DNA of 64,000 nt, from positions 682,001 to 746,000 of the forward strand of contig NZ_JALIQS010000001.1 in assembly GCF_024704725.1 (NCBI RefSeq), given 5' to 3'. The position numbers and the translations under genes are program-made. The notes below the pieces were generated by a model. The model was not told the origin of the DNA. It searched no databases and was given only the letters and a program-made list of their open reading frames with translations. Each line of letters opens with the position of its first letter. Within the stretch, counting starts at the first letter, position 1. Source of the DNA: Shinella sp. CPCC 101442. Its GTDB lineage: Bacteria > Pseudomonadota > Alphaproteobacteria > Rhizobiales > Rhizobiaceae. Positions 1 through 64,000 of the stretch are shown in pieces.

Positions 1-371
1 AGCGGCAGCGGCGGCGAATAGGTTTCGTTGAATTCGGGCGCCATCGCGTCGATACGGCTGGCGATGTCAGCGGGTGGCTCCTGCTCGTAGTCCAGGATTG
101 CGTGAACGAGCGCATCGCCCGCAACAAGCGCAAAGGTGCAGCCATGCCCCGAGAAGATCATGCGATCGACCCCGTACGTCGCAACGGCCCGCGCCAGCTC
201 GTCCTCCATCCAGCGAAAGAGAGCCGCATCATCCAGAACGCGCAGATCCGCGTGCTCGTGCCAGACGGGGCGGGTCCGCGCCTCGTCGATCACCCGGCCC
301 TCGGCCGAAACGACGAACAGCTTGGAGTTTGTCTTGCCGAGATCAAAGACGGCGATGGGGGACTGGCTCAA
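1..371 (-). CDS. FGGY-family carbohydrate kinase, N-terminal part (runs off window)
   Basis: This is the first 123 codons of a sugar kinase whose 3' end lies beyond base 1. The N-terminus carries the FGGY/actin-fold phosphate-binding signature AVFDLGKTNSKLFVV, which binds ATP in this superfamily. The likely start is a TTG at 369-371 that overlaps the TGA stop of the upstream DeoR gene as TTGA, the translational coupling used repeatedly in this window. Context (DeoR regulator, then across the promoter a class II aldolase and a second FGGY kinase) suggests phosphorylation of an imported ketose. Substrate unknown. No other start codon sits as well, but the TTG has no strong ribosome site of its own. 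Confidence 0.75.
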   Translation of the reverse strand, partial: MSQSPIAVFDLGKTNSKLFVVSAEGRVIDEARTRPVWHEHADLRVLDDAALFRWMEDELARAVATYGVDRMIFSGHGCTFALVAGDALVHAILDYEQEPPADIASRIDAMAPEFNETYSPPLP

Positions 372-1147
372 TTTGCCCCCCCGGTGGTTGCGATCGCGAT
401 GCTGACGCCGGCATCTTCCATCATCTTGGCGGCGGCATCGGTCAGGCCGTCATCCGTGATGATCGTTCCGATACGCGACAGAGGCAGGGCAACGTTGCGC
501 GGCTGGATCGAGAACTTACGGCTGTCGGCCAGCAGAACGATCTCATCCGCGCAGGCCGCAAGTTCGCCGATGACCTTGACGAGCAACGGATGGGACTCGA
601 GCAGCCCCTTGCTGCTGATGCCCTGCGTGCCGACAAAGAACCGCGAGGCGAAGAAGCCCGGGGATCCCGCCGAAGGGTCGTGAATAATGCCCGGCTCACG
701 GTAGAGCTCGCCGCCGGCGACCGACAGCTGGCAAGTGCCATGCTCGCCAAGATGAGCGGCAAGCGGCATCGAATTGGTCCAGACACGAAGATTGCGCCGC
801 GCCAGGAGGGTGCCCAGTTGATAGCAGGTCGAGCCGGCATGCACGATGATGGAGTCGCCGTCGCGCACGAGATCCGCAGCGGCGGCGGCGATTGCCCGCT
901 TTGCCTCGACCGCGATGTCGCGGTTCTCGTCGTAGGGCCTTGCCGAAAGGCGACCACTGTCGCCCGCCTCGCTGGCGGAAATCCCGCCATAGACCTTCCG
1001 GGCCCGGCCCAATTCATGAAGCTTGTCGATATCGCGACGGATCGTGGCGGGCGATGCGCCGAGACGCTCCTGAAGATCGCGCACCGAAGCAAAGGGCGTT
1101 TCCCGCAAAAGGTCGATGATAGCCTTATGGCGCTCGGTGTCGTTCAC
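368..1147 (-). CDS. DeoR/GlpR-family transcriptional regulator
   Basis: A 259-residue DeoR-family repressor. The N-terminal helix-turn-helix (ERHKAIIDLLRE then SVRDLQERLGASPATIRRDI) is followed by the sugar-phosphate sensor domain typical of the family, with DSIIVHAGSTCYQL near the middle. I chose the GTG at 1145-1147 because a GGAGAGGAG ribosome site lies just upstream; an in-frame ATG at 1195 would add 16 basic residues without a good site. It is coupled to the partial FGGY kinase downstream and divergent from the aldolase/kinase/HAD operon, so it most likely represses both using a phosphorylated sugar as signal. Repeated AATACG elements in the divergent promoter are candidate binding sites. 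Confidence 0.9.
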   Translation of the reverse strand: MNDTERHKAIIDLLRETPFASVRDLQERLGASPATIRRDIDKLHELGRARKVYGGISASEAGDSGRLSARPYDENRDIAVEAKRAIAAAAADLVRDGDSIIVHAGSTCYQLGTLLARRNLRVWTNSMPLAAHLGEHGTCQLSVAGGELYREPGIIHDPSAGSPGFFASRFFVGTQGISSKGLLESHPLLVKVIGELAACADEIVLLADSRKFSIQPRNVALPLSRIGTIITDDGLTDAAAKMMEDAGVSIAIATTGGAN

Positions 1148-1198
1148 GGGTGCTCCTCTCCGGCGTCTCCCTCGCCGATGAACGAAGATAATCACACT

Positions 1199-1268
1199 AA
1201 TACGATGCGATCAAGATATGTGACGTATTTTCTTCACTATTGACGACATTCAATCATATCAATACGAT
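1199..1268 (+). promoter_or_regulatory. Divergent promoter with AATACG repeats (candidate DeoR sites)
   Basis: AATACGAT occurs at 1199-1206 and again at 1261-1268, with an inverted AATACG (read as CGTATT) at 1224-1229. A sigma70-like promoter for the plus-strand operon is visible: -35 TTGACG at 1240-1245, a 17-bp spacer and -10 TACGAT at 1263-1268. The second repeat overlaps the -10, where a repressor would block transcription. The direct repeats are 62 bp apart, close to six helical turns. That DeoR binds here is inference. Confidence 0.55.
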
Positions 1269-1343
1269 CTACAGAAAAGTTTGCTCATCATGGTGCGAAT
1301 TGCCGACGATGGCTGACAGGTTTTTCTAGAGGAGGAGGCCAGC

Positions 1344-2426
1344 ATGGCTTCGGGCATTCGGGCGGAAGACATTCCGGCCTTCGACGCATTTCTCGGTCTT
1401 TCGAGGGAAATCGGCAGTGACGTTCTGAAGACGCAAGGTGCTGGCGGCAACACCTCGTTCAAGCGCGATGGCATGATGTGGGTAAAGGCGTCCGGCACCT
1501 GGCTTGCCCATGCCGGTGAGCGCAACATCATGGTGCCCGTAGCCGTGGCGCCATTGGTGGCGGCGCTCCGGGCCGGCGACCCAAGCGCCGAAAAGGCAAC
1601 CGACTTCATCGTTTCGGCACTGAATGCCTCCGGTCTGCGCCCCTCGATCGAGACCAGTTTTCACGCCGCCCTGCCACAGGCGGTCGTTGCCCACTATCAC
1701 TGCGTCAACGCGATTGCGCTCTCGGTGCTCGAAAACCGCGAAGCCGTCATTGCGGGACATATGGCGAAACTTCCCGACCTGACCTGGGCGACCATCCCAT
1801 ACCGTCGTCCGGGTACGCCACTCGCTTACGAGATCGACCGCGTTGCCGATAATCGACCGGACGTGCTGATCCTCTACAACCACGGCATCATCGTAACGGG
1901 CGAGACGGTGGAGGAGGTGCGTGAGCGCATCGCCCGCGTTACCGCCGCCCTGTCCGTCGACCAGCGCGCGGCCGCGCAGGCAGACCCTGTTGCGCTGAAA
2001 GCTCTGGCGGACGGTTCGGACTTCCACGTGGCCGAGGATGCCGGCAGCCACAAAACGGCACTCAGCCAGGCCAACGTGACGGTGGCGACGCGCGGTTCAC
2101 TCTATCCGGATCATGTCATCTTCCTTGGCACCGAGATCGGTGTGCTCGACGACGGAGAGACGGCAAATGCCTATGGGGAAGCCCGCCGCTCGCGCGATCT
2201 TCCAGTCCCGAAGATATTGCTTGCACCCGGCCGCGGCGTGCTGCTGGCCAACGAACTTACCGCAGGCGGCCGTGTTATGGCGCGCTGCCTCGCAGAGGTT
2301 GTCTCCCGCATCCCGGATGGCGCATCGGTGGCCTATCTCAGCCCCGATCAGGAGCATGAACTGACCCACTGGGAGGCTGAACAGTACCGTCAGGCGCTCG
2401 ACCGCAAGGCAAGCAAACAGGCATGA
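1344..2426 (+). CDS. Class II aldolase/adducin-family protein
   Basis: A 360-residue protein of the zinc-dependent class II aldolase family (FucA/RhaD/AraD fold), which cleaves or epimerises sugar phosphates. The phosphate-binding region GAGGNTSFKRDG (about residues 32-43), the metal-binding pair in AHYHCVN (about 114-120) and the third histidine in YNHGIIVTGE are present. It is longer than FucA (about 215 residues); the C-terminal half resembles the extension in rhamnulose-phosphate aldolase/dehydrogenase-type proteins, but lacks a full dehydrogenase domain. Start ATG follows a GAGGAGGAG ribosome site. It overlaps the next kinase gene by 4 bp, so the pair probably phosphorylates then cleaves one ketose. 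Exact substrate unknown. Confidence 0.85.
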   Translation: MASGIRAEDIPAFDAFLGLSREIGSDVLKTQGAGGNTSFKRDGMMWVKASGTWLAHAGERNIMVPVAVAPLVAALRAGDPSAEKATDFIVSALNASGLRPSIETSFHAALPQAVVAHYHCVNAIALSVLENREAVIAGHMAKLPDLTWATIPYRRPGTPLAYEIDRVADNRPDVLILYNHGIIVTGETVEEVRERIARVTAALSVDQRAAAQADPVALKALADGSDFHVAEDAGSHKTALSQANVTVATRGSLYPDHVIFLGTEIGVLDDGETANAYGEARRSRDLPVPKILLAPGRGVLLANELTAGGRVMARCLAEVVSRIPDGASVAYLSPDQEHELTHWEAEQYRQALDRKASKQA

Positions 2427-3700
2427 GCACCGACAGAAAGCCCGCCGTCGCACTTGGCATCGACCTTGGCACCTCCGGCGTACGCGCCGCCTTGCTGTCC
2501 GACGACGGCAACCTGATCGATATCGCTGCCTGCCCATTCCCGAACCCCGCAGCCGCGCGATTGCCATCGACCTGGTGGAGCGGCGTCAAGTCTTGCCTTG
2601 CCGAACTTGCCTCGCGCAACGCCTTCGCTTCACTCGAAGGCGTTGCGGTTGACGGCACATCCGGAACGGTCGTCGCGATCGATGCCCGCGGGATGCCGGT
2701 GGGCGAGGCAATGATGTACAACGATCCCTGCCCCGATCGCACCATTGTCGAGCGCATCGACACCGAGGCGCCCCCGGACAGTCCAGCACGTGGGGCGACC
2801 TCCGCGCTCGCGCGCGCGATCCACCTGTCCCGCCGACCTGGCGTGCAGGCAATCGTGCACCAGGCCGACTGGATCCTGATGAATCTCGGTCTCGCCAGCG
2901 CGACGAGTGACGAGAACAATGCACTCAAGACCGGCTACGATCTTACTGCCGAACGTTGGCCCGACTGGCTGGAAGCGTGCGGAATGGACATTGCCCTGCT
3001 GCCTGCGGTCAAACGGGCCGGCTCACCCTTGTCGACGATCACAGCAGGGGGGCTCGCGCTCGGCCTGCCACCGGAATGCCGCTATTTCGCCGGGACGACG
3101 GACGGCTGCGCCTCTTTCCTGGCTACGGGCGCTTCGACAGTCGGCGACGGCGTCACCGCGCTCGGCTCCACGCTGGTTGTAAAACTTGCATGCGCGCGGC
3201 CGATAAATGCGGCCAACTTTGGAATTTACTCGCACCGCATCCTCGATTTCTGGCTTGCCGGCGGCGCGTCGAACGCGGGCGGTGCGGTCATCCGGAAATT
3301 CTTCGATGACGACCAACTGAAATCCATGACACCGAAACTGCAGCCGGACGTTTCGACCGGTCTCGCCTACTACCCGCTGGCGACGGCAGGCGAGCGTTTT
3401 CCTGTCAACGACCCCACCTACCCGCCCCGGCTGAGCCCGCGCCCGGCCGATGACGTCACCTTCTTCCAGGCAATTCTCGAGGGAATAACCACCATCGAGA
3501 AATCGGGCTATGACCGGCTTGCTGAGCTGGGCGGCCCGAAGCTGTTGTCTGTGCGCACGGTCGGCGGGGGGGCGGCCAATCCGGCCTGGACGCGAATGCG
3601 GGAAAATACGCTCGCGGTTCCCTTTCTTTCGGCGCGCTCGGCCGAAGCGTCCGTCGGCACCGCTTCCCTTGTTCTTGCCGGAAAGGATCGCTGGCCTTGA
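2423..3700 (+). CDS. FGGY-family carbohydrate kinase
   Basis: A 425-residue cytoplasmic sugar kinase. GIDLGTSGVRAALL near residue 12 is the FGGY phosphate-1 motif, VDGTSGTVVAID the connecting segment, GTTDGCASFLATG the second-domain phosphate motif, and RTVGGGAANPAW the adenosine motif near the C-terminus. It is shorter than xylulokinase or rhamnulokinase (480-500 residues), mostly by a reduced C-terminal lid, but the core motifs are complete. The start ATG overlaps the aldolase stop as ATGA, and its own stop overlaps the next gene's TTG. Kinase plus aldolase implies a ketose to ketose-phosphate to two fragments route; which ketose is not determined. Confidence 0.85.
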   Translation: MSTDRKPAVALGIDLGTSGVRAALLSDDGNLIDIAACPFPNPAAARLPSTWWSGVKSCLAELASRNAFASLEGVAVDGTSGTVVAIDARGMPVGEAMMYNDPCPDRTIVERIDTEAPPDSPARGATSALARAIHLSRRPGVQAIVHQADWILMNLGLASATSDENNALKTGYDLTAERWPDWLEACGMDIALLPAVKRAGSPLSTITAGGLALGLPPECRYFAGTTDGCASFLATGASTVGDGVTALGSTLVVKLACARPINAANFGIYSHRILDFWLAGGASNAGGAVIRKFFDDDQLKSMTPKLQPDVSTGLAYYPLATAGERFPVNDPTYPPRLSPRPADDVTFFQAILEGITTIEKSGYDRLAELGGPKLLSVRTVGGGAANPAWTRMRENTLAVPFLSARSAEASVGTASLVLAGKDRWP

Positions 3701-4539
3701 GGACTGCACAGCACATCACTCTTGCCGCCTTGGCGGCGCGCTTCGACGCCTTCTTCATTGACCAGTTCGGCGTGCTGCGCGACGACGAAGGCGCATATCC
3801 CGGCGCCAATGAAGCACTGCGTCATCTGAAAGCACTCGGAAAAACCGTCGTCATCCTTTCAAACTCCGGCCGCAGCGGCGAATACAACGCCGAGCGCTTG
3901 GTCAAACTCGGCTTTGACCGGGCAGGTTTCGACCATTTCCTGACCTCCGGCGACGTCGCCTACAGCATTCTCGCCCAGGAGACCGGCGGCAACGCCGGCG
4001 TCATGCGATGCCTGACGATTTCAAGCGGGGGTGATCGCAATCTTGCCGAACGGCTCGGCTTTGAAAGCACGGAGGATGCAGCGCGCGCCGATATCGTCAT
4101 CATCTCGGGAAGTGAGGCGGAGAGGGTTCCGCTTTCGACCTATCGTGATCGACTGAGGCCAGCAGCGGAACGCGGGATCCTCTGCTACTGCACGAACCCC
4201 GATCGCCACAAACTGGCAACGGGTGGCGGGACGGCGCCTGGAGCCGGCAGTATCGCGCTTGCCTATGAGGCTCTCGGTGGTCCCGTCCGTTGGTTTGGAA
4301 AACCCTACCCCGCAATATACCAACACGCCCAATCCCTGGTCTCCAACACCGCTGCCGATCGCATTGTCTGCATCGGGGACAGCATCGAACACGACATCGC
4401 GGGCGCCGTCGGCGCGGACCTCGCGTCGTGCCTTGTTCGAACGGGCGTGCTTGCAACCAGTTCCGAAGGCGATCTCGCCCTGATCTCCAAAGCGCATGGC
4501 GCGCTTCCCGATTTCCTGTTGGAACGCTTGACGATGTGA
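3697..4539 (+). CDS. HAD-superfamily class IIA hydrolase
   Basis: A 280-residue phosphatase-fold protein of the HAD class IIA group (the type called TIGR01459). Motif I reads FFIDQFGVL: the nucleophilic Asp is present but the usual second Asp of DxD is Phe, as I recall for this subgroup (DxWGV-type). Motif II is the Ser in VVILSNSG, and motif IV is IGDSIEHDIAGA with both acidic residues. It starts at TTG, overlapping the kinase stop as TTGA. As the last gene of the three-gene operon it may remove a dead-end phosphorylated sugar, but phosphatase activity is inferred, not certain given motif I. Confidence 0.8.
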   Translation: MRTAQHITLAALAARFDAFFIDQFGVLRDDEGAYPGANEALRHLKALGKTVVILSNSGRSGEYNAERLVKLGFDRAGFDHFLTSGDVAYSILAQETGGNAGVMRCLTISSGGDRNLAERLGFESTEDAARADIVIISGSEAERVPLSTYRDRLRPAAERGILCYCTNPDRHKLATGGGTAPGAGSIALAYEALGGPVRWFGKPYPAIYQHAQSLVSNTAADRIVCIGDSIEHDIAGAVGADLASCLVRTGVLATSSEGDLALISKAHGALPDFLLERLTM

Positions 4540-4627
4540 AGGTCCGCCAATGCGACCCGGCGGGAAAGACAGCTTTGTCGGCGGTAATCGCTGTCCTGTT
4601 GTCTTCCCCCGAGGCGCGCGCATGATT

Positions 4628-4645
4628 GCCGACGGCATCGTCGGC
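4628..4645. terminator. Inverted repeat between convergent HAD and FAH genes
   Basis: The 122-bp gap between the two convergent genes holds a 7-bp stem GCCGACG/CGTCGGC with a GCAT loop. There is no T-run on either strand, so it is at best a weak or factor-assisted bidirectional terminator. Nothing else was recognised in this gap. Confidence 0.3.
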
Positions 4646-4661
4646 GTCATGCGGGTTGGTC

Positions 4662-5819
4662 CTAAAGGAGGTCGCGCGCAGCGAGATTGCGCATCAGATG
4701 CGACGCTCCGAAAACCCAAGGCGGGCACTCGGTTGCGAGCCTCACGGTGTTGACGAGCGCGCCGAGCTTGTCGTTGGAAATCGTCACGACATCGCCGACC
4801 TTGTGCGTAAAGCCCTGTCCGGGCGCACCGCGGTCCTCGACCGGTGCGAAAAGCGTGCCGAGGAACAGCACGAAACCATCCGGATACTGGTGATGGGCAC
4901 CGCGCGTCTGGGCAACGAGATCCAGCGGATCGCGGCTGATCTCCTTCATCGAACTTTTTCCGCGCAGCACGAAGCCGTCCTTGCCTTCGACGCGCAGGTC
5001 CAGTTCCGCATTGCGCACGTCGTCGATCGTATAGGTTTCGTCGAACAGGCGAATGAACGGACCGATCGAGCAGGAGGCGTTGTTGTCCTTGGCCTTGCCG
5101 AGCAGCAGGGCCGAACGCCCTTCAACATCGCGCAGGTTCACGTCATTGCCGAGGGTAGCCCCCTTGACGCGGCCTTCGCTATCGACCGCAAGCACGATTT
5201 CCGGTTCGGGATTGTTCCACTTCGAAATCGGATGCAGGCCGACGGCCGCACCCGTCCCGACGGAAGACATGATCTGCGATTTCGTGAAGACCTCGGCGTC
5301 AGGGCCGATGCCGACTTCGAGATATTGCGACCACAGGCCTTCCTCGATCAGCGCGGACTTCACCCGCTGAGCGTCCTCCGATCCTGCCTTCAGGTCGCGA
5401 AGGCTGGCGCCGATGATCTGCGACACCTTTTCACGGATGTTTGCTGCACGCTCGGGATTGCCCGCCGCGCGCTCCTCGATGACACGCTCGATCATCGAGC
5501 GGGCGAAGGTGACGCCGCAGGCCTTGATCGCCTGAAAATCGATCGGCGCCAGCAGGTGAAGCTGAGAGCGGTCCGGCTCGCTGTGCGACAACAGGCTTTC
5601 AAGCGGCCCGAGATCGCGGCCTTGCGCGTTGCGGACGAATTCCGCCGGCGCCTCCAGCTCCAGAAGATCGCGCACCGTAGCGCAGGCCTTCGCCGTGATA
5701 TCGTAGACGCGGCCGCCGCGGATCGTCACGAGGACCGGCCCTTCGACCTCCGGCGACCAGACCCGGCCGACGAAACATCCTGTTGTAAAGCTTGAAATAG
5801 TATCGGTCACGACGGTCAA
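4662..5819 (-). CDS. Fumarylacetoacetate hydrolase-family protein (2-keto-3-deoxy-acid dehydratase-like)
   Basis: A 385-residue FAH-superfamily enzyme. Its length and layout resemble the sugar-acid dehydratases of this superfamily (for example 2-keto-3-deoxy-xylonate dehydratase XylX) more than the approximately 280-residue aromatic-pathway hydrolases. Visible family features are the metal-site region around WNNPEPEIVLAVDSEG and the core GATLGNDVNLRDVEGRSALL. I chose the TTG at 5817-5819 because it overlaps the ATPase stop as TTGA; a GTG three codons later is an alternative. It is the last gene of an operon with an RbsABC-type importer and CoA enzymes, so it probably acts on the imported compound or a product. 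Assignment as dehydratase rather than C-C hydrolase is inference. Confidence 0.75.
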   Translation of the reverse strand: MTVVTDTISSFTTGCFVGRVWSPEVEGPVLVTIRGGRVYDITAKACATVRDLLELEAPAEFVRNAQGRDLGPLESLLSHSEPDRSQLHLLAPIDFQAIKACGVTFARSMIERVIEERAAGNPERAANIREKVSQIIGASLRDLKAGSEDAQRVKSALIEEGLWSQYLEVGIGPDAEVFTKSQIMSSVGTGAAVGLHPISKWNNPEPEIVLAVDSEGRVKGATLGNDVNLRDVEGRSALLLGKAKDNNASCSIGPFIRLFDETYTIDDVRNAELDLRVEGKDGFVLRGKSSMKEISRDPLDLVAQTRGAHHQYPDGFVLFLGTLFAPVEDRGAPGQGFTHKVGDVVTISNDKLGALVNTVRLATECPPWVFGASHLMRNLAARDLL

Positions 5820-7357
5820 TGCTCCCTGAAAGCCAATGTCAGTATTCGGTCTTCGCTCATTTCCGCCCGCTCGAGAATACCGGCAAGCCGGCCCTTCGAC
5901 AGCACCGCCACGCGGTCGCAAAGGGCTAGGATTTCCGGCACCTCGGACGAGGCCATGAGCACGGTCAGGCCCCGTTCGGCGGCCTGCGCGATGATGGTGT
6001 ACAGATCAGCCTTCGCTCCCACGTCCACGCCATGCGTCGGCTCGTCGAGAAGCAGCAGCTGCGGTTCGGCCATGAGCGCGCGAGCGAAAATGACCTTCTG
6101 CTGGTTGCCGCCCGACAGCGTAGAGATCGGCTGCGTGTCGCTCGCCATGCGAATGCCGAGGCTTTTGGCGAAGGCTGCCATGCGGCCCGCCTCCCCGCTT
6201 CGATCGGAGAAGAACCGACCGGCGAAACGCCGCAGGCTAGAAATGGCCGCATTGTCGCGCACGGAATGTTGCGGGAGGATGCCCGCCGTCTTGCGCCCCT
6301 CCGGCACCAGCACCACGCCGCTTTTCACCGCCTCGCTCGGATCACGAGGCGCGAAGTGCTGCTGATTGAGGGTCAACTGCCCTGATTTCACGGATCTGAC
6401 GCCATGAATCACATCGAGAAGTTCGGTGCGTCCGGCCCCGACCAGGCCGAACAGGCCGAGGACCTCGCCTCGCCGCACCTCAAGGCTGATGTCCTCGAGA
6501 TGCGTGCCATCAGAGACGTTCTTCAGCGACAGCGCGACGGTCTTCTCATCGATGGTGCGCGGCTTGTAATCATAAATCGCCGGCTTTCCGGTCATGTCGG
6601 CGATGAGCTGTTCCCGGCTTGTCTCTGCCGGTCTGCGCTCGCTGACGATGGCGCCGTTGCGCAGAACCACCAGTCGGTCGCAGAGGCCCAGCGCCTCTTC
6701 GAGGCGATGCGTGATGAAGATGATCGCCGTGCCGGCATCCCGCGCATTGCGGACGTAGGAAAAGAAGCTCTCCACCTCGTGCGGCGTCAGCGATGAGGTC
6801 GGCTCGTCGAGGATCAGCAGGCGCGGCTGGCGCCCGGCCGCCTTGGCGATCTCGATCAGCTGCTGCTCGCCGGCGCGAAGCCCGCCCGCTTCCTGCTCAG
6901 GGTCGAGTGCCCCGGCGCCGACCCTTTCAAGCAAGGCCTTGGACGAGGCGCGCATCAGCGCTTTGTCGACGAAGCCAAACGGTGTACGCGGAAAGCGTCC
7001 AAGATACAGATTTTCCGCGACCGAAAGTGCCCCGACCACCGAAAGCTCCTGGTGGACGAAGCTGATGCCGGCGGCGATGCCATCGCCGACATTGCCGAAC
7101 CGCACCGGCTCGCCGGCAAGATCGATGGTGCCGGAATCGGCCGTAAGGCCGCCGGAAAGGATATGCATCAGCGTCGATTTGCCGGCGCCGTTTTCCCCGA
7201 GCAACCCGACCACCTCGCCCGGATGGAGATCGAGATCGACGGAATGCAGCACCGCATTGCCGGAAAAGGCCTTTGCGACCGCGCGGGCGCGAACGAGCGG
7301 CTGAGCGTGACCGGCGCGAGGCGCGCCGGTCGTGTTTTCGATGACGTTACTTGGCAT
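5816..7357 (-). CDS. Sugar ABC transporter ATPase, RbsA/MglA type (two fused domains)
   Basis: A 513-residue tandem nucleotide-binding protein that powers the importer formed with the permease at 8345 and binding protein at 7347. Domain 1 has Walker [10 protein letters not shown], a degenerate signature LRAGEQQ and Walker B LLILDEPTSSL. Domain 2 has a degenerate Walker A (GLVGAGRTE), a perfect LSGGNQQK signature and LLLLDEPTHGVD. This pattern of one good composite site and one degenerate site is normal for the RbsA family. The start overlaps the binding-protein stop by 11 bp. Gene order (binding protein before ATPase, permease first) differs from the classical rbs operon. Ligand unknown. Confidence 0.93.
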   Translation of the reverse strand: MPSNVIENTTGAPRAGHAQPLVRARAVAKAFSGNAVLHSVDLDLHPGEVVGLLGENGAGKSTLMHILSGGLTADSGTIDLAGEPVRFGNVGDGIAAGISFVHQELSVVGALSVAENLYLGRFPRTPFGFVDKALMRASSKALLERVGAGALDPEQEAGGLRAGEQQLIEIAKAAGRQPRLLILDEPTSSLTPHEVESFFSYVRNARDAGTAIIFITHRLEEALGLCDRLVVLRNGAIVSERRPAETSREQLIADMTGKPAIYDYKPRTIDEKTVALSLKNVSDGTHLEDISLEVRRGEVLGLFGLVGAGRTELLDVIHGVRSVKSGQLTLNQQHFAPRDPSEAVKSGVVLVPEGRKTAGILPQHSVRDNAAISSLRRFAGRFFSDRSGEAGRMAAFAKSLGIRMASDTQPISTLSGGNQQKVIFARALMAEPQLLLLDEPTHGVDVGAKADLYTIIAQAAERGLTVLMASSEVPEILALCDRVAVLSKGRLAGILERAEMSEDRILTLAFREH

Positions 7358-8321
7358 CGGCGGGGGTCAGCAGGTTGCCGACGACGGGGATGACCTTGGC
7401 CGGCGGCTCAGTGCCGGCGGCGAGGTAGTTATAGAGCAGCACGCTTGCATCCAGAGCCTGCTGGTAAGGCGCCTGGTCGAGCAGGCCGACCATTTCGCCG
7501 GTCTTGAGATACTGCATGTTGTCAGGCGTATGGTCGAAGCCGACGACACCGACCTTGCCGGTCAGGCCGAGGTCCTTGACGGCCTTCGCCGCGCCGAACG
7601 GGCCGCCCGCTGTGACATAGACCATCGACAGATCGGGATTGGACGTCATCATGTCCTGAACGAGCGAATAGGCCTCTTCCGCCTTGTCCTTGTTCTCGAA
7701 CGGGCCGACGATCTGGATATCTGGCGCATTGGCCTTCAGATAATCGACAGCACCGTTCATGCGCTGGGTGTGCTGCGTGGCGCCGAAATAGCCGGTGATC
7801 ACGCCGAGCTTGCCCTTGCCGTTCATCTTTTCCTGGATGAACTTGCCGATCTGCTCGCCAGCGGATGTCGCATCCTGACCGATGAAGGCGAGGCGCTCGG
7901 AGGGAGCAGCCCCTTCCGCGACGATGTTGAAGACCGGCACGCCGGCTTCCGTCGCCTCGTTGATGATGCGGGCCGTGCCGTCGAAGATCGGAACGACCAC
8001 GATGCCGTTATACTGCTTGGCCAGCGCGCCCTCGATACCGGCGACGACCGCTTCGGCCGAAAGCTCGTTGCCGAGATCGACGAAATCGACCGTGGCGTTG
8101 AAACCCTTCAGATAGTCGTTGGCGGCCTTGGCGCCGTCGGTCACCGGGGTCCAGAACGGATTGTTCTGGAACGACAGGAAGGCGATCTTGATCGGCCCCT
8201 TCGTGTTTTCGACGGCGGCGACCGTGCCGCCCTTCGGCGGTTCCGCCGCGTTCGCCACGGAAAATACCGATGCGACACCGAATGCGGCCGCAGCCGTCAA
8301 TTTCGTGATTTTGCTGATCAT
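7347..8321 (-). CDS. Sugar ABC transporter periplasmic binding protein (RbsB-like)
   Basis: A 324-residue periplasmic binding protein of the ribose/xylose class (peripla_BP_4). The signal peptide is MISKITKLTAAAAFGVASVF with cleavage after ANA|AEP. The first lobe begins with KIAFLSFQNNPFW, and later segments GIVVVPIFD and KVGVVGFDHTPDN are the usual hinge-side strands. I chose the ATG at 8321 because a GGAGGAG site ends 6 bases upstream; the ATG two codons earlier directly abuts that site. It overlaps the ATPase gene and follows the permease gene in the same operon as CaiB and enoyl-CoA hydratase. That company suggests the ligand may be a carboxylate rather than a plain sugar, which is inference. 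Confidence 0.92.
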   Translation of the reverse strand: MISKITKLTAAAAFGVASVFSVANAAEPPKGGTVAAVENTKGPIKIAFLSFQNNPFWTPVTDGAKAANDYLKGFNATVDFVDLGNELSAEAVVAGIEGALAKQYNGIVVVPIFDGTARIINEATEAGVPVFNIVAEGAAPSERLAFIGQDATSAGEQIGKFIQEKMNGKGKLGVITGYFGATQHTQRMNGAVDYLKANAPDIQIVGPFENKDKAEEAYSLVQDMMTSNPDLSMVYVTAGGPFGAAKAVKDLGLTGKVGVVGFDHTPDNMQYLKTGEMVGLLDQAPYQQALDASVLLYNYLAAGTEPPAKVIPVVGNLLTPADAK

Positions 8322-8344
8322 GTTCATCTCCTCCACTGGGTTGA

Positions 8345-9301
8345 TCAATCGTCTTCGCTGCCGCGCTGCAGGCCGTCCAACGCCACGGCGAAGATGATCA
8401 CCAGCCCCTTGGTGACGACCTGCCAGTAGGCGGAAATGCCGAGCAGCACGAAAGCATTGTTGAGTAGCGCCATCAGCAGCGCCCCGATGACGACGCCGGC
8501 AATCGAGCCCCGACCGCCGCTGAGCGCCGTACCGCCGAGGATGACGGCGGCGATGACGTCGAGTTCGTAGCCGACGCCGAGATTGGGATCGGCGCTTGCC
8601 AGGTTGCCGGACAGGATGAGGCCGCCGAGACCGGCCAGCAGGCCGCAGAAGGCGAAAATGAAGAGGCGCGTCGCCTTCAGATCGACGCCTGCGAGGCGCG
8701 ACGCCTTCGGATTGTCGCCGATCGCGTAGATCTCGCGGCCGCGCACCGTGCGCACGGAAAAGACATGCACGACGACGGCCAGAACGATCATCAGCAGGAA
8801 GGAGACCGGGATGCCGGCGATGCGGCCCGCGCCGACGAATTCGGCGAAGCCGCCCATCGGAACCGGAATGCCGCCCGTCATCAGGAGCGCTATACCGCGC
8901 GCGACCGACAGCGTGCCGAGCGTGGCGATGAACGGATTGATCTTCAGCCGCGTATAGAGCAGGCCGTTGACGATGCCGCAGCCGAGGCCGGTGAGAAGAC
9001 CCGCGATGAGGCCGACGCTTTCAAGCCCCGTATCCCTGATGACGACGGCCGCGACCACGGCAGAAAGGCCGATGACCGAACCGACCGACAGATCGATGCC
9101 GCGGCCGATGATGACCAGCGCCTGGCCGAGCGCCACAATGGCGACGACCGACGCCTGCCTGCCGATGTTCAAAAGATTGCGCGGCGCCAGAAAATACTCG
9201 CTGGCAAAGGAAAGATAGGCGGCGACCACGAAAAGCATCAGGAGAACCGATGCTTCGCGGTGGCGCCCGAGACGCTTGAGCGTGGAAAGTCCCGTATTCA
9301 T
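8345..9301 (-). CDS. Sugar ABC transporter permease (RbsC-like)
   Basis: A 318-residue inner-membrane permease of the RbsC/XylH family, with about eight to ten hydrophobic segments. Family landmarks are IGRGIDLSVGSVIGLSA near residue 65, NPFIATLGTLSVARGIALL near 120 and AAVILGGTALSGGRGSIAG near 255, the cytoplasmic loop that touches the ATPase. Only one permease gene is present, so the channel is probably a homodimer. It lies 23 bp before the binding-protein gene and 9 bp after the enoyl-CoA hydratase gene, which argues for cotranscription with the CoA enzymes. Confidence 0.93.
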   Translation of the reverse strand: MNTGLSTLKRLGRHREASVLLMLFVVAAYLSFASEYFLAPRNLLNIGRQASVVAIVALGQALVIIGRGIDLSVGSVIGLSAVVAAVVIRDTGLESVGLIAGLLTGLGCGIVNGLLYTRLKINPFIATLGTLSVARGIALLMTGGIPVPMGGFAEFVGAGRIAGIPVSFLLMIVLAVVVHVFSVRTVRGREIYAIGDNPKASRLAGVDLKATRLFIFAFCGLLAGLGGLILSGNLASADPNLGVGYELDVIAAVILGGTALSGGRGSIAGVVIGALLMALLNNAFVLLGISAYWQVVTKGLVIIFAVALDGLQRGSEDD

Positions 9302-9310
9302 GGCCCGCTC

Positions 9311-10081
9311 CTATCGCCGCCGGAAGACCGGCGGGCGCTTCTCCTTGAAGGCCTGGCGGCCTTCCTGGGCGTCGGCGGTGGCAAAGCAGATCGTCTGGAG
9401 GTCGCGCTCGTATTCGACGGCCTTTTCGTGCGGCATCGAGGCTGCGGCCTTGAGGTTGAGCTTGGCGGTTTCCGCCGCGATCGGCGCGCGGGAGGCGATC
9501 GTTTTCGCGATGGCCCGTGCCCGCGGCAGCAGGTCCTCGGAACTCACCACATCGCTGACGAGGCCCCATTGTTGCGCCTTGTCGGCGCTGATGGGATCGC
9601 CCGTCATGATCATCAATGCCGCATTCGACGGGCCGATCGAATGTGCGAGGCCTGCCGCCATGCCGCCGCCGCCGATCCAGCCGAGCTTGATTTCGGGTGC
9701 GGCGAACTGCGCGTTGGACGAGGCGATGCGGATGTCGCAGGCCATGGCCGTTTCGAGCCCGCCGCCGAAGGCATAGCCGTTGACGGCGGCGATCGTCGGC
9801 TTCAGCAGCGCGTGAATGGCATCGCAATAGTCCTCGCGATTGCGGAACTGCCAGGGCGTCTCGTAAGTATCCAGTTCGCGGATATCGGAGCCCGCACAGA
9901 ACGCGCGCTCGCCGGCACCCGTCAGGATGACGCAGCGGATCGTGTCACTGTCGTTGCATTCCTTGACCGCCGCCACGATGGCCTCGGCCATTTCGGGCGT
10001 GACGGCGTTCAGCTTGGCCGGGCGGTTCAGGGTGATCGTCGCGATCGCGCCGTCCACCTCGAAAATGATCTCCTCCGTCAT
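9311..10081 (-). CDS. Enoyl-CoA hydratase/isomerase-family protein
   Basis: A 256-residue crotonase-fold protein. FEVDGAIATITLNRPAKLNAV is the N-terminal signature, GAGERAFCAGSDIREL contributes the first oxyanion-hole segment, and AVNGYAFGGGLETAMACDIRIAS the second. One catalytic glutamate position is seen in APEIKLGWIGGGG, in a region where true hydratases usually carry a second Glu; the second is not obvious, so isomerase or hydrolase chemistry is possible. It acts in the cytoplasm on an acyl-CoA, presumably one made by the CaiB-type transferase two genes upstream. Its operon also contains an ABC importer. Confidence 0.88.
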   Translation of the reverse strand: MTEEIIFEVDGAIATITLNRPAKLNAVTPEMAEAIVAAVKECNDSDTIRCVILTGAGERAFCAGSDIRELDTYETPWQFRNREDYCDAIHALLKPTIAAVNGYAFGGGLETAMACDIRIASSNAQFAAPEIKLGWIGGGGMAAGLAHSIGPSNAALMIMTGDPISADKAQQWGLVSDVVSSEDLLPRARAIAKTIASRAPIAAETAKLNLKAAASMPHEKAVEYERDLQTICFATADAQEGRQAFKEKRPPVFRRR

Positions 10082-10089
10082 GTCGTCTC

Positions 10090-11238
10090 CTATCGCTCCT
10101 CACCGCCACGCCTGTGGGCGCGGTAGAGGTCCTGCAGTTGGGCGAGCACGCTCGCGGCCGCCGCGTTTGTTTCGAATGCGTCGCGCAAGAGCGCGGATGC
10201 CTTGCTCTGGAAGGCGATGTAGCCGTCATGGCGCGGGCGCACGTAAGCCGCCTCGATCGTCTCCGCCGTCTGACGGTAGAAGCCGTTCCAGCGCCGGTTG
10301 ACGCCATTGTCGAACCAGGCCTCGCGCCGCGAAGGCTGGCCGTCATGGGCGGGAATGAAATTGATCTGCGCGTCACGGCTCATCAGCCAGAGCAGATGCG
10401 CCTTCAGTTCCGGGCTTGGATCGCAACGCTTCGAGATGCCGATGCCGGTTCCGCCGAGCGTGGAGCCGGGGCGACCGCCCGCGACACGGCGCGGCGCATT
10501 CGCAAAGGCGACCGGCTTCCCGGCATCGGGCGCCGAATAGTTCACATAGCCATAGACGAGCGGGCACAGCACCACGTCATCAGACGCGGCCATATGGTCG
10601 AGAATGCCGATCGGGTTCTTTTCCCTGACGACACGCGGGCTGCGCGACGCCAGCTCCGCCATCAGGTCATAGACCACAGTCCCGGTTTCCGCGGAGACCA
10701 GGACATCCGGGTCCGCTCCGGCCGGCGGTTCGCCATAGGCGGCGGCAATCGACAGGAAACTCAGGGCCGCATGCGGCCCTGCGAGCGACAGGGCGACCTT
10801 GCCGGTACGGCGGGAAAGATCGACAACGGCCGCCCAGGTCTCCGGTGCGGCGCCTTCGACGAGATCGGCGCGCAGCGCCATTACCTGTGTCGCGGCATCC
10901 AGCGGCAGTGCCCAATGCTGGCCGGCATAGCGGTAGCTCGACAGGGACGGACCGATGCTTTCGGCGGCAAGCGCCTCGACCACATCGGCACCGAACACGC
11001 TTTCGAGCGATTGCAGGCATTCACCGCCGACCGCTTCGCCGACATGCGGATGGTCGAGCACGACGAGATCGTAACGCGCGCAGAGATCGGCGATCGGATG
11101 CGACTCGAACCCTTCGAGCGGCTGTTTTTCCCATTGGATATCGAGGCCGGCCGCGATCACCTCGTCCCGCTTTGCGGCTGCGGCGAGTGCGTTGAACCCG
11201 CGTGGATGGTCCCAGGTCAGTGCCTTGATCGTCGCCAT
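10090..11238 (-). CDS. Solute-binding-protein-like protein without signal peptide
   Basis: A 382-residue protein with the fold features of family 1 extracellular solute-binding proteins (LVVLDHPHVGEAV near residue 58, HWALPLDAATQVMA near 108, a late TLGGTGIGISKRCD segment). It lacks any export signal: the start MATIKALTWDHPRGF is soluble and polar, and the upstream CaiB gene ends 3 bp before the ATG, so no leader can have been missed. It sits between CaiB transferase and enoyl-CoA hydratase genes. Either it is a cytoplasmic protein that has reused a binding-protein fold as a sensor or enzyme partner, or it is exported by an unrecognised route. I know of no assigned function. Confidence 0.75.
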   Translation of the reverse strand: MATIKALTWDHPRGFNALAAAAKRDEVIAAGLDIQWEKQPLEGFESHPIADLCARYDLVVLDHPHVGEAVGGECLQSLESVFGADVVEALAAESIGPSLSSYRYAGQHWALPLDAATQVMALRADLVEGAAPETWAAVVDLSRRTGKVALSLAGPHAALSFLSIAAAYGEPPAGADPDVLVSAETGTVVYDLMAELASRSPRVVREKNPIGILDHMAASDDVVLCPLVYGYVNYSAPDAGKPVAFANAPRRVAGGRPGSTLGGTGIGISKRCDPSPELKAHLLWLMSRDAQINFIPAHDGQPSRREAWFDNGVNRRWNGFYRQTAETIEAAYVRPRHDGYIAFQSKASALLRDAFETNAAAASVLAQLQDLYRAHRRGGEER

Positions 11239-11240
11239 GG

Positions 11241-12434
11241 TCAGATCGTTCCCGTCGCGACGGCGCCATTCGCCACGAGCGCGGCGATCGCCGCGTCGTC
11301 GTAGCCGGCCTCCTTCAGCAGTTCGTGCGTGTGCTGGCCGGTAACGGGCGCGCCACGCTCGACGGTGGACGGGGTTTTAGAAAACTTGATCGGGAAACCC
11401 GGCGTCTTGACCCGGCCTTCCGTCGGATGGTCGTAATCGACGAAGGTGCCGTTGTGCTTGATCTGCTCGTCCTCCACGAGATCGGCATAGCCATAGACCG
11501 GGCCGCACCAGATATCGGCGGCGCGCAGCAATTCGAGCCACTCGGCCGAGGACCTGGCCTTCAACCGGTCGCGGGTCTTGGCGAAAATTTCGTCGCGCCG
11601 CGCCCAGCTATCGACCTCGTCGTCCATCGTCAGGAAACTGTCTTCGCCGATCACCTCACCCAGCGTCTTCAGCTTCGGGAAGGCGACGATGATAAAACCG
11701 TCGCTGGTGGCGAAGGCGCCGTAGGGTGCGCGGATATAGACATGGGCATGCGGCTCGGCGGAGCGCTGCTGCGGTTTGCCGCCCACCGTGAAGACCGAAA
11801 GCTCCTGCATCTGGATCGTCGTGATGGCATCCAGCATGTTGACCTGCACAAGCTGGCCCTCACCGGTCCGTTCGCGATGGAACAGTGCGGCTAGCGCGCC
11901 TTCGAAAGCCGTATAAGCCGTGATCGCATCGACGAGATACTGACCGGCGGCCGTCGGCGGCTCGCCCTCGCGGCCGGCCGACAGCATGGCGCCGGACATG
12001 CCCTGGAGAACGAGATCCTGTCCCGGACGGTTCACATAGGGGCCGTCTTCGCCATAACCCGACATCGACACATAGACGAGGCGCGGATTGATCTTCGACA
12101 GCGTTTCGTAATCGACGCCGAGGCGCTTGGCGACGCCGGGACGATAGTTCTGCAGGAAGACGTCAGCCGTCTTCACGAGATCCAGCAAGACCTTCTTGCC
12201 GTCTTCCGACTTGAGGTCAACGGCAAGCGAACGCTTGTTTCGATTGAGCGACAGAAATGAGACGTTGACGCGATTGCCGCCAGCGCCGCCGGCCGCGACA
12301 TGGCGTTGCCATTCACCCGTCGTCGGTTCGACCTTGACCACGTCCGCCCCCAGATCGCCAAGCCGCTGGGCCGCAAACGGTCCCGCCATGGCGATAGAGC
12401 AATCCAGAACCCTGATACCCGACAAAACACCCAT
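11241..12434 (-). CDS. CaiB/BaiF-family (class III) CoA transferase
   Basis: A 397-residue family III CoA transferase, which moves CoA between carboxylates through an aspartyl-CoA thioester. The N-terminus GIRVLDCSIAMAGPFAAQRL and DLGADVVKVEP are family hallmarks. LNRNKRSLAVDLKSEDG and MSGYGEDGPYVNRPGQDLVLQ follow; the Asp in the latter is the likely catalytic residue. Length matches the family. It is the first gene of the minus-strand operon that continues through the leaderless binding protein, enoyl-CoA hydratase and importer, and its promoter lies in the shared region with LacI-type sites. It probably activates the imported acid for the hydratase. The substrate is unknown. Confidence 0.92.
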   Translation of the reverse strand: MGVLSGIRVLDCSIAMAGPFAAQRLGDLGADVVKVEPTTGEWQRHVAAGGAGGNRVNVSFLSLNRNKRSLAVDLKSEDGKKVLLDLVKTADVFLQNYRPGVAKRLGVDYETLSKINPRLVYVSMSGYGEDGPYVNRPGQDLVLQGMSGAMLSAGREGEPPTAAGQYLVDAITAYTAFEGALAALFHRERTGEGQLVQVNMLDAITTIQMQELSVFTVGGKPQQRSAEPHAHVYIRAPYGAFATSDGFIIVAFPKLKTLGEVIGEDSFLTMDDEVDSWARRDEIFAKTRDRLKARSSAEWLELLRAADIWCGPVYGYADLVEDEQIKHNGTFVDYDHPTEGRVKTPGFPIKFSKTPSTVERGAPVTGQHTHELLKEAGYDDAAIAALVANGAVATGTI

Positions 12435-12502
12435 ATGCGGTCGCTCTCCTGCAAGCCTTCAAGTTGGCGGCAACTTAGCGGATAAATTTGGCCTGTCCAG
12501 AG

Positions 12503-12587
12503 TGAGCGCTAACTATTTTTGAATTGCGCAGGCACAATGATCCGTTCATCATGGCAATTATCAAGCGTGAATTGATGAGCGCTAACT
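12503..12587. promoter_or_regulatory. Pair of identical LacI-type operator elements, 73 bp apart
   Basis: TGAGCGCTAACT occurs at 12503-12514 and again at 12576-12587. The AGCGCT core is the central palindrome typical of LacI-family operators. The 73-bp spacing is about seven helical turns, so two dimers would face the same side and could form a loop. The first site is 69 bp from the CaiB start (minus strand), the second just upstream of the plus-strand promoter. Joint control of both divergent operons is inference. Confidence 0.6.
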
Positions 12588-12593
12588 TTGATA

Positions 12594-12624
12594 TTGACCA
12601 ACGGATGCATGATGAATAGATAAT
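12594..12624 (+). promoter_or_regulatory. Candidate sigma70 promoter of the split-ATPase importer operon
   Basis: TTGACC at 12594-12599 matches the -35 consensus at five positions. TAGATA at 12617-12622 (17-bp spacer) or GATAAT at 12619-12624 (19-bp spacer) could serve as -10. The promoter begins 6 bp after the second LacI-type element, and the binding-protein start codon is about 50 bp downstream. Confidence 0.45.
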
Positions 12625-12672
12625 TCATTGGTAAAGGTGGAGCGGCCCGAGCGCCGCTGGAGGAGGAAATCA

Positions 12673-13869
12673 ATGAAGACGTTTCAGTCAGGCTTTCGCC
12701 TGAGCTTGCTTGCCGCCGCGCTGCTTTCGTCGGCCGCAGTACCCGCATACGCAGACGCCCGGTCCGACGCGTTGCAGGCTTTGCCCGAAAACGTGCGCGC
12801 GCTCTACACGGACGCAGTCGACGTGGCGCCGGCCGCCCTCGCCGACTTCAAGGCACCGGCCAAGCCGTGGCGCTGGTGCCATTCGGAATCCTACATGGGC
12901 AATCCCTGGCGCGTGACCTTCAATGACGAGCTCGCCCGTCTCGTCAACGGCGCCAAGGAAGCTGGCGACGTCTCGGAGTTCATCGTTTCCGACTCCAACG
13001 GCGACGCCACGCAGCAGATCTCACAGATCCGCTCCTTCATCGAACGCGGCTGCTCGGTCATCACCACGATTGCCGGCTCCTCGACCGCGCTCAATGCCGT
13101 CATCGAAGACGCGCAGAAGGCAGGCATTCCCGTCATCACGTCCGCAGGCGCGGTAACGACGCCCGCTGCCATCAATGTCATGCACAACCAGAACCTCTGG
13201 GGCTACCAGATGGGCAAGGGCATTGCCGAGGCATTGCCCAATGGCGGCACCATCCTTCAGGTCGAAGGCATTTCCGGTCACCCGCTGGTGCAGCAGGAAA
13301 ATGCAGGCCTCGACAAGGCCGTTGCCGAAAGCGGCAACCTGACGATCGCCCGCAAGGTGAGCGGCGAATGGACCGGCACGACCACCAAGTCCGCCGTTCT
13401 ACAGGCGCTGGCAACGACGCCGCAGCAGATCGATGCGGTGTGGTCCACCGGCAGCGAGGCCCGCTTCATCGCCGAGGCCTTTCAGCAGGCCGGCCGGCCT
13501 CTCCCGCTGATCGCAGGCTCCATTTCGGGCGATGCGCTCGGCTTCTGGCACGAAAACCAGGACACCTTTAAATTCTACGGCGGCGAGGTCTCGCCGCATG
13601 TTGCCGCGCAGAACGCGTTCCGCGTCGCCCTGCGCATCATCGAAGGCCAGAAGCCGATCGTGAACACGATCATTGCGCCGATGCCCACCATCACGCAGGC
13701 CGACCTGCCGACCTGGTACAAGGACTGCATGAAGCCGGATTCGGCCGCGATCTTCCCGATCCCGCCGCAGGACCCGTTCTCGGAAGAGCTGCTCAACGGC
13801 TATTTCTCGAACGGCCAGGCAACGCCGCTCTACGATTTCGCCAAGGTCCCGGCCTCCTGCGCGAAGTAA
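12673..13869 (+). CDS. Sugar-type ABC transporter periplasmic binding protein
   Basis: A 398-residue RbsB/LacI-fold binding protein, longer than RbsB (about 300) because of an N-terminal extension after the leader and a C-terminal extension. The signal peptide is MKTFQSGFRLSLLAAALLSS with likely cleavage at AYA|DA. The first lobe has DVSEFIVSDSNGDATQQISQ and the second KSAVLQALATTPQQIDAVWS. The ATG at 12673 follows GGAGGAGGAAATCA; an upstream in-frame start has no signal peptide and no site. First gene of an operon with a split ATPase, two permeases and an M24 peptidase. A strong hairpin follows the stop, probably raising its expression over the downstream genes. Confidence 0.92.
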   Translation: MKTFQSGFRLSLLAAALLSSAAVPAYADARSDALQALPENVRALYTDAVDVAPAALADFKAPAKPWRWCHSESYMGNPWRVTFNDELARLVNGAKEAGDVSEFIVSDSNGDATQQISQIRSFIERGCSVITTIAGSSTALNAVIEDAQKAGIPVITSAGAVTTPAAINVMHNQNLWGYQMGKGIAEALPNGGTILQVEGISGHPLVQQENAGLDKAVAESGNLTIARKVSGEWTGTTTKSAVLQALATTPQQIDAVWSTGSEARFIAEAFQQAGRPLPLIAGSISGDALGFWHENQDTFKFYGGEVSPHVAAQNAFRVALRIIEGQKPIVNTIIAPMPTITQADLPTWYKDCMKPDSAAIFPIPPQDPFSEELLNGYFSNGQATPLYDFAKVPASCAK

Positions 13870-13881
13870 TCGCCTGTGCGA

Positions 13882-13911
13882 GGACCACCGCCGGATACCC
13901 GGCGGTGGTCC
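13882..13911 (+). promoter_or_regulatory. Intercistronic 13-bp hairpin after the binding-protein gene
   Basis: A perfect 13-bp stem GGACCACCGCCGG pairs with CCGGCGGTGGTCC across an ATAC loop, 13 bp after the binding-protein stop and 33 bp before the ATPase start. No T-run follows, so it is unlikely to be a full terminator. It more likely protects the 3' end of the binding-protein message or partly attenuates. Confidence 0.7.
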
Positions 13912-13943
13912 CGCCGCGTTCGGCAATGAAAAGGCTGCTCTGA

Positions 13944-14777
13944 ATGCTTGCTACGACACATCCGCAATCCGGACTGGCGGTCGCGACGTCCCGGATCCAT
14001 CGCGTCGTCGCCGAGAACGGCGGGGCAACGCCCCATCGCGAGGGCAGCGTCGAGCTCTCGGTCAGCCACCTGACCAAGCGCTATGGCGAGACGTTGGCCC
14101 TCAGCGACGCATCCGTAACGTTCACGGCCGGCATCCACACGATCCTTGGTGAAAACGGCTCCGGCAAGAGCACGATGCTCAAGATCCTCTCCGGCGTCGT
14201 TGCGCAAAGCGAGGGCACCGTTTCCCTGAACGGCCGCGCGATCAACCCGCGCACGCCGCGCGACATGCATGATCTCGGCCTTTCCACGGTCTTCCAGGAA
14301 GTGCTGATCGCACCACATCGCACGGTTATCGAAAACATCTTTCTCGGTTATGACGGCCCGCTCAAGCGGCGGATCGCGAAATCCGCGCGCGCGCCGCTCG
14401 CCCAGGCGCTGCTTGCCGAAATCTCGCGTTTCCCCATTCCGTTGTCGGCGCCGGCGGGCGAACTGCCGCTTGCAAGCCAGCAACTCATCGTTCTCGCCCG
14501 CGCCCTCGTCCGCCTGCCGTCCATCCTGTTGCTCGACGAGGCGACGGCCGCCCTCGACTATGCCGACCGCGATCTCGTCTTCAATGCGATCGAAAACTAT
14601 GCGGCTGCCGGCAACATCGTCATCTTCATTTCGCACCGTCTTGAAGAGGTGCGCCGCCTGTCCGACCGCGTCACCGTGCTCAGAAGCGGACACATCGTCG
14701 AAACGCTCGAGCGGGACGGCATTACCGCCGAGAGGCTCCTGAAGCTCATGGCCCCGGAGGCGGCGATCCATGCCTGA
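13944..14777 (+). CDS. Sugar ABC ATPase, domain 1 as a separate protein
   Basis: A 277-residue protein equivalent to the first half of an RbsA-type ATPase. Walker A GENGSGKST is at about 69-77, Q-loop VFQE near 117, a degenerate signature LASQQ at 176-180, Walker B with intact LLLDEAT (D198, E199) and H-loop FISHRLEE. About 35 extra residues precede the domain. Its catalytic site needs an LSGGN signature in trans, which the next gene supplies. The 3' end overlaps that gene by 8 bp in a different frame. Whether the split is natural or a recent frameshift is discussed in the findings; the separate ribosome site of the second gene favours a natural split. Confidence 0.9.
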   Translation: MLATTHPQSGLAVATSRIHRVVAENGGATPHREGSVELSVSHLTKRYGETLALSDASVTFTAGIHTILGENGSGKSTMLKILSGVVAQSEGTVSLNGRAINPRTPRDMHDLGLSTVFQEVLIAPHRTVIENIFLGYDGPLKRRIAKSARAPLAQALLAEISRFPIPLSAPAGELPLASQQLIVLARALVRLPSILLLDEATAALDYADRDLVFNAIENYAAAGNIVIFISHRLEEVRRLSDRVTVLRSGHIVETLERDGITAERLLKLMAPEAAIHA

Positions 14778-15531
14778 CGACACCATCCTTCTGCGCTACG
14801 ATAACCTCGTCCTCGCGCCCGGAAGGGCGCCGCTGTCCGGCGCCATCCGTGCCGGCGAGATCACCGGCATCGCCGGCCTCGAAGGCCATGGGCAGGAGCA
14901 ATTCCTGTTGGCACTGGCCGGCCTCGGCCGGATCCGCGAAGGCGCGATTACCGTCGAGACGACAGATCGCGGCCCGCTCGGCTATCGCGATCACTACGAG
15001 GCGGCGCGGCACGGCGTTGTCTACCTGCCGCGCGACCGGCGGGCGACCGGCATTTTCCCCGTGCTCTCCGTGCTGGACAATTTCGCAATACCGTCCATGC
15101 CGCGTTTTTCACTGGCCGGCATCCTGAACCGCAAGCGCCTGAAGGACGAACTCGCCGCCTACACGGACTTCCTGTCGATCCGCTATCCCTCGGCCGATGC
15201 ACCGATTTCAGCACTCAGCGGCGGAAACCAGCAGAAGGTACTGCTGACGCGCCTGCTCGCGCTCAAGCCGCGCGTCATGCTGCTCAACGACCCGACGCGC
15301 GGTGTCGATCTCAACACGCGCCTGAAATTCTACGAAGCATTCCGCAAGCTTGCGGCCGAAAACGGCATCGCCCTCGTCATCCTCTCGAGCGAGATCGAGG
15401 AAATCCTCACGCTTTGCGACACGGTCTCGATCTTCCGGGATTTCGAATGCAGCACGGTTCTCGACCGCGCCTCCATGTCGATGGACCGCGTCATGGCCGC
15501 CATGTTCGGCCAGGAAGGAACACAGGCATGA
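14770..15531 (+). CDS. Sugar ABC ATPase, domain 2 as a separate protein
   Basis: A 253-residue protein equivalent to the second half of RbsA. The Walker A position reads GLEGHGQEQ (36-44) and lacks the GKS/T core, the signature LSGGNQQK (149-156) is perfect, and Walker B reads MLLNDPTRGVD with Asn173 and Asp174 in place of Asp-Glu. It should therefore not hydrolyse ATP itself but completes the active site of the domain-1 protein. A GGAGGCGG ribosome site lies inside the 3' end of the upstream gene, properly spaced from the ATG. The stop overlaps the next permease start as ATGA. Confidence 0.9.
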   Translation: MPDDTILLRYDNLVLAPGRAPLSGAIRAGEITGIAGLEGHGQEQFLLALAGLGRIREGAITVETTDRGPLGYRDHYEAARHGVVYLPRDRRATGIFPVLSVLDNFAIPSMPRFSLAGILNRKRLKDELAAYTDFLSIRYPSADAPISALSGGNQQKVLLTRLLALKPRVMLLNDPTRGVDLNTRLKFYEAFRKLAAENGIALVILSSEIEEILTLCDTVSIFRDFECSTVLDRASMSMDRVMAAMFGQEGTQA

Positions 15532-16505
15532 GCATCGATCCGATGACATTTAACAAACCGCGCTTCTGGGATCGCAGCGAGACACGCCTCGCAGCGATCC
15601 TTTTCGTTGTACTCATTCTGCTCAACGCCGTCCTCAACCCCGTTCGGTTCTCGCCGGCAAACTGGCCGACCGTGCTCGGCCTCGCCGCCCCGATGATCCT
15701 TGCAACCATGGCGACGACGCTGCCGTTCCTCGCCGGCCGCGGCTCCATCGATGTATCGGTCGGTCCACTCATGGGCCTCATCAACGTCATCCTCATCAAG
15801 GTGGTCATCGGCGATCTCGGCATATCCTCGCCCTGGATCATCGTTCCGGCCGCTCTCCTGCTCGGGCTTGCCTCCGGTGCCCTGAACGGCTTCCTGGCCG
15901 CGATCCTACGCATCCAGCCGATCGTTGCGACCCTCGCCACCTATCTTATCTATAGCGGCCTTGCGCTCTCCATTCTGCCATCGCCCTCTGGCACCGTGCC
16001 GGGATGGCTGTCTGCGCTTTCAGGCCCGGTGTCCTTCATCCCCGTCAGTGTCGTCATTGTCGCCTGGCTCTTCTTCAAGCGGCTGCCATTCTACGAGCTT
16101 CTGATGGCCGTCGGCAGCGATGATCGCGCCGCGTTTACCGCCGGGGTGAATGTGCCCGTCATCCGCTTCTTCGCCTATGTGTTTTCCGGTCTGGTTGCCG
16201 GTGTCGCCGCCCTTGCGCTAACCGCGCTGATCGGTTCCGGCGACCCGAACATCGGGCCCGGCTATACGCTGATCGCCATTGCGGCGGCCGCCCTTGGCGG
16301 CGTCAGTCTCGCCGGCGGCGTCGGCGGGCTGGCGGCAGCCTTCATCGGCGCGGCCGATATCTTCCTGCTGCAGAACGTGCTGACCTCCTTCAACGTCTCC
16401 ACCTTCATGCTGCAGGCCGCCTATGGCGTCGTGCTGGTGCTCGCCGTTTGCCTCAATTCCGAAACGCTCAAAGCACGGTTCCAGACCTGGAAGGCCAGCC
16501 GATGA
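15528..16505 (+). CDS. Sugar ABC transporter permease (RbsC-like), first of two
   Basis: A 325-residue inner-membrane permease of the RbsC family. Landmarks are LPFLAGRGSIDVSVGPLMGL near residue 67, IQPIVATLATYLIYSGLAL near 128 and IAAAALGGVSLAGGVGGLAA near 250. The ATG at 15528 overlaps the domain-2 ATPase stop and sits behind GGAAGGAACACAGGC. An upstream in-frame start only adds sequence antisense to function. With the next permease it would make a heterodimeric channel to match the two separate ATPase domains. Confidence 0.92.
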   Translation: MSIDPMTFNKPRFWDRSETRLAAILFVVLILLNAVLNPVRFSPANWPTVLGLAAPMILATMATTLPFLAGRGSIDVSVGPLMGLINVILIKVVIGDLGISSPWIIVPAALLLGLASGALNGFLAAILRIQPIVATLATYLIYSGLALSILPSPSGTVPGWLSALSGPVSFIPVSVVIVAWLFFKRLPFYELLMAVGSDDRAAFTAGVNVPVIRFFAYVFSGLVAGVAALALTALIGSGDPNIGPGYTLIAIAAAALGGVSLAGGVGGLAAAFIGAADIFLLQNVLTSFNVSTFMLQAAYGVVLVLAVCLNSETLKARFQTWKASR

Positions 16506-17458
16506 CGACCGCCCTCTTCTCCAACCGCGCCCTGATCGCCTTCATCGGCGTGGTCGTCGTCTTCCTGCTCGGAACGATCTTCATTCCGGGCTTCGGCAGC
16601 GCGTTCTCGGTGCGTGCCATGCTGATCCTGGCATCGCTCTTGGCGATCGCCGCCCTGGGCCAGACGCTCGTCATGATCCTCGGCGGCATCGACCTTTCGA
16701 TCCCCTTTGTGATCGGTTTCGCCAACGTCGTCTTCGCCAGCCTCTATGGCAGCGGCATGCCGGCTTTACCGGCCTTTCTCATCGTCATCGCCTGCGCTGG
16801 CGCAATCGGCGCGGTGTCCGGCGCGCTATCGGCTGGCCTCTCGATCCACCCGCTGATCGTCACGCTCGGCGTCGGCACGATCGTTCAGGCCGCCGTGCAG
16901 CTTTGGACACGCGGCCTTCCTACCGGCTCGGCGCCGCCGTTTATCAACGACTTCGTATCGCTCGGCGGAACGATCGGCCCACTGCCCTTTCCCTGGCTGA
17001 TCCCGTTCACGCTCGCGCTGACACTCGGATGCGTCTTTGTCTTGCAGCGAACGGTCTACGGTCGCCGCCTCTATGCGCTCGGCTCCAACCTGAAGGCGGC
17101 GGAACTTGCCCTCGTGCGACCTGTTGCGATGTGGACGACGACGTTTGCACTCAGCGCGGCCTTCGCCGCCCTTGCGGGCATCCTGCTTGTCGGATTTACG
17201 GGTTCATCGAGCGCAACCGTTGGCACGCCCTATCTGTTCCAGACGGTTTCAGCGGTGGTGATCGGCGGCACCGCGCTGATCGGCGGACGCGGCGGTTTCG
17301 TCGGCACGGTCGCCGGCGCCATCGTCCTCGTCGAACTGCGCACGCTGCTGATCGGCTTTGGCCTGTCGGAAGCGCTGGTCCAGTCCGCACTCGGCCTGCT
17401 AATCCTCCTGCTGGTTGCGGCTTACGGACGCGACCAGCACATCCGCAACCTGATCTGA
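16502..17458 (+). CDS. Sugar ABC transporter permease (RbsC-like), second of two
   Basis: A 318-residue permease homologous to its upstream neighbour. Landmarks are MILGGIDLSIPFVIGFANVV near residue 57, IHPLIVTLGVGTIVQAAVQL near 113 and SAVVIGGTALIGGRGGFVG near 250. The ATG overlaps the previous stop as ATGA. A heterodimeric permease with two ATPase half-proteins means every element of this importer is asymmetric. The substrate is not known; the downstream M24 peptidase hints that it may contain an amide or peptide-type bond. Confidence 0.92.
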   Translation: MTTALFSNRALIAFIGVVVVFLLGTIFIPGFGSAFSVRAMLILASLLAIAALGQTLVMILGGIDLSIPFVIGFANVVFASLYGSGMPALPAFLIVIACAGAIGAVSGALSAGLSIHPLIVTLGVGTIVQAAVQLWTRGLPTGSAPPFINDFVSLGGTIGPLPFPWLIPFTLALTLGCVFVLQRTVYGRRLYALGSNLKAAELALVRPVAMWTTTFALSAAFAALAGILLVGFTGSSSATVGTPYLFQTVSAVVIGGTALIGGRGGFVGTVAGAIVLVELRTLLIGFGLSEALVQSALGLLILLLVAAYGRDQHIRNLI

Positions 17459-17468
17459 GGAGAGCCCC

Positions 17469-18590
17469 ATGGACGAACGGCTCGCAAAAACCATCGCCGC
17501 GATCAGACAGTCCGGCGCGGACTGGGGCCTCTTTACCAGTCCCGACGGCGTCGCCTATGCGCTTGGCCATATCTCCGGCATCGAGGCCGGCCCTTCGCCT
17601 TTCGCAGGCGGCCCCAGCCTCGGCATCGTCGGTGTGAACGGTGAAACCGGGCTGCTCGTCACCAATCTGGAGGCAGGAACCGGCAGCTGGGCCGATCTCG
17701 TCGTCACCTATACGGGCTTCTCGTTCAAGGAGCCGACCGATATCTTCGCGAACTATGTTTCGGAGGCGAAGGGCCTGCTGCAGCGCCTCAAGGTCGGTGG
17801 AAAAATCGCGGTCGAGCACCACGCTCTACCCGCCTCGATCCTCCCGCTGCTGGAAGGCAATCCGATCGTTCCCATAGAACCGGCCTTCCGGCGCCAGCGC
17901 GCCATCAAGACCAAAACCGAAATCGCCCTGTTGCGCGAAGCGGCGCTGACGGCCTCAGAGGGCCAGAAGGCGTTCCTTTCAACCACCCGTGCCGGGATGA
18001 GTGAACTTGACGTGTTCGCCGCCGTCCGCCTGGCCATGGAAACTCGGGCCGGTGAACGGCTGCCGGTGACCGGCGACCTGATCTCCGGACGCGAGCGTAC
18101 GTCGCAGTTCATGGGGTGGCCAGGCAACCGCATCCTCGAAAGAGGCGATCCGCTGATCTGCGATCTCGCACCGCGCGTCGCCGGTTACTGGGGCGACAGC
18201 TGTGCATCCGCGATGATCGGGCAACCGTCGCCCGGCTTCGAAAAGCTCTTCAGCGCCGCCCGCACCGCATTGGACCTGGCGATGGAAACCGTTCGTCCGG
18301 GGCTCGGTATCGACGCGCTCGACCAGAGCCTGCAGGCAGCGATCACCCGGCATGGCTATTCCTATGCGCACCATTCCGGTCACTCGATCGGCACGGGCGT
18401 GCATGAATGGCCGCGCCTCGTCGCCTATGAACGCGAGACGCTGAAAGAAGACATGGTGATCATGGTGGAACCGACCGCGCTTGATCCGGAAATCGGCGGC
18501 GTGCGGCTCGAATACATGCTGCGCGTGACGGCGACCGGCTGCGAGGTGCTCACCGATTTCGAGCACCGGCCGGAAATTCCGGCATTCTAG
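17469..18590 (+). CDS. M24-family metallopeptidase (Xaa-Pro aminopeptidase/creatinase-like)
   Basis: A 373-residue pita-bread fold protein with a creatinase-type N-terminal domain (to about residue 130) and a C-terminal M24 catalytic domain. All five usual metal ligands appear present: Asp in ICDLAPRVAGYW, Asp in WGDSCASAM, His in HHSGHSIGTGVHE, Glu in IMVEPTALD and Glu in GGVRLEYML. There is no signal peptide, so it is cytoplasmic. It starts 10 bp after the permease stop behind CTGAGGAGAGCCCC, so it belongs to the importer operon. Proline dipeptidase, creatinase-like amidinohydrolase or ectoine-hydrolase-like activity are all possible. Its stop shares CTAG with the converging LacI gene. Confidence 0.88.
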   Translation: MDERLAKTIAAIRQSGADWGLFTSPDGVAYALGHISGIEAGPSPFAGGPSLGIVGVNGETGLLVTNLEAGTGSWADLVVTYTGFSFKEPTDIFANYVSEAKGLLQRLKVGGKIAVEHHALPASILPLLEGNPIVPIEPAFRRQRAIKTKTEIALLREAALTASEGQKAFLSTTRAGMSELDVFAAVRLAMETRAGERLPVTGDLISGRERTSQFMGWPGNRILERGDPLICDLAPRVAGYWGDSCASAMIGQPSPGFEKLFSAARTALDLAMETVRPGLGIDALDQSLQAAITRHGYSYAHHSGHSIGTGVHEWPRLVAYERETLKEDMVIMVEPTALDPEIGGVRLEYMLRVTATGCEVLTDFEHRPEIPAF

Positions 18591-19654
18591 CCGCTGTCGC
18601 GGATCATCAGCTTGAAGCCCATATCGATGAGCGTGGTTTCGGATTCGATGCCGCGCATGCCCTCCAGAAGAAGACGCCCGGCCTCGCGGCCGATTTCCGC
18701 CGAGGGCACGGAGACCGTCGTCAGCGATGGGATGAGATGCCGGGCAAGTTCAAAGTCACCGAAGCCGGTAATGGCAAGGCGCTCCGGCACCTTCAGCCCG
18801 ATACGCACGCTTTCCTGTAGCGCGCCCGAGGCGATGATATCGCTCGAGAACATCACGGCATCGGCTTCGGGATAGCGCGCGAGTGCCTTGCGCAGCAGGT
18901 CCGCTCCGGAGGCCATGGTCAAAGGCAGGTCGCGTGATATGGAAATGCGCGGCGTCTTGCCGGGAAAAAGTTCTTCCATGACTGCGGCAAAGCCATCCCG
19001 CCGCTCGGCTGCGCGACTGTCGCCCTTGCGCAGTACGCCGGCAAAGACGATGTTCGTCCGGCCAGAGCGCACGAGATGCCGCGCCATCTCGGAAATGGCC
19101 GCCGTATTGGAAAAGCCGACGAGCCGGTCGATCGGCTTTTCCGTCATGTCCCACCCCTCGACGACCGGTATGCCGGCGCGTTTCAGCATGGCCACGCTGG
19201 CGCGAGTATGGTGCGTGCCGATCAGAAACACACCATCCGGCCGCCGCCCGAGCAGGCTGCGGATCACTTCCTCCTCGCGGTCCAGCCGGTAATCGGTATT
19301 GCCGAGAAAAATCTGGTAGCCTTCGCGATGCAGGACCTCGGAGAAATGCTGCATCGTCTCGGCGAAGACGGAGGCCGAGAGTGTCGGAATGACGGCGGCG
19401 ACCGTGTTGCTCTTATGCGAAGCGAGGTGGCTTGCCGCGAGATTGTGGACGTAATGCGTCTTCCGGATCGCGTCGTCGATTGTCTTGCGGTTTTCCGGCG
19501 TTACCGTGTCGGGAAAGCGCAGCGCGCGCGAAACCGTCTGCATCGAGACGCCGGCAGCGGCAGCGACATCCGCCATCGTCACTCCGGCGCCCTTTCGGCG
19601 GCCTCGTTTTGCAGGCTGCTTTTCGTCCGTCACAGGATGAAGGGCCTCACGCAT
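18587..19654 (-). CDS. LacI-family transcriptional regulator
   Basis: A LacI-family repressor of 355 residues from the ATG, or 348 from a GTG at 19631-19633 that overlaps the lactonase stop as GTGA. The coupled GTG may be the true start. The helix-turn-helix GVTMADVAAAAGVSMQTVSRAL is followed by the periplasmic-binding-like ligand domain (NTVAAVIPTLSASVFAETMQ onward). It is the last gene of the 11-gene minus-strand operon and ends tail-to-tail with the M24 gene. Its target could be its own operon or the twin AGCGCT operators at 12503-12587; the latter fit a LacI-family protein and I saw no equal site before 30577. Confidence 0.9.
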   Translation of the reverse strand: MREALHPVTDEKQPAKRGRRKGAGVTMADVAAAAGVSMQTVSRALRFPDTVTPENRKTIDDAIRKTHYVHNLAASHLASHKSNTVAAVIPTLSASVFAETMQHFSEVLHREGYQIFLGNTDYRLDREEEVIRSLLGRRPDGVFLIGTHHTRASVAMLKRAGIPVVEGWDMTEKPIDRLVGFSNTAAISEMARHLVRSGRTNIVFAGVLRKGDSRAAERRDGFAAVMEELFPGKTPRISISRDLPLTMASGADLLRKALARYPEADAVMFSSDIIASGALQESVRIGLKVPERLAITGFGDFELARHLIPSLTTVSVPSAEIGREAGRLLLEGMRGIESETTLIDMGFKLMIRDSG

Positions 19655-20721
19655 ACCGGGGTGCCGATCTCGATGCGCTTTCCGCTGTCCGTCAGCGCAC
19701 CCGTCTCTTCGTTCCGCCGGAAGATCACGATTGCATCACCATTCTGGTTGGCGACCAGCACATGGCGGCCGCTCGGCGTCAGCGCGAAGTTGCGGGGCGT
19801 CTTGCCGCCCGAAGGGATGATGTCCTGCAGCGCCAACTGTCCCGTCGTCTGATCGACCATGAAACACGCTATACTGTCCTCGCCCCGGTTGGAACAATAG
19901 AGGAAACGCCCGTCGGGTGACAGATGAATGTCGGCGCCATGGGATTCCACGCCGGGCCGGATGGTCGGCAGCGTCTGCTCCACCGTCATTTTGCCGGCCT
20001 GGCGCAGGACGAAAGTCACGGTGGAATCCAGTTCGTTAGAAACATAGACGAAACGACCGTTCGCGTGTTGCGCGATATGGCGAGGTCCGGCGCCTGCGGG
20101 CAGCGCCACGCTGGCGGCCTGCACGAGCTTGCCGTCACCGGAGATCTTGTACTCTGCAACCTGGTCAAGGCCGAGATCGGCAACCAGCACCGCACCGCCC
20201 TCCGGAACCTCGCTTACCATATGGGCATGCGGTCTTTCCTGCCGGTCGGCGACCGGGCCGAGTGGACCATCGAGCCGCACCGATGCCACCGCCGGCGCAA
20301 GACCGCCATCCTCCCGGATCGGGAATACCGCCACCGACTGGTCCGGCCCATCACCGCCCATCGAATAGTTAGCGACCAGCACGAAGTGCCGGTCACGCGA
20401 CACCATGTTATGCGCCGCGATGCTGCCGAGCGTCGGCTGCTTGTTGAGATAGGTCAGTGCGTTCGTTTCAGGCGAAAAGCGGAAGGCGCTGACCGTGCCC
20501 TCATGCCAGCCGAACACCTCCGAATTGGCATAGACGACACCGGAGACCGCATCGACGCTGAGGAATGTGGGATTGTCGATGGTCGATGTGCCGGCAAGGC
20601 GCGCCCATTCCAGCGCGTCCTCGTCGAAGGAGAAGATGGTAAGGCCCTCACCGCGCGCGCCCTGGAAATAGGGCGCCTCGCGATTGAGCGATCCGACGGC
20701 GAGGTAGAGTGACTGGCTCAC
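19630..20721 (-). CDS. Lactonase-family seven-bladed beta-propeller protein (6-phosphogluconolactonase-like)
   Basis: A 363-residue protein of the YkgB/Pgl (lactonase, beta-propeller) family. Repeated blades are visible, for example NPTFLSVDAVSGVVYANSE, RHIAQHANGRFVYVSNELDS, DIHLSPDGRFLYCSNRGEDS and NFALTPSGRHVLVANQNGDA. There is no signal peptide, so it is cytoplasmic. It would hydrolyse a sugar lactone produced by a dehydrogenase; the Gfo/Idh/MocA protein or the SDR of the same operon could supply it. It overlaps the LacI gene at its 3' end. Acting on a non-phosphorylated lactone is inference from the absence of a sugar kinase in this operon. Confidence 0.85.
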   Translation of the reverse strand: MSQSLYLAVGSLNREAPYFQGARGEGLTIFSFDEDALEWARLAGTSTIDNPTFLSVDAVSGVVYANSEVFGWHEGTVSAFRFSPETNALTYLNKQPTLGSIAAHNMVSRDRHFVLVANYSMGGDGPDQSVAVFPIREDGGLAPAVASVRLDGPLGPVADRQERPHAHMVSEVPEGGAVLVADLGLDQVAEYKISGDGKLVQAASVALPAGAGPRHIAQHANGRFVYVSNELDSTVTFVLRQAGKMTVEQTLPTIRPGVESHGADIHLSPDGRFLYCSNRGEDSIACFMVDQTTGQLALQDIIPSGGKTPRNFALTPSGRHVLVANQNGDAIVIFRRNEETGALTDSGKRIEIGTPVCVRPFIL

Positions 20722-20799
20722 GCGAAAACTCCAGGGCGACAGGCATCATGGGCACGGCCATGCCCTGCGCCCCGACATGGCATATTCGCAACCGCAGCG

Positions 20800-21597
20800 C
20801 TAGTTCATCACCCAGCCGCCATCGACGTTCAGCGTCTGTCCGGTAATAAAGCCGGCGGCGTCGGAGGCGAGGAACATCAGGGCGTTGGCGATGTCGCTGG
20901 CGCTGCCGCGCCGCTTGATCGCCTGATGATCCAGCACGAAGCGGGTATAGCCCTCCGGATCGGGATGAATCTTTTCCGCATCCGTCGGAAAAGCGCCGGG
21001 CGACACCGCATTGACCGTGATGCCATAGGCGCCGAATTCACGCGCCCAGGCGCGTGCAAGACCGATGAGCGCGCCCTTAGACTGGACGTACGGCGAGAGA
21101 TTGGCCCATCCGCCATTGGACGTGACGCTGGCGATGTTGATGATACGACCCCAGCCGCGATCGCGCATATGCGGCAAGGCAACCTGAACACAGACGATGC
21201 CCGCATCCACATTGATGCGCTGGACCCGCTGCATTTCCTCGATCGAATAGTCCTCGAAGGGTTTCGAAGGATAGATCGCGGCATTGTTGATGACCACGTC
21301 GAACCCGCCGACCTCGCGCGAAAGATCTTCCAGACACGAACGCAGGGCCGAAAGATCGGAAAGATCGATAGCCCGGATCACCAGGTTTTCGAGACCCTCC
21401 TTGTTGGCGGATGCCTGCAAGGCGGCATTCTTTGCGGGATCGTTGTCGAGTGCGACAACCGTCGCGCCGGCCCGAAGGAAATTCAGCGTCGTTTCCGCAC
21501 CAAGCCCGCCAGCCGCGCCGGTATACAGAATGACCTTGCCGGCAACCGAGATCATGGGGGTTTCCTTCTGCACTAGCTGCTTCGCCTGCATGTTCAT
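20800..21597 (-). CDS. Short-chain dehydrogenase/reductase (SDR)
   Basis: A 265-residue classical SDR. The cofactor motif is TGAAGGLGAETT, Asp50-region VVALDNDP suggests NAD(H) preference, NNAAIY is the NNAG-type structural motif, and the catalytic Ser and Tyr-x-x-x-Lys are in INIASVTSNGG and SPYVQSKGAL. The C-terminal FLASDAAGFITGQTLNVDGG is typical. The ATG at 21597 overlaps the DUF4432 stop as ATGA and has a GGAGGG site; an internal Met at MISVAGK is an alternative. It probably oxidises a sugar or sugar acid in the operon's pathway. Confidence 0.9.
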   Translation of the reverse strand: MNMQAKQLVQKETPMISVAGKVILYTGAAGGLGAETTLNFLRAGATVVALDNDPAKNAALQASANKEGLENLVIRAIDLSDLSALRSCLEDLSREVGGFDVVINNAAIYPSKPFEDYSIEEMQRVQRINVDAGIVCVQVALPHMRDRGWGRIINIASVTSNGGWANLSPYVQSKGALIGLARAWAREFGAYGITVNAVSPGAFPTDAEKIHPDPEGYTRFVLDHQAIKRRGSASDIANALMFLASDAAGFITGQTLNVDGGWVMN

Positions 21598-22775
21598 GAC
21601 CGGCCCTCCAGAACGACATGGTTGCCGGAAGGCTCTGGGAAATCGGCATCCGGCTGACGGGCGATCGCCGTAATCCTGGCCTCGCTCGCCGCAATCGCTG
21701 CGGCATCGGGAAGGATGCGGAACGTCGTGTCGTAGTGGCGCTCTTCGCCGTGCTCGAGCCAGATCAGCTCGCCACGGTCACGGGCGGCACCGTGGCCGAG
21801 CACATGGTTGGTCGAAGGTTCGATGCCGACAGCATATTGCCCCGCCTGCAGGTTTTGCCATTCGTACATGCAGGGGAACTGGTCCTTGCGGGTGATGACT
21901 TCGAAGCCGAGGCCGAGACGGTCGTTGACCAGCGCCACGGGCACCTCGCCATTTTCATCCGCCGCCATTTCATGCTGCCAAACCTGCTCGTGGAAACCGA
22001 GCTGTGGCGCCGGCATGGCACGGTAGCCCACACCTTGCTTCTCGTAATCCGCTCCGGCATGCGCCGCCCACACGACGTCGCGCACGGGTGCCAGATAGCG
22101 CGAGCCCTCGGCAAGCACGGGATGGCCGACATTGATGTGGTAGCAGAACATGTGCGGCGTGCGGTAGAAACCCCGATTGGCCACCCTGTCGGAAATGCGG
22201 ATATCGTTGGTGCCGGCCTTGATCTCGATGCGGCGCTTCAGTTCGAGATGTTCGCCGAACACCGTGCCCTGCGTGACGGTGCCTTCGCACCAGAGATAAC
22301 AATCGTCGCCGTCCCAGCGCTCGCCGTAACCGTCCAGCTTGCCGGGGATGGTGCCGACGCGGCCGTGGATGGAATGCTTCACCGTCTTCTTCGGACCATA
22401 GACATAGTGGTCGGCCGGCTCGTCATACATGAAGAGGATATGGTCGAGGCCGCAGGTGATCATCAGGCCGGAGAAGGAGCGCATCCAGCCGAGACCGCCC
22501 TCGCCCTCGTATTCGTGCAGGCCCGGATGGCGGAAGCCGGACGGCGAGTGCCAGCCGATCGCCATGCCGCGATATTCGCAGTCCGCAATATCAAGGGCGC
22601 GATCCACCAGAACCGTGAAACGCAGGCCCGTGCCGCTGCGGAACTCAAGCATGCGGATGCCGCGCTCGAGACCGTCGGACAAGGTCATCAGCCGTACACC
22701 GGCAAATTGCGAAAAACTTCCTGCGCTGGCAGCGACATCGCGGCGCGACTTCGCTTCCCCGAATAGTTCGACCAT
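21594..22775 (-). CDS. DUF4432-family protein (aldose-epimerase-like fold)
   Basis: A 393-residue cytoplasmic protein of the DUF4432 family, which shares the galactose mutarotase-like beta-sandwich. Conserved-looking segments include RFTVLVDRALDIADCEYRG, GLMITCGLDHI and a C-terminal YAVGIEPSTNHVLGHGAARD that carries the His and Glu expected for mutarotase-type chemistry. I chose the ATG at 22775 because GAGAAGGAAC precedes it; the longer frame adds 27 residues with no site. It probably interconverts anomers or epimers of the sugar handled by this operon. Function is a family-level guess. Confidence 0.82.
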   Translation of the reverse strand: MVELFGEAKSRRDVAASAGSFSQFAGVRLMTLSDGLERGIRMLEFRSGTGLRFTVLVDRALDIADCEYRGMAIGWHSPSGFRHPGLHEYEGEGGLGWMRSFSGLMITCGLDHILFMYDEPADHYVYGPKKTVKHSIHGRVGTIPGKLDGYGERWDGDDCYLWCEGTVTQGTVFGEHLELKRRIEIKAGTNDIRISDRVANRGFYRTPHMFCYHINVGHPVLAEGSRYLAPVRDVVWAAHAGADYEKQGVGYRAMPAPQLGFHEQVWQHEMAADENGEVPVALVNDRLGLGFEVITRKDQFPCMYEWQNLQAGQYAVGIEPSTNHVLGHGAARDRGELIWLEHGEERHYDTTFRILPDAAAIAASEARITAIARQPDADFPEPSGNHVVLEGRS

Positions 22776-22820
22776 CGTGTTGTTCCTTCTCCCTGCCAGG
22801 CAGGTCATGCTGTCTCGAGA

Positions 22821-22846
22821 GGCGGCCGGACCGAAGCCCGGCCGCC
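22821..22846 (-). promoter_or_regulatory. Intercistronic 9-bp GC hairpin
   Basis: GGCGGCCGG pairs with CCGGCCGCC across an 8-base loop in the 77-bp gap between the isomerase stop and the DUF4432 start. No T-run follows on the minus strand. It probably stabilises the upstream part of the operon message or reduces downstream expression. Confidence 0.55.
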
Positions 22847-22852
22847 GGATTG

Positions 22853-23767
22853 TCAAAGGCCCTGGGCGCGCAGCTTGCCGTCGAGGAATTTCTTGGCGCG
22901 CGGCACGTCGCTCTCGTCGAGATGCTCGATGATCATAGGGATGTTCGGGTGCTTCTCACTGAGGCGCTTGAGGTAAAGATCGTAGTTCAGCGAACCGAGG
23001 CCGGGGGCCGGCAGCTCGATTTCGCCGACGCCGCGGAAGGTGTGGCTTTCCAGCGCATCCGCATCGCCGATATCGGCATGCTTTTCCGACTTGTCGTCGC
23101 CGGACCGCTTCACGTCCTTGGCATGACCGATCTTGATCTTGTCGGCGAGCGTATCGAACACCTGGTTCAGGATCTGGTCCATGCGGTCGATATTGTGCGT
23201 CTCGAAATAGTTGGTCGGATCCATCAGCAGGCCGAGGCCGGGATGATCGACCTGCGCAAACATCTTGACGGTCTCCTCGACGGAGCCGACGACGTTGTTC
23301 ACGTAGGTTTCGAGCAGGAAGACCGCGCCGTGGTCATAGGCATGCTGGGCGAGATCGGCGATGACCTTGCGGCATTCCTCGAAGCCTTCTTCCGTCTTGT
23401 TCTTCGGGTGATGCACCCAGTCGGATTCCGTGTTGTAGGTGCCGGTTTCCGAGATGACATAGGGCGTGCCGAGATGGCGCGCGTTACGGATGATTTCCTT
23501 GAGATAGCCGACGCGGCGCTCGCGCTCGGCCTTATCAGGATGGATGATGTTCGTGTAGCCCGAGATGCAGGAGATCGGCAGGTGGTGATCGCGGAAGGTC
23601 TCGCGGATCTTGACGCACTTGTCCTTGGTGATCTGGCCCGCCGAGAGATCGATATCCTTGAAGTGCATGTCGAGCTGCACGGTGTTGAAGTCGAGTGCCC
23701 GGATCTTCTTCGCCGTCTCTTCCAGCGCATAGGGGAAATAGCCGGTGAAAATACCTGTTTGCATCAT
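22853..23767 (-). CDS. Sugar phosphate isomerase/epimerase (TIM barrel)
   Basis: A 304-residue xylose-isomerase-like TIM-barrel protein. Likely metal ligands are Glu in FLLETYVNNVV, Asp in LLMDPTNYFE, His in KIGHAKDVKR and Glu in PMIIEHLDESD. MMQTGIFTGYFPYAL begins at tandem ATG codons behind GGGAGGA, so either could be used. It is cytoplasmic. In operons with Gfo/Idh/MocA dehydrogenases these proteins often epimerise or dehydrate a keto-sugar intermediate, which is the likely role here. Confidence 0.88.
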   Translation of the reverse strand: MMQTGIFTGYFPYALEETAKKIRALDFNTVQLDMHFKDIDLSAGQITKDKCVKIRETFRDHHLPISCISGYTNIIHPDKAERERRVGYLKEIIRNARHLGTPYVISETGTYNTESDWVHHPKNKTEEGFEECRKVIADLAQHAYDHGAVFLLETYVNNVVGSVEETVKMFAQVDHPGLGLLMDPTNYFETHNIDRMDQILNQVFDTLADKIKIGHAKDVKRSGDDKSEKHADIGDADALESHTFRGVGEIELPAPGLGSLNYDLYLKRLSEKHPNIPMIIEHLDESDVPRAKKFLDGKLRAQGL

Positions 23768-23789
23768 GATGAGAATCCTCCCTCGTTAT

Positions 23790-24884
23790 TCATGAATTGA
23801 TGGAAATTTCGGAAAGCCTGACCGTGCGGCCCTCGTCGATCGACTTGTAGCCGGCCTCGACCAGCGCCACGGTCTTGACGTTATCGGCGACGGAGAGCGC
23901 CGGCGGCTCGCCGGATTTGACCGCATATTGCAGTTGCTCCATCACACCGACGAAGGCATGCGGGAACCACATCGTGTCCCAGGTCGGCGTGACCCACTTG
24001 CCGCCGGTCGTCGTCTTCGAGGCATAGGTCAACGTCGAGGGCGAACCGTCGGGCCAGCCGATGGTGCCCTGTGCAACGCCGTCCGTGCCTTCGACGCGCC
24101 ACTTGATGTAGATGTCGCTGTCGAAACCCTCTTCGCGCGGGCCGGACCACACGTCCTCCATGGAAACAGCCATGACGCCGCTCGGGAAGGTGAGCGTCGA
24201 GACGGTGATGCCGTCCTTGTGGGCGAATGTCGTGCGCGGATCGGTCCGCGTCAGCGTCGTGATCGTCTCGGGGTCGCCGAACAGGAAGCGCAGCACGTCG
24301 AGATGGTGCACGCTCATGTTGGACAGTGTCAGCCGGTCATAGTCTTCGAGGAAGGTCTGCCAGTGCGGAATGGCGCGCATCTCGATCGTCGCCATGACAG
24401 GCGCGCCAAGTTCACCTTTGTCGAGGATCTGCTTGAGCACGCGCATGGACTGGTCGTAGCGCATGTTCTGGTTGACCGAGAGGATCTTGCCGGCCTTGGC
24501 TGCGGCATCGCGCAACTCGATGGCGTCCTCCAGCGTCAGCGCCAGCGGCTTCTGCGCGAGGATACCCTTGATATGCGGTTGTGCGAGCGCCTTGCGGATC
24601 AGCTCCGGCTGCTGGTCCGGCGGGAAGGCGATGTCGAGAATGTCGATGGCGGGATCAGCGATCAGCGCGTCCGGCGTGTCGTGCACGGTCGCAATGCCCC
24701 AGCGCTCGGCAACGGCCGCGGCCTTGTCCTTCGTGCGCGAGGCGATGGCGACGACCGGAAAGCCGGCCTCCTTGTAGGCCGCCAGATGGCATTCCGCCAT
24801 GATCATGCCGGCGCCGATGCAGCCGATCTTGTACTCCCGCACCCGCACCTGCGGATCGGGTGCAAAACCCCTGGCTTCGCTCAT
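23790..24884 (-). CDS. Gfo/Idh/MocA-family oxidoreductase
   Basis: A 364-residue NAD(P)-dependent sugar dehydrogenase. The Rossmann motif GCIGAGMIMAECHLAAY is near residue 22. The conserved EKP motif reads QKP (ILAQKPLALTLEDA): the catalytic Lys is kept and Glu is replaced by Gln. VNQNMRYDQSM and SNMSVHHLDVLRFLFG follow the family pattern. I chose the ATG at 24884 because GGGAGGTTACC precedes it; a GTG at the ATPase stop would add nine residues. It probably oxidises a cyclic sugar or inositol-like compound to a lactone or ketone, feeding the lactonase. Confidence 0.88.
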   Translation of the reverse strand: MSEARGFAPDPQVRVREYKIGCIGAGMIMAECHLAAYKEAGFPVVAIASRTKDKAAAVAERWGIATVHDTPDALIADPAIDILDIAFPPDQQPELIRKALAQPHIKGILAQKPLALTLEDAIELRDAAAKAGKILSVNQNMRYDQSMRVLKQILDKGELGAPVMATIEMRAIPHWQTFLEDYDRLTLSNMSVHHLDVLRFLFGDPETITTLTRTDPRTTFAHKDGITVSTLTFPSGVMAVSMEDVWSGPREEGFDSDIYIKWRVEGTDGVAQGTIGWPDGSPSTLTYASKTTTGGKWVTPTWDTMWFPHAFVGVMEQLQYAVKSGEPPALSVADNVKTVALVEAGYKSIDEGRTVRLSEISINS

Positions 24885-24910
24885 GGTAACCTCCCGTTTG
24901 ATATGCTCGT

Positions 24911-25969
24911 TCACAGGCTGACGGCCTCCCCCGCCTGATTGAAGAAATGCGCCTTGATCGGATTGCAGCTGAGTGCCACCGCACTTTCCAGCCGTATATC
25001 CGGCTGGCCACGCATCAGCGCCTTCAATTTTTCCGCCCCGGTATCGACCGTGACCACGGTGTAGCCGCCGAGCGGTTCGATCTCGTAGACCGTGGCCGGC
25101 CGCCCCGGACGCGCATCGTTCCACGGCTCGACCTTGAGGTCTTCCGGGCGCACGCCGACATGTGCGGCACCATCCGGAACGGCCTCGAGCGGCAGACTGA
25201 TCGTGCCGTCCGCCATTTCCAGCGCCTTGCCGCGCACCGCGGGCAGGATGTTCATCATGGGGGCGCCAAGCAGACGGGCGACATAACGGCTGACCGGCGT
25301 ATCGTAGATGGCGGTCGGCGAACCGATCTGGCGGATCTCGCCCTCTTCCATGATCGCCATACGGTCGGCGATCGACATGGCCTCTTCCTGGTCGTGCGTG
25401 ACATAGATCAGCGTCTGGCCGAGATCACGCTGGATGCGTTTCAGCTCCACGCGGGTTTCCTCGCGCAGCCGCGCATCGAGCGCCGAAATCGGATCGTCCA
25501 TGAGATAGGCGACGGGATCGCGCACGAGTGCGCGCGCAATCGCCACGCGCTGACGCTCGCCACCGGAAAGCTGCGCCGGCGGCTTGTGCAGCAGGTGGGA
25601 AATATGAAGCTTCGCTGCGACGGCCTCGACGCGGGCGCGGATCTTGTCCTCCGGCACCTTGCGCTCGACGAGCGGGAAGCGGACGTTCTCGCCCGCCGTC
25701 ATATGCGGAAAGAGCGCGAGGTTCTGGAACACCATCGCCACGTTGCGGTCGGCAGGCGAGATGCGGTTGACCGGCTTGCCACCGATCAGGATCTCGCCTT
25801 CGTCCGGCGTCTCCAGTCCCAGGATCAGCTTCAGCACGGTGGATTTTCCAGAGAGCGGCGGTCCGAAGAAACAGAAAAACTCGCCCGGCTGGATATCGAA
25901 GCTCGCATTGTTGACGGCGAGGGTCTTGCCGAAACGCTTCGTGACATTGCGGAAGGAAATACCGGCCAT
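24911..25969 (-). CDS. ABC transporter ATPase, MalK/UgpC type, Walker B glutamate replaced by Asp
   Basis: A 352-residue CUT1-type ATPase with an N-terminal nucleotide-binding domain and C-terminal TOBE region (VGVRPEDL). Walker A GPPLSGKST is at 36-44, the signature LSGGERQ at 134-140 is perfect, and the H-loop YVTHDQEE is intact. Walker B reads YLMDDPISALDA: Asp159 stands where the catalytic Glu belongs. The partner ATPase next door has the reverse defect, so the two probably form an obligate heterodimer. Start ATG 25969 follows GGGAGGTTTGAGC; a TTG two codons upstream overlaps the neighbour's stop and is an alternative. Confidence 0.92.
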   Translation of the reverse strand: MAGISFRNVTKRFGKTLAVNNASFDIQPGEFFCFFGPPLSGKSTVLKLILGLETPDEGEILIGGKPVNRISPADRNVAMVFQNLALFPHMTAGENVRFPLVERKVPEDKIRARVEAVAAKLHISHLLHKPPAQLSGGERQRVAIARALVRDPVAYLMDDPISALDARLREETRVELKRIQRDLGQTLIYVTHDQEEAMSIADRMAIMEEGEIRQIGSPTAIYDTPVSRYVARLLGAPMMNILPAVRGKALEMADGTISLPLEAVPDGAAHVGVRPEDLKVEPWNDARPGRPATVYEIEPLGGYTVVTVDTGAEKLKALMRGQPDIRLESAVALSCNPIKAHFFNQAGEAVSL

Positions 25970-25971
25970 GC

Positions 25972-27066
25972 TCAAACCTCCCGGATCGCGACGCCGGTCG
26001 CGGCATCGAACATACGGGCAAAGCGCGGTTCGACGGCGACATGGACGGTCTCGCCTGTCTGGACGGCGATATCATTGTCGAACACGGCTTTCACCCTCTG
26101 CTCCCCGTCGCCGAAGTGAACGACGGTGCGCGCGCCGATGCGCTCGATGAAGGTGACGGGCATGGCAAGTCCCTGCCCCGCTGTTGCCAGCACCACACGC
26201 TCCGGGCGGAAGCCATAGACGACCTCACGCACGCCGTTTGTCCGCGCCACGGCAGAGAGCGCGGGATCGAGCGGCGCGGTCACACCGAGCGCACCGAGAT
26301 CGATCACCAGGCCGCGGTCGCTATCGGCAAGCGTGCCCTTGAGCAGGTTCATGCCCGGCGAGCCGATGAAATCGGCAACGAACAGATTGACGGGGTCGTT
26401 ATAGACCTCCAGCGGCGTACCGACCTGCTGCAAAACGCCGTGATCCATGACGGCGATGCGGTCCGCCATGGTCATCGCTTCGAGCTGGTCGTGCGTGACA
26501 TAGACCATGGTCTGGCGGAACTGGCGCTGGAGATGCTTGAGCTCGGTGCGCATGACGGCGCGGAAGGCCGCGTCGACGTTGGAAAGCGGCTCGTCCAGCA
26601 GGAAGATCGCCGGTTCCACGATGGCCGAGCGGCCGATCGCCAGGCGCTGGAGGATATTGACCGAGAGCTTGGCCGAGGGCTTGTCGAGCATCGGCGTCAG
26701 CTGCAGGAAATCGGCCATCGCCTTGACGCGACGGTCGGTTTCGGATGCGGAGGTCCCACGCACTTTCAGGCCGTAGGCCAGATTGTCGTAGACGTTCATA
26801 TGGGTAAAGATCGCGTAGTTCTGGAACACGAAGCCGACGCCGCGCCGGCCCATGGCGACGCCGTTCATGTCGCGGCCGTCGAAGGTGATGCGCCCCCCGC
26901 TCGGCTGCTCCATGCCGGCGATCATGTTCATGGTCGTGGACTTGCCGCAGCCGGACGGGCCGAGCAGCGCCATGAACTCGCCGTCGCGGATTTCGAGATC
27001 CATCGTCTTCAGCGCCGTGAAGGCCCCGAAACGCTTGACCAGGTTTTCAAGGTGGATGGCGGTCAT
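25972..27066 (-). CDS. ABC transporter ATPase, MalK/UgpC type, degenerate signature motif
   Basis: A 364-residue CUT1-type ATPase. Walker A GPSGCGKST is at 36-44, Walker B FLLDEPLSNVDA is intact with Glu159, and the H-loop is YVTHDQLEA. The ABC signature reads LSVNILQ (134-140) where LSGGQ is expected, so it cannot complete a partner's site. A regulatory C-terminal region with VYGFRPERVVLA follows. Together with the neighbouring ATPase it would give one complete and one dead composite site. It lies 2-4 bp from both flanking genes, all in the binding-protein-first operon. Confidence 0.92.
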   Translation of the reverse strand: MTAIHLENLVKRFGAFTALKTMDLEIRDGEFMALLGPSGCGKSTTMNMIAGMEQPSGGRITFDGRDMNGVAMGRRGVGFVFQNYAIFTHMNVYDNLAYGLKVRGTSASETDRRVKAMADFLQLTPMLDKPSAKLSVNILQRLAIGRSAIVEPAIFLLDEPLSNVDAAFRAVMRTELKHLQRQFRQTMVYVTHDQLEAMTMADRIAVMDHGVLQQVGTPLEVYNDPVNLFVADFIGSPGMNLLKGTLADSDRGLVIDLGALGVTAPLDPALSAVARTNGVREVVYGFRPERVVLATAGQGLAMPVTFIERIGARTVVHFGDGEQRVKAVFDNDIAVQTGETVHVAVEPRFARMFDAATGVAIREV

Positions 27067-27069
27067 GGC

Positions 27070-28026
27070 TCAAGCCTCCTTCGCCGCATTCATGCGGCTG
27101 ATGGCAAGCGATACGAGAATGGAAAGCGCGATCAGGATGACGAGCGCGATAGCTGCGACATAGCCCCAGATCAGATCCTGCTGCGTCACCTTGTAGATAT
27201 AGACGGAGATGGTTTCCGTCGCGACACCCGGCCCGCCGCCCGTCATGATGTAGAGCGTGTCGAAGATCTTGAAGTTCTCGATGACGCGGATCGACAGCGC
27301 GATGATGATGATCGTCTTCATCTTCGGCATGACGATGGTGCGGAAGCGCTGCGACCAGCTCGCGCCGAGCAGTGTCGCGGCGCGCATCTGATCCTCAGGC
27401 ACGCCGACGAGCCCGGCGAGCAGAATGAGGAACATCAGCGGCGTCCACTGCCAGATATCGGCGATCATCACGGCGATCAGCGCCGTACCGGGGCTCGACA
27501 GCCAGGCGAGCGCGAAGGGGCGGCCGATCAGCGTCGAGACGATGTCGTTCACCGGCCCGCCGGACTGGAACAGCATGAAGAACATGTAGCCGGCGACGGC
27601 GGGCACGACCATCATGGGAATGAGCATGACGGAATAGAACAGGCGCTTGCCAACGAAATTGTCCATGAAGAGGATGGCAAGGCCGAGACCCAGCAGGAAT
27701 TCGGCCGGCACGCAGATCGCCATAACCAGCGCCGTGCGACCTAGGGCATCCCAGAAGCGGCTATCGGCTGCAAGGTCGGTATAGTTGGCGAAGTTGTTCC
27801 ACAGTTCATAGGCCTGCCACCAGCCGATGCCGTCGAGCGGCGACCAGTCGGTGAGGCTGATATAGAGCTGCATCAAGAGCGGAAAGACCGCGATGAAGAG
27901 CACCAGCAACTGGGCCGGCAGCGTCAGCATCAGGCCAAGGCGGCGTCCACCGTCCTCGATGCGGGTCTCGGGCGTCGAACGGTCGCCGGTCACGGAGAGT
28001 TTCTCCTCGGTTGCGAGCATGCTCAT
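27070..28026 (-). CDS. Carbohydrate ABC transporter permease, MalF/UgpA type
   Basis: A 318-residue CUT1 permease with about six membrane segments. [20 protein letters not shown] starts the first, and the EAA loop is [20 protein letters not shown] (about residues 212-231), where the ATPase docks. The ATG at 28026 overlaps the stop of the second permease gene as ATGA. It would pair with that permease to form the channel for the sugar bound by the 538-residue binding protein. The longer open frame upstream is only the reverse of the neighbouring gene. Confidence 0.92.
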
Positions 28027-28883
28027 TGCTTGAGCGCTCCGAAGGTCAGACCGCGCACCAGATGCTTCTGGATGGCGATGCCCATGATGACAGGCGGGAC
28101 GGCGGCGATCAGGCCGAGTGCGGCCTTGGCGCCATAAAGCTGGCCGGTCATGGAGGACGACAGCGAAGCCATGTAGACCGGGATGGTCACCCATTCGCGC
28201 GTCGTCAGAAGCAGCGCGATGAGATAGTCCGACCAGTTCAGGATGAAGACGAAAAGCGCGGAGCTGGCGAGTGCCGGGCGCATCATCGGCAGCGTGATCT
28301 TCATGAAGACGCGCAGGCGCGAGCAGCCTTCGACCAGCGCCGCATCCTCGATTTCGCGCGGCATGTCGTCGAAGAAGGTCTTCATCAGCCAGAAGGCGAA
28401 GGGCAGCGTGACGATGCCGTAGATCAGGGCCAGCCCCCACCAGGTATCGACGAGGCCGAAGAAGGCCCACATGATCATGACGGGGATCATGACCGCCATC
28501 GGCGGAAAAAGCCGGAGCTGGATGAGCGCGAGCGGCAGGTTCTGCCCCGAACCGAAGCGCGACAGGCCATAGGCGCCGGCCGTGCCCGCCGTCATGGCGA
28601 TCAGCGTGCCGAAGACGGCGGAGAGCAACGACGCCAGGATAGGCTTTCCGGCGGTGCGGTCGAGCGCGACGATGAGGTCGGAGGTCGAAGTGCCGAAGAT
28701 GAAGCGGAAGTTGTCGAGCGTCGGGCTCTTCGGCCACCAGGTCAGGTCGGCGCCGGCGGCAGACCATTCGGCAATCGGCTTGAAGGCCATCGAGGCCATC
28801 CAGAGCGTCGGGATGAGCGTGACCGCCAGCGCCAGAAGAATGGCGGTGTAGCGGAAGATCTCGAAGGTCAGCGAGCGGTTCAT
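28023..28883 (-). CDS. Carbohydrate ABC transporter permease, MalG/UgpE type
   Basis: A 286-residue CUT1 permease. The first membrane segment is [20 protein letters not shown], and the EAA loop [20 protein letters not shown] is near residue 180. [17 protein letters not shown] precedes it, as in MalG-type permeases. I use the ATG at 28883; it has only a weak ribosome site, and a GTG six codons upstream is possible. It follows the binding-protein gene after a 77-bp gap that contains a strong hairpin. Confidence 0.9.
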
Positions 28884-28920
28884 GATCGCAAAGGTCACTT
28901 GTCGAAAACAGGAAGAAGGC

Positions 28921-28943
28921 GCCGGGCGAACAGGCCGCCCGGC
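28921..28943 (-). promoter_or_regulatory. Intercistronic 8-bp hairpin after the binding-protein gene
   Basis: GCCGGGCG pairs with CGCCCGGC around a seven-base loop in the gap between the binding-protein stop and the permease start. There is no T-run. Placement matches the hairpins after two other binding-protein genes in this window and fits message stabilisation. Confidence 0.55.
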
Positions 28944-28960
28944 GATCGGGTCATGCCGGC

Positions 28961-30577
28961 TCAGCCGGCCAGCGGATCGAGCACCGTCGGCCACGCCTGC
29001 TTGTTCGACTTGATGGCTTCGAGCAGCTTGTCCTCACCCGTGCGTCGCGCGATGCGCTGCCATTGCTTCTCGGTATCGGCCATCGCCTCCTCCGGCGTCT
29101 TCGCCTTGGTCAGCGCTGCCATGAGGTTTTCATCGAGCGCGTTGTGGAATGCGGTCGCGCCCGGATAGTTGATCGACGGCACGGTTCGCGCCACCGTCTC
29201 CCGCACCACGTCCATGTGGTAGTCATGATAGGTCTGGCGCACCAGCGGATCGGCGAAGTTCGACAGCTGGAACGGGTCGAAATAGCCGCCCGGATTGGCC
29301 GTCATCCAAGAATAGATGCGGCTGGAACCCAGCCATTGCAGCAGCAGGTAGCAGACCTCGGGATGTTTGCTCTGCGCCGAGACCGACGCCGAGAGGTTGA
29401 GCCACAGGACAGAGCGGCTGACGAGCTGGCCGCCGACATCGCGGCCGGGCGGCAGCATGGAACCGATCTTGCCGGTGACCTTGGAGCCCTCGTTCGCCTT
29501 GTTGTCGAGGAACTTCGGCAGGTTCGAGAAGGCGCAGGTCATCGCAGCACCACCCGAGGCGAAATTGCCGTACTGTTCCGGCCAGCCCCAGGAAATCGCA
29601 TCCGGCGAATGGTGGCTGAGCGTTTCGACATATTCCTGCGTGGCGAGATAGCCGGCCTCGGAATTGATCAGGGCCTTGCCGTCGTCGCCGAACAGGAACT
29701 GGTTGGGCGAGCCCATCGAGACGAAGCGCTGATACCAGTTGGTATAGCCCCAGCCCTGGTTGCGCAGGTCGGTCGAGCCGAACAGACCCTTGTCCGGGCG
29801 GTGGAAGAAGGCCGCGACGTCGGCATGTTCCTTCCAGGTGCGCGGCGGTGCGAGCGCATAGCCGTATTTGTCGGAAAAGGCTTTCTTCTCGGTCTCGTCG
29901 TTGAACAGATCGGTGCGGTAGTTCCAGGTCTGGAAGTCGCCGTCGAGCGACACGCCGTAGGTCGAGCCACGATACTGGTTGAGAAGCGACACACCCTTGG
30001 CACCGTTGACGTAACCACGCTCCGGATCGTCCCATTCGGGCTTGTGGGTCGCGACATAGTCGTCGAGCTTGATGATGCCGGCCGTCTCGGCGAGATCGCC
30101 CAGACGGTTCCACTCCACCGCATAGATGTCGAACGCCCCACCCTTGGTGGAGATGTCCTGCATCGTCTTGGTGAATTCCTGGCCGTTCGGCACGCCGACA
30201 ATGTCGAGCGTGATGCCGGTTTCCTTTTCCCACAGCTCCTTGATGGAAGGCGCGCCGGCCGGAAAGGCCTGCGTCAGCTGGCCGATCGATCCATCGGAAA
30301 GGCCGAGCACGATGCGCTCCGGCGCCTTGCCGGCGGCCTTCAGCGCCTTGGCGGCCTCGACGGCGCGGCCTTCCGGCGTGTCGGCGCCATACTGGTAACG
30401 CTCGGCGCCTTCAAATCCGGTCGGACCGCCGATCATGCCGGGCGCGAGCGCGTCGGCCGCAAAGGCCCGGCCCGGACGGATGAACTGCGGTGCGATACCG
30501 ATGGCAGCAGTCAATGCAAATGTCTTCGCGCCGGCTGCCAGAAGGCCACGGCGCGAGACCGTCAGAATCTCGCTCAT
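28961..30577 (-). CDS. Extracellular solute-binding protein with Tat-type signal
   Basis: A 538-residue family 1 binding protein, longer than MalE-type proteins (about 420). The N-terminus has a twin-arginine motif [11 protein letters not shown] followed by a hydrophobic stretch and AFA|AD cleavage region, suggesting export of a folded protein by Tat. [20 protein letters not shown] and [15 protein letters not shown] mark the first lobe. Size and the paired ATPases resemble the rhizobial glycerol importer (GlpSTPQV), but the rest of the operon encodes sugar dehydrogenase, isomerase and lactonase. First gene of the operon, with a GGAGGAGAACATCA site. Confidence 0.9.
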
Positions 30578-30730
30578 TGATGTTCTCCTCCATGCCGAGA
30601 GGTCTCCTCACCCGTCAGCGTGATGAGTAATGGTCGCCGCAATGATGCATGTCAACATCAAAAGCAATCATATTGCATCTTTTATCGACCTCAATTAGGT
30701 ATCGAGTGATGAACCATATCGCCAACTGAC

Positions 30731-30847
30731 GGGAAATGATGAGGTTTCTAGGTATCACTCCTGTGGTTTTTTGAGGAAAAGCCATTCGAAATATGCGCAC
30801 CACCTTGTATTTGGCCCGCAGAGAAATACATCATTTCCCATCATTTC
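30731..30847. promoter_or_regulatory. Repeated CATCATTTC elements between divergent operon and LacI gene
   Basis: GGGAAATGATG at 30731-30741 is the exact reverse complement of CATCATTTCCC at 30829-30839. A further CATCATTTC at 30839-30847 repeats it in tandem at 10-bp spacing, ending right before the LacI reading frame. The 270-bp region between 30577 and 30848 is otherwise AT-rich promoter DNA. These are candidate sites for the LacI protein encoded at 30863; none has a classical AGCGCT core, so this is tentative. Confidence 0.4.
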
Positions 30848-30862
30848 GTGAAAGGACAGGCT

Positions 30863-31882
30863 TTGCGCTCGACATTGATGGACATTGCCCGTGAAGCCGG
30901 GGTCTCGCCGGCGACGGTGGACAGGGTCCTCAACAATCGCATGGGGGTGCGCGAAAGAACCCGCGACGCCGTGCTTGAGACCGCGCGGAAACTCGGCTAC
31001 CTCGCCACGCCCTTTTCCGAGACGCTGCAAACGTCCGGAAAAATCCGGCTCGATTTCGTCCTGCCGGCCGGCACGAACACCTTCATAGCCAATCTCCTCA
31101 CGCAGATCGTCAACCAGGGCGCCCTTCAGGAAGACCTCGACATCCGGATCCAGTCTATCGAAGGCTTCAATCCGGATACGCTTGCCCGCACGCTGCATGC
31201 GCTGGTCGGCGTGACGCAGGGCGTCGGCGTGATTGCCCTCGACCATCCGACGGTGCGCGAGGCCATGCGCGCACTCTCGCTGTCCGGCGTGCCGATTGTC
31301 ACCCTCGCCTCCGATATCCTTCATGTCCCGCGTGCCGGCTATGTGGGCATCGACAACCGGGCGGCGGGACGGCTTGCCGGCTATCTGCTCGGCCGGTTTC
31401 TCGGCGGCGGCACCAAGCGCAAGATTGCGCTGTTTGCCGGCTCGCTCTCCTATCGTGGCCACGAAGAGCGCGAGATGGGCTTTCGCCACGTCATTATGGA
31501 AGAATTCCGCGATCTCGATATCGTCGAGCTGCGCGAAGTCCGCGACGACCGGCAGCGCGCCTATGAGGAAGCGGTCGCGCTGTTCAAGCGCCACCCCGAT
31601 CTCTCCGGCATCTACAATATCGGCGCCGGCAATGCCGGGATCGGGCAAGCATTGCACGAAGCCGGCATGGCATCCTCCGTCATCTTCGTCGGTCACGAAC
31701 TGACGGAGAGCACCAAGCGTTTTCTTCTCGACGGCACCATCGATGCCGTCATCGACCAAAACCCGCGGGTGGAGGCACGCGAAGCGATCTCGGTACTGAA
31801 GAACACGATCCTCGGCCAGAAATTCGAACACCACCCGCCGCGGCTTCAGGTCATCTTCCGAGAAAACATCCCGGAATCCTGA
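30863..31882 (+). CDS. LacI-family transcriptional regulator
   Basis: A 339-residue LacI-family regulator starting from TTG at 30863, which follows AAAGGACAGG at good spacing; a GTG at 30848 would add five residues. The helix-turn-helix STLMDIAREAGVSPATVDRVL is typical, followed by the ligand domain starting RLDFVLPAGTNTFIANLL. C-terminal segments DAVIDQNPRVEAREAI match sugar-responsive family members. Divergent from the 11-gene sugar operon, so it is the obvious local regulator, in addition to the LacI at the operon's far end. Confidence 0.9.
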   Translation: MRSTLMDIAREAGVSPATVDRVLNNRMGVRERTRDAVLETARKLGYLATPFSETLQTSGKIRLDFVLPAGTNTFIANLLTQIVNQGALQEDLDIRIQSIEGFNPDTLARTLHALVGVTQGVGVIALDHPTVREAMRALSLSGVPIVTLASDILHVPRAGYVGIDNRAAGRLAGYLLGRFLGGGTKRKIALFAGSLSYRGHEEREMGFRHVIMEEFRDLDIVELREVRDDRQRAYEEAVALFKRHPDLSGIYNIGAGNAGIGQALHEAGMASSVIFVGHELTESTKRFLLDGTIDAVIDQNPRVEAREAISVLKNTILGQKFEHHPPRLQVIFRENIPES

Positions 31883-32302
31883 GATTCATGAAGGAAGACC
31901 TGAGCGCCAGCCGGCTCTCGTCAGCGCGACTGGTATTTTTGCCGCTGTTGGTATTGCCAATTTGTTGGGCGTCAGGATCGGCGGCATGACGGCCTGCGCC
32001 GCTATCTCGGCAAGCCTATCGCCGCCCCCAAAGCGGCCACCTACCGACCAGCGATCGTGCTAACCGTGATAGCCGCACGCTACACCGTCGGCGGTTCGCC
32101 CTTCACCCTGCGCGCAGCCGAATGGTTCATCCTCTTCTCGAAGGCGGTTCTGGCGATGCTCAAGCCGCAGAATATCGAAGATGCCGCCCCAGGCGGCGGC
32201 GCTTTTCCATTCTTGACCCTTTCTTCATGCTCCTCACGTAAGGAAAACTGACGGCAATTCTTCGCCGGGAGCCGAAATGGGGCAGGTTCTGAGTGGGTCG
32301 CA
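31883..32302. other. Intergenic region, no gene recognised
   Basis: This 420-bp stretch separates the LacI gene from the amide-type cluster. It contains a GCCGCC-CCA-GGCGGC hairpin at 32183-32197 followed by a weak CTTTT tract, possibly a terminator for the LacI gene, and a TTGACC at 32213-32218 that could be a -35 for the cluster, although no good -10 follows. I see no convincing coding sequence. Confidence 0.5.
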
Positions 32303-33412
32303 ATGGCGAGTGTACGTTCATTTGAGGCAGGGGATGTGGATGCGGTCGCGGATCTCTTCCAGCGACTGCTGCGCAAGAGCGGTCAGCCGGCAAACGACGA
32401 CCTGAAGGCCTACATCCACACCCTCTTCCTCGACGGCGCCAACCGCGACGCCGGCCTTTTCTCGCGCGTGCATGTGCGCACCGACGGCACCGTCTCCGGT
32501 TTCCTCGGCGTGTTGCCCGTCGAGATGCAGTTCGAAGGGCGGCGCCTGCTGGCCGCCAATTGCGGCACCTTTGCCTGCGACGACCGCGACAGCGACCCCT
32601 TTGCCGGCGCGCGCCTCCTGCGCGACGTGCTCTCGGGCCCGCAGGACCTGTCCTTTAGCGAGACCTCGAACGACATATCCACCGACATGTGGCGGACGAT
32701 GCGCGCGGGCGTGCTCGCCTCCTACAGCCTGGAATGGCTGCGTATTCTCAAACCCGCCGCCTTCGCGCTGGAAGCGGTAGCCGGGAAAGTTTCGGCCGCG
32801 CGCCTCTTGTCGCCCGTCGCGAAACTTGGCGATGCCATCCTGTGCCGGCGCGGCGGCAAGCAGACCTGGTCGCACTATGCGCCGCTTGCCGGCAAGGCCG
32901 ATGCCTTCGCGGCGACACCCGCCGACAACGCCGAGTTCGCCGCCCTCGGCGTTGAGCTTGTCGCCCAGTTTCCCCTGCGTCCCGCCTGGGACCAGCCCAC
33001 GCTCGAGGCCATGCTGAAACACGCCGAGCGCAAGGCGCTGCATGGCGAGCGCATCCAGCACATCGTGCGTGCGCGATCCGGCAAGCCTGTCGGCCTCTAT
33101 CTCTATTACGGCAATCCCGGCGGCATCGGCCGCGCCGTGCAGGTGATGGCGGCACCGGGACAGGAAGCGATCGTCATCGACTGCCTTATCCGCAATGCCC
33201 ATGAACGCGGCCTCGTCGCCGTCAGGGGCCGCACGCAGCCGCAGCTGTTGCAGGCGATGATCGGCAAGAAATGCGCTTTCCTGCACACGTCCTCGACCGT
33301 CGTGCACGCCCGCGACCCCGCCATTCTCGCCGCGCTGACGCACGGCCAGCCCTTCCTCAATGGCCTTGCCGGCGAGGGCTGGACGCGCCTCATCGGCGAC
33401 CGCTTCGGATAG
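32303..33412 (+). CDS. GNAT-fold N-acetyltransferase-like protein
   Basis: A 369-residue protein. The first about 150 residues resemble a GNAT domain (SVRSFEAGDVDAVADLFQRL at the start, RTDGTVSGFLGVLPVEMQF in the core strands), and the C-terminal half (KPVGLYLYYGNPGGIGRAV, DCLIRNAHERGLVAVRGR) may be a second GNAT-like unit. No signal peptide or membrane segment. It is the first gene of the AsnB-ACP-ligase-NadE cluster and ends 8 bp before the asparagine synthase start. It could acylate an amine made or used by the pathway. Substrate unknown and the GNAT call is by pattern only. Confidence 0.65.
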   Translation: MASVRSFEAGDVDAVADLFQRLLRKSGQPANDDLKAYIHTLFLDGANRDAGLFSRVHVRTDGTVSGFLGVLPVEMQFEGRRLLAANCGTFACDDRDSDPFAGARLLRDVLSGPQDLSFSETSNDISTDMWRTMRAGVLASYSLEWLRILKPAAFALEAVAGKVSAARLLSPVAKLGDAILCRRGGKQTWSHYAPLAGKADAFAATPADNAEFAALGVELVAQFPLRPAWDQPTLEAMLKHAERKALHGERIQHIVRARSGKPVGLYLYYGNPGGIGRAVQVMAAPGQEAIVIDCLIRNAHERGLVAVRGRTQPQLLQAMIGKKCAFLHTSSTVVHARDPAILAALTHGQPFLNGLAGEGWTRLIGDRFG

Positions 33413-33419
33413 GTCGGCC

Positions 33420-35351
33420 ATGTGCGGGATCGCCGGATATCACGGGGGGAATTTTTCACCCGAGCGGGCCGCGGACGCTCTCGCCCGCATGGTCGCGGCG
33501 CTCCGCCATCGCGGGCCGGATGCCGAAGGCGTTCTTGTCAGAGGCGATACCGGTCTGGCCCACACCCGCCTTTCCATCGTCGGCCTTGCCGACGGCGCCC
33601 AGCCGATGGAAACGGAAGACGCATCGCTCGCCGTCTCCTTCAACGGCGAGATCTTCAACTATGTGGAACTGCGCGCGGACCTTGCAGCCCGCGGCCACCG
33701 CTTCCGCACGACCTCCGACACCGAAGTGCTGCTGAAGGCCTATGAGGCGCGGGGCATCGACTGCCTGCAGGATTTCAACGGCGATTTCGCCTTTGCCCTC
33801 TACGATGCGCGCAACCGCACGCTGCTTTTGGCGCGCGATCGCATGGGCGTTCGCCCCCTCTTCTATACCGAGCACGAGGGCGCGCTGTTTTTCGCCTCGG
33901 AAATCAAGGCGCTGCTGGCGCTCCCCGGCATGACGGCACAGATCGATCCGCTCGCGCTCGACCAGATCTTCACGCTCTGGTGCCCCATCCCACCCCGCAC
34001 CGCCTACCGGGGCATCCATGAACTTCCACCCGGCCACATGATGCTCGTGCGAGACGGCGAGCGGACGATCCGACCATGGTGGCAGCTCTCCTTCCCCGAT
34101 CGTGCCGACGTGCCGTCGGCTGGCCAAACGGGCGAGCAGGCCGAGGAACTGCGGGCACTGCTCTCGGACGCCACCCGCATCCGCCTGCGCGCCGACGTGC
34201 CGGTCGGCGCCTATCTCTCCGGCGGCCTCGATTCTTCGCTGATCGCAGCGCTGGCCGCCCGCACGGTTACCCATGGCCTGCGCACCTTCTCCCTGACCTT
34301 CCGCAGCGAGGAGCACGACGAAAGCGGCTGGCAGCGGCAGATGGCCGCGACGCTCGACGCCGAGACCGACAGTGTGGAATGCACGACGGCGGCGATTGCG
34401 GCCGGCATGCCCGAGGTGATGCGCCATATCGAATGCCCGATCCTGCGCACGGCGCCTGTGCCCCTTCATCTTCTCGCGGCGCGCGTGCGCGAGCGCGGCA
34501 TGAAGGTCGTTCTGACCGGCGAGGGCGCGGACGAAATCTTTGCCGGCTACGATATCTTCCGCGAGGCGCGTGTCCGGCGCTTCTGCGGCCGCCAGCCCCT
34601 GTCCGCCCGCCGTCCCCGTCTCTTCCAGCGGCTCTATCCGTACCTGCCCGGCCTGCACCAGCAGACGCCGGAATATCTCGCGCGCTTCTTTGCCTTCGGC
34701 GCCGAGACGCTCGACGATCCGCTTTATTCCCACCGGCCCCGCTTCCGCTCGACGGCCGCGACCAAGCTGTTCTTCTCGGCCGAGCTGAAGGACACGCTCG
34801 GCGACTATGATGCGGCCGCCGACCTCGCCGCCCAGCTGCCGGCGGATTTCGGCCGCTGGCATCCGCTGCACCAGGCGCAGTATCTCGAAACCGCCTTTCT
34901 GCTGCCCGGCTACATCCTTTCCAGCCAGGGGGACAGGGTGATGATGGCGAATGCCGTGGAGGGACGTTTTCCCTTCCTCGATCATCGCGTCGTCGCCTTC
35001 GCCGCAAACCTCCCGCCCGAGACGAAGCTGCAGGGCCTGCGCGAAAAACACATTCTCAAGGAAGCCGCTCGCGGCCTCGTGCCCGAGGCGATCATCGATC
35101 GCCCGAAGCAGCCGTACCGCGCGCCGGACAGCGAAAGTTTCGCCGCGCCGGGCACGCCGGCCTATCTCGACGACGTTCTTTCGCCGGCGCGGCTTGCCGA
35201 AAACGGCCTCTTCAATGGCCCGGCCGTCGGAAAACTCAAGGAGAAAGTCGTCAAGGGACAGGCTAGCGGCTTTCGCGACAACGCCGCCTTCATCGGCATT
35301 CTTTCGACACAGCTTCTCGGCGCAGCAGCGCCATCGACACACCGCGCATAA
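33420..35351 (+). CDS. Asparagine synthase (glutamine-hydrolysing)-like amidotransferase
   Basis: A 643-residue AsnB-family protein. Met-Cys-Gly at the start supplies the Cys2 nucleophile of the glutaminase domain, with FNGEIFNYVELRADL and the class II amidotransferase core. The synthetase domain has the pyrophosphatase loop YLSGGLDSSLIAAL near residue 265 and LTGEGADEIFAGY near 365. Length fits AsnB-type proteins found in biosynthetic clusters. Start ATG lies 8 bp after the GNAT stop with GGATAGG upstream. With a carrier protein and adenylating ligase downstream, it probably makes an amide on a dedicated substrate rather than asparagine for growth; that is inference. Confidence 0.9.
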   Translation: MCGIAGYHGGNFSPERAADALARMVAALRHRGPDAEGVLVRGDTGLAHTRLSIVGLADGAQPMETEDASLAVSFNGEIFNYVELRADLAARGHRFRTTSDTEVLLKAYEARGIDCLQDFNGDFAFALYDARNRTLLLARDRMGVRPLFYTEHEGALFFASEIKALLALPGMTAQIDPLALDQIFTLWCPIPPRTAYRGIHELPPGHMMLVRDGERTIRPWWQLSFPDRADVPSAGQTGEQAEELRALLSDATRIRLRADVPVGAYLSGGLDSSLIAALAARTVTHGLRTFSLTFRSEEHDESGWQRQMAATLDAETDSVECTTAAIAAGMPEVMRHIECPILRTAPVPLHLLAARVRERGMKVVLTGEGADEIFAGYDIFREARVRRFCGRQPLSARRPRLFQRLYPYLPGLHQQTPEYLARFFAFGAETLDDPLYSHRPRFRSTAATKLFFSAELKDTLGDYDAAADLAAQLPADFGRWHPLHQAQYLETAFLLPGYILSSQGDRVMMANAVEGRFPFLDHRVVAFAANLPPETKLQGLREKHILKEAARGLVPEAIIDRPKQPYRAPDSESFAAPGTPAYLDDVLSPARLAENGLFNGPAVGKLKEKVVKGQASGFRDNAAFIGILSTQLLGAAAPSTHRA

Positions 35352-35369
35352 AGGATCGGGATCCCAGAC

Positions 35370-35624
35370 ATGTCCGACGAAACCAGAACCGCCATCCGCG
35401 CCTTCATCGTGGAGAACTTCCTGTTCGGCGACGACAGCCAGCCGCTTGCCGCCGACCTCTCGCTGATCGACAACGACCTCATCGATTCCACCGGCATTCT
35501 CGAACTGGTCGGCTTTCTGGAGGAGCGTTTCGCCATCACCATCACGGATGCGGATATCGTGCCGGCCAATCTGGATACGATCGACCGCATTGCCGGCTTC
35601 ATCGCCCGCAAACAGGCCGCCTGA
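35370..35624 (+). CDS. Acyl carrier protein
   Basis: An 84-residue acidic four-helix carrier protein. The phosphopantetheine attachment serine is Ser40 in NDLIDSTGILELV, and the flanking helices (IRAFIVENFLFG, VGFLEERFAITIT) are typical. It lies 18 bp after AsnB and 12 bp before the AMP-forming ligase, so it is a dedicated carrier for this cluster rather than the fatty-acid ACP. It would hold the acyl or amino-acyl group activated by the ligase. A phosphopantetheinyl transferase must come from elsewhere in the genome. Confidence 0.9.
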   Translation: MSDETRTAIRAFIVENFLFGDDSQPLAADLSLIDNDLIDSTGILELVGFLEERFAITITDADIVPANLDTIDRIAGFIARKQAA

Positions 35625-35636
35625 CGGCAGGCGGCG

Positions 35637-37157
35637 ATGCGGATCGAGCACTATCTCCAGGCCAGCGCAGAGCGTGACGGCGCCAGGACGGCGATCGTCT
35701 CCGGCGAGACGCGGCTGAGCTACGACCGCCTGCTCGATCTGTCCCAACGCCTTGCGACGACGCTCCACGACCACGGCGCCGGTCGCGGCGAGCGTGTGCT
35801 CATTCTCCTCGACAACGGCTGGCGCACCGCCGTTGCCGTGCTGGCGACGTGGACGGCGGGTGCCGCGATCTGCCCTGTCAACCCCTCGACGAAAACCGAA
35901 CGTCTCGCCGCCATCGCACGGGATTGCGATCCCGCCGTCGTCATCGTCGAAAACCGTCTGCAACGCCTCGTCGAGGAAAGCCCGGAACTTGCGGCACTCC
36001 CCCGCCTTGTCGTGGGCGAGGCCGGCTGCTTCGATGCCGCGCTTTCGGCCACTCCCTTCGCCCCGGCCGAGGATTTTCCCGACACCGATCTCGCCGCGCT
36101 CATCTACACCTCCGGCTCGACGGGTGCACCCAAGGGTGTGATGCACAGCCACGCCACGCTCGACGCCGCTGCCCGGTCGATCACCCGCTATCTCGAAAAC
36201 ACTGCTGCCGATATCCTGCTGGTCGTGCTGCCGCTGTCCTTCGGCTACGGGCTCAACCAGCTGGTGACGGCAATGCTGTGCGGCGCGACGCTCGTCATCG
36301 AAAAATCCTTCGCCTTCCCGCAGGCCGTCTTCGAGACGATCCGCAACGAACAGGTGACGGGGTTTCCGCTCGTGCCGGCCATGGCCGCGATGATGATGCA
36401 GGCGCGCGAACTCGACGCGTCGCTCTTTGCAAGCCTGCGCTACATCACCAGCGCAGCCGCGCCACTGCCGCTCGCCCATCTCGACTGGCTGCGCACCTTC
36501 CTGCCCCATGTCCGGATCTACTGCATGTACGGCCAGACCGAATGCACCCGTGCTACCTGGCTTGCGCCGGAAGCAATCGACGCGAAGCGAGGCTCGGTCG
36601 GCATCGCCATACCGGGCACCACCGCCACGGTGGTGGACGAGGCGGGCGAAACGGTTTTACCCGACACCGTCGGCGAGCTTGTCATCAGCGGGCCGCATGT
36701 GATGCTCGGCTATTGGCGCAACGCGGCGGCCACCAGCCGTGCGCTACGACCTGAGCCGCGCACCGGAGCTCTTCGCCTCCACACCGGCGATCTCTTCACG
36801 GCCGACGCCGACGGCTATCTGACCTTCGTTTCCCGCATGGACGACATCATCAAATCGCGCGGCGAGAAGGTCGCGCCGCAGGCGGTGGAAGAGGTGCTGT
36901 GCCGCATGCCCGATATTGCCGAGGCGCTGGTCTTCGGCGTGCCGCATGACGTGCTCGGGGAGGCTGTCAAAGCCGTCGTCGTCGCCTCGAATGCCGATCT
37001 CACGGAACGCGAAATCCAGCGCTTCTGCGCCCGTCACCTTGAAGACCACATGGTCCCGAAAATCATCGAATTTCGCGACAGCCTGCCCCGAACCGACAGC
37101 GGCAAGGCCAGCCGCCGCCTTGCCGCCTTGCCCGCCAACCCGACAGGATCGAAGTGA
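35637..37157 (+). CDS. AMP-forming acyl/amino acid ligase
   Basis: A 506-residue class I adenylate-forming enzyme. Core motifs are present: A3 IYTSGSTGAPKGVMHSH (near 157), A5 YCMYGQTECT (near 297), A7 RLHTGDLFTADADGYL, A8 SRMDDIIKSRGEKVAP and the catalytic A10 lysine in PRTDSGKASRR. It should activate a carboxylic acid as AMP-ester and load it onto the carrier protein of the preceding gene. No condensation or reductase domain is attached. The stop overlaps the NadE-like start by 4 bp. Substrate cannot be read reliably. Confidence 0.9.
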   Translation: MRIEHYLQASAERDGARTAIVSGETRLSYDRLLDLSQRLATTLHDHGAGRGERVLILLDNGWRTAVAVLATWTAGAAICPVNPSTKTERLAAIARDCDPAVVIVENRLQRLVEESPELAALPRLVVGEAGCFDAALSATPFAPAEDFPDTDLAALIYTSGSTGAPKGVMHSHATLDAAARSITRYLENTAADILLVVLPLSFGYGLNQLVTAMLCGATLVIEKSFAFPQAVFETIRNEQVTGFPLVPAMAAMMMQARELDASLFASLRYITSAAAPLPLAHLDWLRTFLPHVRIYCMYGQTECTRATWLAPEAIDAKRGSVGIAIPGTTATVVDEAGETVLPDTVGELVISGPHVMLGYWRNAAATSRALRPEPRTGALRLHTGDLFTADADGYLTFVSRMDDIIKSRGEKVAPQAVEEVLCRMPDIAEALVFGVPHDVLGEAVKAVVVASNADLTEREIQRFCARHLEDHMVPKIIEFRDSLPRTDSGKASRRLAALPANPTGSK

Positions 37158-38125
37158 TGACCCACACGCCCGCCTTTGCCCCGCTCGTGCTCGATCCCGC
37201 CGCCGAGGCGGAGCGCATCGCGCAATGGATGCGCGAACGGCTGCGGCTCGACCTGCGCAAGCGCGGCCTGGTACTCGGGTTGTCGGGCGGCATCGATTCC
37301 AGCCTCTCGGCGGCGCTGGCCGTCACGGCGGTCGGCGCGAAGAACGTCTTTGCCCTCTACATGCCGGAAAACGATTCCGATCCCGAAAGCCTGCGGCTCG
37401 GGCGCAGCGTCGCACAAACCTTCGGCATCGACAGCACGCTGGAGGATATCGGCCCGGCGCTCGCCGCCATGGGCTGCTATGAACGTCGCGACGCCGCCAT
37501 TCGCGAGGCTGTGCCGGACTATGGAGATGGCTGGGCGTCCAAGATCGTCTTCGATAGCACGCTGACAACGGGCGGCTACAACATCTCCTCGCTCGTCGTG
37601 CGTTCGCCCGATGGCGAGATGCGCAAGGTGCGCCTGCCGGCCAGCGCCTATCTCGGTATCGTCGCAGCCACGAACATGAAGCAGCGCAGCCGCAAGCAGC
37701 TCGAATATTACCATGCCGACCGGCTGAATTTCGCCGTGATCGGCACGCCCAACCGGCTGGAATACGACCAGGGCTTCTTCGTAAAGAATGGCGACGGCGC
37801 GGCCGATATCAAGCCCATCGCCCATCTCTACAAATCGCAGGTCTACCAGCTTGCGGCCCATCTCGGCGTACCCGCCGAAATCCTCTCCCGCCCGCCGACG
37901 ACCGACACCTATTCCCTGCCGCAGACACAGGAGGAATTCTATTTCGCCCTGCCCTATGACAAGATGGACATCTGCCTCTACGGGTTGAACCACGCATTGC
38001 CGGTCGAGGCTGTGGCGGCAGCGACCGGCCTTCGTTCAAGCCAGGTCGAACTGGTCTGGACGGACATAGCCGCAAAACGCAAGGTCGCCCGCTATCTTCA
38101 CAGCCCGCCGCTCGTCATGGTGTGA
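37154..38125 (+). CDS. NAD synthase (ammonia-dependent)-like amide ligase
   Basis: A 323-residue NadE-family protein without the glutaminase (nitrilase) domain. The PP-loop LGLSGGIDSSLSAAL is near residue 45, and IGTPNRLEYDQGFFVKNGDG and IKPIAHLYKSQVYQLA match the NadE core. Genuine NadE amidates deamido-NAD+. Placement behind AsnB, a carrier protein and a ligase, with a 4-bp overlap, suggests either a recruited amide synthetase or a local NAD supply. The extra central segment (SPDGEMRKVRLPASAYLG) is not one I recognise from housekeeping NadE. I favour a recruited amidating role but this is open. Confidence 0.85.
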   Translation: MMTHTPAFAPLVLDPAAEAERIAQWMRERLRLDLRKRGLVLGLSGGIDSSLSAALAVTAVGAKNVFALYMPENDSDPESLRLGRSVAQTFGIDSTLEDIGPALAAMGCYERRDAAIREAVPDYGDGWASKIVFDSTLTTGGYNISSLVVRSPDGEMRKVRLPASAYLGIVAATNMKQRSRKQLEYYHADRLNFAVIGTPNRLEYDQGFFVKNGDGAADIKPIAHLYKSQVYQLAAHLGVPAEILSRPPTTDTYSLPQTQEEFYFALPYDKMDICLYGLNHALPVEAVAAATGLRSSQVELVWTDIAAKRKVARYLHSPPLVMV

Positions 38126-38181
38126 TCGCGCCGCGGGATAGGCCCGCTTGAATTCCCGGCTGCCCCGTCTATCCTGTTCCC

Positions 38182-38943
38182 ATGCGTGCGAACCTCACCT
38201 TCGAACAACTCCAGCGCTGGAGCAGCGGCATCGCCTCTGCGGTGAGCGCCACGTTGCCCGAGGAGATTTCGGCCCATTTCACGGCCGGCGCGCGCGATCT
38301 CATCGCCTCGGATCAGGTCTATATCGGCCTCTATCTGCGCGACAGCGCCTCGATCACCATCTACGAGCGCGATCCCGATCACTGGAACCGCAACTACGAC
38401 ACCCGAAAATACCAGCAGGACCCGTTCTTCCGCCTCTTCGCCGGCTCGCGGCAGGATTTTCTGCTGCCGCTCTCCGCTCTGGACAAGGGCGATTTCCACA
38501 CCAGCGCCTATTACCGTGACTTCTACGAACCGTCGGGCAGTTTCGACGAGATCACCGGCGTCTTCAATTTCGACCGCAATGCCGCCGGCTTCGTCACCTA
38601 CCTGCGCCGGCGCGGTGCCCGCCCCTTCGGGGCCGAGGACGTGGCGACCGCCGAAGCCACCGCCGATGCGACCCGTATGGTGCTCGAACGGCTGTGGCGG
38701 CAATGGCGACCGCCTGGCGAAAACCAGCTGTCGCTTGGTGACCTCAGCGCACGCGAACGCCAGATCGCCGTCCTCCTCATCGACGGCGGCTGCGCAAAAA
38801 CCATTTCGCGCGATCTCTCGATCTCGCCCGGCACCGTGCGCAACCACATCAAGACGGTCTACCGCAAGCTTGGCATCCACTCGCAGGTCGAGCTGATGGC
38901 CGCCGCGCGGGACGGCGGCCTTGCCCTTCCCTCACTGCCCTGA
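38182..38943 (+). CDS. LuxR-family transcriptional regulator
   Basis: A 253-residue regulator with an N-terminal sensor-like region (about 1-180) and a C-terminal GerE/LuxR helix-turn-helix: LSARERQIAVLLIDGGCAKT, then SPGTVRNHIKTVYRKLGI. The sensor region does not show the clear Trp/Tyr/Asp set of acyl-homoserine-lactone receptors, though WNRNYDTRKYQQDPFF is loosely similar. It lies 56 bp after the NadE-like gene on the same strand and is probably the cluster's regulator. Its 3' end overlaps the converging binding-protein gene by 12 bp. Confidence 0.88.
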   Translation: MRANLTFEQLQRWSSGIASAVSATLPEEISAHFTAGARDLIASDQVYIGLYLRDSASITIYERDPDHWNRNYDTRKYQQDPFFRLFAGSRQDFLLPLSALDKGDFHTSAYYRDFYEPSGSFDEITGVFNFDRNAAGFVTYLRRRGARPFGAEDVATAEATADATRMVLERLWRQWRPPGENQLSLGDLSARERQIAVLLIDGGCAKTISRDLSISPGTVRNHIKTVYRKLGIHSQVELMAAARDGGLALPSLP

Positions 38944-40026
38944 AACGACGCGCGTCCACATGCGGTTCTGCAGGCGGAGAAGCTTCGCGTCGTTCGTTTC
39001 CACCACGAAGAGTTTTGCCTTCACGTCGTCAGGCGGGAAGACACCGGGGTCCTTCGCCACCGCCTGGTCCATCAGCGGCAGCGATTCCGGAATGGGGTTG
39101 GCGTAGGAAACGTAGCTGGAATTGGCCGCCGCGATCTCGGGCCGCATGTTGAAGTCGATCCAGGCCAGTGCGTTTTCCGGATGCGGCGCGTCCTTCGGCA
39201 CCACCATCGTGTCGAAGTTGATCAGCGTGCCCTCCTTCGGGATGGCATAGGCGATCTCCAGCTTCTTCTCGCTTTCGGCCGCACGCGCCTTCGCCTGCAA
39301 AATATCGCCCGACCAGCCGAGCACGACGCAGATATCGCCATTGGCGAGGTCGTTGATATAGCGCGAGGAATGGAAGTAGCGGATGTGCGGACGCACCTTC
39401 AGCAGCAATTCTTCCGCCTTGGCGATATCATCCGGGCTGGTCGAATGTGGATCGATGCCGAGATAATTCATCGCCATCGGGATGATTTCTGCGGGCGCAT
39501 CGAGCATGGCGACGCCGCAATCGGCGAATTTTTCCACGATGGCAGGGTCGAAGACCATGGCGAAACTGTCGACAGGGGCGTCCCCCATGCGCTCCTTCAC
39601 CGCCGCAACATTGTAGCCGATGCCGTCGGTGACGGACATATAGGGCACGGCAAAGACATTGCCCGGATCGGCGCCCGCGATCAGCGACAGCGCCTGCGGA
39701 TCGAGCTTGCCGATATTTGCAAGCTTCGCCTTGTCGAGCGGCTGGAAGGCACCGGCCTTCACCTGATTTTTCAGGAACGGATAGGCCGAGGGATAGACGA
39801 CGTCATAGCCCGCGCCGCCGGTCAGCATCTTGGTTTCCAGCACCTCGTTGCCGTCATAGACGTCGTAGACGACGCGGATGCCGGTTTCCTTCTCGAACTT
39901 TTCGGCCGTATCCGGCGCGATATAGTCCGACCAGTTGTAGACGTTGACGACCTTTTCCTCCTGCGCTTCGGCGCCGCCGATGGCAGCGAGCAAAGCGAGG
40001 ACCGAGACGAGCGTTCTTCTGCGCAT
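38932..40026 (-). CDS. Putrescine/spermidine-type periplasmic binding protein (PotF/PotD-like)
   Basis: A 364-residue polyamine-type binding protein. Signal peptide MRRRTLVSVLALLAAIGGAE with cleavage AEA|QE, then VVNVYNWSDYIAPDTAEKFE, the classic PotF opening. Later GYDVVYPSAYPFLKNQVKAG and ICVVLGWSGDILQA are also family features. GGGAGAACACC precedes the ATG. No permease or ATPase genes accompany it, so it must use an importer encoded elsewhere or act as a sensor. It follows the agmatine deiminase by 11 bp, suggesting agmatine or putrescine as ligand. Confidence 0.9.
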   Translation of the reverse strand: MRRRTLVSVLALLAAIGGAEAQEEKVVNVYNWSDYIAPDTAEKFEKETGIRVVYDVYDGNEVLETKMLTGGAGYDVVYPSAYPFLKNQVKAGAFQPLDKAKLANIGKLDPQALSLIAGADPGNVFAVPYMSVTDGIGYNVAAVKERMGDAPVDSFAMVFDPAIVEKFADCGVAMLDAPAEIIPMAMNYLGIDPHSTSPDDIAKAEELLLKVRPHIRYFHSSRYINDLANGDICVVLGWSGDILQAKARAAESEKKLEIAYAIPKEGTLINFDTMVVPKDAPHPENALAWIDFNMRPEIAAANSSYVSYANPIPESLPLMDQAVAKDPGVFPPDDVKAKLFVVETNDAKLLRLQNRMWTRVVSGQ

Positions 40027-40037
40027 GGTGTTCTCCC

Positions 40038-41150
40038 TCAGGCTTTCGTCTGGCCGGCATAGACCGGCAGAGTGATGCAGGCGACATTGCCGCCGCCGAG
40101 CAGGATTTCGCGGGAATTCTCGATGCCGGTGATACGGTGTTCCGGGAAGAGTTCGGCGAGCTTGGCTTTCGCGGCGAGATCCAGCTTCTCGTCGTCGAAC
40201 TGCGGCACGACGACGACGGAATTGCCGGGGTAGTAGTTGATATAAGTGGCCGCGATGCGGTTGCCGGCCGGACGTGCCCAGGTGCTGTCGACCTGATCGA
40301 CGCCCGCCGCCTCCTCCGTCGTCATCTCGATTGGACGGGGGTGGAGGATACGGTGCACTTCGAGGCTGCGGCCACGCGCATCGCGGGCTGAACGCAGCAC
40401 GTCCTCCACCTCGCGCACGATCTCGTACTGCGGATCGTCGCGCTCCTCCGTCCAACTCATCGCCACCACGCCCGGCCGTACGAAGCAGCAGACATCGTCG
40501 ACATGACCGTCCGTCTCGTCGAAACAGAAGCCGCGCGGCAGCCAGATGACATGTTCCAGCCCGAGATAGTCCGAAAGCTGCTTTTCGACCTCCGCCTTGC
40601 CGAGATGGCCGTTGCGGTTGCGGTTGAGCAAGCACTGTTCCGTGGTGATCAGCGTGCCCTGACCGTCGCATTGCAGTCCGCCGCCCTCGGCGATCAGCGT
40701 CGAGCGGTAGCGGTCCAGGTTTTCGGTTTCGAGCACCTTGCGGGCGGCGAGATCGTCGAGGTTCCACGGCGCATAGAGGCCGCCGTCATTGCCGCCATAG
40801 GCATTGAAGGTCCAGTCGACGCCGCGCACCGCGCCGTGATCGTTGATGACGAAGTTCGGGCCGCTGTCGCGCAGCCAGGAATCGTCCGTCGACATTTCGA
40901 CGAGGCGAACGTTTTCCGGCAGCATGGCGCGGGCATTCAGCCATTGGCGGGAGGAGACGGCGATCGTCACCGGCTCGCTCTCGGCGATCGCCGCCGCGAC
41001 CCGCGCGAAAAGTTTTTGCGCGGGCTTGGCGCCGAGACGCCAGGTATCCGGCCGCTCCGGCCAGATCAGCCAGCAGCCGGCCTTCGGCTCGAATTCTCCC
41101 GGTGCGCGAAAACCGTCGGCCTTCGGCGTGCTTGCAAGCGTGCGTGCCAT
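40038..41150 (-). CDS. aguA: Agmatine deiminase
   Basis: A 370-residue member of the porphyromonas-type peptidylarginine deiminase family. It hydrolyses agmatine to N-carbamoylputrescine and ammonia in the cytoplasm. The early acidic pair is in STDDSWLRDSGPNFVI, the catalytic His region is ETDGHVDDVCCF, and the nucleophilic Cys is in LLGGGNVACITLPVY near the C-terminus. Size is right for AguA. It starts 80 bp from the biotin carboxylase gene, with a palindrome in between, so it probably has its own promoter. AguB, the next enzyme, is not in the window. Confidence 0.9.
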   Translation of the reverse strand: MARTLASTPKADGFRAPGEFEPKAGCWLIWPERPDTWRLGAKPAQKLFARVAAAIAESEPVTIAVSSRQWLNARAMLPENVRLVEMSTDDSWLRDSGPNFVINDHGAVRGVDWTFNAYGGNDGGLYAPWNLDDLAARKVLETENLDRYRSTLIAEGGGLQCDGQGTLITTEQCLLNRNRNGHLGKAEVEKQLSDYLGLEHVIWLPRGFCFDETDGHVDDVCCFVRPGVVAMSWTEERDDPQYEIVREVEDVLRSARDARGRSLEVHRILHPRPIEMTTEEAAGVDQVDSTWARPAGNRIAATYINYYPGNSVVVVPQFDDEKLDLAAKAKLAELFPEHRITGIENSREILLGGGNVACITLPVYAGQTKA

Positions 41151-41210
41151 GTGTCCCCCAGATGAAAAGTCTGGGTGGATTAAGGCAAGCGCGGCCCTTT
41201 CGGGTCAATG

Positions 41211-41222
41211 TCCCATTTGGGA
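41211..41222. promoter_or_regulatory. TCCCA-TT-TGGGA palindrome upstream of agmatine deiminase
   Basis: A perfect 5-bp-arm palindrome lies about 60 bp upstream of the aguA start, in the 79-bp gap after the biotin carboxylase stop. A second small hairpin, CCCAGA-7-TCTGGG at 41157-41175, lies in the presumed leader. The palindrome is a candidate operator; the regulator is unknown. Confidence 0.3.
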
Positions 41223-41229
41223 TGGGTGA

Positions 41230-42954
41230 TCAGCCCTCGAAGAGCATCAGCGTGTCGCCGGCCTGAAGATAATCGCCTTCCTTGACCCGCAGGCGCAGGC
41301 GGCCGGCCTTGGGGGCGAGTACCTGCGTTTCCATCTTCATGGCCTCCATCACCGCCACGAGTTCGCCCTCGGCAACCTCGGCGCCATCGGCGATCTTGAA
41401 GGCCTGCAGCGTGCCGGAAACAGGGGCGGCGATGCCGTCCTCGGCGGGTTTGCCGCTCCCGACGGACCCCGTGCCCTGCCCGGCCGCTCCCAGCCCCGCG
41501 AGCAGTATGCTCGGCAGTGCCAGCGAAACACGCTTGCCATCGATCTCGAGATGGGTGCGGATCAGAGTCGGATCGGTAGCCGGCTCTGGACGTGCCATCG
41601 CATCCGGCATGGCGGCGAAGTCGGTTTCGATCCAGCGGGTGTGCACCTTGAAGCCATCGGTTCCGATGAAGTCCTGGGTATCGATAGCGGCGCGGTGGAA
41701 CGGCAGGACCGTCGCCACGCCCTCGATGCGGAATTCCTTCAGCGCCCGCCGGGCGCGGCGCAGCGCTTCCTCGCGCGTCGCACCGGTGACGATCAGCTTG
41801 GCCATCAGCGAGTCGAAGACGCCCGGAATGCTGGAACCGCTGACGACGCCGCTATCGACGCGTACGCCCGGTCCGGACGGCGGATCGAAAACGGTGATCA
41901 TGCCCGGCGTCGGCAGGAAGCCGCGGCCGGGGTCCTCCGCATTGATGCGGAATTCGATGGAATGGCCGCGCGGGGCGGGCGTCTCGAGCAGGGTCAGCCG
42001 CTGGCCTTCGGCGACGCGGAACTGCTCGATGACGAGGTCGATGCCGGTCGTCTCTTCCGTGACGGGATGCTCCACCTGCAGGCGTGTGTTCACCTCGAGG
42101 AAAGAGATCGTGCCGTCCACGCCGAGCAGGAATTCCACCGTGCCTGCGCCGGAATAACCGGCGGCGGCGCAGATCGCCTTGGCGGCAGCGTGGATCGTCT
42201 CACGCTGTTCCAGCGAGAGGAAGGGTGCGGGCGCCTCCTCGATGAGCTTCTGGTTGCGGCGCTGCGCCGAGCAGTCACGGGTGCCGAGAACCAGAACATT
42301 GCCATGTTTGTCGGCGATGACCTGCGCCTCGATATGGCGCGGGCGGTCCAGGAAGCGTTCGAGGAAACATTCGCCACGGCCGAAGGCGACCGTCGCCTCG
42401 CGCACGGCGGATTCGTAGAGGTCGGCGACCTCCTCCATCTTCCAGGCGACCTTGATGCCGCGCCCGCCGCCGCCATGCGCCGCCTTGATGGCGACCGGCA
42501 GACCATGCTGTTCCGCGAAGGCGATCACTTCGGCGGCCGAAGACACCGGGCCATCGCTGCCGGCGACGAGCGGCGCGCCGACGCTCAGCGCGATGCGCCG
42601 GGCCTCGACCTTGTCACCGAGCGCCTCGATCACCTTCGGCTCGGGCCCGATCCAGGTCAGGCCGGCGTCCTGCACGGCCTTGGCGAACCGGGCGTTCTCC
42701 GACAGGAAGCCGTAGCCCGGATGCACCGCATCGGCGCCGGCGCGTTTTGCGATGGCGATCAGCTTTTCGATATCGAGATAGGTTTCCGCCGGGCGCACGC
42801 CGCCAAGGCCATAGGCCTCGTCGGCAAGCCGAACAAACAGCGCGTCCGCATCCGGGTCGGCATAGACGGCGACCGACTGGAGGCCGTGGTCACGGCAGGC
42901 GCGCAGGATACGCACGGCGATCTCGCCACGATTGGCAATCAGCACTTTCTTCAT
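41230..42954 (-). CDS. Biotin carboxylase fused to biotin carboxyl carrier domain
   Basis: A 574-residue protein. Residues 1-450 are a biotin carboxylase ([19 protein letters not shown] at the start, ATP-grasp glycine loop in [32 protein letters not shown]). The last about 70 residues are a BCCP domain with the biotinylated lysine in [12 protein letters not shown]. No classical carboxyltransferase is nearby. The adjacent PxpB-PxpC fusion is homologous to the carboxyltransferase part of urea carboxylase, so the two may act together, as may happen in pxp loci elsewhere. The start ATG lies 10 bp after the PxpBC stop. Confidence 0.9.
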
Positions 42955-42964
42955 GGCATTGCTC

Positions 42965-44557
42965 CTAGCGGGTCGCGGCGATATCGGCGAAAGGGCCGAC
43001 CGGGCGGAAACGGATTTTGGCGTTGATGGGAACCTGGCCGGCAAGATCCAGGTGGTATTCGGCGACCGCACCGATGACGGGATAGCCGCCGGTCAACGGA
43101 TGGTCGGCGAGGAAGAGCACCGGCTGGCCGCTGTGCGGCACCTGGATGGCGCCCGTCGCCGTGCCCTCGCTTGGCAGCTCCGCGCTGTCCTTGCGCTCCA
43201 GCGGCACATCGCCGGCAAGGCGGATGCCGACGCGGCTCGATTGCGGCGTGACCTGCCAGAGCTGGCTCGTCAGCGTTTCCAGGCCCTTTTGCGTGAACCA
43301 GTCCGTGCGCGGGCCAAGCACCACGTCGAGTGTCACCACGTCACCGGCAGCGGGCAGGTCGAAGGCGGGAACTTCGTCGCAGGCAACGCTCGCCAGTCCG
43401 GCCGTTTCGCTCTTCAGGGCCAGCACGGTCCCGGCGATCACCAGCTCCGGACCGACGACGGCGAGCGTATCGGTCGCCGCACTGCCGAGAACCGGCACTA
43501 CATCGAAACCGCCGCGCACGGCGAGATAGGCGCGCATGCCTTTTTTCGGATGGCCGATCGTGACGACGTCGCCCGGTTCCAGCGCGATCGGGCAATAGGG
43601 CTCGAAGTCCTGCACGCGACCCGCGCTGTCGCGCACCGTCACCGGACAGGTCGCGCCGGCAAGGCCGATGACGGCGCGGACACTGCTTTCGAAGGAGAAG
43701 CCGCCGAGCGTGAGTTCGAGGCCCGGCGTGTTCGCCGGATTGCCGACGATGCGGTTGACGGCGTTGAAGGTGCCGCGGTCGAGCGCACCGGAGGCGGAGA
43801 CACCCTGTCCCGTCTGGCCGAACCGTCCGAGGTCCTGGAAGACAGCGGGCATCGGGGCAGCGAGCACCGTGAACTGCGGGGCATCAGCTGCAAGGATACG
43901 CTCCACCCGGGGAGCAGGCGCAGGAATGCTGACGGTCCTGCCCGCCTTCTCCATATCGAAGAAGCGCACGCGATAACCGGGCTGGAACAGCGCGCCGGGG
44001 TCGCGGTCGATATCCCACATCTTGATCGGCGTCGTGCCGATAATCTGCCAGCCGCCGGGGCTCGCTTGCGGATAGACCCCGCTGAAGGCGCCGGCGAGCG
44101 CGACGGAGCCGGCCGGGATGCGGGTGCGCGGGCTTTTGCGGCGCGGCACGTGAAGTGCCGTATCGCCGCCGACGAGGTAGCCGAAACCCGGGGCGAAACC
44201 GCAGAAGGCGACGGTGAATTCGCTTTCCGTGTGGCGGCGGACGGCCTCCTCGACGGAAAGGCCGGTCAATTCGGCGACATCGCCGAGATCCTCGCCGTCA
44301 TAGCGCACGGGGATTTCGACGAGATGCTCCGACGGCGCGATCTTCGCCGAGAGGTCGCGGGTGCCGATGCGGCCCGCAAGGTCGGAAGCCGAAACCTTGT
44401 CCGGGCGGAAGCTGATCATCAGCGTGCGCGCGGCCGGCACCATCTCGGCGATGCCGTCGACGGGATCGGCCTGCAGCGAGGCGAAGAGCGCGAGCGTCTC
44501 GTCGAGATCGGCGAGTTCGACGAGGATGGTGGTCAGGCTGACGGGAAGAAAACGCAT
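42965..44557 (-). CDS. 5-oxoprolinase subunits B and C fused (KipI-KipA)
   Basis: A 530-residue fusion. Residues about 1-215 are the KipI/PxpB domain ([38 protein letters not shown]) and about 230-530 the KipA/PxpC domain ([50 protein letters not shown]). In most bacteria these are separate genes. With PxpA encoded two genes upstream it should form the ATP-dependent 5-oxoprolinase that opens pyroglutamate to glutamate. ATG 44557 has GTGAGG upstream and lies 8 bp after the YcsI-family stop region. Confidence 0.9.
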
Positions 44558-44564
44558 CGAAGCC

Positions 44565-45374
44565 TCACGCGTGATAGGCGGAATCGGGGACATCGGTGAT
44601 GAACATGTGGCCCGGCGCATGGGTGATGGCGAAGGGCACGCCCGATGCCATCACGGCCGCCTGCGGAGTGACGCCGCAGGCCCAGAACACCGGCACTTCG
44701 CCCGGCTCGATGCGAACCGCATCGCCGAAATCCGGCTTAGCGAGATCGCCGATGCCGATTTCACCGGGCGCGCCGACATGAACGGGCGCACCATGCACGG
44801 CCGGGAAGCGGCCGGAAATGGTGGCGGCATCGGCAACGCGCGAGGCCGGGATCGGGCGCATGGAGACGACCATGTTGCCCTTGAGCCTGCCCGCCGGGCG
44901 GCAGGCCCTGTTCGTCAGGTACATCGGCACGTTGGTCCTGTCCGTCATGTGGCGGATCTCGATGCCCGCCTCCACCATCGGCGTCTCGAAGGTGAAGGAG
45001 CAGCCGATCAGGAAGGCGACGAGGTCGTCGCGCTCCGCCCAGGCGGCGGTGGCGTCAGGCGTTTCCTCGACGAGTTTTCCATCCCGCCAGATGCGGTACA
45101 GCGGCAGGTCGGTGCGAAGGTCGGCACCGGGCGCCAGAAGCGTCGTCGGCGAGCCCGGATCGGACACGTCGAGCACCGGGCAAGGCTTTGGGTTGCGTTG
45201 CGCATAGAGCAGGAAATCGAAGGCCCAGTCGCGCGGCAGCACGATCATGTTGGCCTGGGTGAAGCCGGGCGCGATGCCCGAGGTGGGCGCGACAAGCCCA
45301 TCCCGGTAAGTGGACCGCGCCTTGCGGGCGGCCGTGGCATCGGCATGGTCCAGATAGGCGGTCGGGATCGTCAT
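44565..45374 (-). CDS. YcsI/DUF1445-family putative hydro-lyase
   Basis: A 269-residue DUF1445 protein, the family to which Bacillus YcsI and D-glutamate cyclase-like proteins belong. Features are [19 protein letters not shown] near residue 35, [19 protein letters not shown] near 122 and [13 protein letters not shown] at the end, all typical. Its position between PxpA and PxpBC matches the ycsF-ycsG-ycsI-kipI-kipA order of Bacillus. It may interconvert 5-oxoproline and glutamate-type compounds, including the D forms. Function inferred from family and context. Confidence 0.88.
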
Positions 45375-45383
45375 TATGTCACC

Positions 45384-46151
45384 TCACGCCTTGTCCACGA
45401 AGGAGCTGACAACAATGCCTTCCGCCTCGAAGCGGCGGCGGATTTCCTGGGCGATCGCAACGGCACCGGGGCTGTCGCCGTGCACGCAGATCGACTGCGC
45501 CTCGATGCGGATGGTGCTGCCGTCGATGGCTTCCAGCGTGCCCTCCCGGGCGAGCTGCACCATCCGGTCGGCGATTTTCTTCTCGTCATGCAGCACGGAA
45601 CCGGCTTCACGGCGGGAAACGAGCTCCCCCTTAGGCGTATAGGCACGGTCGGCAAAGGCCTCCGCGACGACGGCAAGGCCGGACTTGCGGGCGAGATCGA
45701 GGATCGGCGCATTGGCAAGGCCCATCAGGACGAGCGAAGGATCGACCGCCTTGATACCGTCGATCACCGCCTGGCCCTGTTTCGCATCATAGGCGATGCG
45801 GTTGTAGAGCGCGCCATGCGGCTTGACGTAGCGCACCGTCGTGCCCGCCGCGGCGGCAACGCCCTTGATCGCACCGATCTGGTAGATCACGTCGGCGATC
45901 AGCTCTTCGGACGTGGCGTCCAGATCGCGGCGGCCAAAACCGACGCGGTCGGGATAGGAAACGTGGGCACCGATGACGACGCCGTTTGCCGCAGCCGCCT
46001 TCACCGTGCGAAAAATGCCGGCCGGATCGCCGGCATGGAAACCGCAGGCGATGTTGGCGGAGGAGACGACAGCGAGCATAGCCGCATCGTCGCCCATGCG
46101 CCAGGCGCCGTAGCTTTCGCCGAGATCGCTGTTGAGATCGATCGCTGTCAT
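45384..46151 (-). CDS. pxpA: 5-oxoprolinase subunit A (LamB/YcsF family)
   Basis: A 255-residue LamB/YcsF protein. [18 protein letters not shown] at the N-terminus, [14 protein letters not shown] near 33, [16 protein letters not shown] near 61 and [11 protein letters not shown] near 99 are the family signatures. It is the catalytic partner of PxpB-PxpC in ATP-dependent 5-oxoproline hydrolysis. It lies between the NRAMP-like transporter and the YcsI-family gene with gaps of 9 to 11 bp, so the set is one operon. Confidence 0.93.
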
Positions 46152-46162
46152 GGTCCCCTCCC

Positions 46163-47419
46163 CTATGCGCCGAGCAGGCTGAAGATGTTGCCGGCCGACT
46201 TGTAGCCCATATACCACGTCAGCGCGCAGGTCAGGACGCCGAGGATCAGCAGCCAGCGCGGATAGTGGTAGCCGTTCATCAGGTCGGGGCGCGCCCAGGC
46301 GGCATACATGAAGATCGAGAAACCGATCGGCAGGACGAGACCGTTGAGGCCGCCCACGAAGACCAGCATGGCAGCCGGCGGCGTGGTGATCAGGATGTAG
46401 CAGACCAGCGAGAAGGCGATGAAGGCGACGGTCGCGAGATTGCGCTGGCGCTCGGTCATGTCGGGCTTGAAGGCCGTCAGGAACGAGACGGACGTATAAG
46501 CCGCACCGATGATGCTGGTCATGGCCGAAGCGAGGAAGACGGCCCCGAACAGGCGGAAGCCGATATTGCCGGAGGCCGCATGGAAAGCCTGACCGGCGGG
46601 GTTCGCGGCCTGGCCGGAGAGGTCGATCACCACGCCGCTTGCGACAACGCCGAGGATGGCGAGGAAGAGGATGTAGCGCAGCACGCCCGTTATCGCGATG
46701 CCGCTGAAGGCCGCGCGGTTGATGGCACCGATGTTTTCGACGCCGGACGTGCCCTTGTCGAGCAGGCGATGTGCGCCGGCATAGGTGATGTAACCGCCGA
46801 CCGTGCCGCCGACGATGGTGGTGATGGTGGCGAAGTCGATCGTATCGGGCAGGAAGGTTTGGCGGAAGGCTTCGGCGACCGGCGGGCCGGACGCAATGGC
46901 CGCATAGACGATCAGCGCCAGCTTGACGAAGGCGGCGACGATGACGACGCGGTCCATGGCAATGCCGGCGCGACGCGACAGGAAGATGCCGATGGCAGCC
47001 AGCGCGCCGATCGCCCCCCCGATCTTCGGGTCGAGATCGATCATCGCATTGAAGCCGAGGCCGGCGCCGCCGATATTGCCGATGTTGAAGAACAGGCCGC
47101 CGATGATGACGAGAACCGCGAGCAGATAGCCGGAGCCGGGAATCGCGGCATTGGCGATGGCCGGCGCGCGCATGCGCGTCACGGCGACGATGCGCCAGAT
47201 GTTCGCCTGCACGACGAAGTCGATCAGGATGGAGACGAGGATGGCGAAGGCGAAGGCTGCACCAAGCTTGACGGTGAAATTGGCCGTCTGCGTGATGAAG
47301 CCCGGCCCGACAGCCGACATCGACATCAGGAACATGGCCGAAAGCAGGGCGCGGCGCTGGGTCGCCTTGTTTTGCGCCGGGGGTACGGCGTGGATTGCCG
47401 CAAGCTCGTTCTGCTGCAT
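46163..47419 (-). CDS. NRAMP-related membrane transporter lacking metal-binding motifs
   Basis: A 418-residue integral membrane protein with about eleven hydrophobic segments, of the NRAMP superfamily (YcsG-like). True NRAMP metal transporters carry DPGN in the first segment and a Met-Pro-His triplet in the sixth. Here the first reads [15 protein letters not shown], and the sixth region ([19 protein letters not shown]) has no MPH. It is therefore unlikely to move divalent metals. First gene of the 5-oxoprolinase operon, so uptake of 5-oxoproline or a related acid is the better guess. ATG 47419 follows GGGAGGACACCC. Confidence 0.85.
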
Positions 47420-47467
47420 GGGTGTCCTCCCGGGTCTGCCGCCGTGCTGACGGTAGCTCATGGGGGA

Positions 47468-47514
47468 ATATCATGCTCTGCTACACAAAAATGTCAATAT
47501 TGTTCAACAATATT
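47468..47514 (-). promoter_or_regulatory. pxp operon promoter with 19-bp GntR-type palindrome
   Basis: A perfect palindrome, AATATTGTT-C-AACAATATT, lies at 47496-47514. On the minus strand it runs into a consensus -35 TTGACA (47497-47492), with a possible -10 TGATAT at 47473-47468 after 18 bp. The TTGT...ACAA layout is usual for FadR-type GntR operators. The divergent GntR gene lies 147 bp away. Repression by occupancy of the -35 is the likely mechanism. Confidence 0.65.
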
Positions 47515-47660
47515 TCGGTATCGTTCCTTATTATGGCCGCTTTACCAACCACATAGCACCAGATTCGCCACAATTTCCGACCCCATTGCACTTGCATTCA
47601 TGCTAAGGGCAGACGGGAAAGTGGGTCGCCGGGCACAACCTGTCCGGCAGGGAGAATGAC

Positions 47661-48320
47661 ATGACGGAAGACGGAGAAGGCCTGCCGCTGGCGGACCGCT
47701 TGGCACGGCACATTCGCACACTGCTGATTTCGGGCGAGCTGTCGCCCGGCCAGCGCCTCTCGGAAGCAGCCTTCAGCGAGCGCTTCGACGTCTCGCGCAA
47801 TTCGCTGCGCGAAGCCTTCCGCCTGCTGACCAAGGACGGGCTTTTGCGCCACGAGGCCAATCGCGGCGTCTTCGTCACCGTCCCGTCCATGTCTTCGGTC
47901 ATCGATATCTACCGCGTACGGCGCATGCTGGAATGCGGCGCGCTGCGCCAGGCCTGGCAGCAGCATCCGGCAATCCGGGTGATGCGCGAGGCAGTCAACA
48001 ATGCGCGCGAGCAACGTGATCGGGGCGACTGGGTCGGCGTCGGCAGCGCCAACATGATCTTTCACACCGCCATCATAGATCTCTCGGACAGCGCGCGGCT
48101 GACCGAATTCTACGAGCGCATCTCGGCGGAACTGCGCCTCTGCTTCGGGCTCTTGAACGACCCCGAGCACCTGCACTCGCCCTTCGTCGACATGAACGAC
48201 GCGATCGTCACCCTTCTGGAAGAGGGAAAGCCGGCGGAGGCCGCCGCGCTGATGGAGACCTATCTCAACCTCGCCGAACGCACGATGCTGAAGGCGCTGG
48301 AGCGAGCCGAGCAGGCTTAA
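47661..48320 (+). CDS. GntR-family (FadR/FCD) transcriptional regulator
   Basis: A 219-residue regulator. The winged helix reads ADRLARHIRTLLISGELSPG, then SEAAFSERFDVSRNSLREAF, and the C-terminal FCD domain has the expected metal-site histidine in ANMIFHTAIIDLSDSARL. Divergent from the 5-oxoprolinase operon; B. subtilis uses KipR (IclR type) at the same place, so the regulator class differs. Its stop codon shares TTAA with the converging GGDEF-EAL gene. Confidence 0.9.
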   Translation: MTEDGEGLPLADRLARHIRTLLISGELSPGQRLSEAAFSERFDVSRNSLREAFRLLTKDGLLRHEANRGVFVTVPSMSSVIDIYRVRRMLECGALRQAWQQHPAIRVMREAVNNAREQRDRGDWVGVGSANMIFHTAIIDLSDSARLTEFYERISAELRLCFGLLNDPEHLHSPFVDMNDAIVTLLEEGKPAEAAALMETYLNLAERTMLKALERAEQA

Positions 48321-50329
48321 GCGACGCCGGCACGGCGCAGCGGGATGACGGAGCCTGTGGCGTCCGGCAGGAACGGTTCCGGGCGGCCGAGGAAGTAGCC
48401 CTGCGCATAATCGACGCCGATCGTGCGGAGCGCGGCGAGGATGTCCGCGTTCTCCACGAACTCGGCGATCGTCCGTCGGCCGGCGAGATGCGAAATCTGG
48501 TTGATCATCTCGACCGTCATCCAGTCCGCCTTGTCCGTCAGCATGTCGCGCACGAAACTGCCGTCGATCTTCACATAGTCGACGGGCAGGCGCTTCAGAT
48601 AGGTCAGCGAGGACATGCCGACGCCGAAATCGTCGAGCGCGAAGCGGCAGCCCATGGCGCGCATGGCGTTCATGAAGGCGATGGCCTCGTCGAGGTTTTC
48701 GATGGCACTCGTTTCGGTGATCTCGAAGCAGAGCACATCCGCCGGCACGCGGCTGCGATGCAGCGCCTCGCGCAGGAAGGGCAGGAACGTCTCGTCCTTC
48801 AGCGTCAGGCCACTGAGATTGATCGAATAGGTGCCGGTCGCAACGCCCTTGCGCTGGCCGATGACGTCGAGCGCATGGCGCACGACCCAGCGATCGAGGG
48901 CAGGCATCAGGCCGAAGCGCTCGGCCGCAGGAATGAAAGCGCCCGGCGCGAGCAACCTGCCGTTCTCTTCCAGGCGCAGCAGAATTTCACAGTGCTCCGC
49001 CGGTGCCTCGTCGCCGTCGATGGTGGCGATTTCCTGGCAATACAACTGGAAGCGGTCTTCCTCCAGCGCGCGATGCAGACGCTGCACCCAGTTGAGATTG
49101 GCGGTGAACTGGGTCTGCGCCGCATCCGTCGTCTCGAAGACATGCACGCGGTTGCGGCCCTTCTCCTTTGCCATGTAGCAGGCGATATCGGCCGCCCGCA
49201 GCGCCTCCTGCGGCGTAAAGCGCCGTTCGGCGAGATGAACGACGCCGATGCTGGCGCTGATCGAGTAACGATGACCATTCCAGACGAAATCGATCGCTTC
49301 GGCAATCTCGCGCAGCCGCAGGGCGATACGGAGTGCATCTTCCGGCGAGCAGTTCGGCAAAATGATGCCGAATTCGTCGCCGCCCAGGCGGGCGAGCAGA
49401 TCCGTACCACGAATGGCCTTGTCGAGATCGCGCGAAATGCGGCGCAGCAGCTCGTCGCCGGCCGCATGGCCGCCATTGTCGTTGACGGCTTTGAACTGGT
49501 CGAGATCGATGAACATCAGCGCATGGCGACTGCCGGGTTGCTCCAGTGCGCGGGTTAGCCGCTCCTCGAAGAGCCGGCGATTCGGCAGACCGGTGAGGCC
49601 GTCATGATTGGCATTGTGGGAAAGCTGGCCCTCGATATTGCGGCGATGCGCCAGGAAACTGTTCAGCCGCCAGACGATCAGCAGGATGAAAACCAGCGCC
49701 ATCGCGGCATTGCTGATGAAGAGGACGGTCTGCACCTGCCGCATCCCCTCCCCCAGCCGGTCCGAGAAGCGCCTCGTAAGGGGCGTGACGAGCGCGTTTA
49801 TCTCGTCGAGCTGGCGGGTGATGTCGCGACGATCGACCTCATTGATATGCCGCGAGGCATCGATCGCTTCGCCGATCGGGATCAACTGCATCAGCACGCC
49901 CTCGGCCGTGCGCCAGTCGCGGATGCTGGCCTCCATGACCGGAAGCCAACGGAAGTACCGGAAGAGCCAGATGATGTTCGGAATGTCGTCAGGATGGTTG
50001 CCGGCGGCGAGGAAGCCCCTGAAGGCCGCATCTACATCAGGCGGATCGGCCTCCAGCGCCAACCGCGCCGCACGATCGCCCATCGGCATCGCCATCGCCT
50101 CGTGATAGCGCGCGACGAAGGCGCGGTTGCCGGATTCGGCATAGCGGTTGAGGTAGTAGAGAGCGTCATGCTGGCCTTTCGACCAGAGGCTCTCGCCCGT
50201 CACGAAGGCACGCAGCGACGAGGTCACCTGCAGGCTGAAGGTGGCAAGCGCGGTCTGCAGAAGGACGATGAGAACGAACGGCCAGGCGACGGCGATAAGG
50301 CGCAGTGTCGTTTTTGGGGACTGCGTCAT
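48317..50329 (-). CDS. Membrane GGDEF-EAL protein (c-di-GMP turnover)
   Basis: A 670-residue two-pass membrane protein. Membrane segments lie at about 10-33 and 200-221 with a periplasmic domain of about 165 residues between. The GGDEF domain is intact (RLGGDEF at 314-320) and has an inhibitory I-site RGTD at 307-310. The EAL domain begins with EIL at 448-450 and keeps the metal-site ALDDFGVGMSS and VKIDGSFV. Both activities are possible; cyclase with product inhibition and phosphodiesterase are each supported by motifs. The ATG at 50329 precedes the membrane segment; a longer frame adds 38 polar residues. Signal sensed by the periplasmic domain is unknown. Confidence 0.92.
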   Translation of the reverse strand: MTQSPKTTLRLIAVAWPFVLIVLLQTALATFSLQVTSSLRAFVTGESLWSKGQHDALYYLNRYAESGNRAFVARYHEAMAMPMGDRAARLALEADPPDVDAAFRGFLAAGNHPDDIPNIIWLFRYFRWLPVMEASIRDWRTAEGVLMQLIPIGEAIDASRHINEVDRRDITRQLDEINALVTPLTRRFSDRLGEGMRQVQTVLFISNAAMALVFILLIVWRLNSFLAHRRNIEGQLSHNANHDGLTGLPNRRLFEERLTRALEQPGSRHALMFIDLDQFKAVNDNGGHAAGDELLRRISRDLDKAIRGTDLLARLGGDEFGIILPNCSPEDALRIALRLREIAEAIDFVWNGHRYSISASIGVVHLAERRFTPQEALRAADIACYMAKEKGRNRVHVFETTDAAQTQFTANLNWVQRLHRALEEDRFQLYCQEIATIDGDEAPAEHCEILLRLEENGRLLAPGAFIPAAERFGLMPALDRWVVRHALDVIGQRKGVATGTYSINLSGLTLKDETFLPFLREALHRSRVPADVLCFEITETSAIENLDEAIAFMNAMRAMGCRFALDDFGVGMSSLTYLKRLPVDYVKIDGSFVRDMLTDKADWMTVEMINQISHLAGRRTIAEFVENADILAALRTIGVDYAQGYFLGRPEPFLPDATGSVIPLRRAGVA

Positions 50330-50589
50330 GCAAAACCCCGGCTCTGCAGGTAAAAGGTTGCCGTGCCGCGGGCCGGTTGCCTTTGCCTGTTCGCGATCAC
50401 CGTCGTCTTGCCTGCCAGTCTCATTACGCGCATCCCTGCCCATGGCGACCGGAAATCCGGGTTATGCGCCACTACGTCAGCAAGGGGATTGGAGCACAAG
50501 AGCGTAATGAAAGTGCTAATGCAACCAAAAGATTGCATTCTATCTGCGTCATTTCGAACGGATCTTTTTTCACAACGCCAAGGGCAGGC

Positions 50590-50622
50590 AAAAAAAATGG
50601 GCCAGCGAAAATCGCGGCCCAT
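50590..50622 (-). terminator. Rho-independent terminator (minus strand)
   Basis: On the minus strand a stem ATGGGCC/GGCCCAT is extended by GCGA/TCGC with a one-base bulge and a three-base loop, followed at once by eight T residues. No minus-strand protein gene ends here: the GGDEF-EAL gene starts 260 bp further on, and the hydrolase is on the other strand. It therefore marks the 3' end of an unannotated minus-strand transcript. Confidence 0.85.
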
Positions 50623-50735
50623 TGAAGTGTGAAGGTTAAAAACCTCCAGAGGGGAACAGCTGATGCGGCGGCACTGGGAGGAAAACCGCCGTGTGCATCA
50701 ACTGCATGCACTATGCCCAGTTTTTGACCAGATGG
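50590..50735 (-). ncRNA. Candidate trans-acting small RNA with anti-Shine-Dalgarno loop
   Basis: About 145 nt on the minus strand end in a strong intrinsic terminator but contain no convincing coding frame. Read on the minus strand there are successive hairpins: GTGCAT/ATGCAC (50693-50711), GGCGG/CCGCC (50667-50690) with a loop containing TTTTCCTCCCAG, AGGTT/AACCT (50633-50645), then the terminator. The exposed CCTCCC is complementary to ribosome sites such as GGGAGG, which many genes here use. The general layout recalls rhizobial AbcR or NfeR1-type RNAs, but I cannot confirm homology. The 5' end is estimated; a possible -10 ATAAAT lies at 50741-50746. Confidence 0.5.
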
Positions 50736-50878
50736 AAAACATTTATTGTGCAATGCAGCTATGCAAATGCCGCGCTGCTCACCACCGGTTTCGCGGCCGG
50801 CTTTCTGCAGTTTTTTCCCGGAGATGTCGGAAGGCGGCCCCGCTGCGCGTCTTTTGTGAAAGGTGGGAGGAGAGACCG

Positions 50879-51682
50879 ATGCTTACAGATGACGATCTCG
50901 TGCGGTTCGAGCGGCAGGGCACACCGCCGCTGCCTTCAGCTCTCGTGGAAGGTCATGTCGAAAACGACGGCGCTCGGATCTGGCATGCGGTCTTTGGCAA
51001 CGGGCCGGCCGTCATCCTACTGCATGGCGGGCTCGGCAATGCCGGGAACTGGGGAAACCAGGTGCCGGCGCTTGTCGCCGCGGGCAAGACGGTCATCGCC
51101 ATCGACAGCCGCGGCCATGGACGCAGCACCCGCGATGCCGGACCGTTCAGCTATGTCCGCATGGCCGGCGATATCGTGGCGGTGATGGATCATCTCGGTA
51201 TCGGAAAAGCTAGCCTCCTCGGCTGGAGCGATGGCGGCTGCACCGCGCTCATCCTCGCCGACCGGCATCCGGAGCGCGTCGACAGCGTCTTTTTCTTCGC
51301 CTGCAACATGGATCCGGGCGGCACGCTCGAGTTCCGGCCGACGCCCGTGCTCGACCGCTGTTTCCACCGGCACCGCCTGGACTACGAGGCCCTGTCGGCA
51401 ACGCCCGACATCTTCGACACGTTCGTCGCCGACGTTTCGCGGATGATGGAGACCGAACCGAACTACACCGCTGAAGACCTTGCCGGGATCGCGGTCCCCG
51501 TCACCATCGTGCTCGGCGAGCACGATGAATTCATCCGCCGCGAGCATGCCGCCTATCTCGCACAGACCATTCCGGGAGCCACACTCGCCATCCTCCCCGG
51601 CGTCAGCCATTTCGCGCCGCTACAGCGGCCGGCGCTCTTCAACGACGCTGTTTTGCACTTCCTTGACCGGATCGGCCGTTAG
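50879..51682 (+). CDS. Alpha/beta-hydrolase
   Basis: A 267-residue alpha/beta-hydrolase. [13 protein letters not shown] gives the oxyanion region, the nucleophile elbow is GWSDGG (about residue 110), the acid is in LGEHDEF and the catalytic His in GVSHFAPL. It resembles the enol-lactone hydrolase and haloperoxidase-like group. The ATG at 50879 follows GGGAGGAGAGACCG; a longer frame adds 72 residues reading through the candidate small-RNA region antisense. Cytoplasmic. Its stop overlaps the converging GMC gene by 4 bp. Substrate unknown. Confidence 0.88.
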
Positions 51683-53304
51683 GCCCGCTCCAGCATCGCC
51701 TCCGCCGCCTTTTCCGCGATCATGATCACGGGCGAGTTCGTGTTGCCGGAAACGATGGTCGGCATGATGGAGGCATCGACGACGCGCAGCCGGTCGAGCC
51801 CGTGCACACGCAGTCTGGCATCCACCACGGCCATGGGGTCGCTGCCCATCTTGCAGGTGCCGACAGGATGGAAGATCGTCGTTGCGATATCGCCGGCGCG
51901 GCGGATCAACTCCTCCTCGCTCTGATATTCGCGACCGGGGAGCATTTCCTGCGGACGGAATTGCGCGATCGCCCTGGCCTGCATGAGACTGCGCGCGTGG
52001 CGGATGGATTTGGCCGCCAGCAACCGGTCGCCTGCGGTCGAAAGGTAGTTTGGCCGGATTTCCGGCGGAAGCCCGGCATCGCGCGCCGTCACATGCACCG
52101 TTCCGCGGCTTTCGGGCCTGAGATTGCAGACGGATACCGTCACCGCCGGATAGCGGTGCAGCGGTTCGCCGAGCCGGTCGGTGCTGAGCGGCTGGACATG
52201 GTATTCGAGATCGGCCGTGGCGACGGCCGGATCGCTCTTGGCGAAGATGCCGAGCTGGCTCGGCGCCATGGAGAGCGGACCGGAGCGCCGAAACGCATAT
52301 TGCAGTCCCATGCCGGCACGGCTGAAGAGATTGTGGTAAAGCTGGTTCAGCGTGCGCGCACCCTCGATTTTGAAGACCGTGCGGATCTGCAGATGATCCT
52401 GCAGGTTCTCGCCGACGCCCCTCAGCTCGTGCTGCACGGGGATCCCGAGGCCGGACAGCAGGTCCGGTCGGCCGACGCCCGACAATTCCAGGATCTTCGG
52501 CGAGTTGATCGCCCCGGCCGACAGCACGACCTCGCGCGAGGCCCGCGCGATGCAGAGCCGTCCGCCGAGGCGGAAGCGCACGCCTGTCACGGCCCTGCCG
52601 TCGAATTCCAGCCGCTCCGTCTCGGCACCGGTGAGAACGCGCAGGTTCCTGCGCTTCATCGCGGGGCGCAGGAACGCCTTCGTCGTGTTCCACCGCACGC
52701 CGCCGCGTTGGTTGACCTCGAAGTAACCCGAGCCCTCGTTGTCGCCGTCGTTGAAATCCTCGGTCTTGCGGATACCAAGCTCTTCAGCCGCATCACGAAA
52801 GGCGTCGAGGATCGGCCAGGAGAGGCGTTGGCGCTCGACGCGCCATTCCCCGCCTGCCCCGTGCATGGCCGAGTTTCCGCGGTAGTTGTCTTCCGACTTC
52901 ACGAAATAGGGCAGCACGTCGTCCCAGCTCCAGCCGGCATTGCCCGCCTGCCGCCAGCCGTCGTAATCCGCCGCCTGGCCGCGCATGTAGATCATGCCGT
53001 TGATCGACGAGCAGCCGCCGAGCAACTTTCCACGGGGGTAATTCAGCGCACGACCGTTGAGGCCGGCTTCCGCCGCCGTCTTCATCATCCAGTCGGTACG
53101 CGGATTGCCCATGCAGTAGAGATAGCCGATCGGCACATGGACCCAATGGTAACGGTCCGAGCCGCCCGCCTCGAGCAGCAGAACCCGGTTCTTCGGATCG
53201 GCCGAAAGGCGGTTGGCCAGAACGCATCCGGCCGAACCGGCACCGACGACGATGAAATCGTACGTGCCTTCATCGACGGGTGTTTCGCTTACATGCTGGT
53301 TCAC
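51679..53304 (-). CDS. GMC-family oxidoreductase (choline dehydrogenase-like)
   Basis: A 541-residue FAD-dependent alcohol oxidoreductase. The dinucleotide motif is [18 protein letters not shown] at the N-terminus, [15 protein letters not shown] is GMC signature 1, and [15 protein letters not shown] signature 2. The catalytic His is in [11 protein letters not shown] and the partner residue in GNTNSPVIM. It starts at GTG, overlapping the kinase stop as GTGA. Last gene of the nine-gene operon; it may oxidise a polyol or an alcohol side product of the pathway. No signal peptide. Confidence 0.9.
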
Positions 53305-54830
53305 GCCGCAACTCCCGTTGCCATTCTTTCCGAAGCCGACAACCGCCGCCAGAGCGGGGCCATCGCCTCGGCGATGTCCTTGTAGAGTGCGTAGCGCCTG
53401 GCGTAGTGGGCGCCAAGGGCTGCATTCGGCCTGTAATGCCGCTCCATGCGGACCATGGCCTCCGCCCCCTCGGTGAAGTCGGCAAAGAGGCCGACGCCCG
53501 TACCCGCCGCAATCGCCGCACCGAGTGCGCCCGTTTCCCGCGAAGCGGCAACCGAGACCGGCACGCCGAGCACATCGGCGAATATCTGCGGCCAGAGCGT
53601 GCTGCGCGATCCGCCGCCCGACAGCACCGCTTCCTCGAACCTAGCGCCTGCCTTGCGGATCGTCTCGATATGCTGGCGATGGCCGAAGGCGACGCCTTCC
53701 AGCAGAGCCCGCACCAGATGCCCCTTGGTGTGCCAGCCGGCCATGCCGTAGAAACCCGCCCTTGCGTGGCCATCCTGCTGGGCGCCATAGAGGTAGGGAT
53801 GGTAAAGCGGGTCATCCGCGGCGGGCTCGACGGCCGCCGCCAGCGCGCAGCAGGCGTCGAAGGGCGAGACGCCGGCGTGATGGTCGCCTTCAAAGAATTC
53901 CCGTACCAGCCATTCGAGATTGGCGGCCGACGTGGCGCTGTTTTCCATCGCCATGTAGCGCGTCCGGTCGAAGGTGGACGACATGAAGACCGGACCGTCG
54001 AGATCGGGACCGTCGATGATCACCTGGTTGATGCTCCAGGTGCCGGCGATGACCGAGGCGCTGCCCGTGCGCGAAACACCCGAGCCGAGCGCCGAGGCGA
54101 CGACGTCGAAGAGCCCGCCGACGACAGGCGTGCCGGCGGCAAGCCCGGTTTCCGCCGCAACAGCCTCGGTCACGCGCCCGGCAATGTCAGCGCTTTCGAC
54201 GAGCGGCGGCAGGAGGTCCATGCAGTCGCCAAGGCCGTAGGCGTCCATCAGCGCCTTGTCGTAGCGCCGCGCCGCAAGGTCGAGCAGGCCGGCGCCGGAC
54301 ATGTCCGAGACCTCGCTGACGCGTTGCCCCGTCAAGCGGTTGACGACGAAATCCTTGGAATAGAACACCGTACCGATACGCTTGAAGACGTCGGGCCGGT
54401 AGCGCTTCAGCCAGGCGAGCAGCGTCGGCGTCTGGGATGGCCAGGGGCGCTGGCGGGCGATCGGATAGGTGCGGTCGCCGACACCTTCGGCCAGCCATTC
54501 CTCGACGAGGCCGGTCGCGCGTGTGTCGATAGACTGGATGCCGATCAGTGGCTCGCCGCTCCTGTCGAGCGCATAGAGCCCGTTGCCGTGGCCGGCGCAG
54601 CCGATCGCAGCGATATCGCTTGCCGCGATGCCCGCCTTGTCGAGGCAGATACGGATAACGCGTCGGGCATTGGCCCAGAGCTCGCCGAGATCCCGCTCGA
54701 CATGGCCGGGGCACGGCATGCGGCTGTGCCCCTCCTCCCCGGCATGGGCGAGCTCACGGCCCTCAAGATCGAAGATGACAGCCTTGATGACCGTGTTGCC
54801 CGCATCGAGCCCCAGAAGATATTTTTGCAT
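53301..54830 (-). CDS. FGGY-family carbohydrate kinase (LyxK/EryA-like)
   Basis: A 509-residue sugar or polyol kinase. [19 protein letters not shown] is the phosphate motif, [19 protein letters not shown] (near 245) and [13 protein letters not shown] resemble L-xylulose kinase LyxK and erythritol kinase EryA, and [19 protein letters not shown] is the C-terminal FGGY motif. It starts with ATG behind GGGAGGGGTT. Operon neighbours (GlpD-like dehydrogenase, class I aldolase, SorC regulator) fit phosphorylation of a polyol or pentulose, then oxidation and aldol cleavage. Substrate between tetritol and pentulose cannot be decided. Confidence 0.88.
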
Positions 54831-54859
54831 GTGGAACCCCTCCCAGGTTCGTCGACCCG

Positions 54860-55702
54860 TTATCCCTGCTGATAGAGCGAAAAAGCCTCCTCGCCGCTCG
54901 CATCCGCATGGATGATCGCCATCAGCCCGCGCACCACGGCGCTCGGATTGGCGTGCTGGTAGATGTTGCGTCCATAGACCATGCCCATTGCACCCTGTCG
55001 CATCAAGGCGGCAGATTTCGCGAAGACGGCGGAAAGGTCTTCCTTACCGCCGCCGCGCACCAGAACCGGGCAGCGCGCCGCCTCGACGACACGGTGGAAA
55101 TCCTCGGCATTGGTCGTCGGGTCGGCCTTGACGATATCGGCGCCCATCTCGCGGGCAAGCCGCGTCAGGGTGACGATCTTGTCCGCATCGCCATCCACCA
55201 TGTAGCCGCCGCGTTCGGTGACGGGCTGCATGACGAGCGGCTCGATCATCAGCGGCATGCCGTATTTCTCGCAATCGGCCCGAACGCGCGAAATGTTCTG
55301 CACGCACTGGCGGAAGAGATCGGGCTCATCCGGCAGCATGAAGAGGTTCACGACCACACAGGCCGCATCCATCTGCAATGCCCCGATCAGCGGCTCGGCC
55401 TCGTTCTGCAGCACGGCCCACATGTCGCGGTGGCGAATGCGATTGTAGGGATTGCCCATGTCGATGCGCATGACGAGCGCCGGCTTGTCCTTGCCGGGGA
55501 TGTCCTGCAGCAGGTCGGCCTGGCCATAGTTCATCTGGATCGCATCCGGCCCCGCATCGACCAGCGCCTTCACAACGGTCGGCACGTCTTCCAGTCCGTC
55601 CAGGAAGGACGGTTCGTTGCACACACCATGATCGATCGCCACATCCAGGCAACGGCCATTGCCGAACAGCCGGTTCATCCGGACCTTGCGGTTGTCTCGC
55701 AT
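54860..55702 (-). CDS. DeoC/LacD-type class I aldolase (LsrF-like)
   Basis: A 280-residue TIM-barrel aldolase of the DhnA/FbaB/LsrF group. It starts RLFGNGRCLDVAIDHGVCN, the Schiff-base lysine is likely in GADIVKADPTT (near 195), and PVLVRGGGKED and GMVYGRNIYQHANPSA form the phosphate site. It acts in the cytoplasm on a phosphorylated sugar made by the adjacent kinase. The start lies inside the 3' end of the GlpD-like gene (28-bp overlap) behind CACAGGAGTG. Class I fructose-bisphosphate aldolase or a thiolase like LsrF are alternatives. Confidence 0.88.
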   Translation of the reverse strand: MRDNRKVRMNRLFGNGRCLDVAIDHGVCNEPSFLDGLEDVPTVVKALVDAGPDAIQMNYGQADLLQDIPGKDKPALVMRIDMGNPYNRIRHRDMWAVLQNEAEPLIGALQMDAACVVVNLFMLPDEPDLFRQCVQNISRVRADCEKYGMPLMIEPLVMQPVTERGGYMVDGDADKIVTLTRLAREMGADIVKADPTTNAEDFHRVVEAARCPVLVRGGGKEDLSAVFAKSAALMRQGAMGMVYGRNIYQHANPSAVVRGLMAIIHADASGEEAFSLYQQG

Positions 55703-57423
55703 ACTTCACTCCTGTGTTCGTTCCTTGCGGAAAGGGTTTGTTCGGTGACGCCGTGGCGTTCACGCATGAGGGTTAGAAAACGGATGCGCTCATCGGCGAT
55801 GCGCTGTGCGGACCAGCCCTTTTCGGCGGCAAGCAGCTCGAGCACGGCCTCGGCCATGGCAAGCGAAAGCTCGCCGGAAATCGCAAGCGTCGTACGGCGC
55901 AGCAGCATGTCGTCCAGGTGCTCGGCCGCCTCGGCGCGGATGAGATATTGGAGTTCCCGCGTGCTGTAGAGAGCGTGCGGCAGCGGTTGATCCGGTTTCG
56001 CCGCGATAAAACGGGCGATATCCTCGGCCTCCGTGCCGTAGCGCTCGAAGAGAACCGCGAGGCGCACGACGGAAAGACCTGTCGATGCAGCAAGGTTGCG
56101 GATCCAGGCGTCGCGATCTTTCGGGAAGACGCGCCCGCCGCCGATCGCTCGTTCCGCCGTATCGACACGGCGTGTCACGCCCAGCTGTTCCAGCGCCATG
56201 TCTGCGGCGAGCTCGCCGAAGGAGCGGAAGGTCGTCCACTTGCCGCCGATCATGCAGAGCACCGGCGGCCCGCCGTTCCGGCCGTCCAGCACGGTGCAGA
56301 AATGGTCGCGCGGGATGCGGCCGGTAAAACTGTCCTTGCTGGCCGGCAGCGGGCGCACGCCGGCAAACTGGAAGACGATCTCCTCCGGCCGGATTGTGAC
56401 GCCCGGCAGCACGAAGGCGAGCGATTGCAGGATGTAGTCGCGTTCATCCGCCTCGCAGCGCACCGTGCCGGGGTCATCGACGCGGATATCCGTCGAGCCG
56501 ACCAGCACCTTGCCGAGATAGGGGAACAGGATGCAGATGCGGCCGTCCTCGTTCTCGTAATAGATCATGTGACCGTCGAGCATGTCGCGCAGCCGCGGGT
56601 TATCGACGATGAGATGCGATCCCTTGGTGCCCCCCACCAGCGGCGCCGGCCTCGCCTCGCTTGGAAACAGCGTGGCGTTCGCAATGTCGATCCAGCCGCC
56701 CGTCGCGTTGATGATCAGGCGCGGCTCAAGCGGGAGCGCCTCGCCGGACAGGCCGTCGCGCAGGACGAAGCGACCGGCACCGGCCTCCTCGATCGTCGCA
56801 TAGTTCAACGCACCTGCATTCGGACCGGCAGACAGGCCATCGCGCAACAGCTCGATGCCGATGCGCTCGGGATGGCTGACCCAGGCGTCGAAATAGGTCG
56901 CGGAATTGCGGACCGACGGATTGAGCGCCGGCCATTTCGAGAGCGTCGCCCTGCGGCTGCGGAACTGATGCTTCGGCATCAGCGCGCGCTTGCGCGTCAG
57001 GAAATCGTAGATGCCGAGGCCCGCCTTGATGGCGATGGCGCCGCGGCGGCTGGGGCGGCGGGTGAGGCCGAGAAAACGCACCACACCGTTGGCGAGTCCG
57101 GAAAAAGTGTCGAAGATCGGCACCGTGGTCGGCAGCGGTGCGACATAGTGGGGAGCATTGCGCAGCAACCGGTCACGCTCGACGAGCGATTCCTTGACGA
57201 GGCTGAACTCGCCGTTTTCCAGGTAGCGCAGGCCGCCATGCACCATGCGCGAGAGTGCAGCACTCGCGCCGGAGCAATAGTCCGCCTGCTCGACGAGCAG
57301 CACGTCGACGCCCTGCAGCGCCAGCTCGCGGAAGACGCTGAGCCCGTTGATGCCGCCGCCGAGGACGCACACGTCCACCTTCGGGCTCTCACGAAGCCCG
57401 TGCAATGTCTCTGTCCGGTTCAT
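55675..57423 (-). CDS. FAD-dependent glycerol-3-phosphate dehydrogenase-family protein (GlpD/EryB-like)
   Basis: A 582-residue flavoprotein. CVLGGGINGLSVFRELALQG is the FAD motif, LSRMVHGGLRYLENGEFSLV the GlpD signature, and GGKWTTFRSFGELAADMAL the C-terminal part of the catalytic domain, followed by the GlpD C-terminal domain. GlpD itself oxidises glycerol-3-phosphate into the quinone pool; EryB does the same for erythritol-phosphate. Its place beside an EryA/LyxK-like kinase suggests a phosphorylated polyol as substrate. Membrane-associated by family. Confidence 0.9.
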   Translation of the reverse strand: MNRTETLHGLRESPKVDVCVLGGGINGLSVFRELALQGVDVLLVEQADYCSGASAALSRMVHGGLRYLENGEFSLVKESLVERDRLLRNAPHYVAPLPTTVPIFDTFSGLANGVVRFLGLTRRPSRRGAIAIKAGLGIYDFLTRKRALMPKHQFRSRRATLSKWPALNPSVRNSATYFDAWVSHPERIGIELLRDGLSAGPNAGALNYATIEEAGAGRFVLRDGLSGEALPLEPRLIINATGGWIDIANATLFPSEARPAPLVGGTKGSHLIVDNPRLRDMLDGHMIYYENEDGRICILFPYLGKVLVGSTDIRVDDPGTVRCEADERDYILQSLAFVLPGVTIRPEEIVFQFAGVRPLPASKDSFTGRIPRDHFCTVLDGRNGGPPVLCMIGGKWTTFRSFGELAADMALEQLGVTRRVDTAERAIGGGRVFPKDRDAWIRNLAASTGLSVVRLAVLFERYGTEAEDIARFIAAKPDQPLPHALYSTRELQYLIRAEAAEHLDDMLLRRTTLAISGELSLAMAEAVLELLAAEKGWSAQRIADERIRFLTLMRERHGVTEQTLSARNEHRSEVCETTARSG

Positions 57424-57435
57424 GATGACAGTCCG

Positions 57436-58431
57436 TTATCCGTCCATATTGGCCAGTTTTGCCGCTATACCGGCGTCGATGGCCGCAAGATCGTCCGCAT
57501 TGAGCCGGAGTGTGCCGGCCCGGGCATTGTCGAGCGCCTGCGCCGGATTTCGGGCGCCGCAGAGCGCGAAGGTGACGCCCGGCTGCGCCAGCGTCCAGGC
57601 GATCACCACCTGCGCGATGCTGGCGCCATGCCGCTCCGCGATCGCGCGGATCGCGTCGGAAAAATCCGTCGCCTTCTGCCGGTTGGCGACCGAGAAACGT
57701 GGATTGTCCTTGCGCTGGTCGTCGCCGGCAAACACCCGGTCCGGTCCGATCGTGCCGGAGAGCAGACCGAGCGCCAGCGAGGAGTAGCTCAGCGTCGAAA
57801 CGCCGCTGGCAAGAGTGAGCGGCAGCAGGTCCGCCTCGATCTCGCGATCGATCATGCTGAACCGCTCCTGGATCGCGTCGAGCGACCCGGTAGCAATATA
57901 CTGTTCGAGTTCCGACCGGTTGACATTGCTCGCACCGATCGCCCGGATCTTTCCGGCCTTTTTCAGCTCCTGCAGCGCCGCGACCGTCTCCTCGATGGGC
58001 GTGGTCGGGTCCTGCCAGTGCGTGATGTAGAGGTCGATATAGTCAGTGCCGAGCCGGCGCAGGCTTTCCTCGACCTCATGGATGATCCCGTCGCGGCCGA
58101 GATAGCGGTGGACCGGCTTGCCGTCCTGATCGAAGAAATGATTGCCCTTCGCGGTGTGCCAGACGAGGCCGCATTTCGTGGCGATGACGGCCTTGTCGCG
58201 GCGCCCGGCAAGGGCCTTGCCGACGATCTCCTCCGAGCGGCCGAGGCCGTAGGCGGGCGCGGTGTCGATGAGCGTCACGCCAGCCTCGAGCGAGGCCTGG
58301 ATGGCTGCGATGGATTGCGCCTCGTCCGTGCCGCCCCACATCCAGCCGCCGATTGCCCAGGTGCCGAGGCCGACGGCGGAGGCATTTACGCCGGAGCGTC
58401 CGATTGGACGGGTCAACTGTTCGCCGTTCAT
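57436..58431 (-). CDS. Aldo/keto reductase
   Basis: A 331-residue NADPH-type aldo/keto reductase of the general-stress/YajO class. Catalytic residues are Asp and Tyr in LIDTAPAYGLGRSE, Lys in VIATKCGLVW and His in YITHWQDPT. The start ATG overlaps the SorC stop as ATGA. It may reduce the aldehyde released by the aldolase of the operon (for example an L-glyceraldehyde or glycolaldehyde type product) or act on the imported compound itself; this is inference. Confidence 0.92.
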   Translation of the reverse strand: MNGEQLTRPIGRSGVNASAVGLGTWAIGGWMWGGTDEAQSIAAIQASLEAGVTLIDTAPAYGLGRSEEIVGKALAGRRDKAVIATKCGLVWHTAKGNHFFDQDGKPVHRYLGRDGIIHEVEESLRRLGTDYIDLYITHWQDPTTPIEETVAALQELKKAGKIRAIGASNVNRSELEQYIATGSLDAIQERFSMIDREIEADLLPLTLASGVSTLSYSSLALGLLSGTIGPDRVFAGDDQRKDNPRFSVANRQKATDFSDAIRAIAERHGASIAQVVIAWTLAQPGVTFALCGARNPAQALDNARAGTLRLNADDLAAIDAGIAAKLANMDG

Positions 58432-59435
58432 GCACAAAGTCCTTCTTCGGATGCCAGTTCAAGGATGCGCGCACCGGTCGCCTCGTCGGTGACGAGCGTG
58501 TCGAGATGGTTGCCGCGCAGCACGCTGAGGATGGAGCCGGCCTTGTTGAGGCCGCTCGCCACGCCGATCTTCGCCGGGATGGATTCGAATTCTCCGAGCG
58601 TCAGCGAAACCAGCGCGCGGTTGAGGCTGTAGTCGCAGACCCGACCCTCGCCATCCAGCAGATGGGCAAGAAGTTCCGCGCTCGCGCCGGAATGTTCGAT
58701 GGCGTTGCGGTCTTCGCTGGAGGAGGGATGCAGGTCGTAATAGGTCGAATCCTGGCTCAGGATCGAGCCGATACCGACCACCGCGACCTTGGCCTCGCGT
58801 GCCCGCTGAAAGACGTCGGCGACGGAGCGCATGTTCATCAGCATCGCGCGCTGTGCGGCATCGTCGGCAAAGAGCGGCGCATGGATCTGGTAGGAACGTC
58901 CGCCCAGCCGGTCGGCCATCATCGTCGAGACGTGATTGACGTCGGTATAGTGTTTTCCCTGCACGCAGCCGGTGGCGGGGATGACCTCGACATCGTAACG
59001 GCGCGCGGCCTGCAACCCGGCCACGACGGCACTGACGCCCTTGCCGCCGGTGATGCAGATCGTATCGCCGTCGGCGATCTCTTCCAGAAGCAGCCTCGCA
59101 GCCGCCTCCCCCACCGCCTGAAGGGCTGTCTGGGGATTGTCGGAGACGGTCGGCACCACCACGGCGCGGCTGATGCCGCCGAGCGCCAGAAGCCGTTCCT
59201 CCAGATCGACCAGCGGCTCCATCGGCGACCTGATCTTGATCTCGACGAGGCCGAGCTGACGGCCGCGCTTGATGAGGCGGTTGACGGTGGCGTGCGACAG
59301 CCCGAGCTGGTCGGCGATCTGCGCCTGCGTCAGGCCCTCCAGGAAGTGCAGCACAAGCGCCTGGTGCATCTGGCGGGCGATGACGATCTCTTCACGCGGC
59401 GCTGATGTCTTGGGTTTCAGTTTGGCGATCGGCAT
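58428..59435 (-). CDS. SorC/DeoR-type sugar-binding transcriptional regulator
   Basis: A 335-residue SorC-family regulator (as LsrR, DeoR of Bacillus, EryD). The helix-turn-helix is GLTQAQIADQLGLSHATVNR, and the sugar-phosphate-binding domain follows (DTICITGGKGVSAVVAGL, VAVVGIGSILS, and IGVASGLNKAGSI near the end). It sits inside the operon it probably controls, 1 bp after the permease stop. The inducer is likely the kinase product. Two near-identical palindromes upstream of the operon are candidate sites. Confidence 0.92.
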   Translation of the reverse strand: MPIAKLKPKTSAPREEIVIARQMHQALVLHFLEGLTQAQIADQLGLSHATVNRLIKRGRQLGLVEIKIRSPMEPLVDLEERLLALGGISRAVVVPTVSDNPQTALQAVGEAAARLLLEEIADGDTICITGGKGVSAVVAGLQAARRYDVEVIPATGCVQGKHYTDVNHVSTMMADRLGGRSYQIHAPLFADDAAQRAMLMNMRSVADVFQRAREAKVAVVGIGSILSQDSTYYDLHPSSSEDRNAIEHSGASAELLAHLLDGEGRVCDYSLNRALVSLTLGEFESIPAKIGVASGLNKAGSILSVLRGNHLDTLVTDEATGARILELASEEGLCA

Positions 59436-59436
59436 G

Positions 59437-60426
59437 TCAGCTGGCCTTCCGCTTGTGCATGAAATGATCGATGGACACGGCCGCGAGCAGGATGCAGCCC
59501 TTGATCATGTCCTGCCAGTAGACGGAGACGTTGAGCAGGATCAGCGACGAGGTGACGAGCGAGAGCAGCGCCATGCCGAGGATGGCGCCGAGGACAGTGC
59601 CCGATCCGCCGCTGAGCGAGGCCCCGCCGATGACCGCAGCGGCAATGATGTTCAGCTCCATGCCGGCGCCGAAGGTCGGCGTGGCAGCCCCGAAGCGGGA
59701 CATGTAGATGACCCCTGCGACACCGGCGAGCGTCGAGCACAGCACCGTCACCCAGAATTTCACCTGGTTGGTCTTGATGCCCGAATAGAGCGCGGCCTTC
59801 TCGTTGCTGCCGGTGTAGAAGACCTTGCGGAAGGCGGTCGCCCGGCGCAGCAGGAAATCGAACAGGATGACGACCGCGACGAAGATCAGGATGACATAGG
59901 GAATGCCGTAGAAGGTGCCCTGCCCGACCGCCTTGAAGCCGGCCGGCAGCGTGAAGAGCGAGAGCGGCGTGCCCTTGGTGATGATGAGGCAGAGGCCGCG
60001 CACGATCACCATGGCCGCCAGCGACGTGATGAAGTGGTTGAGACCGACGACCGTCACGAAGAAGCCCATGATGCCGCCGATGGCGCTTGAGGCAAGGATG
60101 CCGATCAGCGAGGCCGTCCAGGGATCCAGCCCGGCAAGGAAGAGCGAGCCCGACAGCACCATCGCGAAGCAGACGACCGATCCGACGGCAAGGTCGATAC
60201 CGCCGACGATGAGCAGGATCGTCATGCCGACGACAACGATGCCTTCGACAGAAAAGCTCATCAGCATGGCGCGGAAATTGCCGAGCGTCAGGAAGTGCGG
60301 CGAGGCAAAGCTCATGATGAGCCCAAGCGCCAGAATGATCGCGATCAGCCCGGCCTCGCGCATCGTGCCGATACGCTTGAAGGACGATGTTTTGGGTGCT
60401 GCCCCCGCCATCGTGTCGATTGCCAT
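59437..60426 (-). CDS. Sugar ABC transporter permease (RbsC-like)
   Basis: A 329-residue inner-membrane permease. Landmarks are ILLIVGGIDLAVGSVVCFAM near residue 70, LNHFITSLAAMVIVRGLCLI near 125 and AAAVIGGASLSGGSGTVLG near 265. ATG 60426 follows GGGAGAGAGGGAA; the longer frame has no site. Only one permease gene, so a homodimeric channel with the fused ATPase at 60449. Ligand presumably the substrate of the kinase and dehydrogenase in this operon. Confidence 0.92.
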   Translation of the reverse strand: MAIDTMAGAAPKTSSFKRIGTMREAGLIAIILALGLIMSFASPHFLTLGNFRAMLMSFSVEGIVVVGMTILLIVGGIDLAVGSVVCFAMVLSGSLFLAGLDPWTASLIGILASSAIGGIMGFFVTVVGLNHFITSLAAMVIVRGLCLIITKGTPLSLFTLPAGFKAVGQGTFYGIPYVILIFVAVVILFDFLLRRATAFRKVFYTGSNEKAALYSGIKTNQVKFWVTVLCSTLAGVAGVIYMSRFGAATPTFGAGMELNIIAAAVIGGASLSGGSGTVLGAILGMALLSLVTSSLILLNVSVYWQDMIKGCILLAAVSIDHFMHKRKAS

Positions 60427-60448
60427 TTCCCTCTCTCCCACTTTGTCT

Positions 60449-61975
60449 TCACGCGGCATGGTCTGCCGCCTTCGCCGCGCCGAGCCCCGAGGCAAGACGG
60501 ATCACGGCCTCCTCCGACATTTCGTCCGCACCGAGTTCGCCTGCGATACGTCCCTCCCGGACGACCAGAACGCGATCGGAAAGGCCGAGCAGTTCGGGCA
60601 TTTCCGAGGATATGACGATGATGCCGATGCCCGAGCGCGCAAGATCGCGCAGCAGGCGGTGAATTTCGGTCTTTGCGCCGACATCGATGCCGCGCGTCGG
60701 CTCGTCCATCACGATGACCTTCGGCTTCACGGCCAGCTGCTTGGCAATCGCCACCTTCTGCTGGTTGCCGCCGGACAGCGATTTGACGGGCGCTTCGACA
60801 CCGCTCATGCGCACGGCGAGCCGTTTGGCGAAATCTTCCGCCAGCACCGTTTCCGCGCGGCCGTTCAGGAGGCCGGCGGCGTTTGTCAGCGCCTTCAGAT
60901 CCAGCACGGAAATGTTCTGCGCGATGGACATGTCGAGAAACACGCCGGAGCCCTTACGGTCCTCCGAGAGATAGACGACGCCGGCCTTCACCGCATCGGA
61001 ATAGGAATTGATCTTTTGCACCGCGCCATGCAGCCGCACCGCACCCGTGGTGCGCGGGCGAAGGCCGCAAATGCCCTCGGCGATCTCCGTGCGGCCGGAA
61101 CCGATCAGGCCACCGATGCCGAGGATTTCGCCCCTGCGCAAGTCGAAGCTGACATCCCGGAAGCGCAAGCCGTCGCCGATGCCGTCAACCTCAAGGATGG
61201 TTTCATCGGACGCTTCGCTGGCACCGAGCTTGTCGGGATAGAGCTGCGTGATCTCGCGACCCACCATGCGGCGCACCACATCGTCGGGCGTGACGTCCGC
61301 GATGCGATCGGTGCAGACATAGCGACCGTCCCGGAACACCGTCACGCGGTCGCAGAGAGAAAAAATCTCGGCCATGCGGTGGCTGATATAGATGATCGAG
61401 ATGCCGTTGGCCTTGAGGTCGCGAATGATCGAAAAGAGCTGCTGCGCCTCGGTTTCTGTGAGGGCTGCGGTCGGCTCGTCGAGGATCAGCACGCGGCAGT
61501 CGAGCGTCAGCGCCTTGGCGATCTCGACGAGCTGCTGGCTGGAAATCGGCAGGTCGGCGACCTTGCGACGAACGTCGATGGCGGCGAGCCGGTTCATGAC
61601 CTTCTGCGCGTCCCGCTCCAGCGCGCCATAATTCATGAAGGGCGAGCGGCGGCGGTTGGTGGCCGCCATGAACATGTTTTCGGCCACCGTCGCATCTGGG
61701 CAGAGCGCGATTTCCTGATGCACCAGGCCGATGCCGAGCGACTGGGCGACGGCAGGGGAAGCGATGCGCACCGGCTGGCCGTCGACGCGAACTTCGCCTT
61801 CGGTTGGCTGCAGGACGCCGGCGATGATGTTCATCAGCGTCGACTTTCCGGCACCGTTTTCGCCGCAGAGCGCATGGACCTCGCCGCGTTCGAGCGTGAA
61901 GTCGACATCCGTCAACGCCTTCACCGCTCCGAAATGCTTGGTCACGCCATGAATGGTGAGCACCGGCTCCGCCAT
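60449..61975 (-). CDS. Sugar ABC transporter ATPase, RbsA type (two fused domains)
   Basis: A 508-residue tandem ATPase. Domain 1: Walker [10 protein letters not shown], degenerate signature ISSQQL, Walker [12 protein letters not shown]. Domain 2: degenerate Walker [10 protein letters not shown], perfect LSGGNQQK, Walker [13 protein letters not shown]. Length and pattern are standard for RbsA/MglA, in contrast to the split version at 13944-15531. It starts behind TAGGAGGAAGACG, 66 bp after the binding-protein gene, a gap that holds a 10-bp hairpin. Confidence 0.94.
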
Positions 61976-61999
61976 CGTCTTCCTCCTACTCCTTCCGAG

Positions 62000-62027
62000 A
62001 CCATCCGCGCCGTTAGACGCGGATGGT
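62000..62027 (-). promoter_or_regulatory. Intercistronic 10-bp hairpin after the binding-protein gene
   Basis: ACCATCCGCG pairs with CGCGGATGGT around an eight-base loop, 15 bp after the binding-protein stop (minus strand) and 25 bp before the ATPase start. No T-run follows. This fits 3'-end protection of the abundant binding-protein message. Confidence 0.65.
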
Positions 62028-62041
62028 ATTCGCTCGGGAGA

Positions 62042-63070
62042 TTACTCCTCGATACCCTTGGTGCCGCGGCGCTTCAGGTACTTGTCCCAGTAGAAGTCGT
62101 CGGCGTTTTCAGCGGTCACGATGGACAGGCCGTTGTCGACGACCGGAATGCTCATCGGGTTGAAACCCGAGCGCTTGGCGTCGTTCATCGGGTCGATGAG
62201 TTCCGGGTGCTTGGCGAGCCACAGCAGCATGAAGCCCATGTAACCCTGCATGCCCTGGTTCGGGTTGATCGAACCGAAGACTTCGCCGGCCTTGATCATG
62301 TCGAGGATATTGGCGTTGACGTCGGCGCACATGACGAGGACCTTGCCGCCGGCTTCCTTGTTGGCCTGTGCCGCGCCGATCGCCGAGTTGGCTTCCGGCA
62401 TGAAGACCGCGCCGAGGTTCGGATTGGCCTGAATGAGGCTCGACAGGCCCTGATAGGCCTTGGTCGGATCCTGGTTGGAGGCCGCGCGGCCGACCAGCTT
62501 CATGTCCGGCCACTTCTCTTCCATGCGGGCGATGAAGGCCGTGATGCGCTTGTCGTGATTGTCCTGGCCCGGATTTTCCAGGACCGCATATTCGCCCTTG
62601 CCGCCCATCTTCTCGGCGATCGCGTCGGCTGCATAGGAGCCTTCGCGGTTGTTGTCCGAGGTGATGAAGGAAACGCGCTTGGACAGCGGCGAGTCGGCGG
62701 CAAACGTCACGACGGCCGTGCCCTGGTCGATGGCGCGGTTGATCGGCTCGATGAACGGGTCGGAGTTCATCGGATGAACGAGAATACCGGCCGGGTTCTG
62801 TGCGAGCGCCTGGTCGAAGGTGGCGATCTGCTTGTTGACGTCATATTCCGGCGTGCCGGTATATTCCGTCTCGCAGCCGAGCTGCTGGCCGGCCTGCTTG
62901 AACATCTCATAGACCGGGAACCAGTATTCGACGCCCGATACCATGACGTTCATGACGTATTTTTCGCCCGGCTTGCAGCGGAACGGATTTTCCGTTTCAG
63001 CCGCGGCAGCGCCGGCAAAAAGCGTGGTCGCAAGGACCGCCATGGCGGTCGTCGTGAAAAAAGTGCGCAA
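62042..63070 (-). CDS. Sugar ABC transporter periplasmic binding protein (RbsB-like), TTG start
   Basis: A 342-residue binding protein of the ribose class. The signal peptide starts MRTFFTTTAMAVLATTLFAG and is cleaved near AAA|ET. YVMNVMVSGVEYWFPVYEMF opens the first lobe and ILVHPMNSDPFIEPINRAID and VLVMCADVNANILDMIKAG follow. The start is TTG at 63068-63070, four bases after GAGGAGG; the longer frame adds 11 residues without a site. First gene of the nine-gene operon. Confidence 0.92.
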   Translation of the reverse strand: MRTFFTTTAMAVLATTLFAGAAAAETENPFRCKPGEKYVMNVMVSGVEYWFPVYEMFKQAGQQLGCETEYTGTPEYDVNKQIATFDQALAQNPAGILVHPMNSDPFIEPINRAIDQGTAVVTFAADSPLSKRVSFITSDNNREGSYAADAIAEKMGGKGEYAVLENPGQDNHDKRITAFIARMEEKWPDMKLVGRAASNQDPTKAYQGLSSLIQANPNLGAVFMPEANSAIGAAQANKEAGGKVLVMCADVNANILDMIKAGEVFGSINPNQGMQGYMGFMLLWLAKHPELIDPMNDAKRSGFNPMSIPVVDNGLSIVTAENADDFYWDKYLKRRGTKGIEE

Positions 63071-63220
63071 GTGTCCTCCTCGGGGCGCAAAAGCCCCTCC
63101 CAAAAAGCCCGTGGGCGTCGGTTTCGACGCCGCTGATCTCAGTGAAGACCGGCTTCCTCCTCGAAGTCCGGTATGAGCAGCTAACCGTATTGCACATTAC
63201 GTGTCAATATAATTCACACA

Positions 63221-63279
63221 ATGAAATATATTTCATGTTATCGAACTGAAATCAAGGCCGAGCGCTGAAATATCTTTCA
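63221..63279. promoter_or_regulatory. Two palindromic elements upstream of the SorC-regulated operon
   Basis: A perfect 16-bp palindrome ATGAAATATATTTCAT lies at 63221-63236, and a near copy TGAAATATCTTTCA at 63266-63279. They are 44 bp apart, about four helical turns. A minus-strand TTGACA (63207-63202) lies between them and the binding-protein gene and may be its -35. The region is distinctly AT-rich. These are candidate sites for the SorC protein. Bases 63280-63527 further upstream show nothing recognisable. Confidence 0.55.
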
Positions 63280-63527
63280 CACAAGCGATAGCAGACGCCA
63301 AGTCCAACGTCGTCCTGCGGTCGTCAGATAAGCCTGCGTGGGGTGATGCCGGTATCGGAGATCGCAGGAGCAAAGGGCGAGAGCAACAAAGGGGATGGGA
63401 CAGGCCCGCGAAAGGCGCTCACAGGCCGCCAGACGCAGGCACGCCCCTTGCCTGAGCCCCTTTCCTCGTCGAGAAACAAAAACGCGCCAGCGAGCCTCTG
63501 AGCGCCCGAAAGCCGCCATGCGTAGAT

Positions 63528-63553
63528 AAAAAAAGAGGGGCCTTCCGCCCCTC
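63528..63553 (-). terminator. Rho-independent terminator of the dehydrogenase gene
   Basis: On the minus strand, GAGGGGC pairs with GCCCCTC around a five-base loop, followed by seven T residues. It starts 12 bp after the stop of the gene at 63565. Confidence 0.9.
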
Positions 63554-63564
63554 CTTCCCATGTT

Positions 63565-64000
63565 TCAGGCCTTCACCCGCGCAGTTGCCGGGTCGTAGAG
63601 CGGCTCCAGATGAATTTTCGCCGGCGTGCGCTCCATCGCGACGACGAGTTCATAGTCGCCGTCACCAAGGAAGTTGTCGTCGATGCCTTCGGCGCGGCGC
63701 ACATAGCCGTAGCCGATGTTTTTACCGAGCGTGTAGCCGTAGCCGCCACTGGTAAGGTAGCCGACGGGCTCCCCATTGCGCAGGATCGTCTCGCGGCCGA
63801 CGAGCACGATATCGGGATTATCGACCGTGAAGCCGGCAAAGGCCTTTTTGCGCGGCTCGCCCTGCACGCCTTCCAGCGCCCGGCGGCCGAGGAAGTCGGT
63901 ATTCTTGCGCAGCTTCACCGCCCAGCCGAGACCGGCATCGAAGGGCGTATCGTTTGGCGTGATATCCGAGCCCCAGGCGCGATAGCCCTTCTCGAGGCGT
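63565..64000 (-). CDS. Dimethylglycine/sarcosine dehydrogenase-like protein, C-terminal part
   Basis: The last 144 codons of a gene that continues beyond base 64000. LEKGYRAWGSDITPNDTPFD, then VKLRKNTDFLGRRAL, DNPDIVLVGRETILRNGEPVG and YTLGKNIGYGYVRRAEG form the C-terminal aminomethyltransferase (GCV_T) domain found in FAD-dependent dimethylglycine, sarcosine and related N-methyl dehydrogenases. In such proteins this domain transfers the oxidised methyl to tetrahydrofolate. A good terminator follows the stop. A lone GcvT-type aminomethyltransferase is the alternative, which the missing N-terminus would decide. Confidence 0.8.
   Translation of the reverse strand, partial: RLEKGYRAWGSDITPNDTPFDAGLGWAVKLRKNTDFLGRRALEGVQGEPRKKAFAGFTVDNPDIVLVGRETILRNGEPVGYLTSGGYGYTLGKNIGYGYVRRAEGIDDNFLGDGDYELVVAMERTPAKIHLEPLYDPATARVKA

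Follow-up and report, generated by a model that had tools for sequence, protein, structure and literature searches.

A conserved carrier-protein, ligase and amide-synthase gene module in Shinella and its relatives: a candidate system for exopolysaccharide decoration

In the Wbp/Vim pathway of P. gingivalis and T. forsythia, which the mechanism proposed below resembles in outline, a sugar is deacetylated, VimA puts an amino acid on the amine and WbpS forms a uronamide; in P. gingivalis, a deacetylase, the GNAT-like VimA and the AsnB-type WbpS serve the linking sugar (excerpts of PMC7468200, which name neither a ligase/ACP nor a NadE-like partner). In S. meliloti, the ligase SMb20650 is reported to acylate the acyl carrier protein (ACP) SMb20651, which reportedly becomes holo and acylated, and SMb20650 did not substitute for FadD with oleate (excerpts of PMC7232532). 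A third related set is formed by the exopolysaccharide (EPS) genes associated with exosortase A (XrtA/PEP-CTERM), comprising the TIGR03098 ligase, the TIGR03108 amidotransferase and the TIGR03006 deacetylase. Our literature search found no paper on the gene combination described below and no described product of the locus, but the S. meliloti ACP and ligase have received study.

The locus studied here lies in a 64-kb stretch of DNA from Shinella sp. CPCC 101442, analysed as a whole and referred to as the window. Six intact ORFs occupy positions 32303-38943 of one strand (+), and re-deriving coordinates, gaps and overlap from the ORFs confirmed the close spacing that had originally been reported. 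They encode a tandem-GNAT N-acyltransferase (P0001, 32303..33412, 369 aa), an AsnB-type glutamine-dependent amidotransferase (P0002, 33420..35351, 643 aa), a dedicated ACP (P0003, 35370..35624, 84 aa), an AMP-forming ligase (P0004, 35637..37157, 506 aa), a putative NadE-like ammonia-dependent amide synthase of the PRK00876 subfamily (P0005, 37157..38125, 322 aa) and a LuxR-type (GerE HTH) regulator (38182..38943). Gaps measure 7 bp between GNAT and AsnB, 18 bp between AsnB and ACP, 12 bp between ACP and ligase and 56 bp between NadE and LuxR, while the ligase and NadE-like genes overlap by 1 base (TGATG), or by 4 bases if the latter starts at the GTG at 37154. A sigma-70 promoter scan found 0 candidates, against a mean of 1.0 in shuffled sequences. 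Pfam detected no condensation or ketosynthase domain in the six proteins, which speaks against an NRPS/PKS product cluster, and P0001-P0005 had no PADLOC match, so that an anti-phage system was discarded.

The combination of a carrier protein, an acid-activating ligase, two types of amidating enzyme and an acyltransferase, as first proposed, is supported by the individual proteins; the meanings of the motifs cited for AsnB, ACP, ligase and NadE-like protein are those we take them to have from general knowledge. The AsnB-type protein belongs to TIGR01536 (504 bits, cut-off 267) and carries an N-terminal Cys (MCGIAGY; Cys2) and the PP-loop SGGLDSS, but falls below the cut-off of the WbpS-like XrtA amidotransferase model TIGR03108 (426 versus 816.9 bits). 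Its best PDB sequence match was the 'hydroxyamidotransferase' 7ylz (207 bits), followed by asparagine synthetase B (1ct9, 188 bits), and it was the only one of six TIGR01536 matches in its own genome to exceed the cut-off. The ligase (PF00501, PF13193) shows the complete adenylation motifs anticipated for it (YTSGSTGAPKG, YGQTE, TGD and a C-terminal SGK). Its best NCBIfam model was the exosortase-A-associated TIGR03098, at 406 bits and hence under the cut-off of 592. Alignment to LgrA revealed SFG in place of the A-domain SFD, whose Asp presumably binds the amino group of an amino acid, and loading of a standard alpha-amino acid is disfavoured on this ground. The call of a carrier protein held as regards Ser40, within a D39-S40-T-G motif invariant in 8/8 and 14/14 aligned sequences, and as regards relatives annotated as ACPs, whereas P0003 itself gave no Pfam match at 1e-3 and only sub-threshold NCBIfam ACP matches, the best being an ornithine-lipid ACP model (61.9 bits, cut-off 130).

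The ligase and ACP are orthologous to SMb20650 and SMb20651 of S. meliloti pSymB, the former being identified with the single P0004 homologue found on pSymB of strain 2011, since this adjoins a nadE-like gene. Strain RCAM1750 likewise has AsnB, ACP, ligase and NadE adjacent, as in the window, but its GNAT gene lies apart, at a distance of ~10.5 kb, where its neighbours are a methyltransferase, Wzx and GNAT2, whereas the GNAT gene of the window heads the operon.

The NadE-like protein matched NF002048/PRK00876 at 505.6 bits (cut-off 313) and contains the PP-loop motif GLSGGIDSS. Its predicted structure (pLDDT 87.2) was closest in Foldseek to 2e18, 1xng and 3fiu (E from 3e-18, for 2e18, to 4e-16), which suggests that it shares fold and PP-loop with NH3-dependent NAD synthases, from which it nonetheless differs in sequence (18-26% identity among the 50 matches listed) and by an insertion of ~50 residues that separates the two halves aligned to NadE; inserted strands occupy residues ~127-159. 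It was not the only NAD synthase of its genome, as a separate glutamine-dependent enzyme was identified elsewhere (NF010588, 841.7 bits); this settles the check originally proposed for a second NAD synthase. The best reading is that a NadE-family enzyme, a reused relative of the NAD-making one, was recruited as an amide-forming partner. The layout of NaAD (carboxylate-ring-ribose-pyrophosphate-nucleoside) resembles that of an NDP-uronic acid, and by this analogy the enzyme might act on a uronic acid linked to a nucleotide.

No Pfam or NCBIfam model matched the GNAT protein on its own. PF13527 was matched by 13 of the 34 members of its alignment, P0001 not among them (limit E 1, best 8e-5), and its AlphaFold2 model was confident (pLDDT 89.9, pTM 0.88), with N-myristoyltransferases and bacterial GNAT-family proteins as top Foldseek matches (E 4e-13 to 8e-12, TM 0.43-0.57 and 8-11% identity among the 50 matches listed). 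The GNAT assignment is therefore upheld by relatives and by the predicted fold, although not by a family match of the protein's own sequence. No GNAT2 relative other than P0001 itself was found in its genome.

Conservation was assessed in 113 loci selected by the presence of a NadE relative, duplicates being kept (L024/L132, both S. meliloti, and apparently L030/L055 and L032/L053). Unlike an ordinary NadE gene, the NadE-like gene was accompanied in 113/113 loci by one or more of the ACP, ligase and AsnB genes, co-oriented with it and no more than 7 kb away. The order AsnB-ACP-ligase-NadE was counted in 95/113, and on separate inspection also holds for L044 and L124, which the count classes otherwise; eight loci displayed NadE-AsnB-ligase-ACP, three had no AsnB next to ACP-ligase-NadE, and a GNAT gene lay within range in 85/113. 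Pairwise identities of the core proteins co-vary (r 0.81-0.90, uncorrected for shared species history), and the gene set is found again in other families, other orders and on plasmids. This recurrence is far beyond chance: the first five genes are a real and widespread module, common to many soil bacteria, and the expected co-conservation of tandem-GNAT, AsnB, ACP, ligase and NadE-like genes is thus borne out.

The LuxR-type gene is a local neighbour outside this module, as judged from its distribution, since a tblastn match longer than 120 residues occurred in 1/102 relative loci (L045 of Shinella curvata, 93%). Its product matched only GerE HTH and, weakly, HTH_23, with no match to an autoinducer-binding family of the kind that marks a quorum-sensing regulator (Pfam, 1e-3). 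Control of the system by LuxR, part of the original prediction, is consequently not sustained. The protein gave the sole PADLOC match of the locus (29.5 bits), confined to its HTH part.

The surroundings of the module in relatives, which are repeatedly EPS loci, those of the Sinorhizobium type among them, point to polysaccharide assembly. Wzz/Wzy/Wzx/GT/deacetylase profiles matched in 44/113 loci and in 0/32 control stretches from module-bearing genomes, a comparison that is partly circular because the profiles were built from neighbours of the same loci; no EPS profile was within reach in the other 69. The controls (12 + 20 stretches of 19.9 kb each) were hand-picked at round-number positions rather than at random, the case loci spanned 3.7 to 30.9 kb (median 20.9), and the profile-search databases differed in size (21,664 for the cases and first 12 controls versus 50,000 for controls). 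When the 107 loci possessing all four core genes were grouped at 65% NadE identity, most matches fell in one large related group, with 7/17 groups matched. In Azospirillum (L133), Pfam and NCBIfam resolved on one strand the series Bac_transf-Wzy-GT2-GT4-GT4-deacetylase-ACP-ligase-AsnB-NadE-GNAT, the second GT4 by custom profile only and the GNAT at 24 bits, just under its Pfam cut-off of 25. Exosortase-A-type EPS genes adjoin the module in one relative locus, L137, where the gene immediately before AsnB encodes a deacetylase of TIGR03006 (390.6 bits against a cut-off of 276), GTs follow, and TIGR03007-, TIGR03018-, TIGR03016- and TIGR03015-like genes each score under their own cut-offs; an exosortase was not detected there. 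Elsewhere the neighbours comprise a DegT (sugar-type) aminotransferase, sugar transferase, epimerase/dehydratase, Wza-type export and methyltransferase genes (L034), Wzz, GT2 and a sugar transferase (L141), an EPS transport protein and two GTs immediately upstream on the opposite strand (L023, Shinella zoogloeoides), or unrelated metabolic or signalling genes (L136 and L122).

In the window itself no EPS profile matched anywhere in the 64 kb, the eight flanking ORFs scanned belong to transport, LacI, deiminase and carboxylase families, and no wbp genes were seen at the locus. Its genome has no close methyltransferase (best 36%), PCP relatives of 22-28% only and no exosortase (0 PF09721 matches at E 1e-6, compared with 3/27 module genomes that have one). 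The locus thus differs from an exosortase/PEP-CTERM system, as it also does in having no XrtA-named NadE family among the matches of P0005.

We consider it probable, at roughly 60%, that the five genes form a portable exopolysaccharide-decoration module placing an acyl-amide group onto a polysaccharide amine, a reading supported by gene conservation, predicted GNAT and NadE folds, the EPS location of relatives and the published acylation of the orthologous ACP. The AMP-ligase would activate a carboxylic acid, whose identity we can only infer, and load it onto the dedicated ACP. The AsnB-type enzyme, using glutamine, and the NadE-type enzyme, using ammonia, would each amidate a carboxylate, either of the acyl held on the carrier or of a uronic acid in the sugar, or of both, in a pairing of enzyme and target that is likewise conjectural. 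The tandem-GNAT would then move the acyl from the ACP to a presumed amino-sugar amine, which either a polysaccharide deacetylase would expose or an aminotransferase would introduce; a HemK/PrmC-like methyltransferase probably completes the group in many relatives, and the decorated unit would be flipped and polymerised by Wzx/Wzy. With no EPS genes beside it, the window copy would have to act in trans. More tentatively, and with somewhat less than even odds, a NadE-family enzyme may have left NAD metabolism for polysaccharide assembly, where together with AsnB and the ACP-fed GNAT it would equip the exopolysaccharide with a doubly amidated acyl or, alternatively, with both a uronamide and an acyl amide.

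The locus had originally been read as an acid-activating, amide-forming biosynthetic set; the gene set stands, while its stand-alone small-molecule product is recast here as a polysaccharide decoration. It seems unlikely that the locus makes, under LuxR control, a diffusible amide metabolite that might serve as a signal: the window copy has no adjoining polysaccharide genes, AsnB is nearest in the PDB to the 'hydroxyamidotransferase', and ligase, ACP and AsnB together resemble small natural-product gene sets, but the near absence of LuxR from related loci counts against it, and decoration of a polysaccharide is the more likely because many relatives lie inside EPS loci. Less probable still is N-acylation of a lipid or protein, in which the ligase-fed ACP and the N-myristoyltransferase-like tandem-GNAT would yield an acyl-amide lipid or lipidated protein. 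The Foldseek matches of the GNAT and the ornithine-lipid ACP model agree with this, yet the tandem-GNAT fold is shared by a broad class of proteins (TM ~0.5, 8-11% identity), and the two amidating enzymes and the EPS neighbours would be left unaccounted for; moreover, the failure of SMb20650 to replace FadD for oleate (excerpts of PMC7232532) argues against long-chain acyl-CoA synthesis, while leaving room for acyl-ACP formation. It is very improbable that P0005 simply adds another NAD synthase of the usual kind and that P0002 is an ordinary asparagine synthetase, both beside an ACP and ligase of no shared pathway. Both exceed the cut-offs of models so named (NF002048, NAD(+) synthase; TIGR01536, asparagine synthase), and the genome offers no other above-cut-off AsnB, but it does encode a full glutamine-dependent NAD synthase, and neither the four- to five-gene conservation with correlated divergence nor the extra residues in the NadE fold fits ordinary enzymes.

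If the exopolysaccharide reading is true, it would give a function class to genes now labelled asparagine synthase, acyl-CoA ligase and NAD synthase, and these labels would be corrected in many Rhizobiales. It would also predict that the EPS of S. meliloti, a species amenable to laboratory work, carries an amide-bearing substituent not yet described, and may be relevant to the ligase and amidotransferase genes that are still unexplained in exosortase-type EPS loci.

Between positions 32303 and 38943 the ORF reading of the window confirmed the original prediction of six closely spaced genes, all intact and in the same orientation, separated in order by 7, 18, 12, -1 (or -4) and 56 bp. The AsnB and NadE-like proteins scored above the curated NCBIfam cut-offs of TIGR01536 (504 bits) and NF002048 (505.6 bits) respectively, the AMP-ligase carries Pfam domains PF00501 and PF13193, and at 1e-3 neither the ACP nor the product of the first gene (P0001) matched any Pfam family. 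The window lies at G000:C1:682001-746000 in a genome of 6.1 Mb, and the nearest named relative among the matches listed is Shinella curvata (91% NadE identity). A scan of eight flanking ORFs placed parts of a sugar-type ABC transporter and a LacI regulator upstream and, downstream on the minus strand (38932-44620), a solute-binding protein, a PAD_porph deiminase (agmatine deiminase-like), a biotin carboxylase and a carboxyltransferase.

Matches to NF002048 above its cut-off occurred in 20 of 297 genomes sampled from the order and in 15 of 398 sampled from the phylum; the two samples overlap, and the window genome belongs to each. Conservation of the module was assessed in 113 loci (102, plus four plasmid loci and seven further ones, with a few duplicates), which were selected for a NadE relative, are thus uninformative on genomes devoid of one, and represent mostly close relatives because, in one of the searches, only the best 80 of at least 576 stretches encoding such relatives were kept. 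The enzymes proved to be conserved together, with the order AsnB-ACP-ligase-NadE in 95/113 of these loci and also in L044 and L124, mis-sorted owing to long open frames. Eight loci had the order NadE-AsnB-ligase-ACP and the remainder were varied or truncated, including three (L041, L122, L123) with ACP-ligase-NadE and no adjacent AsnB. A GNAT profile match lay within range in 85/113. Pairwise identities correlated (r 0.81-0.90, shared species history not being controlled for) among NadE, AsnB and ligase over 107 loci and between NadE and GNAT over 80. The LuxR-type protein (P0006), originally considered a component of the system, was matched over more than 120 residues in only one of 102 loci, which does not support this role. 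In a Nitratireductor rhodophyticola plasmid (L025:3304-6679) the five-gene module adjoins Mu-type transposase, TniB and TniQ genes, suggesting that it is movable as a cassette. Rhizobiales-like copies on contigs titled Bacillus subtilis (L116, identical in layout and coordinates to Pseudochrobactrum L117) and Methylococcaceae (L057) are probably contamination or mis-binning.

The NadE-like protein is not the only NAD synthase of the genome, since a separate gene matches NF010588 (841.7 bits), including its nitrilase-type N-terminal part. Comparison with solved NadE proteins showed that the family retains the PP-loop and the GTxxxxE...GFFxKxGDG block, and that profile positions 101 and 170, flanking the equivalent of 2e18 residues 89-105, delimit an insertion of about 50 residues, within which the model (pLDDT 87.2) predicts three strands. 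Foldseek ranked NadE structures at the top; one of them, 3fiu, is titled NMN synthetase, and therefore a substrate shift inside this fold is known. These observations suggest that the substrate may be other than NaAD.

P0001 searched alone gave no family match. Nevertheless, we assign it as a predicted tandem-GNAT acyltransferase, with no specificity class implied, because 13 of 34 members of its alignment reached PF13527 (lowest E 8e-5 in a search limited to E 1), its AlphaFold2 model was confident (pLDDT 89.9, pTM 0.88) and its Foldseek neighbours were N-myristoyltransferases and bacterial GNAT proteins (among 50 listed, E 4e-13 to 8e-12, TM 0.43-0.57, identity 8-11%). The term tandem reflects a full-length match to proteins that we take to contain two GNAT domains.

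Recurrent neighbours of the module in related loci were a HemK/PrmC-like methyltransferase, Wzz, Wzy, Wzx, glycosyltransferases, a polysaccharide deacetylase and a second GNAT. At least one of the Wzz, Wzy, Wzx, GT4, GT2 and deacetylase profiles was found in 44/113 loci and at least two in 36/113, compared with 0/32 control stretches of 19.9 kb, a partly circular figure given that the profiles were made from neighbours of the same loci; after grouping at 65% NadE identity, 7 of 17 groups had a match, most matches falling in one large group. Because of this circularity and dominance, independent annotation constitutes the stronger evidence. In Azospirillum (L133), a single co-oriented run comprises a sugar transferase, Wzy, three glycosyltransferases and a deacetylase, followed by ACP-ligase-AsnB-NadE-GNAT (the GNAT score, 24.0, lies just under the Pfam cut-off of 25). 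L137 has an XrtA-type deacetylase above cut-off, chain-length, kinase, outer-membrane and ATPase-like genes below theirs, the module and then glycosyltransferases, with no exosortase detected in that genome. L034 contains a DegT aminotransferase, a sugar transferase, an epimerase/dehydratase, Wza-type export and a methyltransferase; L141 contains Wzz, GT2 and a sugar transferase; in L138 and L139 a GT4 adjoins AsnB; and in Shinella zoogloeoides (L023) the upstream genes, on the opposite strand, encode an EPS transport protein and two glycosyltransferases. Counter-examples are L136, where NADH-dehydrogenase- and molybdopterin-oxidoreductase-type genes follow the module, and L122, which is bordered by genes for a histidine kinase, PPK2, a hydrolase and PGI. 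A conserved protein of about 717 aa, recurrent in EPS loci, adjoins GT2 at L161:4864-7023 and L061:3858-6011 (no Pfam match for the L061 copy), and minCDE lies close to the module on plasmids of S. meliloti (L132:18509-20432) and Rhizobium sp. ACO-34A (L135:6083-7926).

We favour a role of the module in decorating a polysaccharide amine with an amide-bearing acyl group; release of a diffusible product seems unlikely to us. An acid would be activated and loaded on the ACP, as supported in an orthologue: PMC7232532 describes SMb20650 as a pSymB ligase cotranscribed with the ACP SMb20651, reports, citing 2009 work, that it yielded acylated SMb20651 in E. coli, and states that SMb20650 does not replace FadD. 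The single P0004 (ligase) homologue found on S. meliloti 2011 pSymB adjoins a nadE-like gene, and on this basis, rather than by locus tag, we strongly favour its identity with SMb20650; smb20650 is listed in PMC10315480 among genes down-regulated under predation. In two NadE-first loci (L034:13459-16251, L035:8084-9130), an extra AMP-ligase and a thioesterase ORF, or a thioesterase adjoining NadE, would be compatible with the acyl group on the ACP being edited or released. The enzyme families point to two amidations, and the tandem GNAT may move the acyl group to an amino sugar, consistent with its fold, with the presence of deacetylase and aminotransferase genes nearby and with the precedent of VimA (PMC7468200 describes the linking sugar of the Wbp/Vim pathway and points out that exosortase loci contain relatives of VimA/AsnB). 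Methylation could optionally follow, and gene context suggests export by Wzx/Wzy.

In the window, the module stands apart from EPS genes. None of the EPS profiles matched the 64-kb window, and searches of the host genome recovered no GNAT2 relative except P0001 itself, no close match to the module-type methyltransferase and only distant PCP relatives (22-28%). Given this detachment, the window copy must either act in trans or have another role in this Shinella-like genome.
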